A stretch of DNA of 64,000 bases from Planctomycetota bacterium (GTDB lineage: Bacteria > Planctomycetota > Planctomycetia > Pirellulales > UBA1268). The stretch covers positions 1 through 64,000 of the forward strand of contig VGZO01000020.1 of assembly GCA_016872555.1 (NCBI GenBank), given 5' to 3'. This document shows, in pieces, positions 1 to 64,000 of the stretch. Made by a program: the position numbers and the translations under genes. Positions within the stretch are counted from its first letter, which is position 1, and each line of letters starts with the position of its first letter. The notes beneath the pieces are model-generated. The model was not told the DNA's origin, ran no database searches, and saw only the letters and a program-made list of their open reading frames with translations.

Positions 1-1
1 G

Positions 2-1396
2 CTGGCAAGCCTGGGGGGCTCGTTCAGCGGCCTCGTCCTCGCCGCGCTCGTCGCCGACAAGGGGCACGGCGCCCCGACGGCCGCAGCAGCTTCGCCCCTC
101 GCCCCGCGCCCCGGCCACTCCCCCGGGCGGGCGAAGGCGGTGATCCAGCTCTGCCAGAACGGCGGGCCGTCGCAGATGGATCTCTTCGACCACAAGCCGG
201 AGCTGTCGAAGCGGAGCGGGCAGCCCCATCCGGGCACGGTGGAGACGTTCCAGCTCGGCAACAAGAACGTCCTCCTCGGGACGCCGTTCCGGTTCTCGAG
301 GCACGGGCAGTCGGGGATGGAGTTTTCCGAAGTCATCCCCCGGCTCGGTGCGGTGGCCGACGACCTGTGCCTCGTGCGCTCGATGCACACCGACAACAAC
401 AACCATCCGTTCGCGCTCAACACGCTGCAGACGGGCAAGGTGTTCGCCGGCCGCCCGGCGATGGGGTCGTGGATCACCTACGCGCTCGGCACCGAGAACC
501 GCGACCTGCCGGCCTACGTCGTGCTCCGCGATCCGGCCGGCTACAACACCTCCGGCAAGATGGTCTGGTCGAACGGCTGGCTGCCGGCCGTCTACCAGGG
601 AACCGAGCTGGCGTCGCAGGGGACGCCGGTGCTCCACCTCGAGTCGCCGCGGAAGCCGACCGCCGCACTCCAAGCGCGGTCGCGCCGGCTGCTCGAGGCG
701 CTCAACGAGGCGCATCTCCGCGAGCATCCGGGGGAGTCGGAGCTCGAGGCACGGATCGAGAACTTCGCCCTCGCCGCTCGGATGCAGGCCTCGGCGGCGG
801 CGCTGCTCGACCTGTCGGGGGAGAGTGCCTACACGCGGCGGCTGTACGGCCTCGACGATCCCGCGACGGCCGGCTACGGCAGCCGCTGTCTGATGGCCCG
901 GCGGCTGGTCGAGGCCGGGGTGCGGTTCGTGCAGATCTTCCCGCCGCTCAAGCCGTCGTTCCAGCCGTGGGACAACCACGATCGTCTCGCCACCGGGCTG
1001 CGCACGATCTGCGGGCAGGTCGACGGCCCGAGCGCCGCGCTTGTCACCGACCTCAAGCAACGCGGCTTGCTCGACGAGGTGATCGTGATGTGGGCGGGGG
1101 AGTTCGGCCGCCTGCCGATCACGGAGAACGCCGACGGCCGCGACCACAATCGCCATGCCTTCAGCCTGCTGCTCGCCGGCGGCGGATTCCGCGCGGGGCA
1201 CGTCCACGGGGCAACGGACGACCTGGGGTATGCGGCGGTCGAGGGGCGCGTGAGCGTGCCCGATCTGCACGCCACGATCCTCCATCAGCTGGGCATCGAC
1301 CACACCCGGCTGTCGTTTCCGCACGCCGGCCGAGCCGAACGGCTCACCGACCCCGAGGTGACCGGCGCCCGCGTGGTGCGCGAGCTCCTTGCCTGA
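2..1396 (+). CDS. DUF1501 domain protein (5' end outside window)
   Basis: The reading frame is open from the first bases of the window, so the start codon lies upstream. Visible protein begins with a hydrophobic Ala/Leu/Gly stretch, then NPLAPR-like APRPG and AKAVIQLCQNGGPSQMD, the conserved DUF1501 N-terminal signature; GEFGRLP followed by DGRDHN is seen near residue 370. A GTG at 140 is an internal codon, not the start. DUF1501 proteins are Tat-exported and distantly alkaline-phosphatase/sulfatase-like; their substrate is not known. Ending is VVRELLA then TGA. Planctomycete DUF1501 genes usually follow a DUF1549/DUF1553 gene, which would be upstream of this window. Family certain, function unknown. 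Confidence 0.92.
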   Translation: MASLGGSFSGLVLAALVADKGHGAPTAAAASPLAPRPGHSPGRAKAVIQLCQNGGPSQMDLFDHKPELSKRSGQPHPGTVETFQLGNKNVLLGTPFRFSRHGQSGMEFSEVIPRLGAVADDLCLVRSMHTDNNNHPFALNTLQTGKVFAGRPAMGSWITYALGTENRDLPAYVVLRDPAGYNTSGKMVWSNGWLPAVYQGTELASQGTPVLHLESPRKPTAALQARSRRLLEALNEAHLREHPGESELEARIENFALAARMQASAAALLDLSGESAYTRRLYGLDDPATAGYGSRCLMARRLVEAGVRFVQIFPPLKPSFQPWDNHDRLATGLRTICGQVDGPSAALVTDLKQRGLLDEVIVMWAGEFGRLPITENADGRDHNRHAFSLLLAGGGFRAGHVHGATDDLGYAAVEGRVSVPDLHATILHQLGIDHTRLSFPHAGRAERLTDPEVTGARVVRELLA

Positions 1397-1645
1397 GACG
1401 GCGGGGGCACGGGAGGTGTACCGGGATCGTGAGCGGGGCATCGCGGTGACGCCGGACGCCTACCGTTCGCTCGGCGCCGCCGAGCAGGCGGGGCTCGTGA
1501 AGCGCGAGTTCCCGCGCGCTTGCTCTCCACAGCGACGAGGCCTTTCGCGGCATGCGTTCTCGAAGACATCGATCGCCCGACCGCCGGCCCCGGCAGACGG
1601 GGAAACGACGGCTCCGAACCGGCCATACGGCTCCTTCGGCCCGGC

Positions 1646-2290
1646 TCAGGGGGCGAGGCGCTCGATGATCCAGCCGTCGGCGCCGCGGCGGTAGCGGAGC
1701 CGGTCGTGGAGGCGGCTCGGCCGTCCCTGCCAGAACTCGATCCGCTCGGGCACGAGGCGGAACCCGCCCCAGTTCTCCGGCCGCGGGATCGCCTCGTCGA
1801 CGGGATGCTCGGCCCGGAACCGGGCGAACAATTCCTCGAGGGCGTCGCGCCCGGCGATCACCTCGCTCTGCGGCGAGCTCCACGCGCCGATCCGCGACGT
1901 GCTCGGGCGGCTGGCGAAGTAGGCGTCGCTCTCGGCGGTACTCGTCCGCTCGACACGCCCCTCGATCCGCACCTGCCGTTCGAGTGAGGCCCAGTGGAAC
2001 GTCAGCGCCGCATGGGGGTTGGCGGCGAGCTCGCGCCCCTTGCGGCTGTCGTAGTTGGTGAAGAAGCAGAAGCCGCGGTCGTCGAACCCGCGGAGGAGGA
2101 CGATCCGTGCCGAGGGGCGGCCGTCGGGGGTCGCGGTCGAGAGCGTCATCGCCTCGGGCTCGGGGAGGCCGGCGGCGACGGCGGCGTCGTACCAGACGGC
2201 GAACTGCCTGATCGGGTGCCGGTCGGCGGTCGCCTCGTCGAGCGCCCCCTGCTCGTATTCCTTGCGGGCGTGCGTCGAACGCGGTTCCAT
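1646..2290 (-). CDS. pdxH: Pyridoxamine 5'-phosphate oxidase
   Basis: FMN-dependent oxidase converting pyridoxamine or pyridoxine 5'-phosphate to pyridoxal phosphate (vitamin B6 salvage), cytosolic. The 214-residue product matches the usual length. Seen: [20 protein letters not shown] with [11 protein letters not shown] (FMN/phosphate-binding segment), EGRVER, the [11 protein letters not shown] motif, and the C-terminal signature [11 protein letters not shown] with RYRR. Start [12 protein letters not shown] was chosen because upstream codons in the same frame do not resemble the family and a -10-like element lies just upstream. It follows the nucleoside transporter on the same strand after 104 nt. 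Confidence 0.96.
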
Positions 2291-2311
2291 GGGCGGCTCT
2301 CCTCTCGGGCC

Positions 2312-2320
2312 ATCGTAGCC
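2312..2320 (-). promoter_or_regulatory. -10-like element upstream of pdxH
   Basis: Minus strand reads GGCTACGAT, ending 21 nt before the pdxH start codon. It fits the recurrent GGCTAnnnT pattern seen ahead of other transcription units here. No convincing -35 hexamer was found at 16-18 nt. Confidence 0.35.
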
Positions 2321-2394
2321 GGTCCGGGGGCGACGGCGCGGCGGAACCGGCCGCGAATCGCAGTGCCGTCGGTCGCCCCGCGTGTGCGGTGCCG

Positions 2395-3849
2395 TCAGCG
2401 GCCGGTCAGGACGCCGGCGATCGCGGCGTTGAGGAGCGTGGCGAGGAACCCGGCGAACAACGCCCGGCCACCGAGCTTGGCGAGGTCGGCGCGGCGTGAC
2501 GGGGCGATCGCGCCGATGCCGCCGAGCTGGATCCCGACCGAGGCGAAATTGGCGAAGCCGGTCAGCGCGTAGGCGGCCAATTCGAACGAGCGCGGCTGCA
2601 TCGCGCCGGCGGCGAGGAGCTTCTTCATCTCCAAGTAGGCGTAGTGCTCGTTGATCGCGAGCTTGGCGCCGAGCAGCGAGCCGACCTGCTGCTGGTCGGC
2701 CGGCTCGACCCCCATCAGCATCGCCGCCGGGGCGAACAGCCACCCGAAGATCATCCGCAGCGAGAGGCCGTCGGGGATCCACGCCGTCGGCAGCCCGACC
2801 CAGCCGAGCAGCGGCTTGAGGCACGACAGCAGCCCGTCGAACATCGCCACGAAGGCGATGAACACGATCAGCATCGCGGCCACGTTGAGCGCGAGCCGGA
2901 GGCCGTCGGCGGTGCCGGCGGCGGCGGCGTCGACGGCGTTGACGTAGGGGCTCTTGACGTCGGTATGCGGCGTCAGGCCGCTCGTCTCGGGGCTCGAGGT
3001 CTCCGGAAAGATCAGCTTGGCGAGGTACAGGCTGCAGGGGCAGGCCATCACGCAGGTGGTGAGGACGGCGACCGGATCGGCGCCGTAGTTGATGTAGACC
3101 GCCATCATCCCGCCGGAGATGTGGGCGAAGCCGCTGACCATCAGCGTCGCCAGCTCGGAGCGCGTCATCCGCGGCACGTAGGGTTTGACGATCAGCGGCG
3201 CCTCGGTCTGGCCCATGAACACGTTGGCGGCCACCGACAGCGTCTCGGCGCCGCTGGTGCCCAGGAGAAACACCATCACCCGCGCGAACACGCGGACGAT
3301 CCCCTGGAGGACGCCGAAGTGGTAGAGGACGGTGAAGAACGCCGACACGAAGAGGATCGGCGGCAGCGCCTTGAAGGCGAACATGAACAGGAATTCTTTG
3401 CCCGGATTGAGGGCGATGTCGCCGGGATTGGCGAGGTTGCCGAAGACGAACTTCGCCCCCTCGTCGGAGAACCCGATGAACGCCTTGACGACCTCGCCGA
3501 CCGCCTCGAACAGCCCGCGCACCGACCACACCGTGCCGCCGAGCGTGACGCTGCCGTGGATCACGAGGACGGCGAGCGCCACCTGGAGTAGCACTCCGCC
3601 GACGACGGTCCGCCAGTTGACGGCGCGGAGGTTCGTCGACGCCGCGGCGGCGAGGACGAGGAACGCCACGCAGCCGACCAGTGCCGTGCCCTTCGGGCCG
3701 ATCGAGCCTTGGACCGCGGTGGCCAGGCCGACGAGCGCGAGGAACGCCCCGGCCAGGCCGAGCCGCCACGGCAGGGGGGTGAGGTTGGGGGTTGGCGCGG
3801 AGGTGGCGACGCCGTCGATCGCCGGGGAATCGCCGTCGTCTCGCTGCAT
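2395..3849 (-). CDS. CNT (NupC) family nucleoside transporter
   Basis: Concentrative nucleoside transporter of the inner membrane, expected to couple uptake to Na+ or H+. About 484 residues; the frame continues upstream but the Met at [13 protein letters not shown] was chosen because a multi-membrane-spanning protein follows directly and the upstream part is low-complexity. Family features seen: many Ala/Leu/Val/Gly membrane segments, [43 protein letters not shown] (substrate/ion-binding [12 protein letters not shown] signature), a cytoplasmic loop with [19 protein letters not shown], and [11 protein letters not shown]-like [14 protein letters not shown] near the C-terminus. It may be co-transcribed with pdxH. 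Confidence 0.94.
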
Positions 3850-3892
3850 CGTGTCGCACTCCGTGCCGGGGCCCGGCTTCCCGCCGGCGGCG

Positions 3893-3901
3893 AGGATAGC
3901 C
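3893..3901 (-). promoter_or_regulatory. -10-like element upstream of CNT transporter
   Basis: Minus strand GGCTATCCT, about 43 nt before the chosen transporter start; it supports that start over longer frames. Motif match only. Confidence 0.35.
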
Positions 3902-4046
3902 GGCCCGGAGGCCCCGTGCGAGGGGCGCACGACTTCCCGCCCGATGCTCACCGACGCCTCGTCGACGCGGGTTGGTATTCTCTTCCCGCCCGCCAGGGTG
4001 CAGTGCCCGATGGCGGAAGTCACTCTCGACCGAGGAGGCCCTGACG

Positions 4047-5414
4047 ATGGCAGCCAGTCGTGATTCCAGGCGTCGGTTTCTCGCCCGCTCGGGAGCGCTG
4101 CTTGGTGGATCGCTCGCCCCGATCACCCGCGTCGCCCTCGCCGCCGATTCGCCGGCCGACCGGCCGGTGTTCGCCACGATCGGCCTCCGCAACCAGGGCT
4201 GGGAGATCACCCGCAAGTCGATCAAGTTCGCCGACTTCGCGGCGCTGGCCGACGTCGATGCCGGCGTCCTCGCCCACCATGTCGCCAACGTCGAAAAGGC
4301 GCAGGGCCGCAAGCCCGACGCCTACGCCGACTACCGCCGCGTGCTCGACCGCAAGGACGTCGACGCGGTGATGATCGCCACTCCCGACCACTGGCACACG
4401 AAGATCGCCGTCGAGGCGCTGCGCGCCGGCAAGGACGTGTATTGCGAGAAGCCGCTGACGCTCACGATCGACGAGGGGAAGCTTATCGAGCGCGTCGTCA
4501 AGGAGACGGGCCGTGTCTTCCAGGTGGGCACGATGCAGCGCACCGAATCGGACGGTCGGTTCCTCCAAGCCGTGGCACTGGTCCGCGACGGCCGGATCGG
4601 CACCGTCAGGAAGGTGACCTGCGGAATCAACGGCATGGAGCCGTCGCCGGAGATCCCCGAGGCTCCGGTGCCCAGCGGCCTCGACTGGGACACCTGGCTC
4701 GGCCCCGCCCCCGCGGTGCCCTACCGGGCGCTGCCGCAGCTCCGCGAGGGCTACGGCGGCGGCGTGCCGCTGTTCAGCAACTGCCACTACTCGTTCCGCA
4801 ACTGGCACGAGTATTCCGGCGGCAAGCTCACCGACTGGGGAGCGCATCACGTCGACATCGCCTGCTGGGCGCTGGGTGCCACCGACACCGGCCCGAGCCG
4901 GATCACGCCGCTGGAGTACACGCTGCCGGTCCCCTACACCGACGGCCACCCGACGGTCGCCGACCGCTACAACGCGGCGACCGAGTTCACGATTCGCGCG
5001 GCGATGCCCGGCGACGTGGAGATGCTGATCACCAGCGCCGGTGACAACGGGATCCTGTTCGAGGGGACGAAGGGGCGGTTTTTCGTCAACCGCGGGAAGA
5101 TCACCGGCGCCCCGGTCGACGAGTTGAAGGAGCGGCCGCTGCCCGAAGGGGCGATCGAGGCGGTGTATGGCGGGCCGGTGGCCGAGAACCACACCGCCAA
5201 CTTCATCGACGCGATGCGCGCGAGGAAGCAGCCGATCTCCGACGTCTGGTCGCACAACCGGATGCTCGAGATCTGCCACCTCGCCAACATCGCGATGCGC
5301 CTCGGACGCGAGGTCGCCTGGGATCCGGTGAAGCGCGAGATCACGGGCGACGCGCAGGCCAACGCGTTCCTGGCGCGCGAGAGCCGCGCCGGCTACCGGA
5401 TCGAGGGCGCCTGA
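4047..5414 (+). CDS. Tat-exported Gfo/Idh/MocA family oxidoreductase
   Basis: NAD(P)-dependent sugar/inositol-type oxidoreductase with a twin-arginine signal: [19 protein letters not shown] at residues 6-24, then an Ala-rich cleavage region. The nucleotide-binding half contains [21 protein letters not shown] followed by YCEKPLT, the catalytic-site EKP signature. The C-terminal half carries [27 protein letters not shown] (His-rich active-site segment) and the typical [15 protein letters not shown] tail. Start fixed by GAGGAGG 9 nt upstream. 455 residues, normal for planctomycete secreted members. It probably acts on sugars or sugar derivatives in the cell envelope; exact substrate cannot be read. 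It is divergent from the transporter upstream. Confidence 0.95.
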
Positions 5415-5441
5415 CGAGGGCCCCGCACGCCGCCGCTGCCG

Positions 5442-6566
5442 TCACCGCGCCGCCGCCTCGGCCTCGGTGAACGGGCCGGCGAGGACGGCGGATGGTTGGT
5501 CGCGCCGGCCGGTCTCGTCGATCACGACCCGAGCCTGCCCGAGGAGGGCCTCGGGCACCCGCCACCGGGTGCGGTCGTATCCCGGTGCCGCGAGGTTGAT
5601 CGACAGCCGGGGCGGCCGTTCGCGGGCGGTCTCGCCGATTGCCACCGTCGCCGGATCGACGCCGTCGAGCAGGTCGCCGGCGAGTCGGCCGGCGAGGAGC
5701 CCGACCTCGTGGAAATCGAAGCCGACGTCGAACAGCGTTCCCCGGTCGGGCTTGCCGGGCACCACCGTGAACACCGGCACGCCGGCCTTCGCGGCGGCGG
5801 CGACGACCGACTCGGCCACCGCGGAGACGGTGGTGTCACCGGGAATGAACACGGCCTCGACGCCGCGCGACAGCGTCGCCTGGATCGCCTCGACCACCCC
5901 GGAGGAGTTCTCGACGGCCGCCTCGACGAGCTCGATCCCGCGCGCCCGGCAACTCGCCCGGGCGAGTTCCATGAAGCGCCGCGAGTTGGCCTCCGCCGGA
6001 TTGTGGGCGACGCCGACGCGGGCCAGTCGGGGATTGACGTCGCGCGCGATGCGGAACGTCGCGTCGACCGGGGCGAGGCTTCCGTAGCCGACGAGGTGGC
6101 GGGGATGGACCATCGGATCGGAACGGTCGAAGCCGACTCCCGCCGAGAACGGATCGGCGACCGCCGAGAAGACGTGCAGCACGCGGCCGCGGGCGTTGGC
6201 GGTGGCCAGGGCCTGCAGCGACGGCGTGCTCGACGTCAGCGCCAGATCGAACGCCCCCCCGGCGATCTCCCGGGCGATTGCATTTGCCTGGCCGAGATCC
6301 CCTTCGGCGTTGTAACGCCGGATCGTCACCGTCTTGCCATCGACGTAGCCGCGCTCGGCGAGCCCGTCGATCATCCCACGGACGGCGTCGTCGAGCAGCG
6401 TCGTGCTCACCTGCTGGAGGACCGCCACGGCGGGCATCGTGCGCGTGGCCCGGCTGCGGTCGGTGGCGAGGAGCAGAGCCGAGGCGCCGCCGAGGAGGAG
6501 CATCGTGGGGAGGGCGTGCCGGGCGGCCCGGACGAGCGTCGCGTGGGCTGCGGGGAGGGGGCTCAT
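5442..6566 (-). CDS. ABC transporter substrate-binding protein (TrpX-like)
   Basis: Periplasmic binding protein of the ABC_sub_bind family, whose known members bind tryptophan, tyrosine or related compounds. Residues 17-36 form a hydrophobic N-terminal segment; the body shows VAVLQQVSTTLLDDAVRGMI, DLALTSSTPSLQAL, VGVAHNPAEANS and the FDVGFDFHEVGLLAGRLA stretch near the C-terminus, all typical of the family. 374 residues. Its ATG overlaps the stop of the ATPase gene (ATGA), so it is the last gene of a four-gene operon with STAS protein, permease and ATPase. Ligand is inferred only at family level. Confidence 0.88.
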   Translation of the reverse strand: MSPLPAAHATLVRAARHALPTMLLLGGASALLLATDRSRATRTMPAVAVLQQVSTTLLDDAVRGMIDGLAERGYVDGKTVTIRRYNAEGDLGQANAIAREIAGGAFDLALTSSTPSLQALATANARGRVLHVFSAVADPFSAGVGFDRSDPMVHPRHLVGYGSLAPVDATFRIARDVNPRLARVGVAHNPAEANSRRFMELARASCRARGIELVEAAVENSSGVVEAIQATLSRGVEAVFIPGDTTVSAVAESVVAAAAKAGVPVFTVVPGKPDRGTLFDVGFDFHEVGLLAGRLAGDLLDGVDPATVAIGETARERPPRLSINLAAPGYDRTRWRVPEALLGQARVVIDETGRRDQPSAVLAGPFTEAEAAAR

Positions 6567-7375
6567 ACGTAGGATTCCGCAAGCGTGCGCGCGGCCTGGT
6601 CGTCGAGTTGATCGGCACGGCGCAGGGCGTCGAAGCGCTCGGCGAGGTCGTCGGCGGTGAGCCGGCGCTTCGCCGCCCCGGCCACGTCGAGGGCGATCCG
6701 GCCGCGGTGGATGAGGAGGAGCCGGTCGCCAAGCGCCGCCGCCTGGGCCAGGGAATGCGTGACCATCAGGGCGGTCAGCCGCTGCTCGCGGATGATCCGT
6801 GCGGTGGCCTGGATGACGCGGTCGGCCGCGGCCGGGTCGAGGGCCGCGGTGTGCTCGTCGAGAAGGAGCAACTCCGGACGCTGCCAGGTGGCCATCGACA
6901 GGGTCACGATCTGGCGCTGCCCTCCCGAGAGCGAGCCGATCGGCTGGTCGAGGCGTCGGTCGAGGCCGGGGACGATCGCCGCCAGCCGGCGTGCCGCTTC
7001 GTCACGGAGCTTCCGGCTCGTCGCCCAGCGGAGCCCGGCGGAGCGCCCGCGGCAGGCGGCGACGGCGATGTTCTCGAGCACGGTCAGCCCGGCCGCCGTC
7101 CCCGCCCGCGGATCCTGGTAGACGCGCCCGACCAACGACGCGCGCCGGTCCTCGCGCCAGTGCGTGACGTCGATACCGGCCAGCCGCATCGTGCCGCCGT
7201 CGAGCGGCACCGTGCCGGCGATCGCTCCGAGCAGCGTGCTCTTCCCGGAGCCGTTGGTCCCGATGACGACGACGAACGAGCCGGCCGGAATGCCCAGCGA
7301 GATCCCGTCGACGGCGCGCACGGTGGGGCCGCCGGGGGAGGCGAAGGCGACGGTGGCGTCAACGAGCTCGAGCAT
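6563..7375 (-). CDS. ABC importer ATPase subunit
   Basis: ATP-hydrolysing subunit energising the adjacent permease. Seen: Walker A GTNGSGKST at about residue 38, Q-loop VYQDPRAG, signature SLSGGQRQ, Walker B LLLLDEHTAALDP with the catalytic Glu, and H-loop MVTHSL. 270 residues. VYQDPRAGTAAGLTVLENIA resembles ATPases paired with TrpX/YkpA-type importers rather than MetN. Gene overlaps the permease by 17 nt and the binding-protein gene by 4 nt, so translation is probably coupled. Confidence 0.93.
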   Translation of the reverse strand: MLELVDATVAFASPGGPTVRAVDGISLGIPAGSFVVVIGTNGSGKSTLLGAIAGTVPLDGGTMRLAGIDVTHWREDRRASLVGRVYQDPRAGTAAGLTVLENIAVAACRGRSAGLRWATSRKLRDEAARRLAAIVPGLDRRLDQPIGSLSGGQRQIVTLSMATWQRPELLLLDEHTAALDPAAADRVIQATARIIREQRLTALMVTHSLAQAAALGDRLLLIHRGRIALDVAGAAKRRLTADDLAERFDALRRADQLDDQAARTLAESYV

Positions 7376-8270
7376 GGCCGCGGCGCTGGAGGAAACGGGG
7401 GGCGACGAGGGCGGCGAGGACGACGACCGCCGTCGCCGCCTTGAGCCAGTCGGGGTCGAGGCCGGCGCGGAGGGCGGTGGCGACGAGGAGCCGGAAGGTG
7501 ACGCTGCCGGCGGCCGTCGCTACCAGTGCGCCCCCGAGACGCACGGGGCCGATGAGCGCCGCGCCGAGGAACACGCTCGCCATGCCCCACACGACCATCC
7601 CGATTCCCATCTGCACGTCGGTGAACCCCTGGTACTGGGCAACCACCGCCCCCGACAGGGCGCACAGCGCGTTGGCGATCGCCAGTCCCGCGAGTGTCAT
7701 CAGCCCGGTGTCGCGGCCCAGCGCCCGGGCCATCGTCGCGGTGTCGCCACCGGCGCGCATCGCGGTGCCGAGCTCCGTCCGGAAAAAGGCCCACAGCGCA
7801 GCGATCGCCAGGCCGACCAGCAGCGCGACGAACACCGTCCGGGCGGCTTCCCCGGCGAGGGCTGCCGGCAGCCCGGCGTGCTCGACGAGCGGTGCGACGG
7901 TCGCCTCGGCACGGTCGAGCAGCGTGGTCGTCGACGACAACGGCAGGTTGCTCCTCCCGAGGACGACGAGGTTCACGCTCGCCAGGGCCGTGGTCACCAG
8001 GATCCCCGACAGCAGCCGCTCGACGCCGAGAAAGGCGTGGAGGAACGCCGTCGTGCAGCCGGCAACGGCCCCCGCGCCCAGGGCCGCGAGCGTCGCCAGC
8101 AGGGGATCGACCCCGCTGGCCAGGGCCACGGCCGCGACGACGCCGCCGAGTGTGAACGATCCGTCGGTGGTGACGTCGGGAAACGAGAACAGCTTGTAGC
8201 TCACGAACACACCGAGGGCGACCAGCGCCAACGCCAGCCCGAACGTCCAGGTCGAGAGCAGCGTGATCAT
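7359..8270 (-). CDS. ABC importer permease (BPD_transp_2 type)
   Basis: Membrane channel subunit of the importer. 303 residues with about eight to nine hydrophobic segments; starts MITLLSTWTFGLALALVALGV and carries SFPDVTTDGSFTLGG, a motif typical of the LivH/RbsC-like permeases that partner TrpX-type binding proteins, plus MRAGGDTATMARALGRDT in the cytoplasmic coupling loop. The C-terminus is basic (RRGHARAR). The start overlaps the end of the STAS gene by 4 nt (ATGA). Confidence 0.92.
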   Translation of the reverse strand: MITLLSTWTFGLALALVALGVFVSYKLFSFPDVTTDGSFTLGGVVAAVALASGVDPLLATLAALGAGAVAGCTTAFLHAFLGVERLLSGILVTTALASVNLVVLGRSNLPLSSTTTLLDRAEATVAPLVEHAGLPAALAGEAARTVFVALLVGLAIAALWAFFRTELGTAMRAGGDTATMARALGRDTGLMTLAGLAIANALCALSGAVVAQYQGFTDVQMGIGMVVWGMASVFLGAALIGPVRLGGALVATAAGSVTFRLLVATALRAGLDPDWLKAATAVVVLAALVAPRFLQRRGHARAR

Positions 8271-9505
8271 GCCGCCTCCCTCCCGATGGTCAGCGGGGCG
8301 AACCAGCAGCGACCCCGCGCGAGGGTCGGCCGGCCGCTGCCGAGGACCGGCTGGGGATCGGTGAGGAGGTGGAGCAGGGCCAGGGGGGGCGAGGCGGCGA
8401 GATCGGCGACCGTGGCGGCGAGATCGCCGGGGCCGCGCTTCAGGGGCCGTGGTGGAAAGACGACGGCGTGAAAATGACCGGCCGGTGCCGCGCCCCCGAG
8501 CGGTCGGACGAACGACGCGAGCGGCGATCCCGCGGCGCCTCGTGTCGCAACGCCGACGACGATCGCGGCGCGCCGGGCGTGGACGGGCTCGCGCGAAAAG
8601 CTCAGCCAGCGTGCCGCGACGGTGCGGTCAGCCACACCGGGACGGTCGTCGGCGGTGATCTCGGAAAGCGGGCGGATCAATTCGGCGCCGACGAGCCCGT
8701 GGACCTCGCCCGCGACGACCAGCGCCACCGTGTCGGCGGCCGTCGAGTCGACAAGCTGCGTCGCCAGGTCGTCGATGGCGATCGGCTCCTCGGTCGCCAT
8801 CTCGAAGCCGGCACGCCCCGACGGGACCCCGCGCCAGACCAGGCCGTGGCCGACGTCCAGCTCCGCAACGAGGTCGCCGGTGGCCGTGACGTAGTCGACG
8901 ATGGAGAACGGCCGTGGCCGCCGATGGAACGCGATCCCCCCGGCGGCGAGAACCTCTCCGGCGCGCGACGCCAGCGGCAGATCCTCGACCAAGGCCCCGA
9001 GCCCGAGCGCGAAACAGTCGCCGGGGAACGCGAGACGGGGCGCCCCGGCGTGGCGCCCCGTCGACAGCGCCGTGTCCGATCCGACGACCCGGCCGGCGAC
9101 CGGCGCGGTGGGTGACTCGAGTCCGATCCAGCGGATCGCGCCGCTCGTGTGGTCGGGGGAGGGCGTCACGGCCGGGGCCAGCACCGCGGCCGGCGGAGCG
9201 GATTCCATCAGCAGCGGGGACAACCGGGTGAGGTCGAGCACTTTCCGCACCGGCGGGCTTGCCGCCCGGATCCGGCACCGTCCCCCGACCCGCTCGGCGG
9301 CGCGGTTGATCTCGAACAACACGCGGATCCCTGCCGAACTGAGGAACCCGCAGTCGGCGAGGTCGAGCGCCAACGCATGGTGGCCGCGTCGCAGCTCGTC
9401 GTCGACGGCGCGCGCAAGCACCGCGGCGTGCTCGGCGTCGAGCCGTCCGGAGACGCTCACCACCAGTGCGTCGGGCGTTTCCCGCACGGTGATCGAGATG
9501 TCCAT
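8267..9505 (-). CDS. STAS-domain protein with long unidentified C-terminal region, heading ABC operon
   Basis: Residues 1-100 are a STAS (anti-sigma-antagonist-type) domain: VSVSGRLDAEHAAVLARAV, LALDLADCGFLSSAGIRVLF, with Ser56/Ser57 at the usual phosphorylation position, and CRIRAASPPVRKVLDLTRL. Residues 110-412 are not recognised; they contain no clear membrane segment or catalytic signature, but look globular (LAFPGDCFALGLGALVED, GLVWRGVPSGRAGFEMATEE). STAS domains in SpoIIAA-like proteins bind partner kinases or anti-sigma factors; whether this one controls transport or transcription is inference. It is first in a four-gene overlapped operon with the importer, which argues for a direct link to that importer. 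Confidence 0.8.
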   Translation of the reverse strand: MDISITVRETPDALVVSVSGRLDAEHAAVLARAVDDELRRGHHALALDLADCGFLSSAGIRVLFEINRAAERVGGRCRIRAASPPVRKVLDLTRLSPLLMESAPPAAVLAPAVTPSPDHTSGAIRWIGLESPTAPVAGRVVGSDTALSTGRHAGAPRLAFPGDCFALGLGALVEDLPLASRAGEVLAAGGIAFHRRPRPFSIVDYVTATGDLVAELDVGHGLVWRGVPSGRAGFEMATEEPIAIDDLATQLVDSTAADTVALVVAGEVHGLVGAELIRPLSEITADDRPGVADRTVAARWLSFSREPVHARRAAIVVGVATRGAAGSPLASFVRPLGGAAPAGHFHAVVFPPRPLKRGPGDLAATVADLAASPPLALLHLLTDPQPVLGSGRPTLARGRCWFAPLTIGREAA

Positions 9506-9686
9506 CGGCGGTGATCCACGGCGACCGACGAGGACTGAGCCGCGTCAGCATAGTGGGTGTTGCTCCGGGCGTGCCAGCGACGAGCGCGGTCCGCGAGCGC
9601 TGCTCGGTGGATTGTGCGGAGGGAGTGTCTTCGGGCGCCGGGGCGATCACCCGCCGAAGCAGCGGCGGGGGCCGCCGATCGCCTGA

Positions 9687-11045
9687 TCAACGGTGTAAAG
9701 TCCGTGCGATTCCCGCGGCGACGGCGCCAAGGAACCGCGCGGCCGGCGCGCCGTCGACGATCCGGTGGTCGAACGACAGCGACAGCGGCAGTTGCCGTTG
9801 CCAGGTGGGATCAGTGCCGTCGTCCGCCGCGGCCACCGGCTGCGGCCGGATCGCCCCGACGCCGAGGATCGCCGCCTGCGGACAGTGGATCACCGGCGTG
9901 AAAAACTCGATGCCCTGGCTTCCCAGGCTCGAGACGGTGAACACGCCCCCCTCCATGTCGGCGGCGGTGAGCGTGCCGGAGCGGGCGGCGCCGACGAGCC
10001 GGCGCGTCTGGTCGGCGACCTCGGCGAGCGTGCAGGTGGCGACGTCGCGGACGACGGGCACGACCAAGCCGCCCGGGGCGTCGACCGCCAAGCCGATGTC
10101 GAGCCGCGGTCCTGGCAGCACCAGCCCCGCCTCGTCCCAGCGGGCGGCGAGCAGTGGATGGGCCGAGAGCGCCGTGGCGACCGCGACGAGGATCATGTCG
10201 GTGAGCGTCGCAGCGCGGTCGCCGTGCAGCGCCTTGCCGGCGCGTCTGGCGGCCTCGAGCGCCGTCGCGTCGGCCCAGGCGGTGAGCGTGACCGGGACCG
10301 TCTCGTCCCGGGCGCGGACCATCTGCCGGGCGATCGCCCGCCGGGAGCGCGAATGAGGCACGAGCGTCGCGCCCGCCGGGAGCGGGGGCCGGCCTGCCGC
10401 GTCGGCCACGGCGAGAACGTCGCGCTCGCGCACGCGCCCGGCCGCACCCCCGGTGCGAACGGTGGCGATGTCGATCCCACGGTCGCGCGCCGCACGGCGG
10501 GCGCGGGGTGATGCCCGGAGGGTTCCGCCCGACGGAGGCGGTCCCACGGCGGGCGCGGCACCGAGGTCCGCGGCCGACAGCGGCGCGTGCGGAAAGCGCG
10601 GCGCGACATCCGCGAGGTCGATCCCGAGCCGACGGGCCATGCGCCGCACGCTCGGCGAGGCCGCCGGGGGAATGGTCGACGAGCGGTCGCTCCGCGCCAC
10701 GGCGCCGGGGGCTGCGGCCGCGGGCGCGGCGGACGAGCGCGCGGCAGGGGGTGTGGCGGCGTTCGCGGGCGTCGGCGCGGGGGGCCATCGCGGCTGCTCG
10801 CCAGATGCACAGAGCTTGGCGATCAACCGGCCGACGGGCACCGTCTGCCCCGGCTGCGGCGCGTCGGGGGCGAGGTGCAGCACGCCGCCGTCGAGCGCCT
10901 CGACCTCCTGCGCCGCCTTCTCCCCCTCGAGCACGAACAGCGCGTCGCCGGGCCGGACGACGTCGCCGGCCTGCTTGAGCCAGCCGGCGAACACACCTTC
11001 CTCCATCGACCAGCCGAGCCGGGGAATCGTCACGTCAGCGGCCAT
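9687..11045 (-). CDS. 2-oxo-acid dehydrogenase E2 (dihydrolipoamide acyltransferase)
   Basis: Transacylase core of a pyruvate, branched-chain or acetoin dehydrogenase complex. Residues 1-78: lipoyl domain, with lipoylated Lys43 in LEGEKAAQEVEA. Residues 131-162: a first peripheral-subunit-binding-like segment (SPSVRRMARRLGIDLADV) lacking the GxGxxGR loop; residues 179-212: a second, complete one (RASPRARRAARDRGIDIATV, GGAAGRVRERDV). Residues 225-452: acyltransferase domain with FDHRIVDGAPAARFL; His427 and Asp431 are the expected catalytic pair. Pro/Ala linkers join the domains. It lies 18 nt after the E1 gene. No E3 gene is in the window. Confidence 0.93.
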   Translation of the reverse strand: MAADVTIPRLGWSMEEGVFAGWLKQAGDVVRPGDALFVLEGEKAAQEVEALDGGVLHLAPDAPQPGQTVPVGRLIAKLCASGEQPRWPPAPTPANAATPPAARSSAAPAAAAPGAVARSDRSSTIPPAASPSVRRMARRLGIDLADVAPRFPHAPLSAADLGAAPAVGPPPSGGTLRASPRARRAARDRGIDIATVRTGGAAGRVRERDVLAVADAAGRPPLPAGATLVPHSRSRRAIARQMVRARDETVPVTLTAWADATALEAARRAGKALHGDRAATLTDMILVAVATALSAHPLLAARWDEAGLVLPGPRLDIGLAVDAPGGLVVPVVRDVATCTLAEVADQTRRLVGAARSGTLTAADMEGGVFTVSSLGSQGIEFFTPVIHCPQAAILGVGAIRPQPVAAADDGTDPTWQRQLPLSLSFDHRIVDGAPAARFLGAVAAGIARTLHR

Positions 11046-11063
11046 CGCCGATGGTCCTCCTCG

Positions 11064-13106
11064 TCATTCGGCCAACAGCCCGCGCAGCGCCGTCGCGATC
11101 GCCGCCGCGGTCGGCACGACTTCGGCCTCGAGCGTCGGGGCATACGGGGTCGGGCTCGGCGTGCCGCACAGCCGCCGCACCGGGGCGTCGAGATCGTCGA
11201 AACCGCGGTCGGCGACGAGCGCCGCCACTTCGGCCGCCAGGCCGCACGGACCGGCCGGCTCGTCGACGACCAGCAGGCGACCGGTCTTGGCGACAGACGC
11301 CAGGATCGCCTCGCCGTCGAGCGGGGCGACGGTGCGCGGGTCGACGACCTCGATCGCCGCCCCCTCGGCGGCGAGCGTCTCGGCCGCGGCGAGGGCGAGG
11401 TGGTTCATCCGCCCGACGGCGACGACGGTGGCGTCGCCACCGGCACGGGCGATCCGCGCCTTGCCGAACGGAATCTCCAGATCCCCCTCCTCGACCGGAC
11501 CCTCGATCTGCAGCAGCTCGCGGTGCTCGAGGAAGAACACCGGATCGTCACCGCGCAGCGCGTGCGTGAACAGGCCCTTGGCGTCGCGCGGCGTCGAGGG
11601 GACGACGACGCGCAGCCCCGGCACCTGGGCGAGCATGCCGTAGTAGCTGCCCGAGTGGTGCGTCGCCGCGGAATGGCCGATGCCGATGCAGCCGCGGAGC
11701 ACCAGCGGCATCCGCAGCCGGCCGCTCGACATGAACTGCACCTTGGCGATCTGGTTGACGATCTCGCCCCAGGCGTCGAGGAGGAAGTCGAGAAACATGA
11801 AGTCGACGACGGGGCGGGCCCCGGCCATCGCGGCGCCGCAGGCCAGCCCGGTGAACCCGCGCTCGCAGATCGGCGTGTCGCGGAGGCGCTGCGGGCCGTG
11901 AGCGGCATGGAGCCCCGCGGTGGTGCGGAAATTGCCGCCGCGACGGCCGATCCCCTCGCCGAGCACGAACACCGACTGGTCGGTGGCGATCGCACGCTCG
12001 AGCGCCTCGACGGTCGCCTTGACGAACGACAGCCGTCGGGCGCCGGGGTCGGCGGGGGGCTCGCGGACTTCGCGCGGGGCGGCGTAGACGTGGGTCGTCG
12101 CGCTGGCGGCGTCGGGGACCGGCGCGGCCTCGGCGGCGGCCCGGCCGCGCGCGATCGTCGCGGCCACCTCGGCCTCGAGGGCGTCGAGCTCGGCTGCCGG
12201 GATGCCATGGTCCTCGACCAGCCGCCGGCGGAACGTGGCGATCGGGCAGCGCTCCTTCCAGGCGGCGACCTCCTCACGCGTGCGGTAGTCGAAATCCCCC
12301 ATCCCCTCGGAATGGGCGCGGGTCCGGTAGGTCTTGCACTCGATGAGGGTCGCCCCCTCCCCGGCGCGGGCCCGGGCCACGGCGCGCCGGGCGGCGGCCC
12401 GGACGGCGACGACGTCGTTGCCGTCGATCTCCTCGCCGGCCAGACCGTAGCTGGCGGCCCGGCGGCCGACTTCGGGATTGGCACTGGCCTCGCGGAACGG
12501 CACCTCGGTGGCGAAGCCGTTGTTCTCGCAGACGAACAGCACCGGCAGCTTCCAGATCGCGGCGAGGTTGAGCCCCTCGTGGAAGGCGCCGTTGTTGACC
12601 GCGCCGTCGCCGAAGAACGCCACGGCGACGCGGCCGCTGCCGGCCAGCGCGAAGGCATAGCCGCCGCCGGCGGCCTGGAGGATGCAGGGGCCGACGATCC
12701 CGCTGGTGCCGAGGAGGCCGATCTCCGGAGCGAACAGGTGCATGCTCCCGCCGCGACCGCGGGAGCAGCCGGTGCCGCGCCCGAACAATTCCGCGATCAG
12801 CGCCTCGGGCGCGAGCCCCTTGGCCAGCGCGTGGCCGTGGCCGCGGTGGGTGCTGAAGATCACGTCGTCCGTGTGAAGGCAGGCGCAGATGCCGGCGGCG
12901 ACCGCCTCTTGGCCGACCGACGTGTGGCAGGCGCCGTGGATCAGCCCGCGCTGGTGGCAGCGTGCCAGTTCCTCCTCCGCGAGGCGGATCGTGAGCATCG
13001 TGCGGAGGAGTTCGAGCAGCGCGGCGCGGTCGGAATCCGCTGCAGGGTCGTGCGGCATGCCCGGGTGCGTCTGTCCAGCCGACGAACGCGGTTGCTTGGC
13101 GGTCAT
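11064..13106 (-). CDS. 2-oxo-acid dehydrogenase E1, alpha-beta fusion
   Basis: Thiamine-diphosphate-dependent decarboxylase/dehydrogenase that loads acyl groups on the neighbouring E2. 680 residues, a single-chain fusion: residues about 25-330 are the alpha part (GHGHALAKG, GGSMHLFAPE, the ThDP motif GDGAVNNGAFHEGLN from residue 166 with ENNGFA), and about 350-680 the beta part (SVFVLGEGIGRRGGNFR, TPICERGFTGLACGAAMAG, FMFLDFLLDAWGEIVNQIAK, HHSGSYYG, VVPSTPRDAKGL, VVDEP). Fused E1 chains with HSAATHHSG are common in acetoin or branched-chain type complexes. Substrate cannot be decided from sequence. Divergent from the ABC ATPase upstream. Confidence 0.94.
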   Translation of the reverse strand: MTAKQPRSSAGQTHPGMPHDPAADSDRAALLELLRTMLTIRLAEEELARCHQRGLIHGACHTSVGQEAVAAGICACLHTDDVIFSTHRGHGHALAKGLAPEALIAELFGRGTGCSRGRGGSMHLFAPEIGLLGTSGIVGPCILQAAGGGYAFALAGSGRVAVAFFGDGAVNNGAFHEGLNLAAIWKLPVLFVCENNGFATEVPFREASANPEVGRRAASYGLAGEEIDGNDVVAVRAAARRAVARARAGEGATLIECKTYRTRAHSEGMGDFDYRTREEVAAWKERCPIATFRRRLVEDHGIPAAELDALEAEVAATIARGRAAAEAAPVPDAASATTHVYAAPREVREPPADPGARRLSFVKATVEALERAIATDQSVFVLGEGIGRRGGNFRTTAGLHAAHGPQRLRDTPICERGFTGLACGAAMAGARPVVDFMFLDFLLDAWGEIVNQIAKVQFMSSGRLRMPLVLRGCIGIGHSAATHHSGSYYGMLAQVPGLRVVVPSTPRDAKGLFTHALRGDDPVFFLEHRELLQIEGPVEEGDLEIPFGKARIARAGGDATVVAVGRMNHLALAAAETLAAEGAAIEVVDPRTVAPLDGEAILASVAKTGRLLVVDEPAGPCGLAAEVAALVADRGFDDLDAPVRRLCGTPSPTPYAPTLEAEVVPTAAAIATALRGLLAE

Positions 13107-13155
13107 GGCTCACCACGTCGGGACCCGGGCCGGGCGGGAGCCCGGTGCAGCCGTC

Positions 13156-13164
13156 AGAGTAGCC
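13156..13164 (-). promoter_or_regulatory. -10-like element upstream of E1-E2 operon
   Basis: Minus strand GGCTACTCT, about 50 nt before the E1 start codon and within the 218-nt divergent gap. One of several GGCTAnnnT instances in the window. Confidence 0.35.
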
Positions 13165-13324
13165 GGAAGCGCCGCTGCATGTGAGGCCGGCCGTGGCGTG
13201 CCGCCGGCCCGCGGGCGCCGCCCCCTGCGGGAATCGGGGGCCGGTGGGGTAAGCTCCGCGGCCGCCGCGCGCCGATCGGGCGGCCGGTTCATCGCCCGAC
13301 GTTCGCCCCTCTCGGCGTCCCGCC

Positions 13325-14047
13325 ATGCCTGCCGACGGCACCGCCGCCGCGCCGCTCATCCGCGTCACCGACGTCGTCAAGGTCTACGACCTGGGGAGCG
13401 TGCGCGTCGAGGCCCTGCGCGGCGTGTCGCTGGCGATCGGCCGGGGGGAGCACGTCGCCCTGGTCGGGCCGTCGGGGTCGGGCAAGTCGACGCTCATGAA
13501 CACCCTCGGCTGCCTCGACCGGCCGACGTCGGGGAGCTACGTCCTCGATGGCCGCGAGGTGACGACGCTTTCCAAGGACGAGCGGGCGCATGTCCGCAAC
13601 CGGCACCTCGGCTTCGTGTTCCAGAGCTTCAATCTGCTGGCGCGGACGACGGCGCTGGAGAACGTCGAGCTGCCGATGATCTATGCGCGCGGCGTGCCGG
13701 CGCGGGAGCGGCGCCGGCGGGCCCGGGCGGCGCTGGAGAGCGTCGGCCTCGGCGACCGCCTCGACCACCACCCGACGCAGCTCTCCGGCGGCCAGCAGCA
13801 GCGCGTGGCGATCGCCCGGGCGCTGGTCAACGGCCCATCGATCCTGATGGGGGACGAGCCGACGGGCAATCTCGACAGCCGCACCGGTCAAGACGTGATC
13901 GACCTGTTTCGGCGCTTGAATCGCGAGCAGGGGCTGACGGTGATCATCGTCACCCACGACCCCGAGGTCGCCGCCGCTGCCGACCGGGTGGTCACGCTCC
14001 GCGACGGGCTGGTCGTCGCCGACGAGCCCGCGGCGCGTCACTCGTAG
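13325..14047 (+). CDS. MacB/LolD-type ABC ATPase
   Basis: ATPase of a MacB/LolCDE-like (type VII) exporter. 240 residues: Walker [10 protein letters not shown] near residue 53, [18 protein letters not shown]-loop [20 protein letters not shown], signature [15 protein letters not shown], Walker [15 protein letters not shown]-loop [10 protein letters not shown]. The matching permease and adaptor lie immediately beyond, but on the opposite strand and with 10 nt of 3' overlap, so the three cannot share one transcript. Start ATG is 2 nt after a Cys/Gly-poor leader with no strong ribosome site seen. Confidence 0.93.
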
Positions 14048-15270
14048 CGCAGGGCCTCGATCGGATCGAGCCGGGCGGCGCGGCGCGCCGGATACCAGCC
14101 GAAGAACACGCCGACGACCGCGGCGAAGCCGATCGCGAGGATCCCTGCCGGGACCGAGACGACGATCGGCCAATCGGCGCCGGAGGAGTAGGCGTTGATG
14201 AGGAGCGTGAGGCCGGCCGCGCCGGCGACGCCGAGCGCGAATCCGACGGCGCCGCCGAGGGCCGCCAGGAGCACCGCCTCGACGAGGAATTGGCGGAGGA
14301 TGTCGCCGCCGGTCGCCCCGAGCGCCATCCGCAGGCCGATCTCACGGGTCCGCTCGGTGACGCTCACGAGCATGATGTTCATGATCCCGACGCCGCCGAC
14401 GAGCAGCGAGACGCCGGCGATCGCGGCGAGCATCGCCGTCATCACGCCGGTGACGACACCGAGCGCCTTGGCGATCTCGGTCGTGTTCTGGACACGGAAA
14501 TCGGCCGGCTGGCCGGGGGCGATCCGGTGGCGGTCGGCGAGGAGATGGCGGATCTCGCGCTCGGCGACGTGCATCGTCTCGGTGGCCCGTGCCGAGACGA
14601 GGATCGCGTGGACCCCCTTGAATCCGGTGCCGACGAGCCGCTTCCGCGCCGTCGAGTAGGGCATCAGGAGGATGTCGTCCTGGTCGTCGCCGACGATGTT
14701 GGCCCCCTTGCGCTCGAGGACGCCGACGACGCGGAACGGGATGTTGCGGATCCGGACGACCGCGCCGAGCGGATCGGCGGTCTGGAACAGCCGGGCGGCG
14801 ACGGTATGACCGAGGACGCAGACCTTCTCAGCGCCGGCGACGTCGCGCTCGGTGAAGAACTCGCCGCGCTGCACGCGCCAGCTGCGCACGGTGAGGAAGT
14901 CGACGCCGACGCCGAACATTTCCTTGGGGCTCCAATTGGTGCCGCCGTGGATCGCCTGGCCGAGGGCCGCGACCAGCGGCGTCGTGGCCAGCACAGCCGG
15001 GCACTCGGCGGCGATCGCGTCGACGTCGCCCTGGGAGAGGGTCGGGAGGGGCCCGAGGCGGACGCCGCCGCGCTCGCCGGTGCCGGGGACGACGACGATC
15101 ACGTTGGTGCCGATGGCGGCGAACTGGCCGCGGATCATCGCCGCCGCGCTCTGGCCGATCGAGACGAGCGTGGTCACCGCGGCGATCCCGATGACGACGC
15201 CGAGGACCGTCAGCCCGGCGCGGAGGCGGTTCTTCGCGAGCGCCCGGAAGGCGAGTTGGAGGGTGACCAT
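14038..15270 (-). CDS. MacB/FtsX-type ABC permease
   Basis: Inner-membrane permease of a mechanotransmission ABC exporter. 410 residues in the MacB layout without the ATPase: N-terminal helix (LAFRALAKNRLRAGLTVLGV, VIGIAAVTTLVSIGQ), a periplasmic MacB_PCD domain (residues about 45-270, with VVPGTGERGG, FTERDVAGAEKVCVLGHTVA), then FtsX domain with three membrane segments and VSVTERTREIGLRMALGATG. It ends [19 protein letters not shown], the family's usual C-terminus. Gene lies 14 nt after the adaptor gene and converges on the ATPase gene with 10 nt overlap. Confidence 0.94.
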   Translation of the reverse strand: MVTLQLAFRALAKNRLRAGLTVLGVVIGIAAVTTLVSIGQSAAAMIRGQFAAIGTNVIVVVPGTGERGGVRLGPLPTLSQGDVDAIAAECPAVLATTPLVAALGQAIHGGTNWSPKEMFGVGVDFLTVRSWRVQRGEFFTERDVAGAEKVCVLGHTVAARLFQTADPLGAVVRIRNIPFRVVGVLERKGANIVGDDQDDILLMPYSTARKRLVGTGFKGVHAILVSARATETMHVAEREIRHLLADRHRIAPGQPADFRVQNTTEIAKALGVVTGVMTAMLAAIAGVSLLVGGVGIMNIMLVSVTERTREIGLRMALGATGGDILRQFLVEAVLLAALGGAVGFALGVAGAAGLTLLINAYSSGADWPIVVSVPAGILAIGFAAVVGVFFGWYPARRAARLDPIEALRYE

Positions 15271-15284
15271 GGCGTGGGCGCCCG

Positions 15285-16544
15285 TCAGTTTTCGGTCGGC
15301 GCGATCCCGACGACGAGCCGCGCCCCCGGCTCGACGTCGCCGGAGACGATCTCGGTGGAGCGGTGGTCACCGATTCCCGTGACGACGGCGATCGCGCGGA
15401 GCAGCCCGTCGGGCTCGACGACCCACACGTGGCGCCGGCGGCGCTCGGCCTCGGCGTCGGCGCGGGCCGCCGCCGACGGGGCCGCGCCCCGCGCCTGGTC
15501 GTCGGCCTCCAGTGCGCGGCCGTCGAGGATCGGCCGGTCGGCGGGTCGGACATGGTCGCGGAGCGGGTAGAAGCGCAGGGCGCCGTTGGGAACCTTGACG
15601 ACGTCGTCGCGGCGGTCGACCTCGAACGAGATCTCGGCCGTCATCCCCGGCAGCAGGGCCAGCGACGGATTCGGGGTGGCGATCACGACGGGATAGGTGA
15701 CGACGTTCTGCGACGTCGTCGAGGCGAGGCGGATCTGCGCGATCCGCCCCGAGAACAGTTCGCCCGGATAGGCATCGACCGAGAACTGCACCGGTTTGCC
15801 GGCGTCTTGGGCGCGGCGGATCATCCCGATATCAGCCTCGTCGACCGACGCGAAGATCCACATCTCCCGGCGCAGGTCGGGGGCGATCACGAACAGCTCG
15901 GGCGTCTGGAACTGCGCGGCGATGGTCTGCCCGAGCTCGATCTTCCGCTCGACGACCGTGCCGCTCACCGGGGCGAGGATCCGCGTGTACCCGAGGTTCG
16001 TCTCCGATGTCTCGAGGTTGGCCTGGGCCTGTTCGATCGCCGCCTCGGCCATCACGATCTCGGCCTCGAGGGCGACGCGGTTGAAACGCTTCTCGTCGAG
16101 GACGCTCTCCGAGATCGCCGTCGCGTTGCGGTCGGCGAGCGCCAGCGACCGCTCCTCCTCGCGCCGCGCCTGTTCGAGCCGGGCCCGGCCGCGCTCGAGC
16201 TCGGCGCGCCTGGCCGCCAGCGCTGCCCGGTCGCGGGCGACGAACGCCCGGTAGGTGCGCGGGTCGATCGTCGCCAGCAGGTCCCCCGCGGTGACCTCCG
16301 AATTGAAGTCGGCGTGGAGCTCGACGATCTGGCCGGAGACGAACGCCCCGACCTGCACCGACTGCACCGGCTCGACCGTCCCCGTCGAGTTGATGACCTC
16401 GACCACGTCGCCGCGCTCGGCTGCCAGGGTGTCGAACCGCGGCCGGTTGTGGGCGACCCACCACGCCATCGCGGGCCCCCAGGCCGCCGCCCCGGCGCCG
16501 CCGAGAACGGCGAGAGCGACGACGGTCTTGAGGGCGCCGCGCAT
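15285..16544 (-). CDS. MacA/HlyD-type periplasmic adaptor
   Basis: Membrane-fusion protein that links the inner-membrane permease to an outer-membrane exit. 419 residues: an N-terminal membrane anchor (residues 4-28), a lipoyl/barrel-sandwich half (INSTGTVEPVQSVQVGAFVS), a coiled-coil hairpin (residues about 95-175, rich in Ala/Glu/Arg: LAARRAELERGRARLEQARR), the second half LGYTRILAPVSGTVVERKIE, then beta-barrel and membrane-proximal domains (LLPGMTAEISFEV, VKVPNGALRF). A charged insertion of about 45 residues rich in Ala/Arg/Glu precedes HVWVVEPDGLLRAI. First gene of a two-gene operon with the permease. Confidence 0.93.
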   Translation of the reverse strand: MRGALKTVVALAVLGGAGAAAWGPAMAWWVAHNRPRFDTLAAERGDVVEVINSTGTVEPVQSVQVGAFVSGQIVELHADFNSEVTAGDLLATIDPRTYRAFVARDRAALAARRAELERGRARLEQARREEERSLALADRNATAISESVLDEKRFNRVALEAEIVMAEAAIEQAQANLETSETNLGYTRILAPVSGTVVERKIELGQTIAAQFQTPELFVIAPDLRREMWIFASVDEADIGMIRRAQDAGKPVQFSVDAYPGELFSGRIAQIRLASTTSQNVVTYPVVIATPNPSLALLPGMTAEISFEVDRRDDVVKVPNGALRFYPLRDHVRPADRPILDGRALEADDQARGAAPSAAARADAEAERRRRHVWVVEPDGLLRAIAVVTGIGDHRSTEIVSGDVEPGARLVVGIAPTEN

Positions 16545-16573
16545 GGGACGATCCGGGCGGAGGGATTCCCCGG

Positions 16574-16579
16574 ATCATA
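16574..16579 (-). promoter_or_regulatory. -10-like TATGAT upstream of adaptor gene
   Basis: Minus strand reads GGGATATGATCC, 29 nt before the adaptor start codon. Good -10 hexamer; the -35 region would lie inside the 3' end of the small transporter-subunit gene. Confidence 0.35.
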
Positions 16580-16614
16580 TCCCGGCGGCCGTGGCCCGAC
16601 CCAGCCCGAGTCCC

Positions 16615-16770
16615 TCAGTCGCGGTCCATGTCGGGCGTGTGGAGCTCCGGAGCGTGGAGGTGCGCGGCGGTCTCCGCCGGCTGGGCGAGGACCTTGGAGA
16701 CGCACCAGGCGAACAGCAGCGTCACCGTCCCCACCGAGGCGATCATCACGGCCAAGCCGGCGGGTTGCAT
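16615..16770 (-). CDS. MetS-like small subunit of NSS transporter
   Basis: A 51-residue protein: a single hydrophobic segment (AVMIASVGTVTLLFAWCVSK, residues 7-26) followed by a polar tail ending ELHTPDMDRD. Its ATG lies 4 nt after the stop codon of the NSS transporter gene and has a GGAGTGA ribosome site overlapping that stop. Known: bacterial NSS transporters such as MetP of Corynebacterium need a short one-helix subunit (MetS) encoded immediately downstream. By position, size and topology this is that subunit; sequence similarity to MetS itself is weak by eye. Small size makes it easily missed. Confidence 0.72.
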   Translation of the reverse strand: MQPAGLAVMIASVGTVTLLFAWCVSKVLAQPAETAAHLHAPELHTPDMDRD

Positions 16771-16774
16771 CGGG

Positions 16775-18496
16775 TCACTCCGTTTCGTCACGGTACCGGC
16801 GCGAGCCGCCGATCGTGGCGGCCAAACCGGCGGCCACCACCGTCACCACCCCGATGCACAGCCAGGCGACAGGGTCGCCGTCGACGAACAACGCCTTGGT
16901 GTAGGGGCTGCCCTGTGTGCCGCCGCCGGAGGGGTCCCAGCCGAACACGTTCCGCGCCACCCAGAGGGCGAAGATCGCGATCAGGAACGCCGGGCAGACG
17001 TAGCGGAACACCGGCTTGAACCACCCCGGCAGGTTCAGTGCCGCTCCGGCGTGGAGCTCGCGCCAGCCGCGTTCGATCCCGAAGAACCAGCCGAAGAGGA
17101 TGATCTGCACGGTCGCGAGAACAAAGATCAGGAACGTCCCGACCCAGAAGTCGAGCGTGTCGAGGGCCTTGAGATCCTTGCTGAACCAGGCGACGAACCC
17201 CGTGCCCAGGGCCGTCAGCGTGCCGAGCAGGCCGACCGAACCCTTCCGCGTGATTCCCAGCGACTCCTCGAGCAGCGCGATCCCCGGCTGGAGCATCGAC
17301 AGCGAGCTGGTGATCGCGGCGATGAACAGCACGAAGAAGAACAGGGCGCCGAACAAGCTCCCCAGCGGCATCGTGCTGAACACCATCGGCAGGACGTTGA
17401 ACCCGAGGCCGAACGTGCCCTTGCCGGCGACCCCGGCCACGCCGAGGAAGGCGACGGCCGCCGGGAGCGTGATCAGGCCGCCGAGGGCGACCTCGCAGAA
17501 CTCGTTGGTGGCGCTGGCGGTGAGGCCGGAAAGCAGGAGGTCGTCGCGCGGACCCATGTAGCTGGCGTAGACGAGGATCACGCCGAAGCCGACCGACAGC
17601 GAGAAGAAGATCTGCCCCGCGGCCGCCAGCCAGAGGTTGGGGTCGGCGAGCTGCTGGAGCACCGTCCGCTCGACGACGGTTGCCCCTTCGGTCGCGGCCG
17701 CCAGCGTCTCGGCGCGCGTTCGCTGGCGGAGCGGATCGGCGTCGACCACCTCGGCGAGTGTCTTGCCGTCGGCAGCGACGACGAGCGTCTTGCCGGGGTT
17801 CCACATGTAGCCCAGGCCCGTGGAGACGTTGTGATCGGGGCGGGCCGGATCGGGGGTGCCGAGCGTGAGCACCCGGACGAGGACGAGCAGCGAGAGGACG
17901 ACGAGGACCGGCATCCCGACGCGGCAGGCGAGCTCGATCCCCTGGGAGATGCCGCGGTAGATGAGGACGAGGTTGAGGAGGAACACGATCACGAGCCACG
18001 GCAGCAACGAATCGAGGCCCGGCTTCAGCGCCGCCCCATCGGCCGCGATCCCGACGAACGACGCGAAGTAGGCCTCCGACGCCGCAACGTCGGCGAAGCG
18101 CAGCGCCGGGTCGAACATCGCCCTCAGGAACCGCACCGTGTACCCGAGCGTCCAGGCCTCGATGACGACGTAGTACATGAAGATGATCAGCGGGATCATC
18201 GCGCCGAGGATCCCCAGGTACTTGCTTCCGCGCCACGGCACGAGGCAGTGGAAGGCGCCGGCGGCGGAATTGAAGCCACGCTGGCCGGCGTAGCGGCCCA
18301 TCGCCCATTCGGCCCAGCCGATCGGCAGGCCGATGATCAGGAACGAGATGGCGTAGGCGATCATGAACGCCCCGCCGCCGAACTGGGCCACCTGGCCCGG
18401 GAAGCGGATGAAGTTCCCGAGGCCGACGGCGCTGCCCGCCACGGCGAGAATCATGCCGATCCGAGAGCCCCAGGAATCGCGTCCGTTCGCTGCCAT
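16775..18496 (-). CDS. Sodium:neurotransmitter symporter (NSS/SNF) family transporter
   Basis: Na+-coupled amino-acid-type transporter of the inner membrane. Start MAANGRDSWGSRIGMILAVA gives 573 residues and the family's N-terminal signature: GSAVGLGNFIRFPGQVAQFGG (ion/substrate site of TM1), followed by AEWAMGRYAG. About eleven to twelve membrane segments follow, with FFSLSVGFGVILVYASYM (TM6) and SSLSMLQPGIALLEESLG (TM8 Na+ site region). A 55-residue soluble loop after residue 215 (GYMWNPGKTLVVAADGKT) is longer than in LeuT. The start codon is 7 nt from a TACCAT -10-like hexamer with no ribosome-binding site, suggesting a leaderless transcript. Confidence 0.94.
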   Translation of the reverse strand: MAANGRDSWGSRIGMILAVAGSAVGLGNFIRFPGQVAQFGGGAFMIAYAISFLIIGLPIGWAEWAMGRYAGQRGFNSAAGAFHCLVPWRGSKYLGILGAMIPLIIFMYYVVIEAWTLGYTVRFLRAMFDPALRFADVAASEAYFASFVGIAADGAALKPGLDSLLPWLVIVFLLNLVLIYRGISQGIELACRVGMPVLVVLSLLVLVRVLTLGTPDPARPDHNVSTGLGYMWNPGKTLVVAADGKTLAEVVDADPLRQRTRAETLAAATEGATVVERTVLQQLADPNLWLAAAGQIFFSLSVGFGVILVYASYMGPRDDLLLSGLTASATNEFCEVALGGLITLPAAVAFLGVAGVAGKGTFGLGFNVLPMVFSTMPLGSLFGALFFFVLFIAAITSSLSMLQPGIALLEESLGITRKGSVGLLGTLTALGTGFVAWFSKDLKALDTLDFWVGTFLIFVLATVQIILFGWFFGIERGWRELHAGAALNLPGWFKPVFRYVCPAFLIAIFALWVARNVFGWDPSGGGTQGSPYTKALFVDGDPVAWLCIGVVTVVAAGLAATIGGSRRYRDETE

Positions 18497-18503
18497 GGGG
18501 CGT

Positions 18504-18594
18504 ATGGTAGCCAGCCTCCCGGCGGCCGCGAAATGACAGACAGTGCCCCGCGGCGACCGAACGATTGACCCGGGTGTCGGTGGCTGGCTACCAT
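18504..18594. promoter_or_regulatory. Divergent promoter region with 13-bp inverted repeat
   Basis: GGCTGGCTACCAT is present on the plus strand at 18582-18594 and exactly on the minus strand at 18504-18516, 65 nt apart, so each divergent gene reads the same 13-mer in its own direction. Each contains TACCAT. On the plus strand TTGACC (18565-18570) lies 18 nt before TACCAT (18589-18594), a plausible -35/-10 pair with an extended TGG. On the minus strand no clear -35 is seen. The 13-mer may be a shared operator or simply the core promoter twice. Confidence 0.5.
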
Positions 18595-18670
18595 CCAGGC
18601 GCGGTGGGGGAGTCGTGGGCCTGCGGGCCCGTTCGTGAACAGTCGTCCGGGGGCCTGCGTAGCTTCCGCC

Positions 18671-19108
18671 ATGCGCCCGAGTGGCCAACACCAGCCGGCA
18701 CGGTGGCTTGCCCGACTCGTCGGCGTCGGTGCGGCGCTCGCGCTAGCCTGCGTTGTCGGCACGCGGGCCGACGCGAGCTGCGGCGACTGGCTCGAAGGGC
18801 ACGCGATGGCGGCCCACGTCGGCCGCGCTCTTGCAGCGCCGACCGTTCCCGAATCCGGCCCCACCGAGGCCGACCGCGGTACCCCCAGGCCGCGCCGCTG
18901 CGACGGCCCGGCGTGCCGAAAGGCGCCGGGGATGCCGCTGACGCCGGCGGAGTCTCCGGCGGTTGCGCTCGATCACGACCGCGACGCGCTGATCAACGGC
19001 TGCGATCCGGCTCCTGCGGCGAACGCCGTCACCGCGCTCGAGGCCGGTTCCGATCCTCTTCCGTCGGCCCTCTCCGACCGCCCCGAGCGCCCACCGAGGG
19101 GCTGCTGA
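18671..19108 (+). CDS. Small secreted protein of unknown function
   Basis: 145 residues. A basic N-terminus and hydrophobic stretch (WLARLVGVGAALALACVVGT) followed by RADASCGDWLEGH look like a signal peptide with cleavage after ADA, leaving a mature N-terminus SCGDWL. Four Cys are in the mature part, two in CDGPACRKAP. From memory, short planctomycete secreted proteins with a CGDwL start and a GPxCR motif occur, without known function. The rest is Pro/Ala/Asp-rich. An in-frame GTG 36 nt upstream is possible but would push the signal peptide inward. No domain assigned. Confidence 0.6.
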   Translation: MRPSGQHQPARWLARLVGVGAALALACVVGTRADASCGDWLEGHAMAAHVGRALAAPTVPESGPTEADRGTPRPRRCDGPACRKAPGMPLTPAESPAVALDHDRDALINGCDPAPAANAVTALEAGSDPLPSALSDRPERPPRGC

Positions 19109-19464
19109 CGCCGTCCGGGTGATTCCGCGCGCCGATCGGGCTCTCCCGGTCGGCAGTGGAGTTCGTCGCCCGGCCGACGTCCGCGACCTGGCCGCACCGC
19201 GGCCCGTGGGTCGCCGGCTCGCCTGAGATGGCAAGCCGTCTCCACCACCGGGCAGCCGCCGGCCCGCGTCGCGGGGTCCACGTGCATCCGCCGTGCCGAC
19301 CGCGCTTTTCGCGCTAGTCGGCGCGGCGGGCCCCTCAGCTCCGTCCCGGTGATCGTTCCGGGTGCGGGGATTTCGGGGCCGGTCGATCGCCTCGAAGGTC
19401 ATTCGGTCGTCAACGGCCACGGTTCGTCCGATCCATTCTTCTCTTCATTCCGGAGTCCCCCGTC
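19109..19464 (+). other. Intergenic stretch with one strong hairpin
   Basis: 356 nt without a supported gene. It holds a GC-rich hairpin at 19295-19322 (GCCGAC/GTCGGC outer arms, GCGC pairs inside, TTTTC loop) that may end transcription of the small secreted gene, though no T-run follows. The last 90 nt before the DUF1559 gene are pyrimidine-rich. Confidence 0.5.
19295..19322 (+). terminator. Hairpin, possible terminator
   Basis: Arms GCCGAC at 19295-19300 and GTCGGC at 19317-19322, with further GCGC pairing inside and a short TTTTC loop. It lies 187 nt after the upstream stop codon. Lack of a T-tract makes rho-independent termination uncertain. Confidence 0.3.
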
Positions 19465-20448
19465 ATGATCATTCCCACGAGGTTCCTGTCGTCGCCGCGC
19501 CCGCGACTCGGCTTCACGCTCGTCGAGCTGCTGGTCGTGATCGCGATCATCGGCACGCTCGTCGGCCTCCTGCTCCCTGCCGTCCAAGCGGCGCGGGAGG
19601 CGGCCCGACGGTCGCAGTGCGGCAACAATGTCCGCCAGATCTCGCTGGCCCTGCAAAACCACCACTCGGCGCGCGGTGCCCTGCCGACCGGGCGGACCGC
19701 CTCGGGTGTGTCGGGGCAGGCCTTCCTGCTGCCGTACATGGAGCAGATGAGCCTGTTTCAACTCGTCGATCCGGCGAAGGCCTGGAACGATCCGGCCCAT
19801 GCCGCGGCGGCAGCGGCCCGCGTGAGCAACTTCATCTGCCCGTCCGACCCGGCCACGTTCCTGCCCGGCAGCTACGGGCAAAACAACTACCGGCTCAACC
19901 AGGGCTCGGGGATCCTGTGGGGCAATCCGCCGACCGCCTCGTCGGATCCCAACTTCGGGATGCCGGCGCCCAACGGTCCGTTCTTCCTCGACAGCAAGAT
20001 CCGCTTCAAGGACGTGACCGACGGCACGAGCCGCACCGCGGCGGTCTCGGAGCACGACGTCGGCGACTTCAACAACGGCCTGGCGACGGTCCGGACCGAC
20101 ACCTTCTGGCCGCAGACCACCCCGGCGACGGCCGACGATGCCGTGTCGCAGTGCCGGGCGTTCGATCCCACCAACCTGTCGTTCCAGCGCTTCAGTAACG
20201 TCGGTGGTCCGTGGCTCTACGGCTACCACTCGACGTCGATCTACTTCCACGCCGGCCCGCCCAACTCGCGGTCGTGCATGTTTCCCCCCGGCCGGATCAT
20301 GACGACGGCGCAGAGCTCGCATCCGGGCGGCGTGGTACTCGGGATGTGCGATGCGTCGACGCGCTTCGTGGCCGACGGCGTCGACCTTGCGGTGTGGCGC
20401 GCGGTCGGCAGCCGCGATGGTGCCGAAGTCGCGAATCTCGACAACTGA
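19465..20448 (+). CDS. DUF1559 pilin-like protein
   Basis: 327 residues. N-terminus has a type IV pilin/pseudopilin methylation motif: [19 protein letters not shown], with processing expected before Phe of GFTLVE, then the family stretch [20 protein letters not shown] and [13 protein letters not shown]. The C-terminal part shows [19 protein letters not shown], matching the usual H-x-G-G-x-N-xx-x-xDGS-like ending of DUF1559. Large paralogous families of these occur in planctomycetes; the role is thought to be surface or secretion pseudopilin, not proven. Followed 42 nt later by a small lipoprotein gene. Confidence 0.95.
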
Positions 20449-20490
20449 TCCTGCCCCGCGGTCGTCGGTTTCGTTCCCGAGGAGGTTGTG

Positions 20491-20874
20491 ATGAATCCTT
20501 CGCTTCGCTCCGTGCCGTGGCTCGTCGTGGCGTTGGTCGTCGTGGCCGGCTTCGGTGCGGCGGGATGCAGCCGGGGGCCGGCGTACGTGGCCGAGCCCGA
20601 TAAGGCGGCCGTCGTCCTCGAGACGGTCCTCGCAGCGTGGCGCGACGGCGCCACGTGCGAGGATCTGCGGAAGCGTGTGCCGCCGATCCACGTCGCCGAC
20701 GAACGCTGGCTCCGCGGGGCGAAGCTCGAAAGCTTCGAGATCGGCGACGTGCGCCCGTTCGGCCTGAGCACGCGCTGCGAGGCGACCCTCGTCGGTCCGG
20801 CGCCGCTGGGCACGAAGAAGGTCGTGTACCACGTGTCGACGCAGCCGGCGATCAGCGTGGCGCTGGGGGATTGA
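20491..20874 (+). CDS. Small lipoprotein paired with DUF1559
   Basis: 127 residues with a lipoprotein signal: hydrophobic VPWLVVALVVVAGFGAAGC, lipobox AAGC at about residue 26. GAGGAGG lies 7 nt before the ATG, and a GTG directly before it is less likely. The mature part (KAAVVLETVLAAWRDGATCE, GAKLESFEIGDVRPFG) resembles small planctomycete proteins that regularly follow DUF1559 genes. No enzymatic motif. Function unknown; probably membrane-anchored partner of the pilin-like protein. Confidence 0.8.
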   Translation: MNPSLRSVPWLVVALVVVAGFGAAGCSRGPAYVAEPDKAAVVLETVLAAWRDGATCEDLRKRVPPIHVADERWLRGAKLESFEIGDVRPFGLSTRCEATLVGPAPLGTKKVVYHVSTQPAISVALGD

Positions 20875-20970
20875 CGATGCGCATCGTGCGGAAATGCCTC
20901 GGTCTTTGGCAACAGTCCTCGAGCCCCCGGTTTCTCGTCAGGTGACCTTTTTCTCCACGGAGATCGTCCC

Positions 20971-22395
20971 GTGAACCGCGCGCTTCTGTCCCTCCTCGTG
21001 CCTGTCGTGGTGCTCGGGTGCCTCGTCGCCGCCGACTCCTCGCGCGCCGCGGATGCGACCGACGCCCCTCGGCCGACCCCGGTCACCCGGCCGGCGATGA
21101 AGCGCCTCCTCGAAGAGATGAAGCGCCGTCCGGAGCGGATTCCGCTCCCCGAGATCAGCGCGGCGGAGCGCGCTGCCGCCGGTGACGACACGCAGGCGCT
21201 GTCGTACGAAAACCGTCTGCGGGCGTTGTACCTCCCCGGCACCGAGCTGCGCGGCTACCTCGGCTTCGGCGGCACGGCGCCGCAGCGCCCGGGCGCGCCC
21301 CCGCCGCGCGTGGTCATCGAGCCCGATCCGGCCCTCTCGCTCGACTACGGCTTCAAGACGCGTCTGTTCTGGATCGCCTCGCGGGCCAACAACTGCCAAT
21401 ACTGCCTCGGCCATCAGGAGTCGAAACTCCTCGCGGTGGGGATGACCGACGACGATCTCGCGCGGCTCGACGCCGACTGGAGCGCGTTTCCGCAGCGCGA
21501 GCAGGCGGCGTTCGCGCTGGCGCGCCGGCTGTCGCTCGCTCCCGGTTCGGTCAGCGATGCCGACGTCGAGCGCTGCCTGGCCCACTTCACGCCGCAGCAG
21601 GTCCTCGAGATGGCGATCTCGGTCGCCGGCAACAATGCGATCAATCGTTGGAAGGAGGGGATCGGCGTTCCACAGGCGTCCGGCGGCGGCAACTCCGGAT
21701 GGTCATTGGCGCGCCCCGACGGCACCCACTCCTACCTCACACCGACGGCGCCGGCGTTTGCCGCGGTGCCATCGGCCGTCGCGGTGCTCGGCGGTCCGGC
21801 CGGCGGGGAAGGGCTCTTGACCACGGTCCTCCCGGCGCCCCCCGCCGGGGCCGACGAGATCCGCGCCGGCGTCGCCGCGGTGCGGTCGCGCTCGCCGCGC
21901 CTGCCGCTCGTCGACGATGCCGAAGCACGGCGGGTTCTCGGCGCGGCCGCACCCTCCGGTCCGCTCCCCGGGTGGATGCGCCTGCTCGCCTGGTTCCCGG
22001 TGGCCGGCCCGCGGATGGCGCGGGCCTTCACGCTCTCCGCCGAGGCTCCGGGAATCGATCCGGTCGACAGGGCGCTGGTGCGTTGGACGGTGGCGCGCCG
22101 GAACCGCGCCTGGTACGCCCTGGGGATCGCCGAACGCGACCTCCGCGCGGCCGGGTTCGACGACGCGGCCCTCGCCGATCTGGCCGGTGAGCAGACACGG
22201 CTGTCCTCGGCGCGCCGCGCGGTCCTGGCCGTGGCCGACGCCCTCGCGGCGAGCCCCGTGGCCTGCACCGACGCGCAGTTCGCCGCCGCCTTGGCGGCGA
22301 CGTCTCCGGCGATGATGACGCGCGTCGTCCACGAGGTGGCGATGGAGTCGCTGTTCGACAGGTTCACCGAGGCGGCTGGGCTTCCGGCCGACTGA
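20971..22395 (+). CDS. Secreted two-part AhpD/carboxymuconolactone-decarboxylase-like protein
   Basis: 474 residues beginning with a signal peptide (ALLSLLVPVVVLGCLVAADS; GTG start). The first half contains FKTRLFWIASRANNCQYCLG followed by HQ, the CxxC-H active-site arrangement of AhpD-like peroxidase-related proteins, and HFTPQQVLEMAISVAGNNAI. The second half (residues about 330-474: VDRALVRWTVARRNRAWYAL, LAGEQTRLSSARRAVLAVAD) follows the same helical pattern but has lost the CxxC. So it looks like a duplicated domain with one dead copy. Likely a periplasmic redox protein; the substrate is not known. Confidence 0.8.
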   Translation: MNRALLSLLVPVVVLGCLVAADSSRAADATDAPRPTPVTRPAMKRLLEEMKRRPERIPLPEISAAERAAAGDDTQALSYENRLRALYLPGTELRGYLGFGGTAPQRPGAPPPRVVIEPDPALSLDYGFKTRLFWIASRANNCQYCLGHQESKLLAVGMTDDDLARLDADWSAFPQREQAAFALARRLSLAPGSVSDADVERCLAHFTPQQVLEMAISVAGNNAINRWKEGIGVPQASGGGNSGWSLARPDGTHSYLTPTAPAFAAVPSAVAVLGGPAGGEGLLTTVLPAPPAGADEIRAGVAAVRSRSPRLPLVDDAEARRVLGAAAPSGPLPGWMRLLAWFPVAGPRMARAFTLSAEAPGIDPVDRALVRWTVARRNRAWYALGIAERDLRAAGFDDAALADLAGEQTRLSSARRAVLAVADALAASPVACTDAQFAAALAATSPAMMTRVVHEVAMESLFDRFTEAAGLPAD

Positions 22396-22497
22396 GACGG
22401 TGGCGGGTGATCGCGCCGCGAGTCCGCGGGGCGGGGCGGGGTATGCTGACAGGCTTGACGCGGCGGGGGCGCCGTGCGGGGCGACCGGAAGCCAACG

Positions 22498-22983
22498 ATG
22501 CCTGCTTCATCCGTCACGCGCCGCCGCGTCGACTTCCGCTCCTGGGAAGACGTGCTCGCCGATGCCGACCGGCTCGTGCGGGGCGGGTATGACCGCGCCG
22601 GCAAGTGGTCGCTGGCGCAGGCGCTCGATCATGTCGGCGCCGGGCTTCGGGTGGCGATCTCCGGCTCGGCCAACCGCATGCCGTGGCTGATGCGGATGCT
22701 GGCCCGCAGCGCCGCCCTCCCGGTGATGCGGCGCTGGCGCTGGATTCCGGCGGGCATTCCCGCGCCACGATGGTGGCAGCCGCAGGTGTCGCCCGACGCC
22801 GACGATGCGGCGGCGCTCGCCCGGTTTCGCGCGGAAGTCGAGGCGTTTCACGCGTACCAGGGACCGTACCATCCTCATCCGGCGTTTGACCGGCTCGACC
22901 GCGAGGCCTACGACGATCTGATGCTGATCCACGCCTCACACCACCTCCGCTTCCTCGTCCCGCGCGCCGCCGCACGGGCCTGA
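22498..22983 (+). CDS. DUF1569 family protein
   Basis: 161 residues. Seen: RRVDFRSWEDVLADADRLV at the N-terminus, GKWSLAQALDHVGAGLRVAI, and the C-terminal HASHHLRFLVPR. These are DUF1569 hallmarks, a DinB-like four-helix family with His residues suited to metal binding. Known members have no established reaction. Start ATG is the first in-frame Met before the conserved region; TATGCT lies about 52 nt upstream as a possible -10. Stands alone between the AhpD-like gene and the toxin-antitoxin pair. Confidence 0.88.
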   Translation: MPASSVTRRRVDFRSWEDVLADADRLVRGGYDRAGKWSLAQALDHVGAGLRVAISGSANRMPWLMRMLARSAALPVMRRWRWIPAGIPAPRWWQPQVSPDADDAAALARFRAEVEAFHAYQGPYHPHPAFDRLDREAYDDLMLIHASHHLRFLVPRAAARA

Positions 22984-23121
22984 TGCGGGGTACGACCGTG
23001 GTAATCGTCGCGGGCAGCCCATCGCATTCCCTCGATCGGCGCCAACCGCCCGCCTTCGTTCGCAGCGGCCCGTCACCTGTCGCTGCGGTGCGAGCGTGTG
23101 GCGACCCCGTCGGCGGGGATG

Positions 23122-23237
23122 GCAGACCGTTGACAAAGTGATCGGCCAAGGGATGCGGCCGATCGCGACCAGGGAAACCCCTGGCGTTTCCCGCGGTCGC
23201 CAGAGTGGGCAAAGGCCATCGATGGCTCCGTCCACGG
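23122..23237 (+). repeat. Composite three-hairpin palindromic repeat, copy A
   Basis: Fills most of the 307-nt gap before the DUF433 gene. Order: hairpin 1 (GATCGGCC ... GGCCGATC), hairpin 2 (GCGACC-GGGAAAC ... GTTTCCC-GGTCGC), hairpin 3 (a CAAAGGCCAT/ATGGCT... palindrome ending GTCCACGG, more diverged here). The same 115-nt arrangement recurs at 50288 in the same orientation and at 26351 inverted. No open frame is conserved among copies. Confidence 0.8.
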
Positions 23238-23290
23238 GCAGGTAGACTTCACGGAGGGCTTGGGCAACTTGTCGCGACGGGAGACGGGGC

Positions 23291-23527
23291 ATGACAGCGT
23301 TTGACCGGATCACGTGTGACCCGTCGATCATGGGTGGCAAGGCGTGCGTGCGCGGCATGCGGATCACCGTCGCGCTCGTCGTCAACCTGATCGCCTCGGG
23401 GATGACTGCGGCGGAAGTCCTCGCCGAATACCCGAGCTTGGAGCCGGACGACGTCTCCCAGGCGCTGTGCTACGCAGCATGGCTCGCCGAGGAGAAAGAG
23501 CTACCGAGCGAAGCCGCGCCTGTATGA
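23291..23527 (+). CDS. DUF433 antitoxin
   Basis: 78 residues, full-length DUF433: FDRITCDPSIMGGKACVRGM near the N-terminus, then RITVALVVNLIASGMTAAEV and LAEYPSLEPDDVSQALCYAA, which form the helix-turn-helix-like fold of this VapB-like family. Stop overlaps the next start (ATGA at 23524-23527). It would neutralise the DUF5615 PIN-like protein and repress the pair's promoter; that is known for the class, not shown here. Confidence 0.93.
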   Translation: MTAFDRITCDPSIMGGKACVRGMRITVALVVNLIASGMTAAEVLAEYPSLEPDDVSQALCYAAWLAEEKELPSEAAPV

Positions 23528-23910
23528 GGCTGCTGCTCGACATGGGGATCGCACCGAGTGCGGCGGTGGCCCTGCGACGGCTCGGCCATGATGCGGATCA
23601 TGTCGAAGGACGGCACGGATCGCGGCTGTCCGATCGGGAGATCGTCGCCGTCGCGCGGGCCGAAGCACGGATCATCGTGACCCATGACCTCGACTCCACC
23701 GATCTTCTCGCGCTGTCAGGCGCCTCCGCTCCGGGTGTCATGACCTTCCGCCTGCGATCCATGCGGCCGGAGAGGGTCTTGACGCGGCTCGTGGCCGTCC
23801 TTTCCGCCCAGCGCGGCGACCTCGAGGCAGATGCGATCGTATCGGTGAGCGAGGCGCACACGCGAGTGCGGTATCTACCCGTCCAGAACACATTCGGAAG
23901 GCAGCCGTAG
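23524..23910 (+). CDS. DUF5615 PIN-like toxin
   Basis: 128 residues. MRLLLDMGIAPSAAVALRRL at the N-terminus supplies the first acidic residue (Asp6); AEARIIVTHDLDSTDLLALS supplies the central Asp pair; both fit the PIN-like/Mut7-C-related DUF5615 active site. Translation is coupled to the DUF433 gene by a 4-nt overlap. Predicted ribonuclease toxin of a type II toxin-antitoxin pair. The C-terminal 20 residues are divergent. Confidence 0.9.
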   Translation: MRLLLDMGIAPSAAVALRRLGHDADHVEGRHGSRLSDREIVAVARAEARIIVTHDLDSTDLLALSGASAPGVMTFRLRSMRPERVLTRLVAVLSAQRGDLEADAIVSVSEAHTRVRYLPVQNTFGRQP

Positions 23911-24143
23911 GCGACCGATCATCGCTTGGCGTGCAATAGTCATCGAGAAAACGCCGCGCGAAGCGGCATGTTTTCCTCCCTCTGCTAACGTTTCGCCCCC
24001 AGCTGCGGCATACCAGCGACGGGGTTGGGCGGGTAGCCGTCGGGAATTCCCGGTGCGGCGGCGATCGACCAGCCGTGCGAAACCATGCCGGGGGTCGATC
24101 GTTCGAAGTGAAGTCGAGGACGGCTCGTTCCAGGAATCATCCG

Positions 24144-26339
24144 ATGGTTCGCCTGTTGACCGGATCGTTCGCCCGCGGGCTGGTGGCAGCGGTCGTGGCA
24201 TGGCTCACGGCCGGCGCGATCGAGGCCGCTGAATCGGCCACCGACTCCTGGCGCGAGGAAGTCGCCGTCGGGCGGCGGCACTGGGCGTTTCGCAAGCCCG
24301 TCGCCCCGGGGCTGCCAGACGTGCGCGATGCCGACTGGCCGCGGTCCGACATCGACCGGTTCCTGCTCGCCGCGATGGAGAAGGCCGGCGTCAGGCCGGT
24401 GGCCGACGCCGACCGCGCGGCGCTGCTCCGCCGGCTGTCGTTCGATCTGATCGGGCTGCCCCCGACGCCGGCCGAGATCGACGACTTTCTGGCCGACACG
24501 TCGGCGACGGCGGTCGAGCGGGTGGTCGACAGGCTTCTGGCGTCGCCACGGTTCGGCGAGCGCTGGGCGCGGCACTGGCTCGACGTCGCCCGGTATGCCG
24601 ATTCCAGCGGCAAGGAAACGAACCTGCCCTATCCCCACGCGTGGCGCTACCGCGACTGGGTGATCGCGGCGTTCAATGACGACAAGCCCTACGACCGGTT
24701 TCTCCGCGAGCAGCTCGCCGGCGACCTGCTGCGGCACTCGGGGCCGGCCGACCAGGCGCGGAAGATCATCGCCACCGGCTTTCTCGCCCTCGGGCCGAAG
24801 GCGCTCAACGAGCGCGACCGGCGGCAATTCCAAATGGACATGGTCGACGAGCAGATCGACGTCGTGTCGCAGTCGATGCTCGGCCTGACGCTGGCCTGCG
24901 CCCGCTGCCACGACCACAAGACCGACCCCGTCTCGCAGCGCGATTACTACGGCCTGGCGGGTATCTTTCTCAGTAGCGAGACGCTGTTCGGCACCGGAGC
25001 GCAACTGCAAAACGCCCATCCGTCGTCGCTCGTCGAGCTGCCGCCGGAGGCCGGGCTGCCGGCCGCGGTGGCGCCTCTCCCGGCCGGCGACCTGGCGCGG
25101 CTCGAACGCGAGGTGGGCGAATTGACGGCCAGTGCCGATGCCCTCGCCCGCGAGGCGGCCGAGGCGCGGCGCGCGGGCCGGGACCGCGACGGGGCGGCGG
25201 CGTTTCTCCGGGTGCGCGTGGCGCGCGACCGTGCCGCGGGGGCCCGGTCGGATCTCGATCAATTCCGTGCCGACGGCAACCCGCGGTCGCTGGCGATGGG
25301 GGTCCTCGACCGCCCCGACGCCGTCGACAGCCCGCTGCTCGCCCGTGGCGACGTCGACCAGCCGGGGGAGACGGTGCCGCGCGGGCTCGTCGAGGTGCTG
25401 TGCGCCGCGGACGAGCCGCGGAAGATCGCCGAAGGAAGTGGCCGGCTCGACCTCGCATTTTGGATCGCGTCGCGCGACAACCCGCTCGCGGCCCGGGTGA
25501 TGGCCAACCGGTTGTGGCTCAAGCTCATGGGGCAGGGGATCGTCGCCACGCCCGACAATTTCGGGATCATGGGGATGGAGCCGAGCCATCCCGAGCTCCT
25601 CGACCACCTCGCCGTCGCGTTCATGGAGGATGGCTGGTCGGTGAAGAAGCTGATCCGGCGGATCGTGCTGTCCCGCGGCTACTCGCTCGCCGCCGTGCAC
25701 GAGGCCGCGAATCATGCCATCGATCCCGACAACCGACTCCGCTGGCGGATGGATCAGCGGCGGCTCGATGCCGAGGTGATCCGCGACGCGATGCTCGCCG
25801 TCGCGGGCCGGCTCGACCTCGAGCCCACGGCCGGCTCTCCGATCGCCCGGATCCGGGAAGACCGGCAGGGGATGATCGAAATGCTGACCCGGTCGCGGAC
25901 GCGGTCCGACGATTGCCGCTCGATCTATCTGCCGATCGTCCGCGACCAGGTGCCCGAGGCGCTCGCCGTGTTCGACTTTCCTGACGCGTCGCTGGTCAGC
26001 GGCCAGCGCGAGGAGTCGAACGTGCCCTCGCAGGCGCTGTTCCTCCTCAACGACGACGCGGTCGTGTCGCTGGCGCGGTCGTTCGCCGAGCGCGTCGCCG
26101 GACTGCCGGGGCCTTTGCCCGAGCGCCTCGCCGCGGCGTTCGAGATGGCGCTCGGGCGCCGTCCGACCTCCGCGGAGAAGCGGGCGATCACCGACTTCTG
26201 GACCGGTTTCTCCGTCCGCCACGCCCGGCGCGTGACCGGGGCGGGGCAGCGGGGGCCATCGGCCGAGGCCGAGTCACTCGCGCTGGTGGCCTACTGCCAG
26301 GCCCTGTTCGCCACGGCGGAATTCCGCAATGTGAATTGA
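24144..26339 (+). CDS. DUF1549/DUF1553 cytochrome-like secreted protein
   Basis: 731 residues; the Met at 24144 gives a signal peptide (LLTGSFARGLVAAVVAWLTA then GAIEAAES). DUF1549 block at residues about 55-270: WPRSDIDRFLLAAMEKAGV, RRLSFDLIGLPPTPAEIDDF, ERWARHWLDVARYADSSGKE, and a CxxCH site in LACARCHDHKTDP. A coiled-coil-like Ala/Arg stretch (about 315-385) separates it from DUF1553 (PLAARVMANRLWLKLMGQGI, DNFGIMGMEPSHPELLDHLA, EESNVPSQALFLLNDDAV). No N-terminal PSCyt1 heme domain, unlike longer relatives. Likely acts together with the DUF1501 protein encoded next; substrate unknown. Confidence 0.94.
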   Translation: MVRLLTGSFARGLVAAVVAWLTAGAIEAAESATDSWREEVAVGRRHWAFRKPVAPGLPDVRDADWPRSDIDRFLLAAMEKAGVRPVADADRAALLRRLSFDLIGLPPTPAEIDDFLADTSATAVERVVDRLLASPRFGERWARHWLDVARYADSSGKETNLPYPHAWRYRDWVIAAFNDDKPYDRFLREQLAGDLLRHSGPADQARKIIATGFLALGPKALNERDRRQFQMDMVDEQIDVVSQSMLGLTLACARCHDHKTDPVSQRDYYGLAGIFLSSETLFGTGAQLQNAHPSSLVELPPEAGLPAAVAPLPAGDLARLEREVGELTASADALAREAAEARRAGRDRDGAAAFLRVRVARDRAAGARSDLDQFRADGNPRSLAMGVLDRPDAVDSPLLARGDVDQPGETVPRGLVEVLCAADEPRKIAEGSGRLDLAFWIASRDNPLAARVMANRLWLKLMGQGIVATPDNFGIMGMEPSHPELLDHLAVAFMEDGWSVKKLIRRIVLSRGYSLAAVHEAANHAIDPDNRLRWRMDQRRLDAEVIRDAMLAVAGRLDLEPTAGSPIARIREDRQGMIEMLTRSRTRSDDCRSIYLPIVRDQVPEALAVFDFPDASLVSGQREESNVPSQALFLLNDDAVVSLARSFAERVAGLPGPLPERLAAAFEMALGRRPTSAEKRAITDFWTGFSVRHARRVTGAGQRGPSAEAESLALVAYCQALFATAEFRNVN

Positions 26340-26350
26340 AGATTTCGCTG

Positions 26351-26454
26351 TCCGTGGACAAAGCCCTCCGCGGCCTTTGTCCACTCAGGCGACCGCGGGA
26401 AACGCCGAGGGTTTCCCAGGTCGCCGTCGGCCGCATCCCGCGGCCGATCACGTC
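26351..26454 (-). repeat. Composite three-hairpin palindromic repeat, copy B (inverted)
   Basis: Begins 11 nt after the DUF1553 stop and reads as the reverse complement of copies A and C: hairpin 3 first (GTGGACAAAG ... CTTTGTCCAC), then hairpin 2 (GCGACCGCGGGAAAC ... GTTTCCC), then hairpin 1 (CGGCCGCATCCCGCGGCCG). It occupies most of the gap to the DUF1501 gene and could fold in the mRNA between the two, lowering read-through. Confidence 0.8.
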
Positions 26455-26490
26455 ATGCAAAACCCGCTGTCGCCCCGGGATCCACCGACC

Positions 26491-27930
26491 ATGCCGCGCC
26501 CGTCTCCGACCAGTTGCCGAGTCCCCGCGAGCCAGGGATCGCGGCGCGAGTGGCTGCGTCACTCTGCCAACGGCTTCGGCCTCCTCGCCTTCTCGGCGCT
26601 CCGTGCCGAGGCGGACGAGCGGGCGATCGTCGCGGGCCCGCTGGCCCCGAAGGCCCCGCACTTCCCTCCTCGGGCCAAGCGGGTGATCTTCCTGTGCATG
26701 CAGGGTGGGCCGTCGCACGTCGACACGTTCGACCACAAGCCGAAGCTCATCGCCGACGCCGACCAGGCCGCGCCGGCGGCCGCCGGCCGCGGCGGGCGCG
26801 CGACGCTGATGGCGCCGCGCTGGAAATTCAGCCAGCGCGGCACGAGTGGCCTGTGGGTGTCGAGCCTGTTCGACGAGGTCGCCCGGCACGCCGACTCGCT
26901 GTGCGTGATCAACTCGATGGCCACCGATCTGCCGGCCCACCCGCAGGCCTTCGCGCAGCTCCACACCGGCACGGCACAGTTCGTGCGGCCGTCGCTGGGC
27001 GCCTGGACGCTGTACGGCCTCGGCACCGAAAACCGGAACCTGCCAGGGTTCATCGTCATCAATCCGCCCGTCGCCGCCGCGCGGGCGTTCGGCAGCGCGT
27101 TTCTCCCGGCCGTCTACCAGGCGACGCGCGTCGGCGGCGGGCGTGGGCCGGGTTTCGCCGGCCGCCGTGGCGGTGGCGATCCGACGTCGGTGGCGAATAT
27201 CGACAGCCCGCTCCTCGACCGGGCGGCCCAGCGCGACCAGGTGGATTTCATCCAGCGGCTCAACGCCTCGCGGCTCGGTCTCGACGGCGGCTCGAGCCCC
27301 GATACCGAGGGCGTGATCGAGTCGTACGAGCTCGCCTTCCGGATGCAGGACGAAGTCCCGAAGGTAATGGATATCTCCCGCGAGACCAAGGCCACGCTCG
27401 ACCGCTACGGCGTGGGCGCCGACGATACCGACGCCGTTGGCCGGCAGTGCCTGATGGCGCGGCGGCTGGCGGAGGCCGGCGTGCGCTTCGTGCAGGTGAC
27501 GCACGGCAACTGGGATCATCATTTCAACCTCGGCACGGCGCTGGCCAACACCGCCCGCCAGGTGGACCGCCCGATCGCCGGCCTGCTCGGCGATCTCGCC
27601 GACCGCGGGCTCCTCGCCGACACGCTCGTGATCTGGGGGGGCGAGTTCGGCCGCACGCCGCACAGCCAGGGAGCCGACGGCCGTGATCACAACAACAAGG
27701 GGTTCACGCTGTGGATGGCCGGTGGCGGCGTGAAGGGGGGCATCGCCCACGGTGCCACCGACGACCATGGCTACGAGGCCGTCGACAAGCGGATGCACAT
27801 CCACGACTGGCACGCCACGCTGCTCCACCTCCTCGGCCTCGACCACGAGCGGCTCACCTATCCCTACGCGGGCCGCGACTTCCGGCTCACCGACGTGCAC
27901 GGCACCGTCCATCGGGAGATCCTCGCCTGA
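26491..27930 (+). CDS. DUF1501 protein (partner of upstream DUF1553 gene)
   Basis: About 479 residues. Tat-like N-terminus SRREWLRHSANGFGLLAFSA, then LAPKAPHFPPRAKRVIFLCM and QGGPSHVDTFDHKPKL. Middle: GGEFGRTPHSQGADGRDHNN, HGATDDHGYEAV; end: LLHLLGLDHERLTYPYAGRD. All match DUF1501. An internal Gly/Arg insertion (VGGGRGPGFAGRRGGGDPTS) is unusual. A Met at 26455, right at the edge of the repeat, is a possible alternative start. Pairs with the DUF1549/1553 gene as in many planctomycete sulfatase- and polysaccharide-related loci. Confidence 0.93.
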   Translation: MPRPSPTSCRVPASQGSRREWLRHSANGFGLLAFSALRAEADERAIVAGPLAPKAPHFPPRAKRVIFLCMQGGPSHVDTFDHKPKLIADADQAAPAAAGRGGRATLMAPRWKFSQRGTSGLWVSSLFDEVARHADSLCVINSMATDLPAHPQAFAQLHTGTAQFVRPSLGAWTLYGLGTENRNLPGFIVINPPVAAARAFGSAFLPAVYQATRVGGGRGPGFAGRRGGGDPTSVANIDSPLLDRAAQRDQVDFIQRLNASRLGLDGGSSPDTEGVIESYELAFRMQDEVPKVMDISRETKATLDRYGVGADDTDAVGRQCLMARRLAEAGVRFVQVTHGNWDHHFNLGTALANTARQVDRPIAGLLGDLADRGLLADTLVIWGGEFGRTPHSQGADGRDHNNKGFTLWMAGGGVKGGIAHGATDDHGYEAVDKRMHIHDWHATLLHLLGLDHERLTYPYAGRDFRLTDVHGTVHREILA

Positions 27931-28004
27931 CCGGGTCGGGGCGCTTCCCCGCCTGACCGTTATTCGTTCGAACTATTACCCCGACCGTTCCCCGGAGATT
28001 CGCC

Positions 28005-28565
28005 ATGAATTTCGTCGTACGCCCGTCGTCGTTCCTCCTCGTGGTCGGCCTCCTCGCGCCGGCAGCGGTTGCCCAGCCGGCCGGGGAGCCATCGCCTGCC
28101 GAGATGGTGAAGCGGGCCGACACCGACGGCGACGGTCGCTTGAACCTCACGGAGTTCGTCAAGGCGCGCACGGCGATGATCGAGCAGTATTTCGCCCGTA
28201 TCGACACCGACGGCGACGGCATGCTCGACGAAAAGGAGATGGAGGCCGCCGCGGAGCAGATGCGTTCGATGGCCGGTGCCGGTCGCGCGGGATTCCGCCG
28301 CCCGGAGGGGCAGCGGCCCCAGCGCCCCGGCGCCGAGCAGCCGCAGCGCCCCGAAGGGCAGCGGCCGGGCGCGGCCGGTCTTGGCGATGCGGCCTTCGGT
28401 CGGCTCGACCGCGATGGCAACGGATCGCTGTCGCGCGAGGAATTCGAGGAGGGAATGGCGCGCATGCGGCAATACATGCAGCAGGCCGGCGGGCGACCAG
28501 GCGCGCCCGAGCGCGGCGAACGGGGCCCCGACCAGGGGTTCCGCCGCCCGCCGGAGGACAAGTGA
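28005..28565 (+). CDS. Secreted EF-hand protein
   Basis: 186 residues with a signal peptide (SSFLLVVGLLAPAAVAQPA). Three calcium-binding EF-hand loops are visible: DTDGDGRLNLTEF, DTDGDGMLDEKEM and DRDGNGSLSREEF, with a Pro/Arg/Gln-rich low-complexity linker (EGQRPQRPGAEQPQRPEGQR) between loops two and three. Periplasmic or extracellular calcium-binding role inferred. Lies 25 nt ahead of an ECF sigma gene, so the three genes EF-hand, sigma, membrane protein may be one unit. Confidence 0.88.
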   Translation: MNFVVRPSSFLLVVGLLAPAAVAQPAGEPSPAEMVKRADTDGDGRLNLTEFVKARTAMIEQYFARIDTDGDGMLDEKEMEAAAEQMRSMAGAGRAGFRRPEGQRPQRPGAEQPQRPEGQRPGAAGLGDAAFGRLDRDGNGSLSREEFEEGMARMRQYMQQAGGRPGAPERGERGPDQGFRRPPEDK

Positions 28566-28590
28566 TCCCGCCCGGAAGCGGCGGCATGGC

Positions 28591-29127
28591 ATGAGCTCTC
28601 CCCGCGAAATCGAAATCCGCGAACAGCTCGCCCGCTCCTGGCTGGCGGTCGAGCCGTCCGTCCGCGCCTACGTCGCCGCCGCGATCAGGTCGACCGCCGA
28701 CCGGGAGGACGTGCTCCAGCAGGTGGCGCTGACCGTGGCCCGGCGCTTCGAGGAATACGACGAGAAGCGCCCGTTCGTGGGCTGGGTCCTGTGGCTCGCG
28801 AAGTCGCGGATCGTCGACCATTACCGCAGCTCGCAGCGGCAGCGCCTCGTGCTCGGCCCCGACGTGCTCGATCGGCTCGCGGAGTCGCTGGCCGCGACCC
28901 ACGACGACGTGTCGCCGCGCCGCGAGGCGCTCGAGGAATGCCTGGCAACGCTCACCGAGCGATCCCGGGCGCTGGTGCGGATGCGGTACCACGACGGCCT
29001 GGCGATCACCGCCATCGCCCACGGCGTGCGATCGACACCGGGATCGGTCCGCGTGGCGTTGTTTCGGATCCGGGAGGCCCTCGCCGACTGCATCGGCCGG
29101 CGGCTCGCTGCGGGAGCGGGTGAATGA
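28591..29127 (+). CDS. ECF sigma factor (planctomycete type)
   Basis: 178 residues, RNA polymerase sigma-70 family. Region 2: TADREDVLQQVALTVARRFE, RPFVGWVLWLAKSRIVDHYR. Region 4: LTERSRALVRMRYHDGLAIT, AHGVRSTPGSVRVALFRIRE, a helix-turn-helix. The region 2 sequence and QQVAL pattern fit the Rhodopirellula-type ECF subgroup. Its stop overlaps the next gene by 4 nt (ATGA), which encodes a one-helix membrane protein likely to be its anti-sigma factor. Target promoters are unknown. Confidence 0.92.
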   Translation: MSSPREIEIREQLARSWLAVEPSVRAYVAAAIRSTADREDVLQQVALTVARRFEEYDEKRPFVGWVLWLAKSRIVDHYRSSQRQRLVLGPDVLDRLAESLAATHDDVSPRREALEECLATLTERSRALVRMRYHDGLAITAIAHGVRSTPGSVRVALFRIREALADCIGRRLAAGAGE

Positions 29128-30107
29128 TCGACGACGACGTGAAGCGCGCGATCGATGCCTGGGTCGACGGCGACCCGTCGGCCGACGACGAGCAGACGCT
29201 CGGCCGCGCGCTCGCCGCGGATCCTGCCGCCGTCGGCCTGCTCGCCGACCGGGCACGACTCCACGCGCTCCTCCGCGACGCCGGCGGCTGGCATGAACCA
29301 CGACAGGCTCCCGTCGTGCCGCGGCGCGCGTTCGGCCGGAAGCTGGCGTGGGGTGGTGCGGCGCTGATCGCCGGCGGGGCGGGGCTATGGCTGATGCTGC
29401 CGCCGTCGGCCGACGCCGGCGCCGTCGATGCGGTGCAGCGTGCCCTGGCGGCCAGTCGCCCCGCGGAGGATCGCCGCTATTCGGTCTCCGTCGGCCCTGC
29501 GCGGCAGTGGCGGTTTGCCGCCGCGCAACGCAGTGCCGTGCCGGCGTCGACGTTGTGGGTCCGTGGCTCCCGGTTCGTCCAGATCGCCCTCGTCGCGGGG
29601 CGGCCGGTGGCATGGGGGCGCGACGCGACGGGAGCGGTGTGGTTCGCGCCGTCGCGGGACACGGCGGCGCTGTTTGACGCCACGGAGGTCCCGGAGGCGC
29701 TGGCGGAGGTCTGCGATCTGCGATCGCTCGACCTGGCGACGCTCCTCGAGACGCTGCTGGCCGAGTTCGACCTGCAGCGGTTCGACGGCGGCGACGGCCA
29801 CGACCTCATCCGGGCGACTCCGCGGGCCGGCGTCGCCACGGCGTATGGGCGCGTCGAAATCGAGATCGAGCGGGAGTCGCTCGTCGTGCGCCGCGCCGCC
29901 GTCGAGCGCTCGGGGGGTTGGCGGCGCGGGATCGTCGTGACGTTCACGCTCGAGGAGATTGGCGTGCAGGGCGACGGCGTCTACGAGCTGGCGGCGCACG
30001 TCGACGCCGGGGCCACGGTCCTCGGCCGTGAGTCGGCCCGCGGCGCGCGAGGCGAGTTGCTCCGCGAGCATCTCCAGGCCCTCAGGCAGCCGGAAGGGAA
30101 CCGATGA
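29124..30107 (+). CDS. Membrane protein, probable anti-sigma/regulator of adjacent ECF sigma
   Basis: 327 residues. N-terminal soluble part (residues 1-70: DDVKRAIDAWVDGDPSADDE, LGRALAADPAAVGLLADRAR) resembles planctomycete anti-sigma/FecR-type N-termini; one membrane helix at about 74-93 (LAWGGAALIAGGAGLWLMLP); periplasmic domain of about 230 residues without a recognised fold, reading like a lipid/lipoprotein-binding beta-rich module (FVQIALVAGRPVAWGRDATG, FDLQRFDGGDGHDLIRATPR). No zinc-binding HxxxCxxC motif. Coupling to the sigma gene supports an anti-sigma role, which remains inference. Confidence 0.72.
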   Translation: MIDDDVKRAIDAWVDGDPSADDEQTLGRALAADPAAVGLLADRARLHALLRDAGGWHEPRQAPVVPRRAFGRKLAWGGAALIAGGAGLWLMLPPSADAGAVDAVQRALAASRPAEDRRYSVSVGPARQWRFAAAQRSAVPASTLWVRGSRFVQIALVAGRPVAWGRDATGAVWFAPSRDTAALFDATEVPEALAEVCDLRSLDLATLLETLLAEFDLQRFDGGDGHDLIRATPRAGVATAYGRVEIEIERESLVVRRAAVERSGGWRRGIVVTFTLEEIGVQGDGVYELAAHVDAGATVLGRESARGARGELLREHLQALRQPEGNR

Positions 30108-30160
30108 TGGACGGACACGGGGTGGCGTCATGCCCTCAGCCACGGCAGGCAGGCGCCGGC

Positions 30161-30197
30161 TGTCCGTGGACAAAGCCATCCATGGCCTTTGTCAGTC
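30161..30197. repeat. Partial repeat copy D: hairpin 3 only
   Basis: Isolated outer hairpin: GTCCGTGGACAAAG, centre CCATCCATGG, CTTTGTC. It sits 54 nt after the membrane-protein stop and overlaps the last codons of the convergent Uma2 gene, so the palindrome separates two converging transcripts and may terminate both. Confidence 0.7.
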
Positions 30198-30728
30198 GAA
30201 CAGCCGGCTGCAGTCGACCACGAGTCGGCAGTCGCCGGGGCCCCCGAGCAAGAGCTCGACTCGGTCGGACGGACCGGAGAGGCTGGAGCCCTCGGCGGTC
30301 ACGTGCTCGACTGATCGGGCAGCGGGATCGATCACGAGGTAGTGCCGGACCTCGTGCTCACGGTACAGCGCCCGCTTGAGCACGAGATCCTGCGCTCGCG
30401 TCGCCTCCGACACGACCTCGACGACGATCGCGGGAGGTCGCTCGAGATGCCGTTGGGGTTGCTCGCCACAGACGACCATGATGTCAGGCCGAACGACGGT
30501 GTGGAGGTCGATGATCCAGTCGAGATTCGTGTAGACCTCGCACGGGCAGCCCCCGGCCTCGATCTGATTGCCGACCGTCCGGGACAGCCGCGAGACGACC
30601 CGCTCGTGCGGGCCGAACGGGCTGGGCGTCATGGCGATCGCCACTCCGTCGATGAGCTGCCAGTCGCCGCTCCAACGACGGTAGTCGTCGACCGTGTACC
30701 GCGGGATGTAGAGGGGACGGGACGGCAT
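30192..30728 (-). CDS. Uma2 family (DUF820) restriction-endonuclease-fold protein
   Basis: 178 residues from MPSRPLYIPRYTVDDYRRWS. Conserved Uma2 elements: GDWQLIDGVAIAMTPSPFGPH, VYTNLDWIIDLHTVVRPDIM with the active-site Asp, PAIVVEVVSEATRAQDLVLK with Glu and a following Lys, and YREHEVRHYLVIDPAARSVE. PD-(D/E)xK-type nuclease fold is known for the family; biological role unclear. A Met 12 nt upstream is possible, but TATGAT ends 7 nt before the chosen ATG, fitting a leaderless mRNA. Confidence 0.9.
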   Translation of the reverse strand: MPSRPLYIPRYTVDDYRRWSGDWQLIDGVAIAMTPSPFGPHERVVSRLSRTVGNQIEAGGCPCEVYTNLDWIIDLHTVVRPDIMVVCGEQPQRHLERPPAIVVEVVSEATRAQDLVLKRALYREHEVRHYLVIDPAARSVEHVTAEGSSLSGPSDRVELLLGGPGDCRLVVDCSRLFD

Positions 30729-30735
30729 GGCCCTT

Positions 30736-30741
30736 ATCATA
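30736..30741 (-). promoter_or_regulatory. -10 TATGAT immediately before Uma2 start
   Basis: Minus-strand TATGAT with only 7 nt (AAGGGCC) before the ATG; the transcription start would fall at the start codon. Same geometry as the NSS transporter gene. Confidence 0.45.
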
Positions 30742-30800
30742 CCGTGGCCGGTAGCAGTCGCTCGGCGCTTCCGTCGAGGTCCGTTCGCTGACCGGCCGGT

Positions 30801-32045
30801 TCACGACAGCAGGTCGAGGAACGTGGTGATCACGATCGCGTTGGTGAAATCGATGAAGAACGCGCCCACGATCGGGGCGACCACGAAAGCGCGGGGGGCC
30901 GGGCCGAAGCGCTCGACGAGCGTGTTCATTACCGCCATCGCATTGGCCGTCGTGCCGAGCATGAACCCGGTGAACCCGCCGGTCATCACCGCCGCGTCGT
31001 AATCGCGCCCCATCAGCGGATAGACCAGCCACGCGCAGAACGCCGCGACCGCGGCCGCCTGGAGGCCGAGATTGACCGCCAGCGGCAGCGCCAGCGACGC
31101 CAACTCCCAGAGCTTGAGGTTGACCAGCGCGATCGTGAGAAACAGCGTCAGGCACACCGCGCCGATCTTCGCGGCCAGGTCGTGGGGGATCCGGATCGCG
31201 CCGGTCGTGTCGTCGAGGTTACGGATCGCGGCGCCGGCGAGCATCGCCCCGACATAGCCCGGGAGCGTGAGGCCGGCACGCTTCAACCCCGCGCTCACGA
31301 TGCCGCCGACGGCCATCGCGACCAGGAGCACCGTCAGGGCGCGGAGCGCATCGCGGATGCTGCCCTCCTCGTCGTCGGCCGGGGCGGTCGCGTCGGGCTC
31401 GTAGGCGGCGCGGCCGGGGTAGTCGCCGGCGGTCGCCGGCGCCGTGAACGGAGGGTCCCGATGGCCGGCGACGAGCCGTCGATCGCGCTCGAGGAGGTGG
31501 GTGGCGATCGGGCCGCCGAGCAGGCCGCCGAGGACGATCCCCCCCATCGCCGCGGCGACCGCCAGCGTGGCCGCGGCCGGCACGCCCGCCGCCTCGAACT
31601 GCGGTGCGAACGCCAATGCCGTCGCCGGGCCCCCGGCCAGCGCCGTCGAACTCATCAGCACGCCGAGCAGCGGCGGCTCGCCGAACGCGAGCGCCACGCC
31701 GATGCCGATCAGGTTTTGGATCATCGCGAGGGCGCTGGCCAACGCCAAGAACAACAGCGCCTGCCCGCTCCCGACGCGCAGCAGCGACAGGCTGGCACTG
31801 AGCCCGATCGACGTGAAAAAGGCCGTCATCAGCGGTGTCTGCAGGGTGGTGTCGAACCCGACCGTGGCGACGCCCGTCGCCCGCGCGACCGACACCGCGA
31901 CGGCGACGAGCAGGCCGCCGACGACTGCCGCCGGCACGTTGAACCGGCGCAGCGGCGGCACGGCCGCGACGACCGCGAACCCGAGAAACAGCGTCGCCCC
32001 GCCGAGCGCGAGCGTCTGGATGAGATCGAGATCGACGTGCGTCAT
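30801..32045 (-). CDS. Sodium/glutamate symporter GltS-like
   Basis: 414 residues with about ten to twelve membrane segments in two inverted halves, as in GltS. First half: LGGATLFLGFAVVAAVPPLR, RFNVPAAVVGGLL, STALAGGPATALAFAPQFEA. Second half: MAVGGIVSAGLKRAGLTLPG, TGGFTGFMLGTTANAMAVMN, the G-rich reentrant-like repeats. A charged loop of about 55 residues (LLERDRRLVAGHRDPPF) joins them. Family use is Na+-coupled glutamate uptake. Its start overlaps the stop of the DUF932 gene by 4 nt, so it is read with DUF932 and the helicase, an unusual grouping. Confidence 0.9.
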   Translation of the reverse strand: MTHVDLDLIQTLALGGATLFLGFAVVAAVPPLRRFNVPAAVVGGLLVAVAVSVARATGVATVGFDTTLQTPLMTAFFTSIGLSASLSLLRVGSGQALLFLALASALAMIQNLIGIGVALAFGEPPLLGVLMSSTALAGGPATALAFAPQFEAAGVPAAATLAVAAAMGGIVLGGLLGGPIATHLLERDRRLVAGHRDPPFTAPATAGDYPGRAAYEPDATAPADDEEGSIRDALRALTVLLVAMAVGGIVSAGLKRAGLTLPGYVGAMLAGAAIRNLDDTTGAIRIPHDLAAKIGAVCLTLFLTIALVNLKLWELASLALPLAVNLGLQAAAVAAFCAWLVYPLMGRDYDAAVMTGGFTGFMLGTTANAMAVMNTLVERFGPAPRAFVVAPIVGAFFIDFTNAIVITTFLDLLS

Positions 32046-33181
32046 GGCGTGTCCCGGCCCGCCCCGGTCGGGTCGGCCCGACCGTCGACGAGGAGGTCGG
32101 CGAACTCGGTGGCGATCTCGGCAGTGCCCTCGAGGTCGAACTCGTCGGCGAGCGTCGACCCGATCCAGTGCTGGATCGCGACCGCCTCGCGCGGTGCGGC
32201 CGAGTGGGTCGCGACTTCGCTGGCGAGATTGAGCAGATCGTAGACGCGGCACTTCACGGGCAGCAGCCGCTGGCGCCGCGGCGGCAGCGTATCGACGTTG
32301 GTGACGCCGTAGAACTCCTGGATCCGGCCGGTGAGCCGGTCGAAGCTCTCGATCACGCGCCCCTTGCCGGCGGGATCGATGAGCTTCGCCTTGACGATCT
32401 GGCGGTGGAGGGCATGGGCCTCGCGGACCGACGCCCACGACGTCTGCGCCGCCAGGAAGCGCTCACGGATCGCGGCGTAGCCGTCGGCGTGGTCGAAGCA
32501 CTCGATGGCGCGCTTCAACGTGTGGAGCGGATTGCGGCTGGCCGGCACGTCGCTGGCGAAGGCGCGGTGATGGCCGACGAGGCCGTTGGTGCAGATCAGC
32601 CGCAGGAGAGCGACGTGGATCCGCGGGCTGCCGAAGCCGTCGATCGGCACGTCGAGCGTGAACCGGTTGGCGAACTCGTCGGCACCGATCGCCAGGCCCC
32701 TCTCGCCGCTCTTCGGCATGAACGTGCAGCCGATGACGCCGTCGCGGTAGAACGGCCGCTCGGCCCCGTGGCTGCGGACGAGGTCGCGCATGTCGTCGAT
32801 CGTGACCAGCGGCTGGCGGGGATCGGAGACGGCGAGGGCCTGAGGCGGCCCGCTCGGCGGCAGCTCGACCATCACGCGCAGCCGGTCGTCACGCGAGACT
32901 TCGCAGATCCGCCCGAACACCTCCTCCGGGCGGAAGTAGCGGAACGTGCTCGCGCCGAACCGGTAGCGGGCGAACACCGACTTCCAGAACCGCGGGGTGA
33001 CGACACACTTCTGGCCGTCGACATCGAGCAGTGCCTTCTCCGGGAGCAGCGTCTCGCGTTGGCGCTTCGCCGTCTCGGGTGCGGCCGCGGTGATCCGCAG
33101 CGACCCCAGCGTGGTCACGCGCGGCTCCACGCGCACCCGTCCGCCGCCCGTCTCCCCGCTGCCGTGTGCCACGTCGACCAT
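32042..33181 (-). CDS. DUF932 (phage/plasmid-like) protein
   Basis: 379 residues. GGGAGGAGAGG ribosome site ends 3 nt before the ATG. Sequence features of DUF932: VIGCTFMPKSGERGLAIGAD, LLRLICTNGLVGHHRAFASD (the characteristic R-x-x-C-T-N motif), and helical tail with FLAAQTSWASVREAHALHRQ and VYDLLNLASEVATH. Known members occur on phages and plasmids and have no settled function, though DNA-related roles are suspected. It lies 41 nt after an SF2 helicase gene and overlaps GltS. The N-terminal 70 residues (ETAKRQRETLLPEKALLDVD) are not covered by the usual family core. Confidence 0.85.
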   Translation of the reverse strand: MVDVAHGSGETGGGRVRVEPRVTTLGSLRITAAAPETAKRQRETLLPEKALLDVDGQKCVVTPRFWKSVFARYRFGASTFRYFRPEEVFGRICEVSRDDRLRVMVELPPSGPPQALAVSDPRQPLVTIDDMRDLVRSHGAERPFYRDGVIGCTFMPKSGERGLAIGADEFANRFTLDVPIDGFGSPRIHVALLRLICTNGLVGHHRAFASDVPASRNPLHTLKRAIECFDHADGYAAIRERFLAAQTSWASVREAHALHRQIVKAKLIDPAGKGRVIESFDRLTGRIQEFYGVTNVDTLPPRRQRLLPVKCRVYDLLNLASEVATHSAAPREAVAIQHWIGSTLADEFDLEGTAEIATEFADLLVDGRADPTGAGRDTP

Positions 33182-33222
33182 GATCCTCTCCTCCCTGGTT
33201 GCCGGTGCGTTGTCCGTCTCCG

Positions 33223-34566
33223 TCACCACGTGCCGTCGTCGATCCATGAAGCCTGGGGGTCGCGCGGCGGCCGCTCGAACCGGTCGCGCGCCTCCTCGAG
33301 GCGGTAGTTCCAGCGCCGGATCGGCCGGAGGCCACGGGCGGGGACCGCACCGCGACGGCCGCGGCGGCCCCCCGCACGAGTCTCGTCGGCCTTCGAGAGG
33401 CGAACGAGCAGCTCGAGCATCCGCTTCGTGACCGCCTCGACACGGCCGTTGAGCCCGATCGAAAGCCAGCCGTCGTCGGCTTCGACGTACTGTGCGGCGG
33501 GCAGGGCGCTGGCGGTGAACGGATGCTTCGTGGCGCGGCACTGGACGATCCGCTTGAGCGGTACGTCGGCGGCCCGGCGCAGCACGCGGCCGGCCATCTG
33601 CACCGCCGGCCCCTTGCCCGACGGGCGGCAAAACACCGTCTCCAGGCCCGGGCAGTCGAACCCCTCGGCGAGCACGGCGACTGACAGGACCACGGTTGCC
33701 GCGCCGTGTTCGAAGCGCTCGATCTGCGCTTCCCGGTCGCTGTCGCCGGTGACCACCTCACAGGCGACGCCGCCGGCGGCCAATCGCGCGGCACATTTCC
33801 GGCATTCGGCGATCGTCCGGAAGAACACCAGCGACCGGCCCCACAACCCCGGCTCGCGGAGATAGGTCGCGGCGACCGATTCGGGCGAATAGCCGGCGAT
33901 CGTGTAGTGGGCGAACGGGGAGAGGTAGCCGTCGAGGACGAGCTGGCGGATTCCCGCATCGCGGACCGAACGCTCGAAGCACAGCCCGTGGCGGTCGGCG
34001 CGGTAGGGGGTGGCCGACAGGCCGAGCACCTTGCGGGCGCCGACGGCGGCGTGGAGCGAGGCCATGCTCGCCGTGGCGTCGTGCTGGGCCTCGTCGACGA
34101 TCAGCAGGTCGGCGCGCGGCGGTGAGCGGTCGAACATCGACACCGCGAGGAGGTCGATCCCGAAGCCGCGCTGGTCGTTCTCGCGCTGCACCTGGGCGAG
34201 CAAATTGCGGCGCATCGCCGTCCAGGCGACGCGCATCCCGAGGTGGTCCTGGGCCCACTTGGCGACGAGCAGCCCGATCACCGTCTTGCCGCTGCCCGTC
34301 GGGCTCTCGACGATCACCGAACGGGCCTCGGGGAGCGTGACGCCGCGGTCGACGTGCGGCCCCGACAACATCTCCACGACCCGGGTGACGACCCGCGCCT
34401 GGTAGTCGCGTGGCTCGATCCGCACGCCGGCCGCCAGCGCTGCCACGAGATCGTCGCCGGCGTTGCCCGTCGCGCCGGGGCGTCCGGAGGCAGGGACGGT
34501 GGCGCGCCGCTTTGGCCGCGATCGCGGGCGCGTCGTTGGGCCGGTCGTGGTGCGGGATCGGGGCAT
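33223..34566 (-). CDS. SF2 DEAD/DEAH-type helicase
   Basis: 447 residues. Basic N-terminal tail (residues 1-35), then EPRDYQARVVTRVVEMLSGP (Q-motif-like), Walker A VESPTGSGKT at 86-95, motif II LIVDEAQHD (DEAQ, 158-161), motif III LGLSATPYRA (about 182), motif V VLSVAVLAEGFDCPGLETV, motif VI PAVQMAGRVLRRA (about 320-332). Overall order fits RadD/type-III-like restriction-repair helicases. Predicted ATP-dependent DNA translocase. Start MPRSRTTTG chosen because earlier codons are atypical. It is first of a three-gene unit with DUF932 and GltS. Confidence 0.9.
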   Translation of the reverse strand: MPRSRTTTGPTTRPRSRPKRRATVPASGRPGATGNAGDDLVAALAAGVRIEPRDYQARVVTRVVEMLSGPHVDRGVTLPEARSVIVESPTGSGKTVIGLLVAKWAQDHLGMRVAWTAMRRNLLAQVQRENDQRGFGIDLLAVSMFDRSPPRADLLIVDEAQHDATASMASLHAAVGARKVLGLSATPYRADRHGLCFERSVRDAGIRQLVLDGYLSPFAHYTIAGYSPESVAATYLREPGLWGRSLVFFRTIAECRKCAARLAAGGVACEVVTGDSDREAQIERFEHGAATVVLSVAVLAEGFDCPGLETVFCRPSGKGPAVQMAGRVLRRAADVPLKRIVQCRATKHPFTASALPAAQYVEADDGWLSIGLNGRVEAVTKRMLELLVRLSKADETRAGGRRGRRGAVPARGLRPIRRWNYRLEEARDRFERPPRDPQASWIDDGTW

Positions 34567-34903
34567 GGCGTGGTCGCTGCCCGCCGCTGACGGGCCATCC
34601 GTGGCTGCCGTGGGGAAGAGCCCCGCCGCTCGCAGCGGCCAACCCGGGCGGCGGGTGGAGCCGGGTGCCGGGGGCGGCATCGCCGGGAGCCACTCACGCT
34701 CGGACGACGATGCTCATGACGACGTCCGGCAAAGCCCGGTCGAGCACCTTGCCGGAAGCCCCGAGTGTAGCCGTCGGGGGATGGAAGGTCCCCTTGGAAA
34801 AATGGGTAAGCGGTTTTTCCGCAAGGGAGCCTCCGCGGGCACCTCTCGGGGGCTTCCGCTGACGCCGGCGATGAGCCATGGGGATGGCCATGTCCACGAA
34901 GTG
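34567..34903. other. Intergenic stretch with an A/T-cored hairpin
   Basis: 337 nt separating the helicase unit from the lipase, with no supported gene. It holds an inverted repeat at 34792-34826: CCTTG-GAAAAA and TTTTTC-CAAGG-type arms around GTAAGC, unusually A/T-rich for this DNA, and further GC-rich partial palindromes at 34827-34870. Likely a terminator for the minus-strand lipase transcript end side or a structured untranslated region. Confidence 0.45.
34792..34826. terminator. Inverted repeat with A5/T5 core
   Basis: Arms CCTTGGAAAAA (34792-34802) and TTTTTCCGCAAGG (34814-34826). Lies 78 nt beyond the 3' end of the minus-strand lipase gene, the right place to end its transcript. Confidence 0.35.
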
Positions 34904-36118
34904 TCACTGCGGCGCCGGGGCGGAATGGCTCGGTGCGAAGTGCCGGCAGACGGCGGCCACGTAGCGCTGCATGGCGTGATCAGTCGCGTTGGGCAGGGCG
35001 CGCATGGTCGTCGCCTCCGCGCCGGCTGGGGGCTTGTCGCGGCCGCCGACGCGCGCCTTGGCGGCGGCGAATTCCTCGTCCGACAGCGGTGCCGGGCCAT
35101 CGTCGCTCAGCGCCTCGGCGGCAGCGGTGGTGGCACTCGCGCGCATCCGCGGCGGCGTGAACGTCGGCGTGCCGTCGCGGAACCAGACCGTGCTCCCGCC
35201 GCCGCGCAGGCCGGGCACGACCCGCGGCACGATGTCGTCTTCGTTGACGAACCGGAGGTGGCGACCGGAGAGGAGGCGGTTGGCCTCGGCGGCGAACCCC
35301 GGGGCGAGGAGCAGCGGCTGGCCGAACGTCATCACGCCGCGGACCTCGACCTTGCCGAGGCGGACCAGATCGAGCGCGCCGAGGACCGCCATCGCGCCGC
35401 CGAGGCTGTGACCCGTGACCCACACGTGGCGGATCCCGTACCGGGAGAGGATCGTCTGCAGTTGGGGTGCGAGCGACCGGTAGGCCCGGAAAAACCCGCG
35501 ATGGACGGGATCGGCGGGAGCGTCCGCGACCACCGCGTCGAGGTTCGTGAACCAGTCGCCGACGTCGTCGGCGCCGTCGGTCCCCTGGAAGGCGATCACG
35601 GCCTCGTCGCCGGCGATCAGCACGACGCCCTTCGCCGACCCCTCCACCATGGCGACGGACTTGGAAAACCCGAGCCGGCCGGCGCTCTCTTCCCACTCCA
35701 CGGGCGGCTCGTAGACCAGTTCCGCACAGCGCACCAGGTCGGCGGCAGCGGGGAGCGTGTGCGGATCCAGGCTGCTCCACGGCTGTCGCCGGCGCTCGAC
35801 GAGCCCGGCCTGTGCGGCGGGTGGCTTCACCGGCGTGATCGCGCCGCCGCCGCGCGTCTCGGCGGGGAAGAGCAACAGGCCGACGACGAGCGTCGCCGCG
35901 AGCGTGCCGAGGCCGATGGCGCAGACGATCGCCTCGGACGCGAACGGGCGGGGGAGGAGGGCCACTGCTCCGGCGACCATGGCGACGAGCGCCACGACGC
36001 CGCGGAGGCTGAGGAGCGCGCGGCCCACCGCTTCCGCCCACGACGGCCGGGCGGCGACGATCACCGCGCCGACGATGGCGCCGACCAGCGCGGCGAAGAG
36101 CGAAGGGAGTGGCGTCAT
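34904..36118 (-). CDS. Membrane-anchored class 3 lipase
   Basis: 404 residues. Four hydrophobic segments in the first 90 residues (SLFAALVGAIVGAVIVAARP, VVALVAMVAGAVALL, EAIVCAIGLGTLAATLVVGL) anchor a lipase_3 alpha/beta-hydrolase domain. Catalytic signature HVWVTGHSLGGAMAVLGALD gives the nucleophile Ser; FQGTDGADDVGDWFTNLD precedes it; FVNEDDIVPRVVPGL carries the acid, and a His late in the chain (ATDHAMQRY region) is possible. Predicted acyl-ester hydrolase at the membrane. Transcribed away from the DUF2293 remnant. Confidence 0.88.
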   Translation of the reverse strand: MTPLPSLFAALVGAIVGAVIVAARPSWAEAVGRALLSLRGVVALVAMVAGAVALLPRPFASEAIVCAIGLGTLAATLVVGLLLFPAETRGGGAITPVKPPAAQAGLVERRRQPWSSLDPHTLPAAADLVRCAELVYEPPVEWEESAGRLGFSKSVAMVEGSAKGVVLIAGDEAVIAFQGTDGADDVGDWFTNLDAVVADAPADPVHRGFFRAYRSLAPQLQTILSRYGIRHVWVTGHSLGGAMAVLGALDLVRLGKVEVRGVMTFGQPLLLAPGFAAEANRLLSGRHLRFVNEDDIVPRVVPGLRGGGSTVWFRDGTPTFTPPRMRASATTAAAEALSDDGPAPLSDEEFAAAKARVGGRDKPPAGAEATTMRALPNATDHAMQRYVAAVCRHFAPSHSAPAPQ

Positions 36119-36221
36119 CGTGGCAGCTCGGAGTGGCGGCGGAGAGGACGAACGGCAGACGGATTGTGTACTCTCCAGGCCCGATCGTGGGAGAAGCCAG
36201 GGCGCGGAGCCCCGCGAGCGT

Positions 36222-36488
36222 GTAGACCCCGGCACCGTCGCGCGGACCGAGCGGATCCCGATCGAACGCCGGGCGGAGGCGGCCGTGATCGCCTGGATGC
36301 GGCACCGGACGACCGCCTACGACTCGCTGGCGATCCCGCGCGTCCGTGGCAAGCGCCGTGAGGTCCGCCGCGTCCTCGCCGAGCGTTCGCGGGAACTGCT
36401 CGGGCGTTACCGGCGGGGCGAGACGCCGGCGACCGACTGCCCGCTCGCGCTGGCCCTCGCCCCCGGCGACCGCTCACGCAGCGCGTGA
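36222..36488 (+). pseudogene. 3' remnant of a DUF2293 gene
   Basis: The frame from 36222 reads VDPGTVARTERIPIERRAEA, AVIAWMRHRTTAYDSLAIPR, VRGKRREVRRVLAERSRELL, then LGRYRRGE and a stop. From memory this is the conserved C-terminal half of DUF2293 proteins, which normally have a further 100 or more N-terminal residues. Here the upstream DNA is the divergent lipase gene, starting at 36118, so the N-terminal part is gone. A GTG at 36120 could still start a 122-residue product. Unknown function; probably a fossil left by a rearrangement. Confidence 0.6.
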
Positions 36489-36627
36489 GGCAGCGCCGCC
36501 TCGCGCCGGGGTCGGTCGACTCGGTCTCCCGGCGGGGCAGCCTGCGGCAACCTGGCAATCCGGGCGCCTGCCGGAGTCCACTGCGCCACCCGTCGGTTCA
36601 CTTGCTCCTGTCCCGGAGGGCGATGGT

Positions 36628-36636
36628 CGCTACGAT
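36628..36636 (+). promoter_or_regulatory. -10-like element before DUF6268-like gene
   Basis: CGCTACGAT, 63 nt before the start codon of the outer-membrane barrel gene; fits the recurrent GCTAnnnT pattern. Confidence 0.3.
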
Positions 36637-36699
36637 CCCGGGCCGCAGCGCTGCCACGGCGCCGCGTGCGGCGCGGCCGCGCCGCATCCGGGAAGCCTC

Positions 36700-37872
36700 A
36701 TGGTTCCTCACCGACACCGCGGATCCCCGCCTGCCGCGGTCCGACTCCTCGGGGTCAGCCTGGTCCTGGCCACTGTCGGGCTGGCGGCGCGCGGTGAGGT
36801 GGCCTCGGAACCGGCCCCGATGCCGCTCGCTCCGGCAGCGGTCGCGCCGGCTCATCCGCTGCCGCTCCCGCCGGTCGACGACTCGTTCCTCCCGGCGTCG
36901 GTGATCGAACCGCTCGACGCGCTCGACCCCGGCGGCACCGAGGGCAACGACGGCCTTCCTCCGCCGCGGAGCCGCACCAGCGGAAAGCCGGCGCGCCCCG
37001 CGCCGGTGAGCCTGGGGGCGTTCTGGGCACCGGCGGCCGCAGCCTCGGGCCAGCCGGGGGGCGTCGCCCTCAACGCCCAGTTCGCGCGCGTCGGCGTGCC
37101 GCTGGTGCGACCCGTCGAGGGGGAGCCGCTGTGGCTGGCGATCGGCAAGTTCGGCCGGTTGGAATTGGCAGGCGACCTGGTGCTCCCCGATTCGGGAACG
37201 CCGCTGCCCGATCAACTGTGGCTCGTCGAGACCGGCGTCACCCACATCCGCCCGCTGGCCAGCGGTGCGACCGTGGGAGGTACGGTCCTGGTCGGGTCGG
37301 CGAGCGACCGGCCGTTCGCGGCCCTGCGCGACATGACGGCGCTGGCGGTCCTGTTTGCCACGCTGCCGGCGGCCGCCGAGAGCGACGAATGGAACGTCAG
37401 CCTGTTCTATTCCCCGACGTCGCAGCTTCCCTACCCGTTGCCGGGATTGGCCTACGTGTGGCGGCCGAACGCGACCGTCGAGGCGAAGCTGGGACTGCCG
37501 TTCGGCCTCGAGTGGACTCCCGACGACGACTGGAGCCTGTCGCTGGGATACACACCGCTGGTCAACGCCCAGGCGATCCTCCGCCGCCGTCTCGGCGCCG
37601 GCTTCTCCGCGGTCGCGCTGTACCGGACCGACACCGAGATCTACTTCCTCGCCGAACGCGCCGCCGCTGCCGAGCGCTTCTACGTCTTCAACCAGCGCGT
37701 CGCGGTGGGGCTCGAGCGCGCCATGGCGCGCGGGTTCGCCCTGGAGATGACCGCCGACTATCTCTTCGACCGGCTGCTGTTCCAGGGCACCAGTTTCCTC
37801 TCCGGACGCACCGACGTCGTTCCCCTCGCCCCGGGACCGGGGCTGTCGGTGCAACTGTCGTGGCGGCGCTGA
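36700..37872 (+). CDS. DUF6268-like outer-membrane beta-barrel protein
   Basis: 390 residues. Signal peptide with AAVRLLGVSLVLATVGLAAR, a Pro/Ala-rich stretch, then a long region of alternating strands ending in LSVQLSWRR, the terminal aromatic-rich strand expected of a barrel. Typical strand pieces: AIGKFGRLELAGDLVLPDSG, WNVSLFYSPTSQLPYPLPGL, VEAKLGLPFGLEWTPDDDWS, FALEMTADYLFDRLLFQGTS. The set resembles the planctomycete DUF6268 family. Role at the outer membrane unknown; no catalytic site seen. Confidence 0.75.
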   Translation: MVPHRHRGSPPAAVRLLGVSLVLATVGLAARGEVASEPAPMPLAPAAVAPAHPLPLPPVDDSFLPASVIEPLDALDPGGTEGNDGLPPPRSRTSGKPARPAPVSLGAFWAPAAAASGQPGGVALNAQFARVGVPLVRPVEGEPLWLAIGKFGRLELAGDLVLPDSGTPLPDQLWLVETGVTHIRPLASGATVGGTVLVGSASDRPFAALRDMTALAVLFATLPAAAESDEWNVSLFYSPTSQLPYPLPGLAYVWRPNATVEAKLGLPFGLEWTPDDDWSLSLGYTPLVNAQAILRRRLGAGFSAVALYRTDTEIYFLAERAAAAERFYVFNQRVAVGLERAMARGFALEMTADYLFDRLLFQGTSFLSGRTDVVPLAPGPGLSVQLSWRR

Positions 37873-38132
37873 CGCCGCCACCGCCCGGCTTGGGTGGGTT
37901 TGATCCGCGACGTGGCCTACGACGACGGGACGCCGGCGCTTCGACGACACTGCCCCCGTCGCACCGGCAGTCGGCTTGCCTGCTTTTCCCCGCTTGCGCG
38001 GCTTCGCGCGCGGCATGCCCGGGGTGGCGTGACGGCGCTCGCGTGCTTTCCCGCGGACCACCCGGCGGCGTACAGTGACAGCCGTTCGGGGGACGGGGAC
38101 CGGGATTCGCACGACCAACCGGGGGATGAACC

Positions 38133-38411
38133 ATGCGCACGGGAACCGACGATGACGCCGGTGTCGGTCGATCGGACGAAGTGATCCGGGCGATCATCCG
38201 CTTGATGGACAGCGAGAGCGGCGACGGAAGCGACGCGGTGCTCGTCCGGACGATCCGCACGGAGGCGGCGCTCGATCTGGAGGACGACGAGATCCTCTGT
38301 GTCGTGCGCGATGCCGGCGACCACGGCCGGGACGCCAGGTTCGCACTCGACCGGCTGCTGTTCCTCAGCCATGCCGAAGCCAACGGCGGCGGCGGTCCGA
38401 TGCCGCGGTGA
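38133..38411 (+). CDS. Small acidic hypothetical protein
   Basis: 92 residues, not recognised. GGGGGATG lies 4-11 nt before the ATG as a plausible ribosome site, and TACAGT about 60 nt upstream as a possible -10. Composition is acidic (VIRAIIRLMDSESGDGSD, ALDLEDDEILCVVRDAGDHG), likely soluble and helical, with a low-complexity Gly tail. No signal or membrane segment. Third-position GC bias supports real coding. Confidence 0.55.
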   Translation: MRTGTDDDAGVGRSDEVIRAIIRLMDSESGDGSDAVLVRTIRTEAALDLEDDEILCVVRDAGDHGRDARFALDRLLFLSHAEANGGGGPMPR

Positions 38412-38444
38412 GGCACGGCCGGGGAGGCCGATCTCCACGGCCGG

Positions 38445-39881
38445 TCAGGTGTCGCCGAGCAGCGAGCGCCCCTCCCCGAGCGCCGCCAGCAGCGATGCGG
38501 GCAACCCGTCGACGAGCCGCGCCTGGGAGCGGTCGACGAGGGCGTCGAGCACCGTCGCGACGAGGTCGGGGATCGTGACCGCGTCACCGGCCGGCTGGCC
38601 GCCATCGCGCGTCGAACGCCCGTGGACCACTCCCCGGCCGATGCCGCCGCCGTAGAGGAGCAGCGGGGCCAGGCCGCCCCAGTGGTCGCGGCCTCCGGCG
38701 GCGTTGAGCGCGGGGGTCCGTCCCATCTCGCCGCAGCACACGAGCAGGATCCGGTCAGCGAGGCCGCGCGCCTCGCAGTCGTCGATGAACGCCGCGACCG
38801 CGTGGTCGAACGGCGCGCCGACGTAGCCCATCCCCTCGGCGACGGGGGCGTTGTTGACGTCGGCATGCATGTCCCAGACGAAACTCGTCGTCACGGTCAC
38901 GAATCCCGCGCCGCGCTCGCAGAGACGCCGGGCGAGGAGCAGCAGCTTCCCGATCGATTGGCCGTGGTCGGCGTAGTGCTTGTGGTTGTTCCACTTCCGG
39001 TCGATCGCTGCCGGGGCCACCAGCGCCGCGGTGTCGTAGGCGGCGACGGTGCCGGGATCCTCGCGCGACAGGTCGAAGGCGTCGGAGACGCCGCGGAGGA
39101 GGGCGTCGTAGGCGGAGTCGTGGATCGCCGTCGCCCCGCGGACGGCCGCGGCGTCGCGCCACGCGCGGCCGCGGTCGAGCGCCGCGACCAGCGCCCGGCG
39201 GTCGCCGAGCCGCGCCGGATCGACGTGGAGCGTCATGTCGTCCTGGAAGCCGCCACCGGCGCCCGGGACCACCGGCGCGCAGGCCGGGCCGAGGTCGCCG
39301 CTGGCGGCGAAGTCGCCGAACTGCGTGATCGGCGGGCCGGCATCGGCACAGACGGCGTGGGGGAAGAGGGCGAGATTGGTCGGCATCGCGCTGTGGGCGC
39401 GCGTCGCGCCGGCGACGCGCGCGTAGAGGGCGCCGAGATTGGCGCGCCTCGTCGCCGCCCCGACGACCGGCTTGATGTCGTGGTTGCCGTCGCCGGTGGT
39501 GAACGAGCGGACGACGCGGAGGAGGTGGGCCCGGGCGGCGAGCCGCTCGAACGTGGCACCGAACGCCACCCCGGGAATCGCCGTCGACACCAGGCCCGTC
39601 TGGCAGCGGACGTTCGCCGGCCCGTCGGCCTTGGGGTCGAACGACTCCAGCTGCGACGGCCCCCCGTGCATGAACAGGAAGATCACCGACCGGTCGCGGA
39701 GGAGCCCGCGCGGGACGGCGGGGGATTCGGCGGCGATCGCGGTGCGGCCGGGCGAGCCGAGAAGGGCGGCGACGTCGGCCACGCCCGCGGAGACGCCCGT
39801 CAGTCCGGCGCCGCCGACGCGGAGCAGGGCACGGCGGCCGATGCGGCGGCCGCCGGAGGGCGTGGCACCGATCGTGAGCAT
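38445..39881 (-). CDS. DUF1501 protein (lone)
   Basis: 478 residues. Tat signal GGRRIGRRALLRVGGAGLTG with RR at about 15-16, then RSVIFLFMHGGPSQLESFDP and KADGP. Later: LLLVCCGEMGRTPALNAAGG and RDHWGGLAPLLLYGGGIGRG, close to GEFGRTP of other members but with M for F, and KWNNHKHYADHGQSIGK, FVWDMHADVNN in the metal-site area. No DUF1549/1553 gene adjoins; the next gene in the same direction upstream is the GYF protein. A -10-like TAGACT lies about 22 nt before the start. Confidence 0.92.
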   Translation of the reverse strand: MLTIGATPSGGRRIGRRALLRVGGAGLTGVSAGVADVAALLGSPGRTAIAAESPAVPRGLLRDRSVIFLFMHGGPSQLESFDPKADGPANVRCQTGLVSTAIPGVAFGATFERLAARAHLLRVVRSFTTGDGNHDIKPVVGAATRRANLGALYARVAGATRAHSAMPTNLALFPHAVCADAGPPITQFGDFAASGDLGPACAPVVPGAGGGFQDDMTLHVDPARLGDRRALVAALDRGRAWRDAAAVRGATAIHDSAYDALLRGVSDAFDLSREDPGTVAAYDTAALVAPAAIDRKWNNHKHYADHGQSIGKLLLLARRLCERGAGFVTVTTSFVWDMHADVNNAPVAEGMGYVGAPFDHAVAAFIDDCEARGLADRILLVCCGEMGRTPALNAAGGRDHWGGLAPLLLYGGGIGRGVVHGRSTRDGGQPAGDAVTIPDLVATVLDALVDRSQARLVDGLPASLLAALGEGRSLLGDT

Positions 39882-39924
39882 CGCCTGGTCCTCCCCTCGG
39901 CACGAGTCTACCCGGGACCGCCGG

Positions 39925-40503
39925 TCACCGGCCATGCGGCCGCCGGCCACCGGGCCGGGCGCCGCGGTCGCCCGGAGGCGGCCCGGTGCGGAGCCGTTTG
40001 CCGCCGCACAGCACCCGGCGCAATTCGACCACCAGTCCACCGGCCATGAGCACGAGGCCACCGAGCAGGAACACCAGCGCCAGCGGTGTGGGATCGATGA
40101 ACAAAAACGCGATCCCCAGCGCCGCGAGCAAGCTCCCGGCTGCCACGACGACGTGGCGCGGCTGCCATCCGAACGGCAACGTCTCCTCGACGCGCTCGTG
40201 GCGTCGTCGCCGCCGCCGTCGGCGGCGCCCCGACCGGGACGCTGGATCGGGTGGAAGCGGTGGTGGGGGCGCGAGCGAGGCGGCAGGCGGCGGCACCAAC
40301 TGACCGATCGCCTGCTGCAGCATCGAGCCGACCGAGAGGGGAAACAGCCCGTCGATCGCCGCGGCGGGGCGTGGCGGGGAGCCCGGCTGCCAGACCGTGG
40401 CGGTCGGCTGGAGCCAGCCGTCGCGGGCGAGTTTCCGCAGCCGGTCCCACGTCACCGGCCCGTGCCGTTCCTCGGCCTGCGTGTAGAACCAGTCGTCGGC
40501 CAT
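39925..40503 (-). CDS. GYF-domain membrane protein
   Basis: 192 residues. Residues 1-50 are a GYF_2 domain: MADDWFYTQAEERHGPVTWD, LRKLARDGWLQPTATVWQPG. A Pro-rich linker (PPPAASLAPPPPLPPDPASR), a very basic stretch ([17 protein letters not shown]) and two membrane helices near the C-terminus (HVVVAAGSLLAALGIAFLFI, LALVFLLGGLVLMAGGLVVE) follow. Common planctomycete layout; the GYF domain probably binds Pro-rich partners at the membrane. An upstream Met at 40539 is an alternative start. Confidence 0.82.
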   Translation of the reverse strand: MADDWFYTQAEERHGPVTWDRLRKLARDGWLQPTATVWQPGSPPRPAAAIDGLFPLSVGSMLQQAIGQLVPPPAASLAPPPPLPPDPASRSGRRRRRRRRRHERVEETLPFGWQPRHVVVAAGSLLAALGIAFLFIDPTPLALVFLLGGLVLMAGGLVVELRRVLCGGKRLRTGPPPGDRGARPGGRRPHGR

Positions 40504-40684
40504 CGGCTGCTCGTCACCCCGGGGAACGCTCACCCCCATTGAACCCGATCACGGGCGCGGTCGCAGGCCCCACGGCAACGGCGGTGACCGAGCCGGTGGA
40601 TCGCGAATCCAGCGGCTGGTTCGCCGACAGCCTCGTCGCTCTCCCTCCTGCTCGTCGCCGCGTTCGTGCCGGTGGGTTCCCGAG

Positions 40685-41677
40685 TCAATTGACGACGTTG
40701 CGCGGCGGCTGGCCGTCGAGCACGCGGCGGATGTTCGTGCTCCCCTTGATCCGCATATCGGCCAGGCCCTGCTCCGAATAGAAGGCCGCGTGGGGATTGA
40801 CGATCACCCGATCGTGGGCGGCCGTGCCGGGGGTCCGCCAGGCGGCGATCAGCGGGTCGTCGTCGGGAGGGGGCTCCTCCTCGAGGACGTCGAGGGCGGC
40901 GCCGCGGAGCTGCCCGGAGTCGATCGCCGCCAGCACCGCCGCGGCGTCGACGCAGCCGCCGCGGGCGGTGTTGACGAGGAAAGCGCCGCGCGGCAACAGC
41001 GCCAGCGTGCGGGCGTTGACGAGGTGCTGCGTCTCGGCGGAGCGCGGGCAGTGGAGCGAGAGCACCCGGACGCGCGGGAGCAATTCCTCGAGCGAGTCGC
41101 AGCGCGTCACGCCGAGCGCCTTGTCGAGGCCGTCGACGGCGTAGGGGTCGTAAAACGACACCGCCATGCCCACCGCCTTCGCGCGGAGCGCCAGCGCCGT
41201 GCCGATCCGGCCGAGGCCGACGATCCCCAGCCCGATCCCGCGGAGGCGCTCGAGCGGCCGCACCTGCTCGTAGATCCACGGTCCCTGGCGGAGCTGGAGG
41301 CGCGTGTTCATGAACGCCACGCCGCGGGTCATCGTCAGGATCATCGCCAGCGCCGAGTCGGCGACCTCCTCGGTGCCGTAATCGGGGACGTTGGCGACGG
41401 CGATCCCGCGCTCCCGGGCAGCGGCGCGGTCGACGTTGTCGAAGCCGACACCGCAGCGGACGATGATCCGGCAGCGCCCGAGGCGCTCGATCGTGCGCCG
41501 CGAGATCGAAAGGAAGTGGTACATCATGATCGCGTCGGCGTGCTCGATCCGGCCGACGAGCTGGTCCTCGGAGAAGGCCTCGAGGGCGATGACGTCGGCG
41601 CGGTCGCCGAGGATCCGCTCCTCGTGGTCGAGCGGCGGGCGGATGAAGTCGGTGACGACGACCAGCGGGCGGGGCAT
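40685..41677 (-). CDS. D-isomer-specific 2-hydroxyacid dehydrogenase (CtBP-like)
   Basis: 330 residues; NAD-dependent reduction of 2-oxo acids to D-2-hydroxy acids or the reverse. Seen: CGVGFDNVDRAAARERGIAV, YGTEEVADSALAMILTMTRG, the Rossmann signature GIGLGIVGLGRIGTALALRA with acidic residue in SFYDPYA, catalytic Arg in LVNTARGGCVD, Glu in ALDVLEEEPPP, His in VNPHAAFYSEQ. This last form (PHAAFYSE) is typical of CtBP-like family members. GAGGAG lies just before the ATG. Exact substrate unknown. Confidence 0.93.
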   Translation of the reverse strand: MPRPLVVVTDFIRPPLDHEERILGDRADVIALEAFSEDQLVGRIEHADAIMMYHFLSISRRTIERLGRCRIIVRCGVGFDNVDRAAARERGIAVANVPDYGTEEVADSALAMILTMTRGVAFMNTRLQLRQGPWIYEQVRPLERLRGIGLGIVGLGRIGTALALRAKAVGMAVSFYDPYAVDGLDKALGVTRCDSLEELLPRVRVLSLHCPRSAETQHLVNARTLALLPRGAFLVNTARGGCVDAAAVLAAIDSGQLRGAALDVLEEEPPPDDDPLIAAWRTPGTAAHDRVIVNPHAAFYSEQGLADMRIKGSTNIRRVLDGQPPRNVVN

Positions 41678-42257
41678 GCACGCTCCTCGGCGGGTGGTGC
41701 AGGGGCGGTGCCGAGCCGGCCGGCACCCCGTCGGGCGGAGGATACCCGGTCGTCCGCCACCGTGGTGCGGGTGCGCCACTCCTTACCCCAGGCCACGGCA
41801 GCCTGCCACACCCCCCGTGCCGCCGCGGCCGCCGCACCCCTTTGCCTCCACGTCGACGCCACCGAGACGGTCAGCCCGCCACCCCCGCCCCGCGGCACCT
41901 CGTCCCGGCGATCGGCGGTGGACGACGGCGGGAATACCGTGGTGTCCAGGCCGCTCGTGGTGCCGCACCCGATGCCCGACGCCCTCGGCCGTCGAGTGGA
42001 TCGCGGCCATCGCCATCCAGTCGCTCCGTCGATGCGGCGGCTCTGGCCGGCGGGGGAGGATCGCCGTATCGTAGCGGCGGCAGCGACGCCATCGTTCGAT
42101 CCCGGAGGCGTCGATGTCCATTCAGTCACCGGTCCGGACGTGCGTCCGCCCACGTTTCCCCGTGATCAAACCCCCGGGGGTGGTGGATACGTCCCGTCCC
42201 GGCAATACTTGCTCCATGATCAATGGCTGGCATGCCGAACAACGTCGGTGGACCCGG
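41678..42257. other. Intergenic stretch, no supported gene
   Basis: 580 nt between divergent genes. Short open frames on both strands lack recognisable protein features and codon bias. Minus-strand TATCCT at about 41735-41740 may serve the dehydrogenase gene. The region has long C-rich and G-rich runs; nothing else was recognised. Confidence 0.5.
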
Positions 42258-42596
42258 ATGGATGTTCGTCGTTTCCTGCCACTCGCCCTCGGCCTGGCCG
42301 TTCTCGTCGGGTGCGACTCCCGGCCGAAAAACGCCTTCGTCGGTGTCTGGGCCAATGACCGCGAGCGGATCACGATCAAGCCGCGCGGCTTCGGCTCGCG
42401 GCAGATGCAGACCCCCGCCGGCGATCGGCTGTTCACCTGGAAACTCGCGTCCGCCGACCGGATCACGCTCGAGTTCGGCCACTCGGCGGCGACACGCTCG
42501 GTGCTGCAGGGGCAACTCAAGCCTGACGACACGCTGCTGATTACCGAAAACCGCAGCGAGATGACCCTTCGGCGTGTGGCCCCGATCAGCGAGTGA
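42258..42596 (+). CDS. Small lipoprotein
   Basis: 112 residues. Lipoprotein signal RRFLPLALGLAVLVGCDS, lipobox LVGC at residue 19. Mature part: AFVGVWANDRERITIKPRGF, LFTWKLASADRITLEFGHSA, MTLRRVAP, which reads like one small beta-sheet domain (lipocalin/META-like pattern: GVWAND ... L-x-F) of unknown function. Not recognised as a named family. It stands alone; start set by the signal peptide. Confidence 0.7.
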   Translation: MDVRRFLPLALGLAVLVGCDSRPKNAFVGVWANDRERITIKPRGFGSRQMQTPAGDRLFTWKLASADRITLEFGHSAATRSVLQGQLKPDDTLLITENRSEMTLRRVAPISE

Positions 42597-42624
42597 CGGT
42601 CGGACCGGCCGCGGCACGGCCCGT

Positions 42625-44130
42625 CCCCTCGGGCAGGCGCTGCGGATTGCCGGTGGCCTCCGGGCAGCAGTACTTTCCCCGGTGGCGAGGGCATCGCAGC
42701 CGCGGCTCTCGTCCTCGACTTCGGCAAGTGGCACCTCGGCCGTGAACCGTTCTCCGCCCTCGAGCAGGGCTTCGACACCGACGTGCCCCACTGGCCCGGC
42801 CCCGGGCCGGCGGGAAGCTACGTCGCCCCCTGGCGCTTTCCCGGCTTCACTCCCACGGTGCCTGGGGAGCACGTCGAGGACCGGATGGCGCGCGAGGCGG
42901 TCGCCTGGCTGGAGCGGCACCGCCACCGGCCGCTGTTCCTCAACTACTGGGCGTTCAGCGTCCACGCCCCGTTCGACGCCAAGGCGGAGCTCGTCGCCAA
43001 ACACCGCGCCCGCGGCGATCCACGGCAGCCGCAACGGAGCCCGACGTACGCCGCGATGGTCGAGAGTCTCGACGACGCCGTCGGCTTCGTGCTGTCGGCG
43101 TGGGGGGTGGTGGCCGCGGCGGCCGACCTGCCGCGGTTCCACGTGCCCGGCTGCGAGGCGGAGATGGAGACGCTCCACCGCCTGCACGCCCTCCACCACG
43201 ACGGCGCCTTCTCCGCCTGCACGCTCTGGGACGGCTGGCTGCCGCAGGCCACGCTGTGGGCGTCGGCGGAGAAGCGCGCGCAGTACCGGGCGGCGCTGCT
43301 CGCCAAACGGATCGACGACGGGGGTTACGTCTCGATGCAGCAGCACCGCGGCATGGCCCACTCGGCGGGCTGGCCGTTTCCGGCCTGGCAGCAGAGCGCT
43401 GGCGCGGGATTCCACTTCGCCGTCGCCGGCGACCCGTGGGCGGTGCAGATGTTCGGCCTCGCGCCCCTGGCGAACACCGACGGGTGGGAGATCGACGGCG
43501 CCGAGGTGCTCGGCATCGATCCGGCCGTCGGCCTCCGCCTCCGCGCCACCGGCGATCACGTCACGATCGTCGCGCCGCCGTTCCGCTGCGGGACGATCGT
43601 GGCGCCGTTCGCGCGCGTCGAGTGGGGCGGCCGCGGGCTCGGTGCCGGAGCGCGGGCGGGGATGGCGCGGCCCGACCAGGCGGCGGCGATCCTCGATTGG
43701 ATCGACGGGCGGCGCGACGTGGCAGGCGACACGTCGCGCCGCGCCGACATCTACCACTGGCGCTTCGGACCGCGGTCGACGACGAAGCGCAGCGTGGTTC
43801 CGCGAGGTGCAGGGGGAAGGGGGCTACCGCACGTACTACGCCACGCCGGGGCGCGGCACGCTGCAGGGGGGTGGGACCGCCGGCGGTCTCGGCCTCGACG
43901 AGGAGTTCCTCGAGAGCGTGCTCGTACCGCAGGTGATGCTCCAGGGGTTCCTCGGGTTCCGCGCCACCGCGACCGGCTACGAGATCCACCCGCGCCTCCC
44001 GCGCGACTGGCCGGAGCTGACGGTCTCCGGGATCCGCTTCCACGATCGGCTGCTCACCGTCACCGCCCACGCCGACGGGCGCGTCGACGTCGTCGACACG
44101 GGCGCGGCCGAAGGTGGTGCGGCCCGCTGA
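42625..44130 (+). pseudogene. Mosaic remnant: sulfatase fragment joined to glycosidase-like C-terminal fragment
   Basis: Three broken pieces. (1) 42625-42700: [10 protein letters not shown] in one frame, like the helix before the sulfatase GKWHLG motif. (2) From about 42700 in another frame: [20 protein letters not shown] and [20 protein letters not shown], a sulfatase middle without its N-terminal catalytic Cys/Ser part or C-terminal half. (3) From about 43090, without a break: [40 protein letters not shown], then a frame change near 43795 to [60 protein letters not shown]. The last piece resembles the C-terminus of six-hairpin-type glycosidase-like proteins. No continuous reading frame or proper start; a decayed fusion created by deletions. 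Confidence 0.7.
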
Positions 44131-44136
44131 CGCCGT

Positions 44137-44808
44137 TCACCGGGGCCTGCGCCCGATGAACAGGTGGTTCCAGGCGCCCCCCGTGGCGTGGACGCGCGCC
44201 CGTTCGGTCGCGACGGCCAACCCGCAGCGCCGCATCCGGGCGACGAAGTCGGGATCGTCGACGGCCGACCAGACGGCGAGGCACCCGCCGGGCACGAGGG
44301 CGTCCCGTGCGCGGGCCAGCCCGGCGTCGGTGTAGAGCCGGGCGTTGGACGCGTTGGCCAGCGCGGCGGCGCCGTTGTCGACGTCGAGGAGGATCGCGTC
44401 GAATGGCGCCGTGCGGCGGGCGATGACGTCGGCGACGTCGGCGATCGTGACGACGACCCGGGGATCGTCGAGGAGGCCACCGGCGAGGCCGTAGGCCGGG
44501 TCACGGTTCCAGGCGACCACGGCCGGCACGAGCTCGGCGACGATCACCCGGGCGGCGTCGGGGAGGATCTCGAGCGCCGCCCGCAGGGTGAACCCGAAGC
44601 CGAGCCCGCCGATGACGACGCGCGGCTGCCGGGCGAGGGCCAGTGGCGCGCAGGCCAGCGCCGCCAGCCGCTCCTCGGAGTGGTGCTGCCGCGTCGACAT
44701 CAGCTCGACGCCGCCGGCCCGGATGAGGAACTCCCCGTCATGCTCATGGAGCGTGAGCACGGTGCCATCGGGTGCCCGTACGGTGTCGCGGAGGATCGTC
44801 GGTTTCAT
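44137..44808 (-). CDS. Spermidine-synthase-like SAM-dependent methyltransferase
   Basis: 223 residues. [20 protein letters not shown] and [12 protein letters not shown] at the N-terminus match the strand-rich start of SpeE-like proteins; [20 protein letters not shown] is the nucleotide-binding Gly motif, [17 protein letters not shown] the acidic strand 2, [20 protein letters not shown] the D-D motif, and [20 protein letters not shown] the later strand. Predicted SAM- or decarboxy-SAM-binding enzyme; the acceptor is unknown. Convergent with the mosaic pseudogene 6 nt away. Confidence 0.82.
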
Positions 44809-44869
44809 GGCACGCCCGGCGGGCACCACGGCGCTCGCCCGGGGGACTCGCCGATCCCCGGGGAGCGAG

Positions 44870-44875
44870 AGCATA
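44870..44875 (-). promoter_or_regulatory. -10-like TATGCT before methyltransferase gene
   Basis: Minus strand CGCTATGCTCTC, 61 nt before the start codon. Confidence 0.3.
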
Positions 44876-45038
44876 GCGGGGGACGAGGTGGCCAACGCCG
44901 GCGGACGGTCACCAGGTCGGTCGGCCTGCCGTGGGGCGACGAGCCTTGTGCCCCGGCCGGGTGGTGTCCTGCCGGTGCTGGCGCCGCCGCTGTGGAGGAC
45001 GATCGGTAGACTGGTCGATCAGTTCGGAGGAGGTGGGA

Positions 45039-47258
45039 GTGGGGACAAGCCGCGCAGCGTCCGTTCTCGTCGCCCTCGTCGGCCTCGCCGCGCCGGCCGC
45101 GGTCGCCTGCGCCGACCCGGCCGCGCCGCCGGTGGCGTTCGGCACCGACGTGATGGCGGTCCTCGCCAAGGGGGGCTGCAACGCCGGCACCTGCCACGGC
45201 AACCTCAACGGCAAAGGGGGGCTGTTCCTCTCGCTCCGCGGTCAGGACGCGGCGGCCGATTGGCGGGCGCTGGTCGAGGATGGTGCCGGGCGGCGCATCA
45301 ACCGGCTCGAGCCGCGGCGGAGCCTGCTGCTCCTCAAGGCGACCGCGGCGGTGCCCCATGGAGGCGGCCGACGGTTCGGCGCCGACGATCCGGAGTATGC
45401 GGCCCTCGACGCGTGGATCGCCCAGGGGGCGGCGGCCGATCCCGGCAGTGCGGCGGTCACCGGCCTCGTGGTCTCACCGGCCGACGCCGTCGTCGAAGGG
45501 GAGCAGGGGAGCGTGCCGCTGCAGGTGGTCGCGCGGTTCGCCGATGGCCGCACGGCCGACGTCAGCCGGATGGCGGTCTACGAGCCGTCCGATCCGCTGG
45601 TGACGGCCTCGGCCGACGGGATCGTGACGCTGCCACGCCACGGTGTCGTCACCGTCGCGGTGCGCTACCTCGCGGCGCAGACCGTGGCGCGGGTGGCCCT
45701 CGTGCCGCCGCGCGACGCGGCCCGGTGGACCGGGCCCGAGCCGGCGAACCTCGTCGACGAGGAGATCTTCGCGCGCCTCCGCCAGCTCGGCGTCGGCCCG
45801 GCGCCGGCGGCCGACGATCTCGTCTTCGTGCGGCGGATCTTCCTCGACCTGCTCGGCGTCCTTCCCACGCCCGACGAGGCCCGGGAATTCGCCGCCGACC
45901 CGGGGCCCGACAAACGGGCGCGCCTCGTCGACGCGCTCCTGGCGCGCCCCGAGTGGGCCGACGTCCAGGCGGGCATTTGGGCCGACCTGCTCCGCGTCGA
46001 GGAGAAGACACTCGATCCGCGCGGGGTCGAGGCGTTTCACGGCTGGATCCGCCGCGCGTTCGCCGACAACGTCCCCCTCGACCGCTTCGTCCGCGAGATC
46101 GTCGCGGCGCGGGGGAGCACCTACGACGTGCCACCGGCCAATTTCTGGCGCGCCCACCGCGACGCGCAGCTCCGCGGCGAGACCGTGGCGCAGGTGTTCC
46201 TCGGCGTCCGCCTCCAGTGTGCCAAGTGCCACAACCATCCGTTCGACCGCTGGCTCCAGGACGAATACCATGACTGGTCGGCGGCGCTGACCGGGATCGA
46301 CTACGAGGTGGTGGCCAACGACCGGCCGGACAAGCTCGATTCGCACGAGTTCATCGGCGAGCAAAAGGTGCTCGTCAAGGATCCGGAGGAGGTGAAGAAC
46401 CCCCGCACCGGCGCCGCGGCGGTGCCGCGCTGGCTCGGCGAGACGCCCTCCGTCGATGGCGACCGGCTCGAGTCGCTGGCGCGCTGGCTCACCGATCCGG
46501 GCCGGCGCCGGTTTGCCCGTGCCCAGGTCAACCGGATTTGGTTCCACGTCATGGGGCGCGGGCTCGTCGAACCGGTCGACGATCTCCGCGACACCAATCC
46601 CGCCAGCCATCCCGCGCTGCTCGAGCGGCTCACCGACACGTTCATCGCCTCCGGCCACGACGTCCGCGCCCTGGTGCGGCTGCTGTGCACGTCGCGCGTC
46701 TACGGTCTGGCGGCGCCGGGCGCCGCGGCCGACGGCCTCGCCGCCGACGAGGCGCTGTTCGCCGCGGCGATCGTCCGCCGCCGCTGGGCGGAACGGATCC
46801 TCGACGCGCAGGCGCAGGTCCTCGGCGCGGCGGCGGCGTTCGAGGGCTATCCGGCGGGAACCCGGGCCGGCGCCGTGGCCGGCGTGGAGCGCGTGCGCCG
46901 GCAATTGGCCGACGGCGACCGGTTCCTGCGGCTCTTTGGCCGCCCCGAGCGGCTCCTCGCCTGCGACTGCGAGCGGAGCAACGAGCCGACGCTCGCCCAG
47001 GCCCTCGACCTCGTCGGCGGCGGCGGGCTCCACGGCCGCCTCGCCGATGGCGACAACCGGATCGCCCGTCTCGTCGCCGCCGACCGCGCACCGGGGGAGA
47101 TCGTCGACGAGCTGTTCTGGACGGCACTGTCACGGCCGCCGTCGGCCGCGGAACGGGAGGCCGCGGTCGCGACGTTCGCCACCGCCGACGCCAGGAGCGC
47201 CGCCGAGGATCTCGCCTGGGCGCTGCTCAACGCCAAGGAATTGCTGTTCCGCAACTGA
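45039..47258 (+). CDS. DUF1549/DUF1553 protein with N-terminal heme-like CxxCH and Big2-type domain
   Basis: About 739 residues. GGAGGAGG lies 5 nt before a GTG at 45039, giving signal peptide SVLVALVGLAAPAAVACA. First domain: FGTDVMAVLAKGGCNAGTCH and GNLNGKGGLFLSLRGQ, a PSCyt1-like site with CxxCH. Residues about 145-220 read as a bacterial Ig-like (BIG2) domain: LQVVARFADGRTADVSRMAV. DUF1549: LVDEEIFARLRQLGVGPAPA, RRIFLDLLGVLPTPDEAREF, LQCAKCHNHPFDRWLQDEYH. DUF1553: FARAQVNRIWFHVMGRGLVE, CERSNEPTLAQALDLVGGGG. Secreted; likely partner of the following DUF1501 protein. Three-gene operon. Confidence 0.94.
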   Translation: MGTSRAASVLVALVGLAAPAAVACADPAAPPVAFGTDVMAVLAKGGCNAGTCHGNLNGKGGLFLSLRGQDAAADWRALVEDGAGRRINRLEPRRSLLLLKATAAVPHGGGRRFGADDPEYAALDAWIAQGAAADPGSAAVTGLVVSPADAVVEGEQGSVPLQVVARFADGRTADVSRMAVYEPSDPLVTASADGIVTLPRHGVVTVAVRYLAAQTVARVALVPPRDAARWTGPEPANLVDEEIFARLRQLGVGPAPAADDLVFVRRIFLDLLGVLPTPDEAREFAADPGPDKRARLVDALLARPEWADVQAGIWADLLRVEEKTLDPRGVEAFHGWIRRAFADNVPLDRFVREIVAARGSTYDVPPANFWRAHRDAQLRGETVAQVFLGVRLQCAKCHNHPFDRWLQDEYHDWSAALTGIDYEVVANDRPDKLDSHEFIGEQKVLVKDPEEVKNPRTGAAAVPRWLGETPSVDGDRLESLARWLTDPGRRRFARAQVNRIWFHVMGRGLVEPVDDLRDTNPASHPALLERLTDTFIASGHDVRALVRLLCTSRVYGLAAPGAAADGLAADEALFAAAIVRRRWAERILDAQAQVLGAAAAFEGYPAGTRAGAVAGVERVRRQLADGDRFLRLFGRPERLLACDCERSNEPTLAQALDLVGGGGLHGRLADGDNRIARLVAADRAPGEIVDELFWTALSRPPSAAEREAAVATFATADARSAAEDLAWALLNAKELLFRN

Positions 47259-47280
47259 CCGCCGCGCCGGAAAGCCCGTC

Positions 47281-48672
47281 ATGCACCCCGCCCCTCGACG
47301 TTTCGCCGCTCCGCCGCTCCGCCGTGCCGCCATCGGACGTCGGCAGTTGCTCACGGCGGGCGGCGCGGGCCTCCTCGGCGTGACGCTCCCCGGCATCCTC
47401 GGCGCCGCGCCCACGCTCCCGGTCCGGGCGAAGCGCGTGATCTTCCTCTTCCAGTGGGGCGGGCCGAGCCATCTCGACACCTTCGACATGAAGCCCGACG
47501 CACCGCGCGAGATCCGCGGGCCGCTCGAGCCGATTTCGAGCGTCGTCCCCGGGCTGCCGGTGTGCGAGCACTTTCCCGAGATGGCCAAGCGGATGGACCG
47601 GGTCACGCTCGTCCGCAGCATGACCCACACGATGAAGAACCACAATTCGGCCGGCTACTATGCCCTCACCGGCCACGCCCCGCCGAGCGACGACCAGCGC
47701 CTCCGCGACTCCCTCGACCTCTGGCCCGCCTACGGCTCGGTCGTCGACGCCCTCCTCCCGCGCCGCGACGAGATGCCCACGTTCGTCTCCTATCCCCACG
47801 TCCTCGCCGACGGCTCGGTCACCCCGGGGCAGCACGGCAGCTTCCTCGGCAAGCGCCACGATCCGTTCTTCTTCGCCGACGACCCGGCTGCCGAGGGCTT
47901 CCGCCTGCCGCAGCTGTCGCTGCCCGCGGGGCTGGCGGTCGGGCGGATGGAACGGCGCCGGGAGCTGCAGCGGATCATCGACCGCGAGGCGGGATTACTC
48001 GAGCGCTCGGCGACGGCGGCGGGATTCGACGCCGCGTACGACAAGGCGATCACGATGCTCACCAGCCCGCGCGTCCGCGCCGCCTTCGACCTCGAGAGCG
48101 AGCCGGCGGAGCTGCGCGACCGCTACGGGCGCACGACCTACGGACAGGGCTGCCTGCTGGCCCGGCGCCTCGTCGAGGCCGGGGTGACGTTCGTCACGGT
48201 GACGTTCGCCAAGAGCATCGGCGGGAAGCGCGTCGACGACGGCGGGTGGGACACCCACGGCTTCAACGACTCGCGGATGTACAAGATCGTCGACAAGTAC
48301 CAGCATCCGATCACCGACCGCACGCTGTCGGCGCTCCTCGACGACCTCGAGGGGCGCGGCATGCTCGACGACACGCTCGTGCTGTGGATGGGGGAGTTCG
48401 GGCGGACGCCGAAGATCAACGACCAGGCGAGCCGCGACCACTGGCCGCAGTGCTACACCGCGCTGCTCGCCGGCGGCGGCGTGAAGCGCGGCTACGTGCA
48501 CGGTGCGAGCGACGCGCACGGCATGTATCCGGCCCGCCATCCGGTGCGTCCCGAGGACCTCGCGGCCACGCTCTACATGCTGATGGGCATCGATCCCGGG
48601 GCCGAGGTCCACGATCTCGCCGGACGGCCGCTGGCGATCGCCGGCCGGCCGGTGACCGAGGTGATCGCGTGA
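47281..48672 (+). CDS. DUF1501 protein of DUF1553-DUF1501-WD40 operon
   Basis: 463 residues. Tat-like N-terminus RRAAIGRRQLLTAGGAGLLG, then RAKRVIFLFQWGGPSHLDTF and DMKPDAPREIRGP. Others: SMTHTMKNHNSAGYYALTGH, DRYGRTTYGQGCLLARRLVE, GGWDTHGFNDSRMYK, VLWMGEFGRTPKINDQASRD. Lies 22 nt after the DUF1553 stop, and its stop overlaps the next start (GTGA). Typical partner position; function unknown. Confidence 0.94.
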   Translation: MHPAPRRFAAPPLRRAAIGRRQLLTAGGAGLLGVTLPGILGAAPTLPVRAKRVIFLFQWGGPSHLDTFDMKPDAPREIRGPLEPISSVVPGLPVCEHFPEMAKRMDRVTLVRSMTHTMKNHNSAGYYALTGHAPPSDDQRLRDSLDLWPAYGSVVDALLPRRDEMPTFVSYPHVLADGSVTPGQHGSFLGKRHDPFFFADDPAAEGFRLPQLSLPAGLAVGRMERRRELQRIIDREAGLLERSATAAGFDAAYDKAITMLTSPRVRAAFDLESEPAELRDRYGRTTYGQGCLLARRLVEAGVTFVTVTFAKSIGGKRVDDGGWDTHGFNDSRMYKIVDKYQHPITDRTLSALLDDLEGRGMLDDTLVLWMGEFGRTPKINDQASRDHWPQCYTALLAGGGVKRGYVHGASDAHGMYPARHPVRPEDLAATLYMLMGIDPGAEVHDLAGRPLAIAGRPVTEVIA

Positions 48673-50270
48673 CCGGCTGCGGACGACGGTCCTGCACGAT
48701 CGGCCTGGTCGCCGCGCTGATCCTCGGCACCGGGACGGCGCGGGCCGCCGAGCCGCTGCCGCCGACGGTCGGCCGGCTCGACGGCGAGCGCGGCAGCCTC
48801 GAGCGCGAGGCCGCGGAGGCCGAGACGGGCGTCGCCGCGGTGCGCCGCGAGGCCAGCGCCCTCGAGAGCCGGCGGCAGGAGATGCTGCGCGAGTTGGCGG
48901 CCGAGGGGGCGGCGCTCGCCGAGCGCGAGCGCGAGGCCCAGGCAGCGGTCGATGCCCTCCGCGCGCGGGCGGCGGAGCGCGGCGCCGAGATCGAGCACGT
49001 CCTCCGCGCGGGAGGGTTGTGGGTGTCGTTCGCGGCCGACGTGGCCCCGCTGCTGCGGTCGCGCTGCGTCGCCTGCCACACGGCCCGCGAGCCGGGCGGC
49101 GGCCACGTCATGACCTCGCATGCGGCGCTCCTGGCCGACGCGGGGGGCGGGGCCGCGGTCGTGCCCGGCGACGTCGATTCACCGCTGGTCCGCGCCGTCG
49201 CCGACGGCTCGATGCCCAAAGACGGCACGCCGCTGTCGGCCGCCGAGATCGACCTCCTCCGCCGCTGGGTGGGGCTCGGGGCCCGGCTCGACGCGGGGAT
49301 CGCGCCGTCGGCGGCGCTGGTCCGGATCATGCCGCGCCGGCGTCACCCCGACGCCCCCGCCGCCTACGGCGCGGCGCTGGCGGTGTCGGCGCTGGCCTTC
49401 CATCCCGACGGCACGCGGCTGGCCAGTTCCGGATACCACGAGGTGCTCATCTGGAGCGTGCCCGGCAGCGAGCTGCTGCGCCGGATCGGCGACGTCGCCG
49501 AACGTGTCGGCGGGCTGGCGTTCCATCCCGACGGCCGGCGGCTGGCGGTCGCCGCCGGGACGCCCGGGATCCTCGGCGACGCCCGGCTGTTCGATGCCGA
49601 CAGCGGTGTTGCCGTCGCCGATCTCGGCGCCGCCGACGAGGCGTTCGCCGCGGTGGCGTTCACGGCCGACGGGATGCGGCTGGCCGTCGCCGGTGCCGAT
49701 CCGGCGGTGCGCCTGTTCGCCACCGATCCGCTGCGGGCCATCGGGGAGCATGCCGACCACTCCGACTGGGTGACGGGGCTCGCGTTTTCACCCGACGGCC
49801 GGCGCCTCGCGAGCGTCAGCCGCGACAAGACCGCGAAGGTCATCGACCCGCTCGCCGGGCGGCTGCTGACGACGTTCGCCGGCCATCAGCAGCCCGTGCG
49901 GGCCGTCTGCTGGCTGCCGGGGGGAGCGCTCGTGGCCACCGCCGGTGCCGACGGTGCGGTCCGTATCTGGGAGGCCGACAGTGGGAAGGAGACGCGCCGG
50001 ATCGGCGGATTCGACACCGCGGTCGAGGCGCTGGCGGCGGTCGGCCCCGACCGGATCGCCGCCGGCGACCGCTCCGGCACGGTGCGGATCCACGGCCTCA
50101 CCGACGGCAAGGCGCGGGCCACGGTCGGCACCGGGGGCAGTCCGGTGACGGCGCTGGCGGTGTCGCCCGACGGCCGGACGATCGCCGTCGGGGCGCTCGA
50201 CGGCTCGATCACGCTGGCGCCCGCCGACGGCGCGGGGGAGCCGGTCCGGTTCCGTGCCGCCCCCCGCTGA
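48669..50270 (+). CDS. Secreted protein with coiled coil, cytochrome-like site and WD40 repeats
   Basis: 533 residues from GTG overlapping the previous stop. Signal peptide TIGLVAALILGTGTARAAEP. Residues about 35-110: long Ala/Glu/Arg coiled coil (RREASALESRRQEMLRELAA). Then a PSCyt-like domain: WVSFAADVAPLLRSRCVACH, DGSMPKDGTPLSAAEIDLLR with a CxxCH site. From about residue 235 to the end, six to seven WD40 repeats (ALAFHPDGTRLASSGYHEVL, GLAFSPDGRRLASVSRDKTA, VRIWEADSGKETRR). Common third partner in planctomycete DUF1553/DUF1501 loci. Suggests an extracytoplasmic complex; not proved. Confidence 0.9.
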   Translation: MTGCGRRSCTIGLVAALILGTGTARAAEPLPPTVGRLDGERGSLEREAAEAETGVAAVRREASALESRRQEMLRELAAEGAALAEREREAQAAVDALRARAAERGAEIEHVLRAGGLWVSFAADVAPLLRSRCVACHTAREPGGGHVMTSHAALLADAGGGAAVVPGDVDSPLVRAVADGSMPKDGTPLSAAEIDLLRRWVGLGARLDAGIAPSAALVRIMPRRRHPDAPAAYGAALAVSALAFHPDGTRLASSGYHEVLIWSVPGSELLRRIGDVAERVGGLAFHPDGRRLAVAAGTPGILGDARLFDADSGVAVADLGAADEAFAAVAFTADGMRLAVAGADPAVRLFATDPLRAIGEHADHSDWVTGLAFSPDGRRLASVSRDKTAKVIDPLAGRLLTTFAGHQQPVRAVCWLPGGALVATAGADGAVRIWEADSGKETRRIGGFDTAVEALAAVGPDRIAAGDRSGTVRIHGLTDGKARATVGTGGSPVTALAVSPDGRTIAVGALDGSITLAPADGAGEPVRFRAAPR

Positions 50271-50287
50271 GCGCGTCGGCGCCGTCA

Positions 50288-50404
50288 GCAGACCGTGGAA
50301 AAAGTGATCGGCCGCGGGATGCGGCCGAGGGCGACCCGGGAAACCCTCGGCGTTTCTCGCGGTCGCCGGAGTGGACAAAGGCCATGGATGGCTTTGTCCA
50401 TGGA
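50288..50404 (+). repeat. Composite three-hairpin palindromic repeat, copy C
   Basis: 17 nt after the WD40 stop, in a 277-nt gap before the convergent RarD gene. Same order and orientation as copy A: hairpin 1 GATCGGCCGC ... GCGGCCGA, hairpin 2 GCGACCCGGGAAAC ... GTTTCTCGCGGTCGC, hairpin 3 GTGGACAAAGGCCAT ... ATGGCTTTGTCCA. It also shares the outer GCAGACCGT start with copy A. It lies between converging genes, where a bidirectional transcript end is expected. Confidence 0.82.
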
Positions 50405-50547
50405 TAGTCAGTGGAGCGTGCCGTGGAGCACACCGCGCACCTCCGCCCCGTCGGCGGGAAACGCGGCGAGCCCGATGGGGCGGCGCAGCGCCTGATCTCC
50501 CGCTCGTCGTGTCACCCTCGACAGCATGGCGTCCGCGGCCGTGGACG

Positions 50548-51453
50548 TCAGCCGCCGTCGGGGCCGGGGGGCTGGCTGGCGGCGGAAGACGCGAACCGGC
50601 GCCGCAGGCTGTCGGCGACGAACAACGCCAGCGCACACCACACGATCACGAAGCCGACGAGCCGCGTCCGGTCGAACGGCTCGTGGTAAATCCAGGAGCC
50701 GAGCAGGAATTGGATCGTCGGCCCGAGGTATTGCAGCAGCCCGAGCGTCGACAACGGGATCCGCCGGGCCGCGGTCGCGAAGCACAGCAGCGGCGCCGCC
50801 GTGGCCAGTCCCGAGGCCGCCATCAGCAGGTCGGCACGCGGGCCGAGCGTGCCGAATCGACCGCGCCCCGCGGCGTGCTCGACCGCCAGGTAGCCGATCG
50901 CCGGGGCGAGGAGGAGGAGCGTCTCCAGCGCCAGCGACGGCACCGCGCCCAGGGGCGTGGTCTTCTTGACCAGCGAGTACGAGCTGAACGAACCGGCGAG
51001 GAACAGCGCGATCCAGGGGAAGTGCTGGTAGCCCGCGGCGATCCAGGCGACGCCGACCGCCGCCAGCGTGACGGCGACCCACTGCACGGGGCGGAGCCGC
51101 TCACCGAGGAGGAGCACGCCGAGGAGGACGGTCGCCAAGGGCGTGAGGAAATACCCGAGGCTGCTTTCGATCATCCGCCCATGGGTCACCGCCCAGACGA
51201 ATCCCAGCCAGTTGGCGGCGACGAGCACCGCGGCGGCCGTCTGCCGGAGGAGGATCGCGGGCTGCGCGGCGTGGACCCGGATACTGCTCCACGCTCCGGA
51301 CAACCAGACCACCGGCAGCAGCGTCAGCCCCGACCAGACGACGCGGTGTGCGACCAGTTGCAGGCTCGGCACCGTCTCGAGCTGCTTCCAGTAGATCGGC
51401 AGCAGGCCCCACATGAGGAAGGCCGCGGCGGCGGTGAGGTGGCCGATGTTCAC
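50548..51453 (-). CDS. rarD: RarD-type EamA-family transporter
   Basis: 301 residues from GTG (NIGHLTAAAAFLMWGLLPIY). Ten membrane segments in two five-helix halves. RarD hallmarks: FLMWGLLPIYWKQLETVPSL, QLVAHRVVWSGLTLLPVVW, VLVAANWLGFVWAVTHGRMI, IESSLGYFLTPLATVLLGVL, and LLQYLGPTIQFLLGSWIYHE. Members of the DMT superfamily; RarD is linked to chloramphenicol sensitivity but its substrate is not firmly known. Divergence from relatives appears low. The channel gene follows upstream, same strand. Confidence 0.92.
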   Translation of the reverse strand: MNIGHLTAAAAFLMWGLLPIYWKQLETVPSLQLVAHRVVWSGLTLLPVVWLSGAWSSIRVHAAQPAILLRQTAAAVLVAANWLGFVWAVTHGRMIESSLGYFLTPLATVLLGVLLLGERLRPVQWVAVTLAAVGVAWIAAGYQHFPWIALFLAGSFSSYSLVKKTTPLGAVPSLALETLLLLAPAIGYLAVEHAAGRGRFGTLGPRADLLMAASGLATAAPLLCFATAARRIPLSTLGLLQYLGPTIQFLLGSWIYHEPFDRTRLVGFVIVWCALALFVADSLRRRFASSAASQPPGPDGG

Positions 51454-51532
51454 GCGCCGGGGAGGAACCAGAGGAGGACGGCAAAGCCGCGGTGGCCCCA
51501 ACGTGCCCGCCGGCCGCGTCGCCGGCAAGCGT

Positions 51533-51560
51533 CCCGGGAAACGCCCGGGGTTTCCCGGGG
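51533..51560. repeat. Partial repeat copy F: hairpin 2 only
   Basis: CCCGGGAAACG ... GTTTCCCGGGG palindrome, like the central hairpin of copies A-C but more GC-rich; followed by TGGTCGGC as in copy B. In the gap between the ion-channel and rarD genes. Confidence 0.5.
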
Positions 51561-51604
51561 TGGTCGGCGCCGACGCGCCGCCGGCCGGCAGCGGGCGGCG
51601 CTGC

Positions 51605-52168
51605 TCACCGCGGCCTGCCGCCGCGGAGTGAATCCTTCAGGCTGATGAAATCGGAGAGCAGGAAGATCACCGTGAAGAAGGCGAGGATCACCTCCAGCAG
51701 CGTGACCAGCTTCGCGGGCACCGTCTGCGGGAGGATCTCGCCGAATCCGAAGAAGGAGAAGTTGAGGACGCTGTAGAAGCAGCAGTCGAAGAACGTCCCG
51801 GCGGCCGTCATCGTCGTTGGGTCGAACCCGGAGAAGCTCCGCGGCACGGCCGACTCCAGCAGCCAGAAGTCGAGGGCGAACGACAGCGTGATCTGCGCCA
51901 TGTTGACCCCCATCAGCGCCAGGAAACGGTGGTAGGCGATCTCGTGGGCCGTGGCGAGGAGGATGTGCTGGAGGTTCTCCAGGAGAAAGTAGCCGGTCTT
52001 CACCGCGGCGAAGACGGTGACGGCCCAGCAGGCGGCCTCGGCGGAGACGGCGCCGGAACCGCGGATCGAATGGAGCACGAGCGCCAGGCCGGCGATCGCC
52101 ACCACCTCGATCACCTGCCGGACCGCTTGGCGGCGGAGCGGACGCGGGTCGGTGGTCCCGGCGGGCAT
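51605..52168 (-). CDS. Small two-helix-pore ion channel-like protein
   Basis: 187 residues. Four hydrophobic segments; the last two flank FFDCCFYSVLNFSFFGFGEI, where FFGFGEI replaces the K+-selectivity TVGYGD signature, so it belongs to the Ion_trans_2-like fold but with altered selectivity filter. N-terminal helices: VIEVVAIAGLALVLHSIRG and CWAVTVFAAVKTGYFLLE. No RCK or cyclic-nucleotide domain. Ion specificity is open. Start MPAGTTDPRPLRRQA fits the first membrane helix. Confidence 0.75.
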   Translation of the reverse strand: MPAGTTDPRPLRRQAVRQVIEVVAIAGLALVLHSIRGSGAVSAEAACWAVTVFAAVKTGYFLLENLQHILLATAHEIAYHRFLALMGVNMAQITLSFALDFWLLESAVPRSFSGFDPTTMTAAGTFFDCCFYSVLNFSFFGFGEILPQTVPAKLVTLLEVILAFFTVIFLLSDFISLKDSLRGGRPR

Positions 52169-52235
52169 GTCCCACGCTCCAACGCGATGGCGGCGGTGCC
52201 GCAGGCCGTTCGGGCCTGGACGGGCCGTGGTCGCT

Positions 52236-52272
52236 TCCGTGGACGAAGGCCATGGATGGCTTCGTCCACGGA
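52236..52272. repeat. Partial repeat copy E: near-perfect hairpin 3
   Basis: 37-nt palindrome: arms TCCGTGGACGAAG plus CCAT and ATGG plus CTTCGTCCACGGA, with one bulged G and a 2-nt centre. 68 nt upstream of the ion-channel start, so unlike the other copies it lies at a gene's 5' side. It fills part of a 342-nt gap (52169-52510) in which nothing else was recognised. Confidence 0.75.
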
Positions 52273-52510
52273 CCGTTCGGCGCGGCAGTGTAGCAGCAGA
52301 CTCCCACGGCCGGGGCGTCCGCGTCCGGCCAATCGTGGCAGTTCCGCCACGGCATGATTTGCCCCGGGCACAGCCACCGCTGGCCTCGTCGCAGGAGCGG
52401 CGGGCGAACAATCGCCCGCCGGGTGCGTACCCGTTGCCGCACCGTTGTCCACGGGGGGCGGTCGAGGCGCCGCGGTGATTCGGAACCCGGGCCGACGGCG
52501 GGAGGATGCC

Positions 52511-52666
52511 ATGGAAGGCACGGAGGATCGCTCGATGCAGCAGGTCATGAGGATTCGGCCCACGGGTGGGGGCCTGTCGATCGCCCCCGCCGACTGGCGG
52601 CAGGGGCTGGTCGTCGCGCTGTTGGCGATGGTCGCCGCGGCGGCGCTGGTGTTTCTGGCAGCCTGA
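52511..52666 (+). CDS. Small single-helix membrane protein
   Basis: 51 residues; GGAGG lies 6-10 nt before the ATG. Polar N-terminal half (RPTGGGLSIAPADWRQGL) followed by a C-terminal membrane helix VVALLAMVAAAALVFLAA that ends at the stop. Not recognised; could be an inner-membrane peptide or regulator. Its good ribosome site and clean helix argue for real coding. Confidence 0.5.
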   Translation: MEGTEDRSMQQVMRIRPTGGGLSIAPADWRQGLVVALLAMVAAAALVFLAA

Positions 52667-53153
52667 CCGGGCCGTCCCCGCTGCCACTGGCGTCTTTTGC
52701 GGACCCGGCGATGGACTCCCTCCCGTCGCGAGGGTATTTCGTTCTCCGCCGGCGAACCCTCCCGCGGTTTTCGGGACGGTCAGAAGGATCCACGGCTCGC
52801 ACCGCGGGCGTCCGGCGCGAAGGGGGTCGGGACGTGGAGACGTCCCGGTCGGGAAAATGAGACGGTCCGGTGTCGGGTGTTCGGCGTCCCGCGCGGCCGC
52901 CGTGACGAAGCCCCGGATGGTCGGTCGGCGGCTGTGAGCAGGTACGCCAGCCGGCCAACGTCGGGTTTTCCGCGCGGCGGGTCATCGGTCGATGTCACGG
53001 CATCTTCGGATCCGCGACGCGCCGATGACCCGCCCGTCCGCCCGCTGCCTTCGGACGCGGGCCTGCCCAGGGGCGCCGCGGCCTTGTGCCGGCGCGGCCG
53101 GGCGGACTAGGCTCCGCGCTCCGACGAGCCATTCCTCCGCCGCGAGGCCAGTC
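52667..53153. other. Intergenic stretch, no supported gene
   Basis: 487 nt. Frames on both strands lack recognisable features. TAGGCT at about 53108 is a possible -10 for the following gene. Nothing else was seen. Confidence 0.5.
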
Positions 53154-53726
53154 ATGAAGGTCGCCGCCGTCACGTTCGCACTGGTGGTGTCGCTGCTCCC
53201 CATGGTCGTCCGAGCGGCTCCCCCCGCTGCCGCCCCGGACGACGTCGTCTCGTTCGACGGCCAGACGCTGGTGCTCGCCGCCCGCGGAGAGAATGCCGGC
53301 GAGCAGGTGATGGAGTTCATCCCCGCCGGTGAGACGCTCGAGACCTGGTCGCGTCTGGCATCGGTCCGCGTCTACGACAAGTCGTTCGACCCCAAGGCGC
53401 TCGCCGGGGGCTTGGTGAAGCAGGTCAAGAAAGCCTTCCCGCAGGCGCCCTGCGCGCTGGTGGAGAATGCCGAGGCGGGCGCGGTGATCGTCGATTTCGT
53501 GATCATCCCGGCGGACGGTTCGCTAGCGGAGTTCAACATCTTCAAATACTGGCGGATGCCCGATGGCCAGGTCGTCGCCGAGCAGTACGCCGTCCGGCGC
53601 CGTGGGGACGTCCGCGGGTTCTTGTCGCGCGAGCTCGAGCCGCTGCGCACACGCCTCCTGCCGCTGATGGCCGAGGAGGGGCTGCGCCTCGGGGAGCCCG
53701 CGGAGGCCACGGCCCCGGACCGGTGA
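53154..53726 (+). CDS. Secreted hypothetical protein
   Basis: 190 residues with signal peptide AAVTFALVVSLLPMVVRAAP. Mature part: VVSFDGQTLVLAARGENAGE, QVMEFIPAGETLETWSRLAS, VRVYDKSFDPKALAGGLVKQ, LAEFNIFKYWRMPDGQVVAE. Reads as one mixed alpha/beta domain of a widely spread small periplasmic type, which I cannot name. Followed 13 nt later by the YhhN gene, so the two may be co-transcribed. Confidence 0.75.
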   Translation: MKVAAVTFALVVSLLPMVVRAAPPAAAPDDVVSFDGQTLVLAARGENAGEQVMEFIPAGETLETWSRLASVRVYDKSFDPKALAGGLVKQVKKAFPQAPCALVENAEAGAVIVDFVIIPADGSLAEFNIFKYWRMPDGQVVAEQYAVRRRGDVRGFLSRELEPLRTRLLPLMAEEGLRLGEPAEATAPDR

Positions 53727-53739
53727 CCGTGCCTCGTGG

Positions 53740-54435
53740 GTGAGCCGGTACCGCATGCTTCCCCCGCCGTTCTTCGCGCTTCTCTACGCCGCCGCCACGG
53801 CCGGCACGCTCGTCGGCCCGGCGCCGATCCGCTCCGCGTGCAAGTGCCTCCTGATGCCGTTGCTGCTGGCCTCGTTCCGGCTCGGTTCCGGGGCCGGAGC
53901 GGGCAGGTTTGCCGTACTCGTTTCGGCCGCGTTGGCGTTCTCGTGGCTCGGCGACGTGGCTCTGCTCGGTGATGGTGACGGCGCCTTCGCGATCGGTCTG
54001 GCCGGTTTTCTGGTTGCCCACGTGGCCTACGCGGCGGCGTTCCTCACGCACGTCCGCGGTGGGCCCACGCGACAGCCGCTGACAGCCTGGACGCTCGCGG
54101 CGGGGGTGATCGCGTGTGGGGGGTTGGTCGGGACGACCGTCGTCTCCCGCACGCCGCCATCGCTGACCGTGCCGGTCGCCCTGTATGCCACGGCGATTTC
54201 TGCGATGGGGGTGGCGGCAGCGTTGCGGCTGCGCGGCACGTCGGCGGCGAGCTTCGCGACGGTGTTCCTCGGCGCCGAGCTGTTCATCGTCTCCGACGCC
54301 CTGCTCGCCGCGAACCGGTTCGTCGCCCCGCTGCCGGCGGCCCGCGTCGCGGTGATGTCGACCTATTGCCTCGGCCAGTTCCTCATCGTCGCCGGCTGCC
54401 TGCGCCATCTGCGTGACGCCGGTCGGGGCGGGTGA
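53740..54435 (+). CDS. YhhN family (lysoplasmalogenase-like) membrane protein
   Basis: 231 residues from GTG; an ATG at 53755 is the alternative. About eight membrane segments. YhhN features: IRSACKCLLMPLLLASFRLG, ALAFSWLGDVALLGDGDGAF, AIGLAGFLVAHVAYAAAFLT, and FLGAELFIVSDALLAANRFV, which supply the conserved Asp residues of the presumed active site. Relatives TMEM86A/B hydrolyse lysoplasmalogen vinyl-ether bonds; whether the bacterial ones do is not established. Confidence 0.88.
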   Translation: MSRYRMLPPPFFALLYAAATAGTLVGPAPIRSACKCLLMPLLLASFRLGSGAGAGRFAVLVSAALAFSWLGDVALLGDGDGAFAIGLAGFLVAHVAYAAAFLTHVRGGPTRQPLTAWTLAAGVIACGGLVGTTVVSRTPPSLTVPVALYATAISAMGVAAALRLRGTSAASFATVFLGAELFIVSDALLAANRFVAPLPAARVAVMSTYCLGQFLIVAGCLRHLRDAGRGG

Positions 54436-54469
54436 GGACCGCGACGTTTCCGTGGCTCCCGGTGGGACC

Positions 54470-54475
54470 TACACT
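54470..54475 (+). promoter_or_regulatory. -10-like TACACT before DUF1501 gene
   Basis: GACCTACACTCG, 34 nt before the chosen start of the DUF1501 gene. Confidence 0.3.
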
Positions 54476-54509
54476 CGGGGCGGGGCGATGGACCCGTCGG
54501 AGCGACCGC

Positions 54510-55928
54510 ATGCGAGATTCGGCCTGTCGCCAATTCCGTCGTGCGGCCCGTGGCCGCCGTGAGCTGTTGCGCCTCGGCGGCCTCGGCATGCTCGGGGTCA
54601 CGCTGCCGGACCTGCTCGCCGCCCGTGCCGCCGAGCCCGCTGCCGGCGGAGCGTCCGGGAGCACGTTCGGGCGCGCGAAACGCTGCATCTTCCTGTTCAT
54701 GTGGGGCGGGCCGTCGCAGCTCGAAACCTGGGACCTCAAGCCCGACGCCCCGCGCGAGGTCCGCGGTGAGTTCCGGCCGATCTCCAGCGCCGTGCCCGGG
54801 ATCCACGTCAGCGAGCACTTTCCGCGGCTGGCGCGGCGCACCGACCGGCTGTGCATCGTGCGCTCGATGACCCACGACAACGCCGACCACACCCGGGCGA
54901 CGAGCTTCCTCCTCACCGGTGAGCCGCCAGTGGCCAGCGGCGACCGCCGCGCCCAGTGGCCGAACATCGGCTCGGCCCTGGCCGCCCTCGGCCGCGGTCG
55001 CGGGGAACTGCCGCCGGTGGTCCAGATGCGCCCCGAGCTGCCGGGGGACGTGCCGCGCTTCGTCGAGGAGAGCCAGGGGCAGTTCGCCGGCTGGCTGGGG
55101 GGCGCCCACGATCCCCTCACGATCGACGACGATCCGTCCCTGCCCGGGTTCCGCGTCCCCGACATGGAGCTGTCGCCGGAGCTGTCGATCGACCGGCTCG
55201 ACGACCGGATGGGACTCCTCGCCCGGCTCGACCGGCAGATCGCCGCCAAGGGTGACGCGCTGGCGCTGCAGGACGACTTCCGCCGCCGGGCCTTCGAGAT
55301 GCTCGCCGGCAGCGCCGCCGGGCGCGGGGCGTTCGATCTCGAGCGCGAGCCGGCCGCGGTCCGCGAGCGCTACGGGCGCAACCCCCACGGCCAGTCGGTG
55401 CTGCTGGCGCGGCGGCTGGCGGAGCGGGGCGTGCCGCTGGTGACCGTGTTCTGGCCCAACGACGGCATCAAGAACGTGAGCGTCTACTGGGACACCCACG
55501 CGCGAAACTTCATCGACCACCGCGAGCGCCTCATGCCGCCGGCCGACATGGCGTTTTCCGCCCTCCTCGACGACCTCGAGGAACGCGGCATGCTCGACGA
55601 CACGGTCGTCGTCTGGACGGGCGAGTTCGGCCGCACGCCGCGCGTCGGCCAGGTCAACAGCGACGCCGGCGCCGGGGCCGATGGACGCGACCACTGGCCG
55701 GGCTGCTTCACGACCGTGCTCGCCGGCGGGCCTTTCCGGCGGGGCCACGTCCACGGTGCCAGCGACCGCCATGCCGCCTTCCCGGCAGCCGACCCGGTCG
55801 TGCCCCGCGATCTGGTGGCCACGCTGTACCATGCCCTCGGCGTGCCCGAGGGGCAGGTCCTCCCCGATCTCGCCGGCCGCCCGCAGTTCGTCCGTCCCGG
55901 CCGCGCGGTGACGGCGCTGTTCGGCTGA
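54510..55928 (+). CDS. DUF1501 protein upstream of deoC
   Basis: 472 residues. Tat-like RRAARGRRELLRLGGLGMLG, then AKRCIFLFMWGGPSQLETWD and LKPDAPREVRGEF. Further: SMTHDNADHTRATSFLLTGE, ERYGRNPHGQSVLLARRLAE, VYWDTHARNFIDHRERLMPP, VVWTGEFGRTPRVGQ, DGRDHWPGCFTTVLAGGPFR. Lacks a DUF1549/1553 partner here; instead deoC follows 31 nt later on the same strand. Function unknown. Confidence 0.93.
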   Translation: MRDSACRQFRRAARGRRELLRLGGLGMLGVTLPDLLAARAAEPAAGGASGSTFGRAKRCIFLFMWGGPSQLETWDLKPDAPREVRGEFRPISSAVPGIHVSEHFPRLARRTDRLCIVRSMTHDNADHTRATSFLLTGEPPVASGDRRAQWPNIGSALAALGRGRGELPPVVQMRPELPGDVPRFVEESQGQFAGWLGGAHDPLTIDDDPSLPGFRVPDMELSPELSIDRLDDRMGLLARLDRQIAAKGDALALQDDFRRRAFEMLAGSAAGRGAFDLEREPAAVRERYGRNPHGQSVLLARRLAERGVPLVTVFWPNDGIKNVSVYWDTHARNFIDHRERLMPPADMAFSALLDDLEERGMLDDTVVVWTGEFGRTPRVGQVNSDAGAGADGRDHWPGCFTTVLAGGPFRRGHVHGASDRHAAFPAADPVVPRDLVATLYHALGVPEGQVLPDLAGRPQFVRPGRAVTALFG

Positions 55929-55959
55929 GGCCGGCCGGCGTTCCCCAGGAGCCTTTTCC

Positions 55960-56688
55960 GTGACCGCAGGCTACACCGCGACGGCGAAGCTGATCGACCA
56001 CGCGCTGCTCGTCCCCTCGCTCACGTGGGACGAGCTCGAGGCGGGGTGCCGCCTCGCCGTGGCGTACGACGTGGCGAGCGTCTGCATCATGCCCCATGCC
56101 CTGGCGCGCTGTGCCGAGCTGCTGGCCGGCTCGTCGGTCGCCCCGAGCACGGCGATCGGGTTCCCGCACGGCGGCCACTCGACCGGCGCGAAGGTCGCCG
56201 AGACGCTCCAGGCGCTCGCCGACGGCGGCGCGGAGCTCGACATGGTGGTCAACGTCTCGCGGGTCCGCAGCGGCCACTGGGAATACGTCCGCGCCGACAT
56301 CCGCGCCGTCACCGAGGCCGTCCACGCCGCCGGGCGGAAGGTCAAGGTGATCTTCGAGAACTGCTGGCTCGACGACGCGGCCAAGATCCGGCTGTGCGGG
56401 ATCTGCAGTGAGCTGGGGTGCGACTGGGTGAAGACGTCGACCGGTTTCGGCACCGGCGGCGCGACGCCCGAGGACGTCGCGTTGATGCGGAAGCATGCAG
56501 CGGAGCAGGTCCAGGTGAAGGCCGCCGGGGGCGTCCGGGACCTCGACGGCCTGCTGCGGATGCGCGACCTCGGCTGCACGCGGATCGGCACGAGCCGGTC
56601 GCGCGAGATCCTCGACGAGCTCAATCTCCGTCTCGGGCGGCCCCCCGTCGTGCTTGCCGACGCCCCGGCCGCTGCGGCCGGCTACTGA
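55960..56688 (+). CDS. deoC: Deoxyribose-phosphate aldolase
   Basis: 242 residues (GTG start). Class I aldolase splitting 2-deoxyribose 5-phosphate to glyceraldehyde 3-phosphate and acetaldehyde in the cytosol. Motifs: LIDHALLVPSLTWDELEAGC, TAIGFPHGGHSTGAKVAETL, ELDMVVNVSRVRSGHWEYV (Asp), VKVIFENCWL (in place of the usual ETG/ENC), DWVKTSTGFGTGGAT with the Schiff-base Lys, and VQVKAAGGVRDLDGLLRMRD with the second Lys. Catalytic residues are all present. Its 3' end overlaps the convergent methyltransferase by 7 nt. Confidence 0.95.
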   Translation: MTAGYTATAKLIDHALLVPSLTWDELEAGCRLAVAYDVASVCIMPHALARCAELLAGSSVAPSTAIGFPHGGHSTGAKVAETLQALADGGAELDMVVNVSRVRSGHWEYVRADIRAVTEAVHAAGRKVKVIFENCWLDDAAKIRLCGICSELGCDWVKTSTGFGTGGATPEDVALMRKHAAEQVQVKAAGGVRDLDGLLRMRDLGCTRIGTSRSREILDELNLRLGRPPVVLADAPAAAAGY

Positions 56689-57269
56689 CCCCGCTGCGGG
56701 CCGTCGCAGACGTAGACGAAGGCCGGGGGCAGGTTGGCCCACACGGTCCCCCCCCTGGTCACTCGGGTGAACGAGCGCTCGAGGAGCCGGCGGAACCGGC
56801 GGCCGGCCGGGAGCAGAGGGCTCGCGGCGTAGGTAAACGTCACCATCCTCCCCTCCGGCCCGAGTGCCGCGAGGATCCCGTCGAGCACTTCGCGCTGCAG
56901 GCCGTCGGGCCAGGCGGCGAACGGCAGGCCGCTGACGATCCGATCGATCGGTCCGAGGCCGCGCTCGGCGAGGAACCGCGGCAGGTCGGAGGCGCTCCCC
57001 TCGACCACCTCGACACCGGGTACCGCGCGGCGCGTCGCCGCCGCCATCTCCGGCAGCGCCTCGACGGCGAACCGGGGAAAGGCCGGATCGGCGGCGGCCA
57101 GGGCACGCGTCATCGGTCCGGTGCCGCTGCCGACCTCGACGACGAGCTGACCGGGGCGCGCGTCGGCACGGCGGACGAGCTCCGCGGCGAGGGAGCACGA
57201 CGACGGGGCGATGGCGCCGACGATGGCGGGATGGCGGAGGGCGGCGGCGAGGAACCTGCCGAGCGGCAT
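56682..57269 (-). CDS. PmtA/KsgA-like SAM-dependent methyltransferase
   Basis: 195 residues. N-terminus FLAAALRHPAIVGAIAPSSC resembles phospholipid N-methyltransferases (Sinorhizobium PmtA type); SAM motif I VVEVGSGTGPMTRALAAADP, acidic motif in RFAVEALPEMAAA, EVVEGSASDLPRFLAERGLG and IDRIVSGLPFAAWPDGLQRE (the post-I SGLPF motif) follow. Substrate could be phosphatidylethanolamine or a small molecule. A 14-bp palindrome lies 29 nt upstream. Confidence 0.83.
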   Translation of the reverse strand: MPLGRFLAAALRHPAIVGAIAPSSCSLAAELVRRADARPGQLVVEVGSGTGPMTRALAAADPAFPRFAVEALPEMAAATRRAVPGVEVVEGSASDLPRFLAERGLGPIDRIVSGLPFAAWPDGLQREVLDGILAALGPEGRMVTFTYAASPLLPAGRRFRRLLERSFTRVTRGGTVWANLPPAFVYVCDGPQRGQ

Positions 57270-57843
57270 CGCATCGCTCCCGAGGGCCGGGGGAAATCGG
57301 CCGATCGGCCGAGGATGTCAGCCCGCGCCGAACGGCTTGCGGCAGCGCGTCAGCCGTCGCCGACGATGTCCTTGCGGGGGGCGGGGATCGCAGCGGGCGC
57401 TGCCGGCGTCGGAACGGTACTCAGGCGCTCCGCGCGGATCCAAGTCGACTCGCGTCAGGGTGCCGGCGCCGCGCGGACGGAACACGCTTTTCGGGAGCCG
57501 AACAAGGAATCGAAAAAACCTATGGAATGAACGAAACTTTTCTGTTTTGACGATGAATGCCGGCGGGCTACGAATGACGACGAAGTGAATCGCCCGCCCG
57601 CGACCGGTCGACAAGGCATGCCGGATCATCGTCCGGGTCCGGGGATGCGGGATCACCGCGGGCGGTGCGGTCGATTCCGACTGGGGAGTCGCCGTCGACA
57701 GGGCCACGACCACGATCGGCCACGCGGTGGCGCGGTCGATCGATCGTCACAAGCCGCCGGCGCAGCGGTCGGCGGCGCGCGGCCGACACGCAGTTGCCAG
57801 CCTGACGGTCGTCGTCCCCTCACCCTTCCGGAGACCCCGTCCC
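57270..57843. other. Intergenic stretch with candidate promoter and long TerC leader
   Basis: 574 nt. Contents: perfect palindrome CGGCCGATCGGCCG (57298-57311) close to the methyltransferase start, possibly an operator; a comparatively A/T-rich block (about 57500-57560) with a -35/-10 pair; then a 270-nt untranslated region before terC with a GCCGCCG/CGGCGGC hairpin at about 57754-57777. No supported gene. Confidence 0.5.
57547..57574 (+). promoter_or_regulatory. Candidate sigma-70 promoter for terC
   Basis: TTGACG (57547-57552), 16-nt spacer, TACGAA (57569-57574), preceded by an A/T-rich block that could serve as an UP element. The implied leader to the TerC start is about 260 nt, long enough to hold a regulatory RNA. 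Confidence 0.45.
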
Positions 57844-58887
57844 GTGATCACCGCCTGGTTGGCGTTCGTCGCCCTTTTCGTCGTGCTCCTCGCCCTCGAC
57901 CTCGGCGTCTTCCACCGCCGGCCGCACGTCGTCTCCGTCCGGGAGGCGCTGGGCTGGTCGGCGGTGTGGATCGCCCTCGGTCTGGCGTTTTCCGGCGTGG
58001 TGTACGTCGCCTACGAACGGCACTGGGCCGGCCTCGGGACCGCGGTCGACGCCGTCGACGGGACGGTCAACACCGGGATCACCGCGGTGGAGAAGTACCT
58101 CACCGGGTACGTCGTCGAGAAGTCGCTGAGCATCGACAACATCTTCGTGATCGCGATGATCTTCTCGTCGCTGGCGATTGACGCGGTCCACCAGCACCGG
58201 GTGCTGTTCTGGGGCGTGCTCGGAGCGCTGGTGACGCGCGGGGGGATGATCGTCGTCAGCGCCGCGTTGATCGCCCGGTTCCACTGGATCTTCTGGGTGT
58301 TCGCCGCGATCCTCATCGTCACCGGCCTGCGGATGCTCGTCGCCCGGCACGCCGACGAATCCCCGGCGCCGGGGCTGCTCCTCCACCTCCTCCGCCGGCT
58401 GTTCCCCGTCGCCGACGATGCCGGGAGCGACCGATTCCTCGTGCGGCGCTCGTCCGCCGCGGGGGTCGGCGGCTGGGCGCTGACCCCGCTGGCACTGGCG
58501 CTGCTCCTCGTCGAGGGGGCGGATCTCGTGTTCGCCGTCGACTCGATCCCGGCGATCTTCGCGATCACCGCCGACCCGTTCCTGGTGTTCACCAGCAACG
58601 TGTTCGCGATGCTCGGCCTGCGGTCGTTGTTCTTCGCGTTGGCGGGGATCGTCCGCTCGTTTCGCTACCTCAAGCCGGCGTTGGCGCTGGTGCTCGTCGT
58701 GGTCGGCACGAAGATGCTCGCCGCCGAGCAGCTCCGCCACCTGCTCGGCGATCACTTCAACCTCGGCCTCCTCGCCGTCGTGGCGGGGATCATCGCCGGC
58801 GGGATCGGGCTGTCGATCCGTGCCGACCGGCGCGAGAAGGGGGCCTGGGGCGACGTGCCGACGACACCCCTCGCGACGGAGGCCTGA
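57844..58887 (+). CDS. TerC family integral membrane protein
   Basis: 347 residues from GTG (MITAWLAFVALFVVLLALDL). About eight to nine membrane helices. TerC signatures: LVLALDLGVFHRR-like LLALDLGVFHRRPHVVSVRE, VVEKSLSIDNIFVIAMIFSS, VLFWGVLGALVTRGGMIVVS, LVEGADLVFAVDSIPAIFAI with the paired acidic residues, FTSNVFAMLGLRSLFFALAG. Family members take part in metal (manganese or tellurite-linked) homeostasis, often as exporters loading secreted metalloproteins. Its long leader is consistent with RNA-level control. The MscS gene converges 15 nt downstream. Confidence 0.94.
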   Translation: MITAWLAFVALFVVLLALDLGVFHRRPHVVSVREALGWSAVWIALGLAFSGVVYVAYERHWAGLGTAVDAVDGTVNTGITAVEKYLTGYVVEKSLSIDNIFVIAMIFSSLAIDAVHQHRVLFWGVLGALVTRGGMIVVSAALIARFHWIFWVFAAILIVTGLRMLVARHADESPAPGLLLHLLRRLFPVADDAGSDRFLVRRSSAAGVGGWALTPLALALLLVEGADLVFAVDSIPAIFAITADPFLVFTSNVFAMLGLRSLFFALAGIVRSFRYLKPALALVLVVVGTKMLAAEQLRHLLGDHFNLGLLAVVAGIIAGGIGLSIRADRREKGAWGDVPTTPLATEA

Positions 58888-58902
58888 GCCGGCGACGAGC
58901 GC

Positions 58903-60369
58903 TCAGGAAGCCGGCGTGGGCTGGGCGCGGGCGGTCCGCGCCGTCCGCGCCGCCTGGCGCCGCGTCTCGAGGGCGTCGCCGATCTCGGCTGCCAGGGCGG
59001 GCGAACGGTCGAGGAGGTCGCCGACGGCGGCCGGATCGAGCGACACGACGCGCAGCTCCGCGTCGGCGACGACTTCGATGTCGTCGCGGGCCGAGCCGAC
59101 CGCGAGCTGGTCGCCGAGGCAGTCACCCGGGCCGAGGGCCCCGATCCGCACCCGCTGCCCGGACGCGTCGCGCGTCCACAGATCCGCGTGGCCGCCGACC
59201 ACCAGACCGAATCCGCTGAACCGGCGCCGCGACGAATGGACCGTCTCGCCGGCGGCGTACTCGAGCACCTCCGCCGGGCGCGATGCCGCCGTGGCGACCG
59301 CGGCGCGGTAGCGGGGCTGCTCGGCGACGAGGTCGGCGGCGTTCGGCGCCGGCTTGCCCGGGCTCTCGCCCGGCGCGTACTCCATCTGGATCGGGAACGG
59401 GATCGTGAGACCGGTGCGGCGGACGGTGTACCAGATCCGCGTCATCACCAGGTCGCGGATCGCAGGGACGTCGTCCTGGGCGGCGACCGAGAAGATCACC
59501 CGGTAGATCACCGAGAAGTCGGCGTAGTTGACCGTCCGCACCAACGGCGGGGGGTCGGCGAGCACCCCCGGCGTGTCGGCGAGCATGTCGAGGACGATCC
59601 GCTTGACGCGGTCGGGGGGATCGTCGTAGCTGAGCCCGAGCTCCACCACCTCGGTGCGCACCGGGGTCGGACGCGAAAGGTTGCTGAACTCGCTCTTGTA
59701 GAGGGAGACGTTGGGGACGACGTGCAGCTCGCGCGTCGGCGTCTCGATGTGGATGCTGCGCCAGTTGATCCCGATCACCTTCCCGGTGACGCCGCCGGCC
59801 GTGACCCAGTCGCCGACGGCGAGCGGGCGCTCGAAGAGGAGCATCAACCCCGAGACGAGGTTCCCGAGCGGTTCCTGGAGGGCCAGGCCGATGACAACCG
59901 AGCCGACGCCGAGGGCCGTCAGCGCGCCCCCGACGTCCTGGCCCCAGACCTTGGAGTAGATCACCAGGCCGCCGATGGCGACGAGGCCGAAGCGGACGAG
60001 GTCACGGAACAGCGTCGGTACGCGCTCCTGCCACGAACCCACCGTGGCGCGGCCGAAGAACAGGTCGTTGAGGAGCCTCGTGAGCGTGAACAGCGCGGCG
60101 ATCCAGAACCAGGTCTCGGCGAGGCGGACGACGAGCCCGTCGGCGGGAAGCCCGAGGACCACCGCCACGAACGCCAGCAGCGCCGCCGCCGGGACCAGCA
60201 GCGAGCGCACGGTGCGCAGCGACCGGGCCAACGCGATGCCGCGGCGCTCGCAGGCCGCGATCGCCTCGCCGAGCACGACCATCACCAGGGGAAACCCGAT
60301 CGCCAGCCCGATCGCCGGCCAGAAGCCGGGCACCTGGCGGGCGATCTCGGGTTCGGACAGCCAGTTCAT
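58903..60369 (-). CDS. MscS-family mechanosensitive channel with C-terminal cyclic-nucleotide-binding-type domain
   Basis: 488 residues. Four hydrophobic segments in the first 150, then the MscS pore helix and beta domain: VGGALTALGVGSVVIGLALQ, EPLGNLVSGLMLLFERPLAV, GDWVTAGGVTGKVIGINWRS, HIETPTRELHVVPNVSLYKS. Residues about 365-470 form a cNMP-binding-like fold: VLEYAAGETVHSSRRRFSGF, LWTRDASGQRVRIGALGPGD, CLGDQLAVGSARDDIEVVAD. The usual phosphate-binding FGE...R-[SA]ATV core is altered (LGD for FGE, DDIEV for AATV), so nucleotide binding is doubtful. ATG overlaps the stop of the cyclase gene (ATGA). Confidence 0.88.
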   Translation of the reverse strand: MNWLSEPEIARQVPGFWPAIGLAIGFPLVMVVLGEAIAACERRGIALARSLRTVRSLLVPAAALLAFVAVVLGLPADGLVVRLAETWFWIAALFTLTRLLNDLFFGRATVGSWQERVPTLFRDLVRFGLVAIGGLVIYSKVWGQDVGGALTALGVGSVVIGLALQEPLGNLVSGLMLLFERPLAVGDWVTAGGVTGKVIGINWRSIHIETPTRELHVVPNVSLYKSEFSNLSRPTPVRTEVVELGLSYDDPPDRVKRIVLDMLADTPGVLADPPPLVRTVNYADFSVIYRVIFSVAAQDDVPAIRDLVMTRIWYTVRRTGLTIPFPIQMEYAPGESPGKPAPNAADLVAEQPRYRAAVATAASRPAEVLEYAAGETVHSSRRRFSGFGLVVGGHADLWTRDASGQRVRIGALGPGDCLGDQLAVGSARDDIEVVADAELRVVSLDPAAVGDLLDRSPALAAEIGDALETRRQAARTARTARAQPTPAS

Positions 60370-61879
60370 CGCCCCTCCGCTCGGTCGAGGCTCCAGGTCT
60401 CGATCGGCGCCCGTCCTTCGAGCGTGACCGACTCGGGACCGTGGAACGTGAACAGGTCGCCGGTCCGCTCACGGACGCGGCCGGTCACCCGGATCGCGGT
60501 GCCGTCGGCGGCGAGCCGGCGCGCGACGGCGACGGTGTCGCCCCACAGGTCGTAGAGGAACTTCCGCCGGCCGACGACCCCGCCGACGACCGGGCCGCAG
60601 TTGATGCCGATCGCGGCCCGGACGTCGACGCGATGCTCGCGTTGGAACGCGGCGACGAGGCGCTCGATCGAGCGGCCGAAATCGATCATCCGCCGGGTGT
60701 GGTCGGGCCGGGCCACCGACAGCCCGCAGACGGCGAGGTACGAGCCGCCGATGGCGCGGACCTTCTCGACGCCGGCCGCCTCGGCCGCCTCGTCGATCGC
60801 CGCCACCAGGTCGCCGACGGCCGCCAGCGCCCGGGCGTCGCCGTCGCGGGCGGCCAGGGCGTCGACCCCGGCGAGGTCGGCACAGAGCACCGTGACGTCG
60901 GCGAACTCGCGGCTCGCCCGCTCGTCGCCGTCGCGCCGCTGCTCGACGGCCGAGGCGGGGAGGATCGAGAGGAGCAATTCCTCGTTCCGGATCACCTGCT
61001 GCTCGAGCTGCTCCTTGCGCCGACGGATGTCGATCGCCATGTCGTTGAACACGCGGCCGAGCTGGCCGAATTCGTCGTCGGTCGCGACCGGCACGGCGAC
61101 GTCGGTCTGCCCGGCGCCGAGCCGACGGGCCGCGTCGGCGAGGCGCACCAGCGGCCGGGTGAGGAGGTGGGAGAAGAGCAGCGCCAGCAGCGTCGAGCCG
61201 AGCGCCAGCCCGCTGGCGACGCCGACCACGGTCCGGCCGAAGCGGCGGATCGGGGCGTCGGCCTCGGCCACGAACCCCTCCGGGTCCTCGTGCATGAAGC
61301 GCGACCGGCTGCGGAGCGTGTGGTCGGGACCGACCAGATAGCATTCGCCGCTGGCCCCCAGGCCCTGCGATTGCCAGTCGAAGTTGTTGGTCAGGACCTT
61401 GTTGATCGAGTCGATCGGAAACTGGATCGCGAGGATCCCGATCATCTGCGCGTTGTCGAAGATCGGGCTGATGGCGAACCCCATCGCCTTCCCGAGGCGG
61501 GGACGGTAGCGCTCGAAGTCGACGATCCGGAAATCGTCGCGGTCGCGGTCGCCGCGCAGGCTCCGGACCTTCGCGGCGAGGAGGGTGCCGGCGGAGGGGC
61601 CGGTCTCGAGATTGGTCCCGAACTCGGGCGTCTTCTGGTAGCTGTAGACGATGTCGAGTGTCTCGGCATCGATGAGCATGATGTCTTCGAAGCGGAAGAT
61701 CCGGACGGCCCGCGCGAACGCGGGGTGGAACCGGGCGTGCGCGGCGGCGTAGGCGGAATCGTCGTCGGGATGCTCGACGAGATCCTGGCGGGCCGTGGGC
61801 AGGGGGTTGGACGCGATCCAGCGCTCCTGCGCGCGCCGGGCCGCGGCTCCCTCGGGAAGATGCCCAAACGGCGGAGCAT
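60366..61879 (-). pseudogene. Decayed class III adenylate/guanylate cyclase gene
   Basis: From ATG 61879 (AGGAGG 6 nt before it, GGCTACCCT upstream) the frame opens MLRRLGIFPR, then shifts; the real protein sequence continues in another frame from about EGAAARRAQERWIASN. Family members have an N-terminal membrane helix and coiled coil there; both are gone. After IVYSYQKTPEFGTNLETGPS and LVGPDHTLRSRSRFM the chain jumps to VAEADAPIRRFGRTV, so a second sensor segment is missing too. HAMP-like part follows the remaining helix. In the cyclase domain, metal Asp1 is kept (LCADLAGVD) but GDAY has become IGGSYLAV, and WGDTVN is WGDTVAVARR. A GTG at 61985 gives a 539-residue frame, but lies upstream of the likely promoter. 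Catalytically dead if translated. Confidence 0.7.
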
Positions 61880-61915
61880 GAAACGCCTCCTGGGATGGCG
61901 CCCGCCACCCCCTGA

Positions 61916-61924
61916 AGGGTAGCC
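61916..61924 (-). promoter_or_regulatory. -10-like element before cyclase gene
   Basis: Minus strand GGCTACCCT, 36 nt before the ATG at 61879 that has the AGGAGG site. Its position indicates that the original start was at 61879. Confidence 0.4.
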
Positions 61925-62060
61925 GGCGGCCGGGGCCGCGCGCGGTTGCGAAGACCGTGCCGGCCACGGAATCGGGATCGTCCACGAGGCTCGTGACGAT
62001 CGTAGCGACGGCGACGGGCGCACCGGAGCCGCGGCGTCCCCGCGGTGCCGCGCCCGCCGT

Positions 62061-62528
62061 TCACTGCGGCGCACGACGTTCTCCGGGGGGCGGAGCGACA
62101 GGGGCCGCAGACGGAGGTCCGCCGGGCCCGACGAGAACCGCGGCTGCCGCCGCCAGTTCGTCGCGCGACAGCCGGCCGTCGCCGTCGGCGTCGAAGCGCA
62201 GGAGCATCTCGACGAGCATCCCCGGATCGGGACCGCGGAACCCGCCGCCCCCGTCCCGGCTACGGCCTTCCTCGTCCCGCGCGCGGAGGGCCGCGAGCAG
62301 CCCGTCGCGCGTGGCGAAGCCGCGCCGGTCGGGGTCGGCCCGGTTGCGGATCCGCTGGAACCGCGCCGGCAGCTCGAGTGCGGTCAGGCGGCCGTCGCCG
62401 TCGGCGTCGAACGCCATGATCGCCTCGAGCGTCTCCTCGGGAGCGGGGGGCTGGGCGACGGCGATCCCGGCAAAGCCGATCGCGACCGCGCCCCACCAGC
62501 GGGCGAGAGACGGAGAGGGGCGAAGCAT
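62061..62528 (-). CDS. Secreted EF-hand protein
   Basis: 155 residues with signal peptide LARWWGAVAIGFAGIAVAQP. Two clear EF-hand loops, DADGDGRLTALEL and DADGDGRLSRDEL, and a degenerate one at ADPDRRGFATRDGL. C-terminus is Pro/Ala-rich. Calcium-binding, extracytoplasmic. It is divergent (129 nt) from the EF-hand/CotH gene, which carries the same type of loop, suggesting a common calcium-dependent context. Confidence 0.87.
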   Translation of the reverse strand: MLRPSPSLARWWGAVAIGFAGIAVAQPPAPEETLEAIMAFDADGDGRLTALELPARFQRIRNRADPDRRGFATRDGLLAALRARDEEGRSRDGGGGFRGPDPGMLVEMLLRFDADGDGRLSRDELAAAAAVLVGPGGPPSAAPVAPPPGERRAPQ

Positions 62529-62657
62529 GGCACACTCCCGGCGGACAGCTTGGCAACCCGAGCGGCGGGATGGCCGTTCAATGCGGCGGAGGCCACCGCG
62601 GCTGCGGGACGTTCGGCTCGGCCCGATCGACCAGACTACACGTTCGGAGCGTTTTCG

Positions 62658-64000
62658 ATGTCTTCCCGTCGACTCATCCCCGCGCGGGTGGCAGCGGCAC
62701 TGGTCGTCGCGCTGGCGCTTGTGCGAATGACTCCCGGCCAACCACCGAGCGGTCGCGACGGGCTCGTGCCCTCCTCCGGGCCCGGAGGGAGCTTCGGACC
62801 TGGTTTCGGCGGGCCTGGCGGTGGTTTCGGCGGCTTCGGGGGGCCGGGGGGCGGCGACATCGCGCTGGTGGACGAGCTCGATGCCGACGGCAACGGCCGG
62901 CTCGACGGAGAGGAACGCACGGCGGCGCGCGAAGCGGCCCGCGCGCGGCGCCGGGGCGGTGGCGGGCCCCGCGGGTTCGGCGGCCCCCGCGGCACTCCGC
63001 AGCCGGGACCCCGTGTCGCGCCGGCCGACGTCGCCGGAGGAGGCGATGCCGACCTCTACGACACCGGCGTCCTCCGCACGCTGTTCCTCGACTTCGCGAC
63101 CGACGACTGGGAAGAGGAGCTGGCCGATTTCTACGGGACCGACGTCGACGTGCCGGCGCGGCTGTCCGTCGATGGGCGAGTGATCGAGGGGGTCGGCGTC
63201 CATTTCCGGGGTGCCTCGTCCTACTTCTCGGTCCCCGCGGGTTGGAAACGCTCGCTGAACGTGTCGATCGACCACACCGATCCCGAGGCCGATCTGCTCG
63301 GCTACCGGACCCTCAACCTACTCAATGCCAACAGTGACCCGAGCCTGATGAGCACGGTGCTCTACTCGCACATCGCCGGCGAGTATCTCCCCACGCCGCG
63401 GGCCAACTTCGTCCGCTTCGTGATCAACGGCGAATGCTGGGGCGTGTACGTCAACGTCCAGCAGGCCGACAAGACCTTCTTCCGCGAGCGCTTCGGCAGC
63501 TCCAAGGGGCACCGTTGGAAGGTCCGTGGGAGCCCCGGCGGGCGCGGCGGCCTCGAGTATTTCGGCGACGATCCCAAGGCCTACCGACGGGTGTTCGAGA
63601 TCAAGTCAAAAGACACGGACGCCGCGTGGCGCGACCTGATCGACCTCTGCAGGATCATCCACGACACGCCGCTGCAGCGCCTCGAGGAAGCCCTCCGGCC
63701 GCGGCTCGACATCGACGGCGTGCTCTGGTTCCTCGCCCTCGACACGGCGCTGCTCAACAGCGACGGCTACTGGACCCGGGCGAGCGATTACACGCTGTTC
63801 GAGGACGCCGCAGGGGTGTTTCACCTCGTGCCGCACGACATGAACGAGGCGTTCGGCCTGGCGCGGATGGGGGGACCGCCGGGGGGCTTTGCGGGAGGAC
63901 CCGGCGGCCCGCGCGGGCCCGGGGATGGCGGCGTCGCGCTCGATCCGCTCGTGGCGATCGACGACCCGGGAAAGCCGCTCCGCGCCGGGTTGCTCGGGAT
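62658..64000 (+). CDS. CotH-kinase family protein with Gly-rich and EF-hand segments (3' end outside window)
   Basis: Open to the last base; about 447 residues visible. Signal peptide AARVALALVRMTPG-like AALVVALALVRMTPGQP, a Gly/Phe-rich stretch (FGPGFGGPGGGFGGFGGPGG), an EF-hand loop (DADGNGRLDGEERT), then the CotH domain from about residue 130: RTLFLDFATDDWEEELADFY, GVHFRGASSYFSVPAGWKRS, FVRFVINGECWGVYVNVQQA, WFLALDTALLNSDGYWTRAS, and HLVPHDMNEAFG near residue 395, the catalytic Asp-type motif of CotH protein kinases (spore-coat CotH). A second Gly/Pro-rich insertion follows HDMNEAFG. Substrate and localisation outside the membrane are inferred. Confidence 0.88.
   Translation, partial: MSSRRLIPARVAAALVVALALVRMTPGQPPSGRDGLVPSSGPGGSFGPGFGGPGGGFGGFGGPGGGDIALVDELDADGNGRLDGEERTAAREAARARRRGGGGPRGFGGPRGTPQPGPRVAPADVAGGGDADLYDTGVLRTLFLDFATDDWEEELADFYGTDVDVPARLSVDGRVIEGVGVHFRGASSYFSVPAGWKRSLNVSIDHTDPEADLLGYRTLNLLNANSDPSLMSTVLYSHIAGEYLPTPRANFVRFVINGECWGVYVNVQQADKTFFRERFGSSKGHRWKVRGSPGGRGGLEYFGDDPKAYRRVFEIKSKDTDAAWRDLIDLCRIIHDTPLQRLEEALRPRLDIDGVLWFLALDTALLNSDGYWTRASDYTLFEDAAGVFHLVPHDMNEAFGLARMGGPPGGFAGGPGGPRGPGDGGVALDPLVAIDDPGKPLRAGLLG

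Follow-up and report, generated by a model that had tools for sequence, protein, structure and literature searches.

The stretch of DNA analysed here (hereafter the window: 64,000 nucleotides, positions 1 to 64,000 of the Planctomycetota contig VGZO01000020.1) encodes a sensor protein with a class III cyclase fold and, directly downstream, an MscS-type channel with a C-terminal domain resembling cyclic-nucleotide-binding (CNB) domains. With a probability of about 0.57, we consider this pair to be a conserved pseudocyclase/pseudo-CNB sensor-channel module, whose two members are probably coupled by direct contact. The pair is spread over several phyla, its pseudocyclases have a single origin, the catalytic and the phosphate-binding sites are lost in common, and purifying selection acts on both proteins.

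Organization of the gene pair in the window

Both genes are located on the minus strand, in the arrangement described by the original prediction. The upstream gene, an open frame at 60366..61985 (-), was delimited from the ORF list, Pfam and alignment to G001 (JAGWVR010000042.1, 'Planctomycetota bacterium isolate REEB424'), a genome of the same genus; it is a truncated sensor-HAMP-pseudocyclase gene with Pfam matches to HAMP (2.1e-13) and Guanylate_cyc (PF00211; 2.6e-29). The downstream gene, at 58903..60369 (-), encodes a 488-aa MscS-type channel with a C-terminal CNB-like domain, as judged from the ORF list, Pfam (MscS domains and cNMP_binding, 3.8e-8), PDB matches and a structural model. 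The stop codon of the former and the start codon of the latter overlap as ATGA (60366-60369), with GGAGGGG just upstream.

Within the upstream gene, a dCache-like sensor remnant (61274..61858 (-)), recognized by alignment to G001, weak dCache_1 matches in homologues and an AF2 model, is followed by TM2 (61170..61244 (-)), a hydrophobic sequence modelled as a helix by AF2, by the HAMP domain (61023..61178 (-)) and by the class III cyclase-fold domain (60387..60911 (-)), the degenerate active site of which is described below and which was assigned by Pfam, alignment and an AF2 model. The dCache-like sensor module (~38% identity) also occurs in other long ORFs, for instance at G000:C8:54233-54781 and in many relatives; these ORFs have no match to the cyclase part of the query.

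Just 3' of the channel gene, a convergent hydrophobic ORF is found at 57727-58887 (+) of the window, which by sequence resembles TerC-type membrane proteins. No conserved third gene was detected around the pair loci, where neighbours were common to close relatives only. An anti-phage defence system, in the form of a cyclase-effector pair like Pycsar, was also considered and was rejected, since a search for catalogued defence proteins (PADLOC, E <= 0.01) gave no match for either the pseudocyclase or the channel.

The cyclase-like domain has lost catalytic residues throughout its clade

In the window, the codon at the metal-2 site (60744..60746 (-)) specifies Gly in place of Asp (IGGSY) and that at the transition-state Asn site (60528..60530 (-)) specifies Ala (TVAVARR), both as originally read. 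The metal-1 Asp (60876..60878 (-)), which is Glu in most pair members, is retained, and so are the Arg and the two purine-selecting residues, Lys and Asp. Every family relative with a readable catalytic domain, the intact G001 included, likewise lacks the metal-2 Asp and the Asn. When residues were counted over 49 representatives under 90% identity, metal-2 Asp was present in 1/48, being replaced by Gly, Ala, Ser or Thr, and the transition-state Asn in 1/49, with Arg kept in 28/49. Metal-1 was Asp in 10/48 and Glu in 31/48, and the purine-selecting Lys and Asp were found in 47/48 and 45/49, respectively. The sole metal-2 Asp (GDRY) belongs to a divergent pair member from a gammaproteobacterial MAG (L116, 3806-5974), in which metal-1 is Val and the purine Asp is replaced by Gly. 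Two early branches, L173 and L153, retain the metal-1 Asp, and L153 also retains the Asn; together with the tree, they suggest that loss of metal-2 probably came first.

The fold itself appears intact in the models. The AF2 model of the intact relative superimposed on the ATP-bound cyclase core 5oyh with a target-normalised TM-score of 0.85-0.89, and the best-scoring PDB matches of the pseudocyclase were AC5 and AC9. Thus, the catalytic fold is present, and the complete residue set of an active class III enzyme, namely two metal Asp residues with the transition-state Asn and Arg, is not. Class III catalysis requires both metal Asp residues. By the known class III mechanism, a pseudocyclase dimer is predicted to yield no product, and the view of the cyclase as a dead sender extends, at the level of its residues, from the window to the whole clade.

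The channel retains an MscS core and a degenerate CNB-like domain

The MscS core and the C-terminal CNB domain are both present in the window channel, as indicated by Pfam and structure comparison. The core comprises the pore helix TM3 and the beta-domain (59671..59868 (-); PF00924, 1.7e-21), and its best PDB matches are E. coli MscS. The CNB-like domain (59005..59265 (-); Pfam 3.8e-8) contains a degenerate phosphate-binding cassette, LGDQLAVGSARDDIEV (59071..59118 (-); alignment and AF2 model), where orphan MscS-CNB paralogues of the same family carry the canonical FGEMSLMTGAPRVATV. Its phosphate loop reads CLGDQLAVGSARDDIEV, which bears out the atypical binding core noticed at the outset. 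The phosphate-binding Arg was found in at most ~1/45 pair channels vs. 9/9 orphan paralogues, and the phosphate-loop helix is absent from the AF2 model of the pair channel, in which the CNB fold otherwise appears intact. These features suggest that the CNB-like domain no longer binds cyclic nucleotide.

The MscS core had a mean pairwise identity of 0.68 and the pseudocyclase one of 0.52, against 0.37 for the CNB-like domain. No other folded part of the channel is less conserved, contrary to what a tight conserved interface would predict.

Distribution and linkage of the pair

When named genomes were scanned with the channel alignment, 80 channel loci were obtained, most pair loci being in metagenome-assembled genomes. 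A cyclase-like gene, usually of ~700 residues, was situated directly upstream of the channel in 72 of them, frequently with the ATGA overlap; of the other eight, three lay at contig edges, four had channels lacking a CNB domain and one was a remnant. Hence, wherever the upstream sequence could be read and the CNB-type channel was not decayed (72/72), the cyclase-like gene was present upstream. The 72 pairs span Planctomycetota, Verrucomicrobiota, Pseudomonadota (alpha and gamma), Acidobacteriota and Armatimonadota. In genus g8, several genomes encode two paralogous pairs, with each cyclase adjoining its own channel. The distance matrices of the partners were correlated (r=0.854; 0/2000 permutations), a value to which shared ancestry contributes.

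Two loci differ in state from the intact pairs. In Thiohalocapsa sp. ML1 (L167, 5523-6981; NZ_JABX01000017), an N-terminal cyclase remnant (34% over 90 aa) lies near a channel that ends after ~residue 254 and has no CNB domain, which looks like a decayed pair. At L174 (6001-6905; VGYR01000167, likely G055:C167), no cyclase lies upstream of the channel, which is broken into fragments in two frames (75% and 48% identical); this is likely a pseudogene or assembly damage.

Unpaired cyclases from the same genomes and phylum retain FADxxGFT, GDAY and the Asn-Arg pair, and no MscS gene was found within about 1.5 kb of these canonical cyclases. Four rhizobial cyclases of the same architecture (L256-L259), 31% identical over up to 95% of their length, similarly retain GDAY, Asn and Arg, and no MscS gene was present beside them in the annotated records. 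In the tree, the pair pseudocyclases formed one clade apart from the canonical cyclases (support 100/97); shuffled pair/canonical labels need ~17 changes.

We also searched for an intact active pair; the original prediction had suggested that such pairs, should they be common, would represent an unstudied cyclase-gated osmotic channel system. None was detected in the channel scan, which was seeded with pair channels so that very divergent ones could escape it, in 392 genomes of the phylum, or around the orphan MscS-CNB genes of family members. Eighty relatives of the alphaproteobacterial host, screened for close pair-type channels, contained no second one. The canonical cyclases and canonical MscS-CNB genes examined were not adjacent to each other. 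In six family genomes (L084-L088 and L090, from G004, G008, G050, G024, G046 and G014, respectively), a soluble class III cyclase gene lies ~7-16 kb from an orphan MscS-CNB gene on the same contig, both of them canonical; these may represent an active version of the relay operating in trans.

The pseudocyclase was the only class III domain found in 11/39 host genomes, all 11 of which lacked a class I cyclase; class I was the one other cyclase class covered, and the count may reflect assembly gaps.

Truncation of the sensor gene and selection on the pair

The corresponding region of G001 shares ~98% DNA identity with the window and encodes an intact 702-aa sensor-cyclase protein, which served as the reference for the deletions. 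Alignment to full-length homologues, proposed earlier as a check and done here with G001, maps two deletions of 367 bp and 228 bp. The original start codon (ATG, 61877..61879 (-), with AGGAGG upstream) opens MLRRLGI, after which 367 bp encoding TM1 and the N-terminal helices are absent (junction 61859..61862 (-), between 61862 and 61861), with a 3-bp microhomology ATC and a resulting frameshift. The second deletion removes 228 bp in frame, that is, 76 sensor codons, between 8-bp direct repeats (junction 61265..61273 (-)). The loss of the N-terminal membrane part with a frameshift and that of an internal sensor segment, both claimed beforehand, are borne out. In the AF2 model of the untruncated protein (pLDDT 87.5), the missing parts fall on TM1, the N-terminal helices and a 76-residue portion of the dCache-like domain. 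The ATG at 61879 now opens a 146-codon out-of-frame reading that ends near 61442. At 61271, a GTG preceded by GGAGGGG, which either arose from the second deletion or was preserved there and is absent in G001, might serve as an internal start for a TM2-HAMP-pseudocyclase product.

Both deletions appear private to the genome of the window and are either recent or an assembly fault. No second, intact copy of the sensor gene was found in this assembly, which is 98% complete. Amino-acid changes polarised with G003 showed no clear concentration on the window branch, and hence no clear excess of change there after the deletions (the alignment before residue 129 was spurious and was ignored).

Between the window and G001, omega was 0.041 for the catalytic domain (9 synonymous and 1 nonsynonymous changes), 0.054 for the CNB-like domain, 0.127 for the whole channel and 0.36 for the sensor remnant. 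Since at least five phyla have the same losses in common and purifying selection is strong, the degenerate state was inherited from an ancestor and is being maintained. The deletions are confined to the window genome and the Asp/Asn and CNB changes are clade-wide, so the truncation and the site losses are not the outcome of one process.

Discussion

The original prediction read the pair as decaying together, and offered as an alternative that it now uses another input. As a cause of the active-site changes, decay is ruled out by their clade-wide conservation and by the omega values (0.041 and 0.054); what stands of it is the sensor truncation, for which, in the window genome alone, it is a reasonable reading. 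We judge the alternative, another input, to be right. Relatives share the conserved form of the active site and not the truncation. That the pair is being abandoned as a pathway, as the dead sites and truncations would indicate, is thus quite improbable to us: a frameshifted sensor without TM1 and 76 further residues, along with the decayed appearance of L167 and L174, fits such an account, but dead sites that are common to a clade under strong purifying selection, a remnant without clear excess change on the window branch and an intact channel do not. If the deletions are real, two recent events would have taken TM1 and much of the sensor, leaving the pseudocyclase and the channel intact. They could also be artefacts of assembly or of strain mixture, with an intact sensor gene in the living genome, and a 162-contig assembly, the full length of all complete relatives and the absence of clearly relaxed selection on the branch of the window are consistent with this. 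We nevertheless regard an artefact as unlikely, given that no intact copy turned up in the assembly and that the 3- and 8-bp junction repeats are too short for the assembly graph to collapse, so that reads spanning them likely exist. An artefact would bear on the truncation only and is compatible with a conserved dead module.

Two further explanations retain a function for nucleotide chemistry. The cyclase fold might make or bind a non-standard nucleotide, the channel pocket having changed to match, so that small-molecule signalling persists; the joint alteration of sender and receiver, the near-invariant purine-binding Lys and Asp, and metal-1 Asp or Glu in 41/48 representatives would fit. 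We find this improbable, because, of the two metal Asp residues on which class III chemistry depends, the second is gone in 47/48, its replacements vary without converging on a new set, and the Arg for holding any cyclic phosphate is gone too. Even less credible, to the point of being very unlikely, is that the pseudocyclase serves as regulatory partner to an active class III cyclase encoded elsewhere, in a heterodimer like that of the paired domains of animal adenylyl cyclases. Its IGxxY motif does resemble the C2 half of those enzymes (IGSTY), in line with AC5 and AC9 as PDB matches, and canonical cyclases are encoded on C47 and C71 of G000. However, it has neither the Asn of C2 nor the metal site of C1, so neither site would be completed, and the paired CNB could not read the product; the 11/39 genomes in which no other class III domain was found argue, assembly gaps permitting, both against such a partner and against cAMP as the link.

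We return to the messenger-free module as the preferred reading. Its first member would be a membrane receptor (TM1, dCache-like ectodomain, TM2 and HAMP) with a catalytically dead class III cyclase as output, and its second an MscS-family channel whose C-terminal CNB-like domain lacks the cyclic-nucleotide phosphate site. The usual effect of a dCache-like receptor with HAMP is to twist a cyclase dimer. Here, on sensing an extracytoplasmic ligand or stress, the receptor would alter the pseudocyclase dimer through HAMP and the coil, and the dimer would act on the CNB-like domain by direct contact, without cAMP in between, and so set the opening threshold of MscS. An osmotic output, the ligand and the direction of the effect on the channel are parts of this scheme that we infer. 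As both chemical sites are lost yet the folds are kept, the simplest account has the pseudocyclase act on the CNB-like domain as a regulated protein surface; the symmetry mismatch between a cyclase dimer and an MscS heptamer counts against direct contact. The retained purine-site Lys and Asp mean that a nucleotide could still be bound, e.g., as an allosteric ligand. As to its history, a cAMP relay may have turned once, before spreading over several phyla, into a receptor-channel complex in which both sites were lost, the folds were kept as a docking pair and MscS came to be gated by an external ligand, a scenario to which we give a little less than even odds.

Each part is of a known kind, and by its residues neither protein appears to be a full member of its usual functional family. 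Bacterial cyclic-nucleotide-gated (bCNG) channels of the MscS superfamily (Caldwell et al. 2010; Malcolm et al. 2012; both cited in PMC4560390) share with the pair channel an MscS core with a C-terminal CNB domain. The pair channel differs in that it is tied to an upstream pseudocyclase and has neither the phosphate-binding Arg nor the xATV motif; the intact cassette (Gly-Glu, Arg, Ala-Thr) that marks bCNG channels was found in the orphan MscS-CNB paralogues, which fit this group, and not in the pair channels. Plain MscS, YnaI and MscK resemble it in pore helix, beta domain and C-terminal domain, and have no CNB-like domain and no linked receptor. Rhizobial membrane class III cyclases share the sensor, HAMP, coil and cyclase fold with the paired protein (31% identity over 95% of its length for the Sinorhizobium sp. 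M14 enzyme), but they keep GDAY, Asn and Arg and have no annotated adjacent MscS, whereas the paired ones lack metal-2 Asp and Asn. Mycobacterial Rv1625c/Cya likewise has the catalytic fold seen in sensor-HAMP class III cyclases. In KCNH channels, the CNB-homology domain works by contact with a PAS domain (PMC7515569), and by analogy a CNB-fold domain might here also gate its channel through protein-protein contact; however, KCNH is an unrelated channel family and the partner is the N-terminal PAS domain of the same channel rather than a separate pseudocyclase receptor (PMC7515569).

Among the papers searched, none described a pseudocyclase-channel pair. Automatic annotation would name its genes 'adenylate cyclase' and 'cyclic nucleotide-gated channel', probably in error. 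Dead enzymes retained as signalling parts, such as pseudokinases, are well known; a bacterial class III pseudocyclase retained next to the effector it serves is not known to us. The pair would represent a second-messenger pathway reduced by nature, the chemistry of sender and receiver having been lost together, and the canonical counterparts of both genes in the same genomes would act as internal controls. The module also predicts a new control of MscS, exerted from outside the cell via a ligand-binding receptor.
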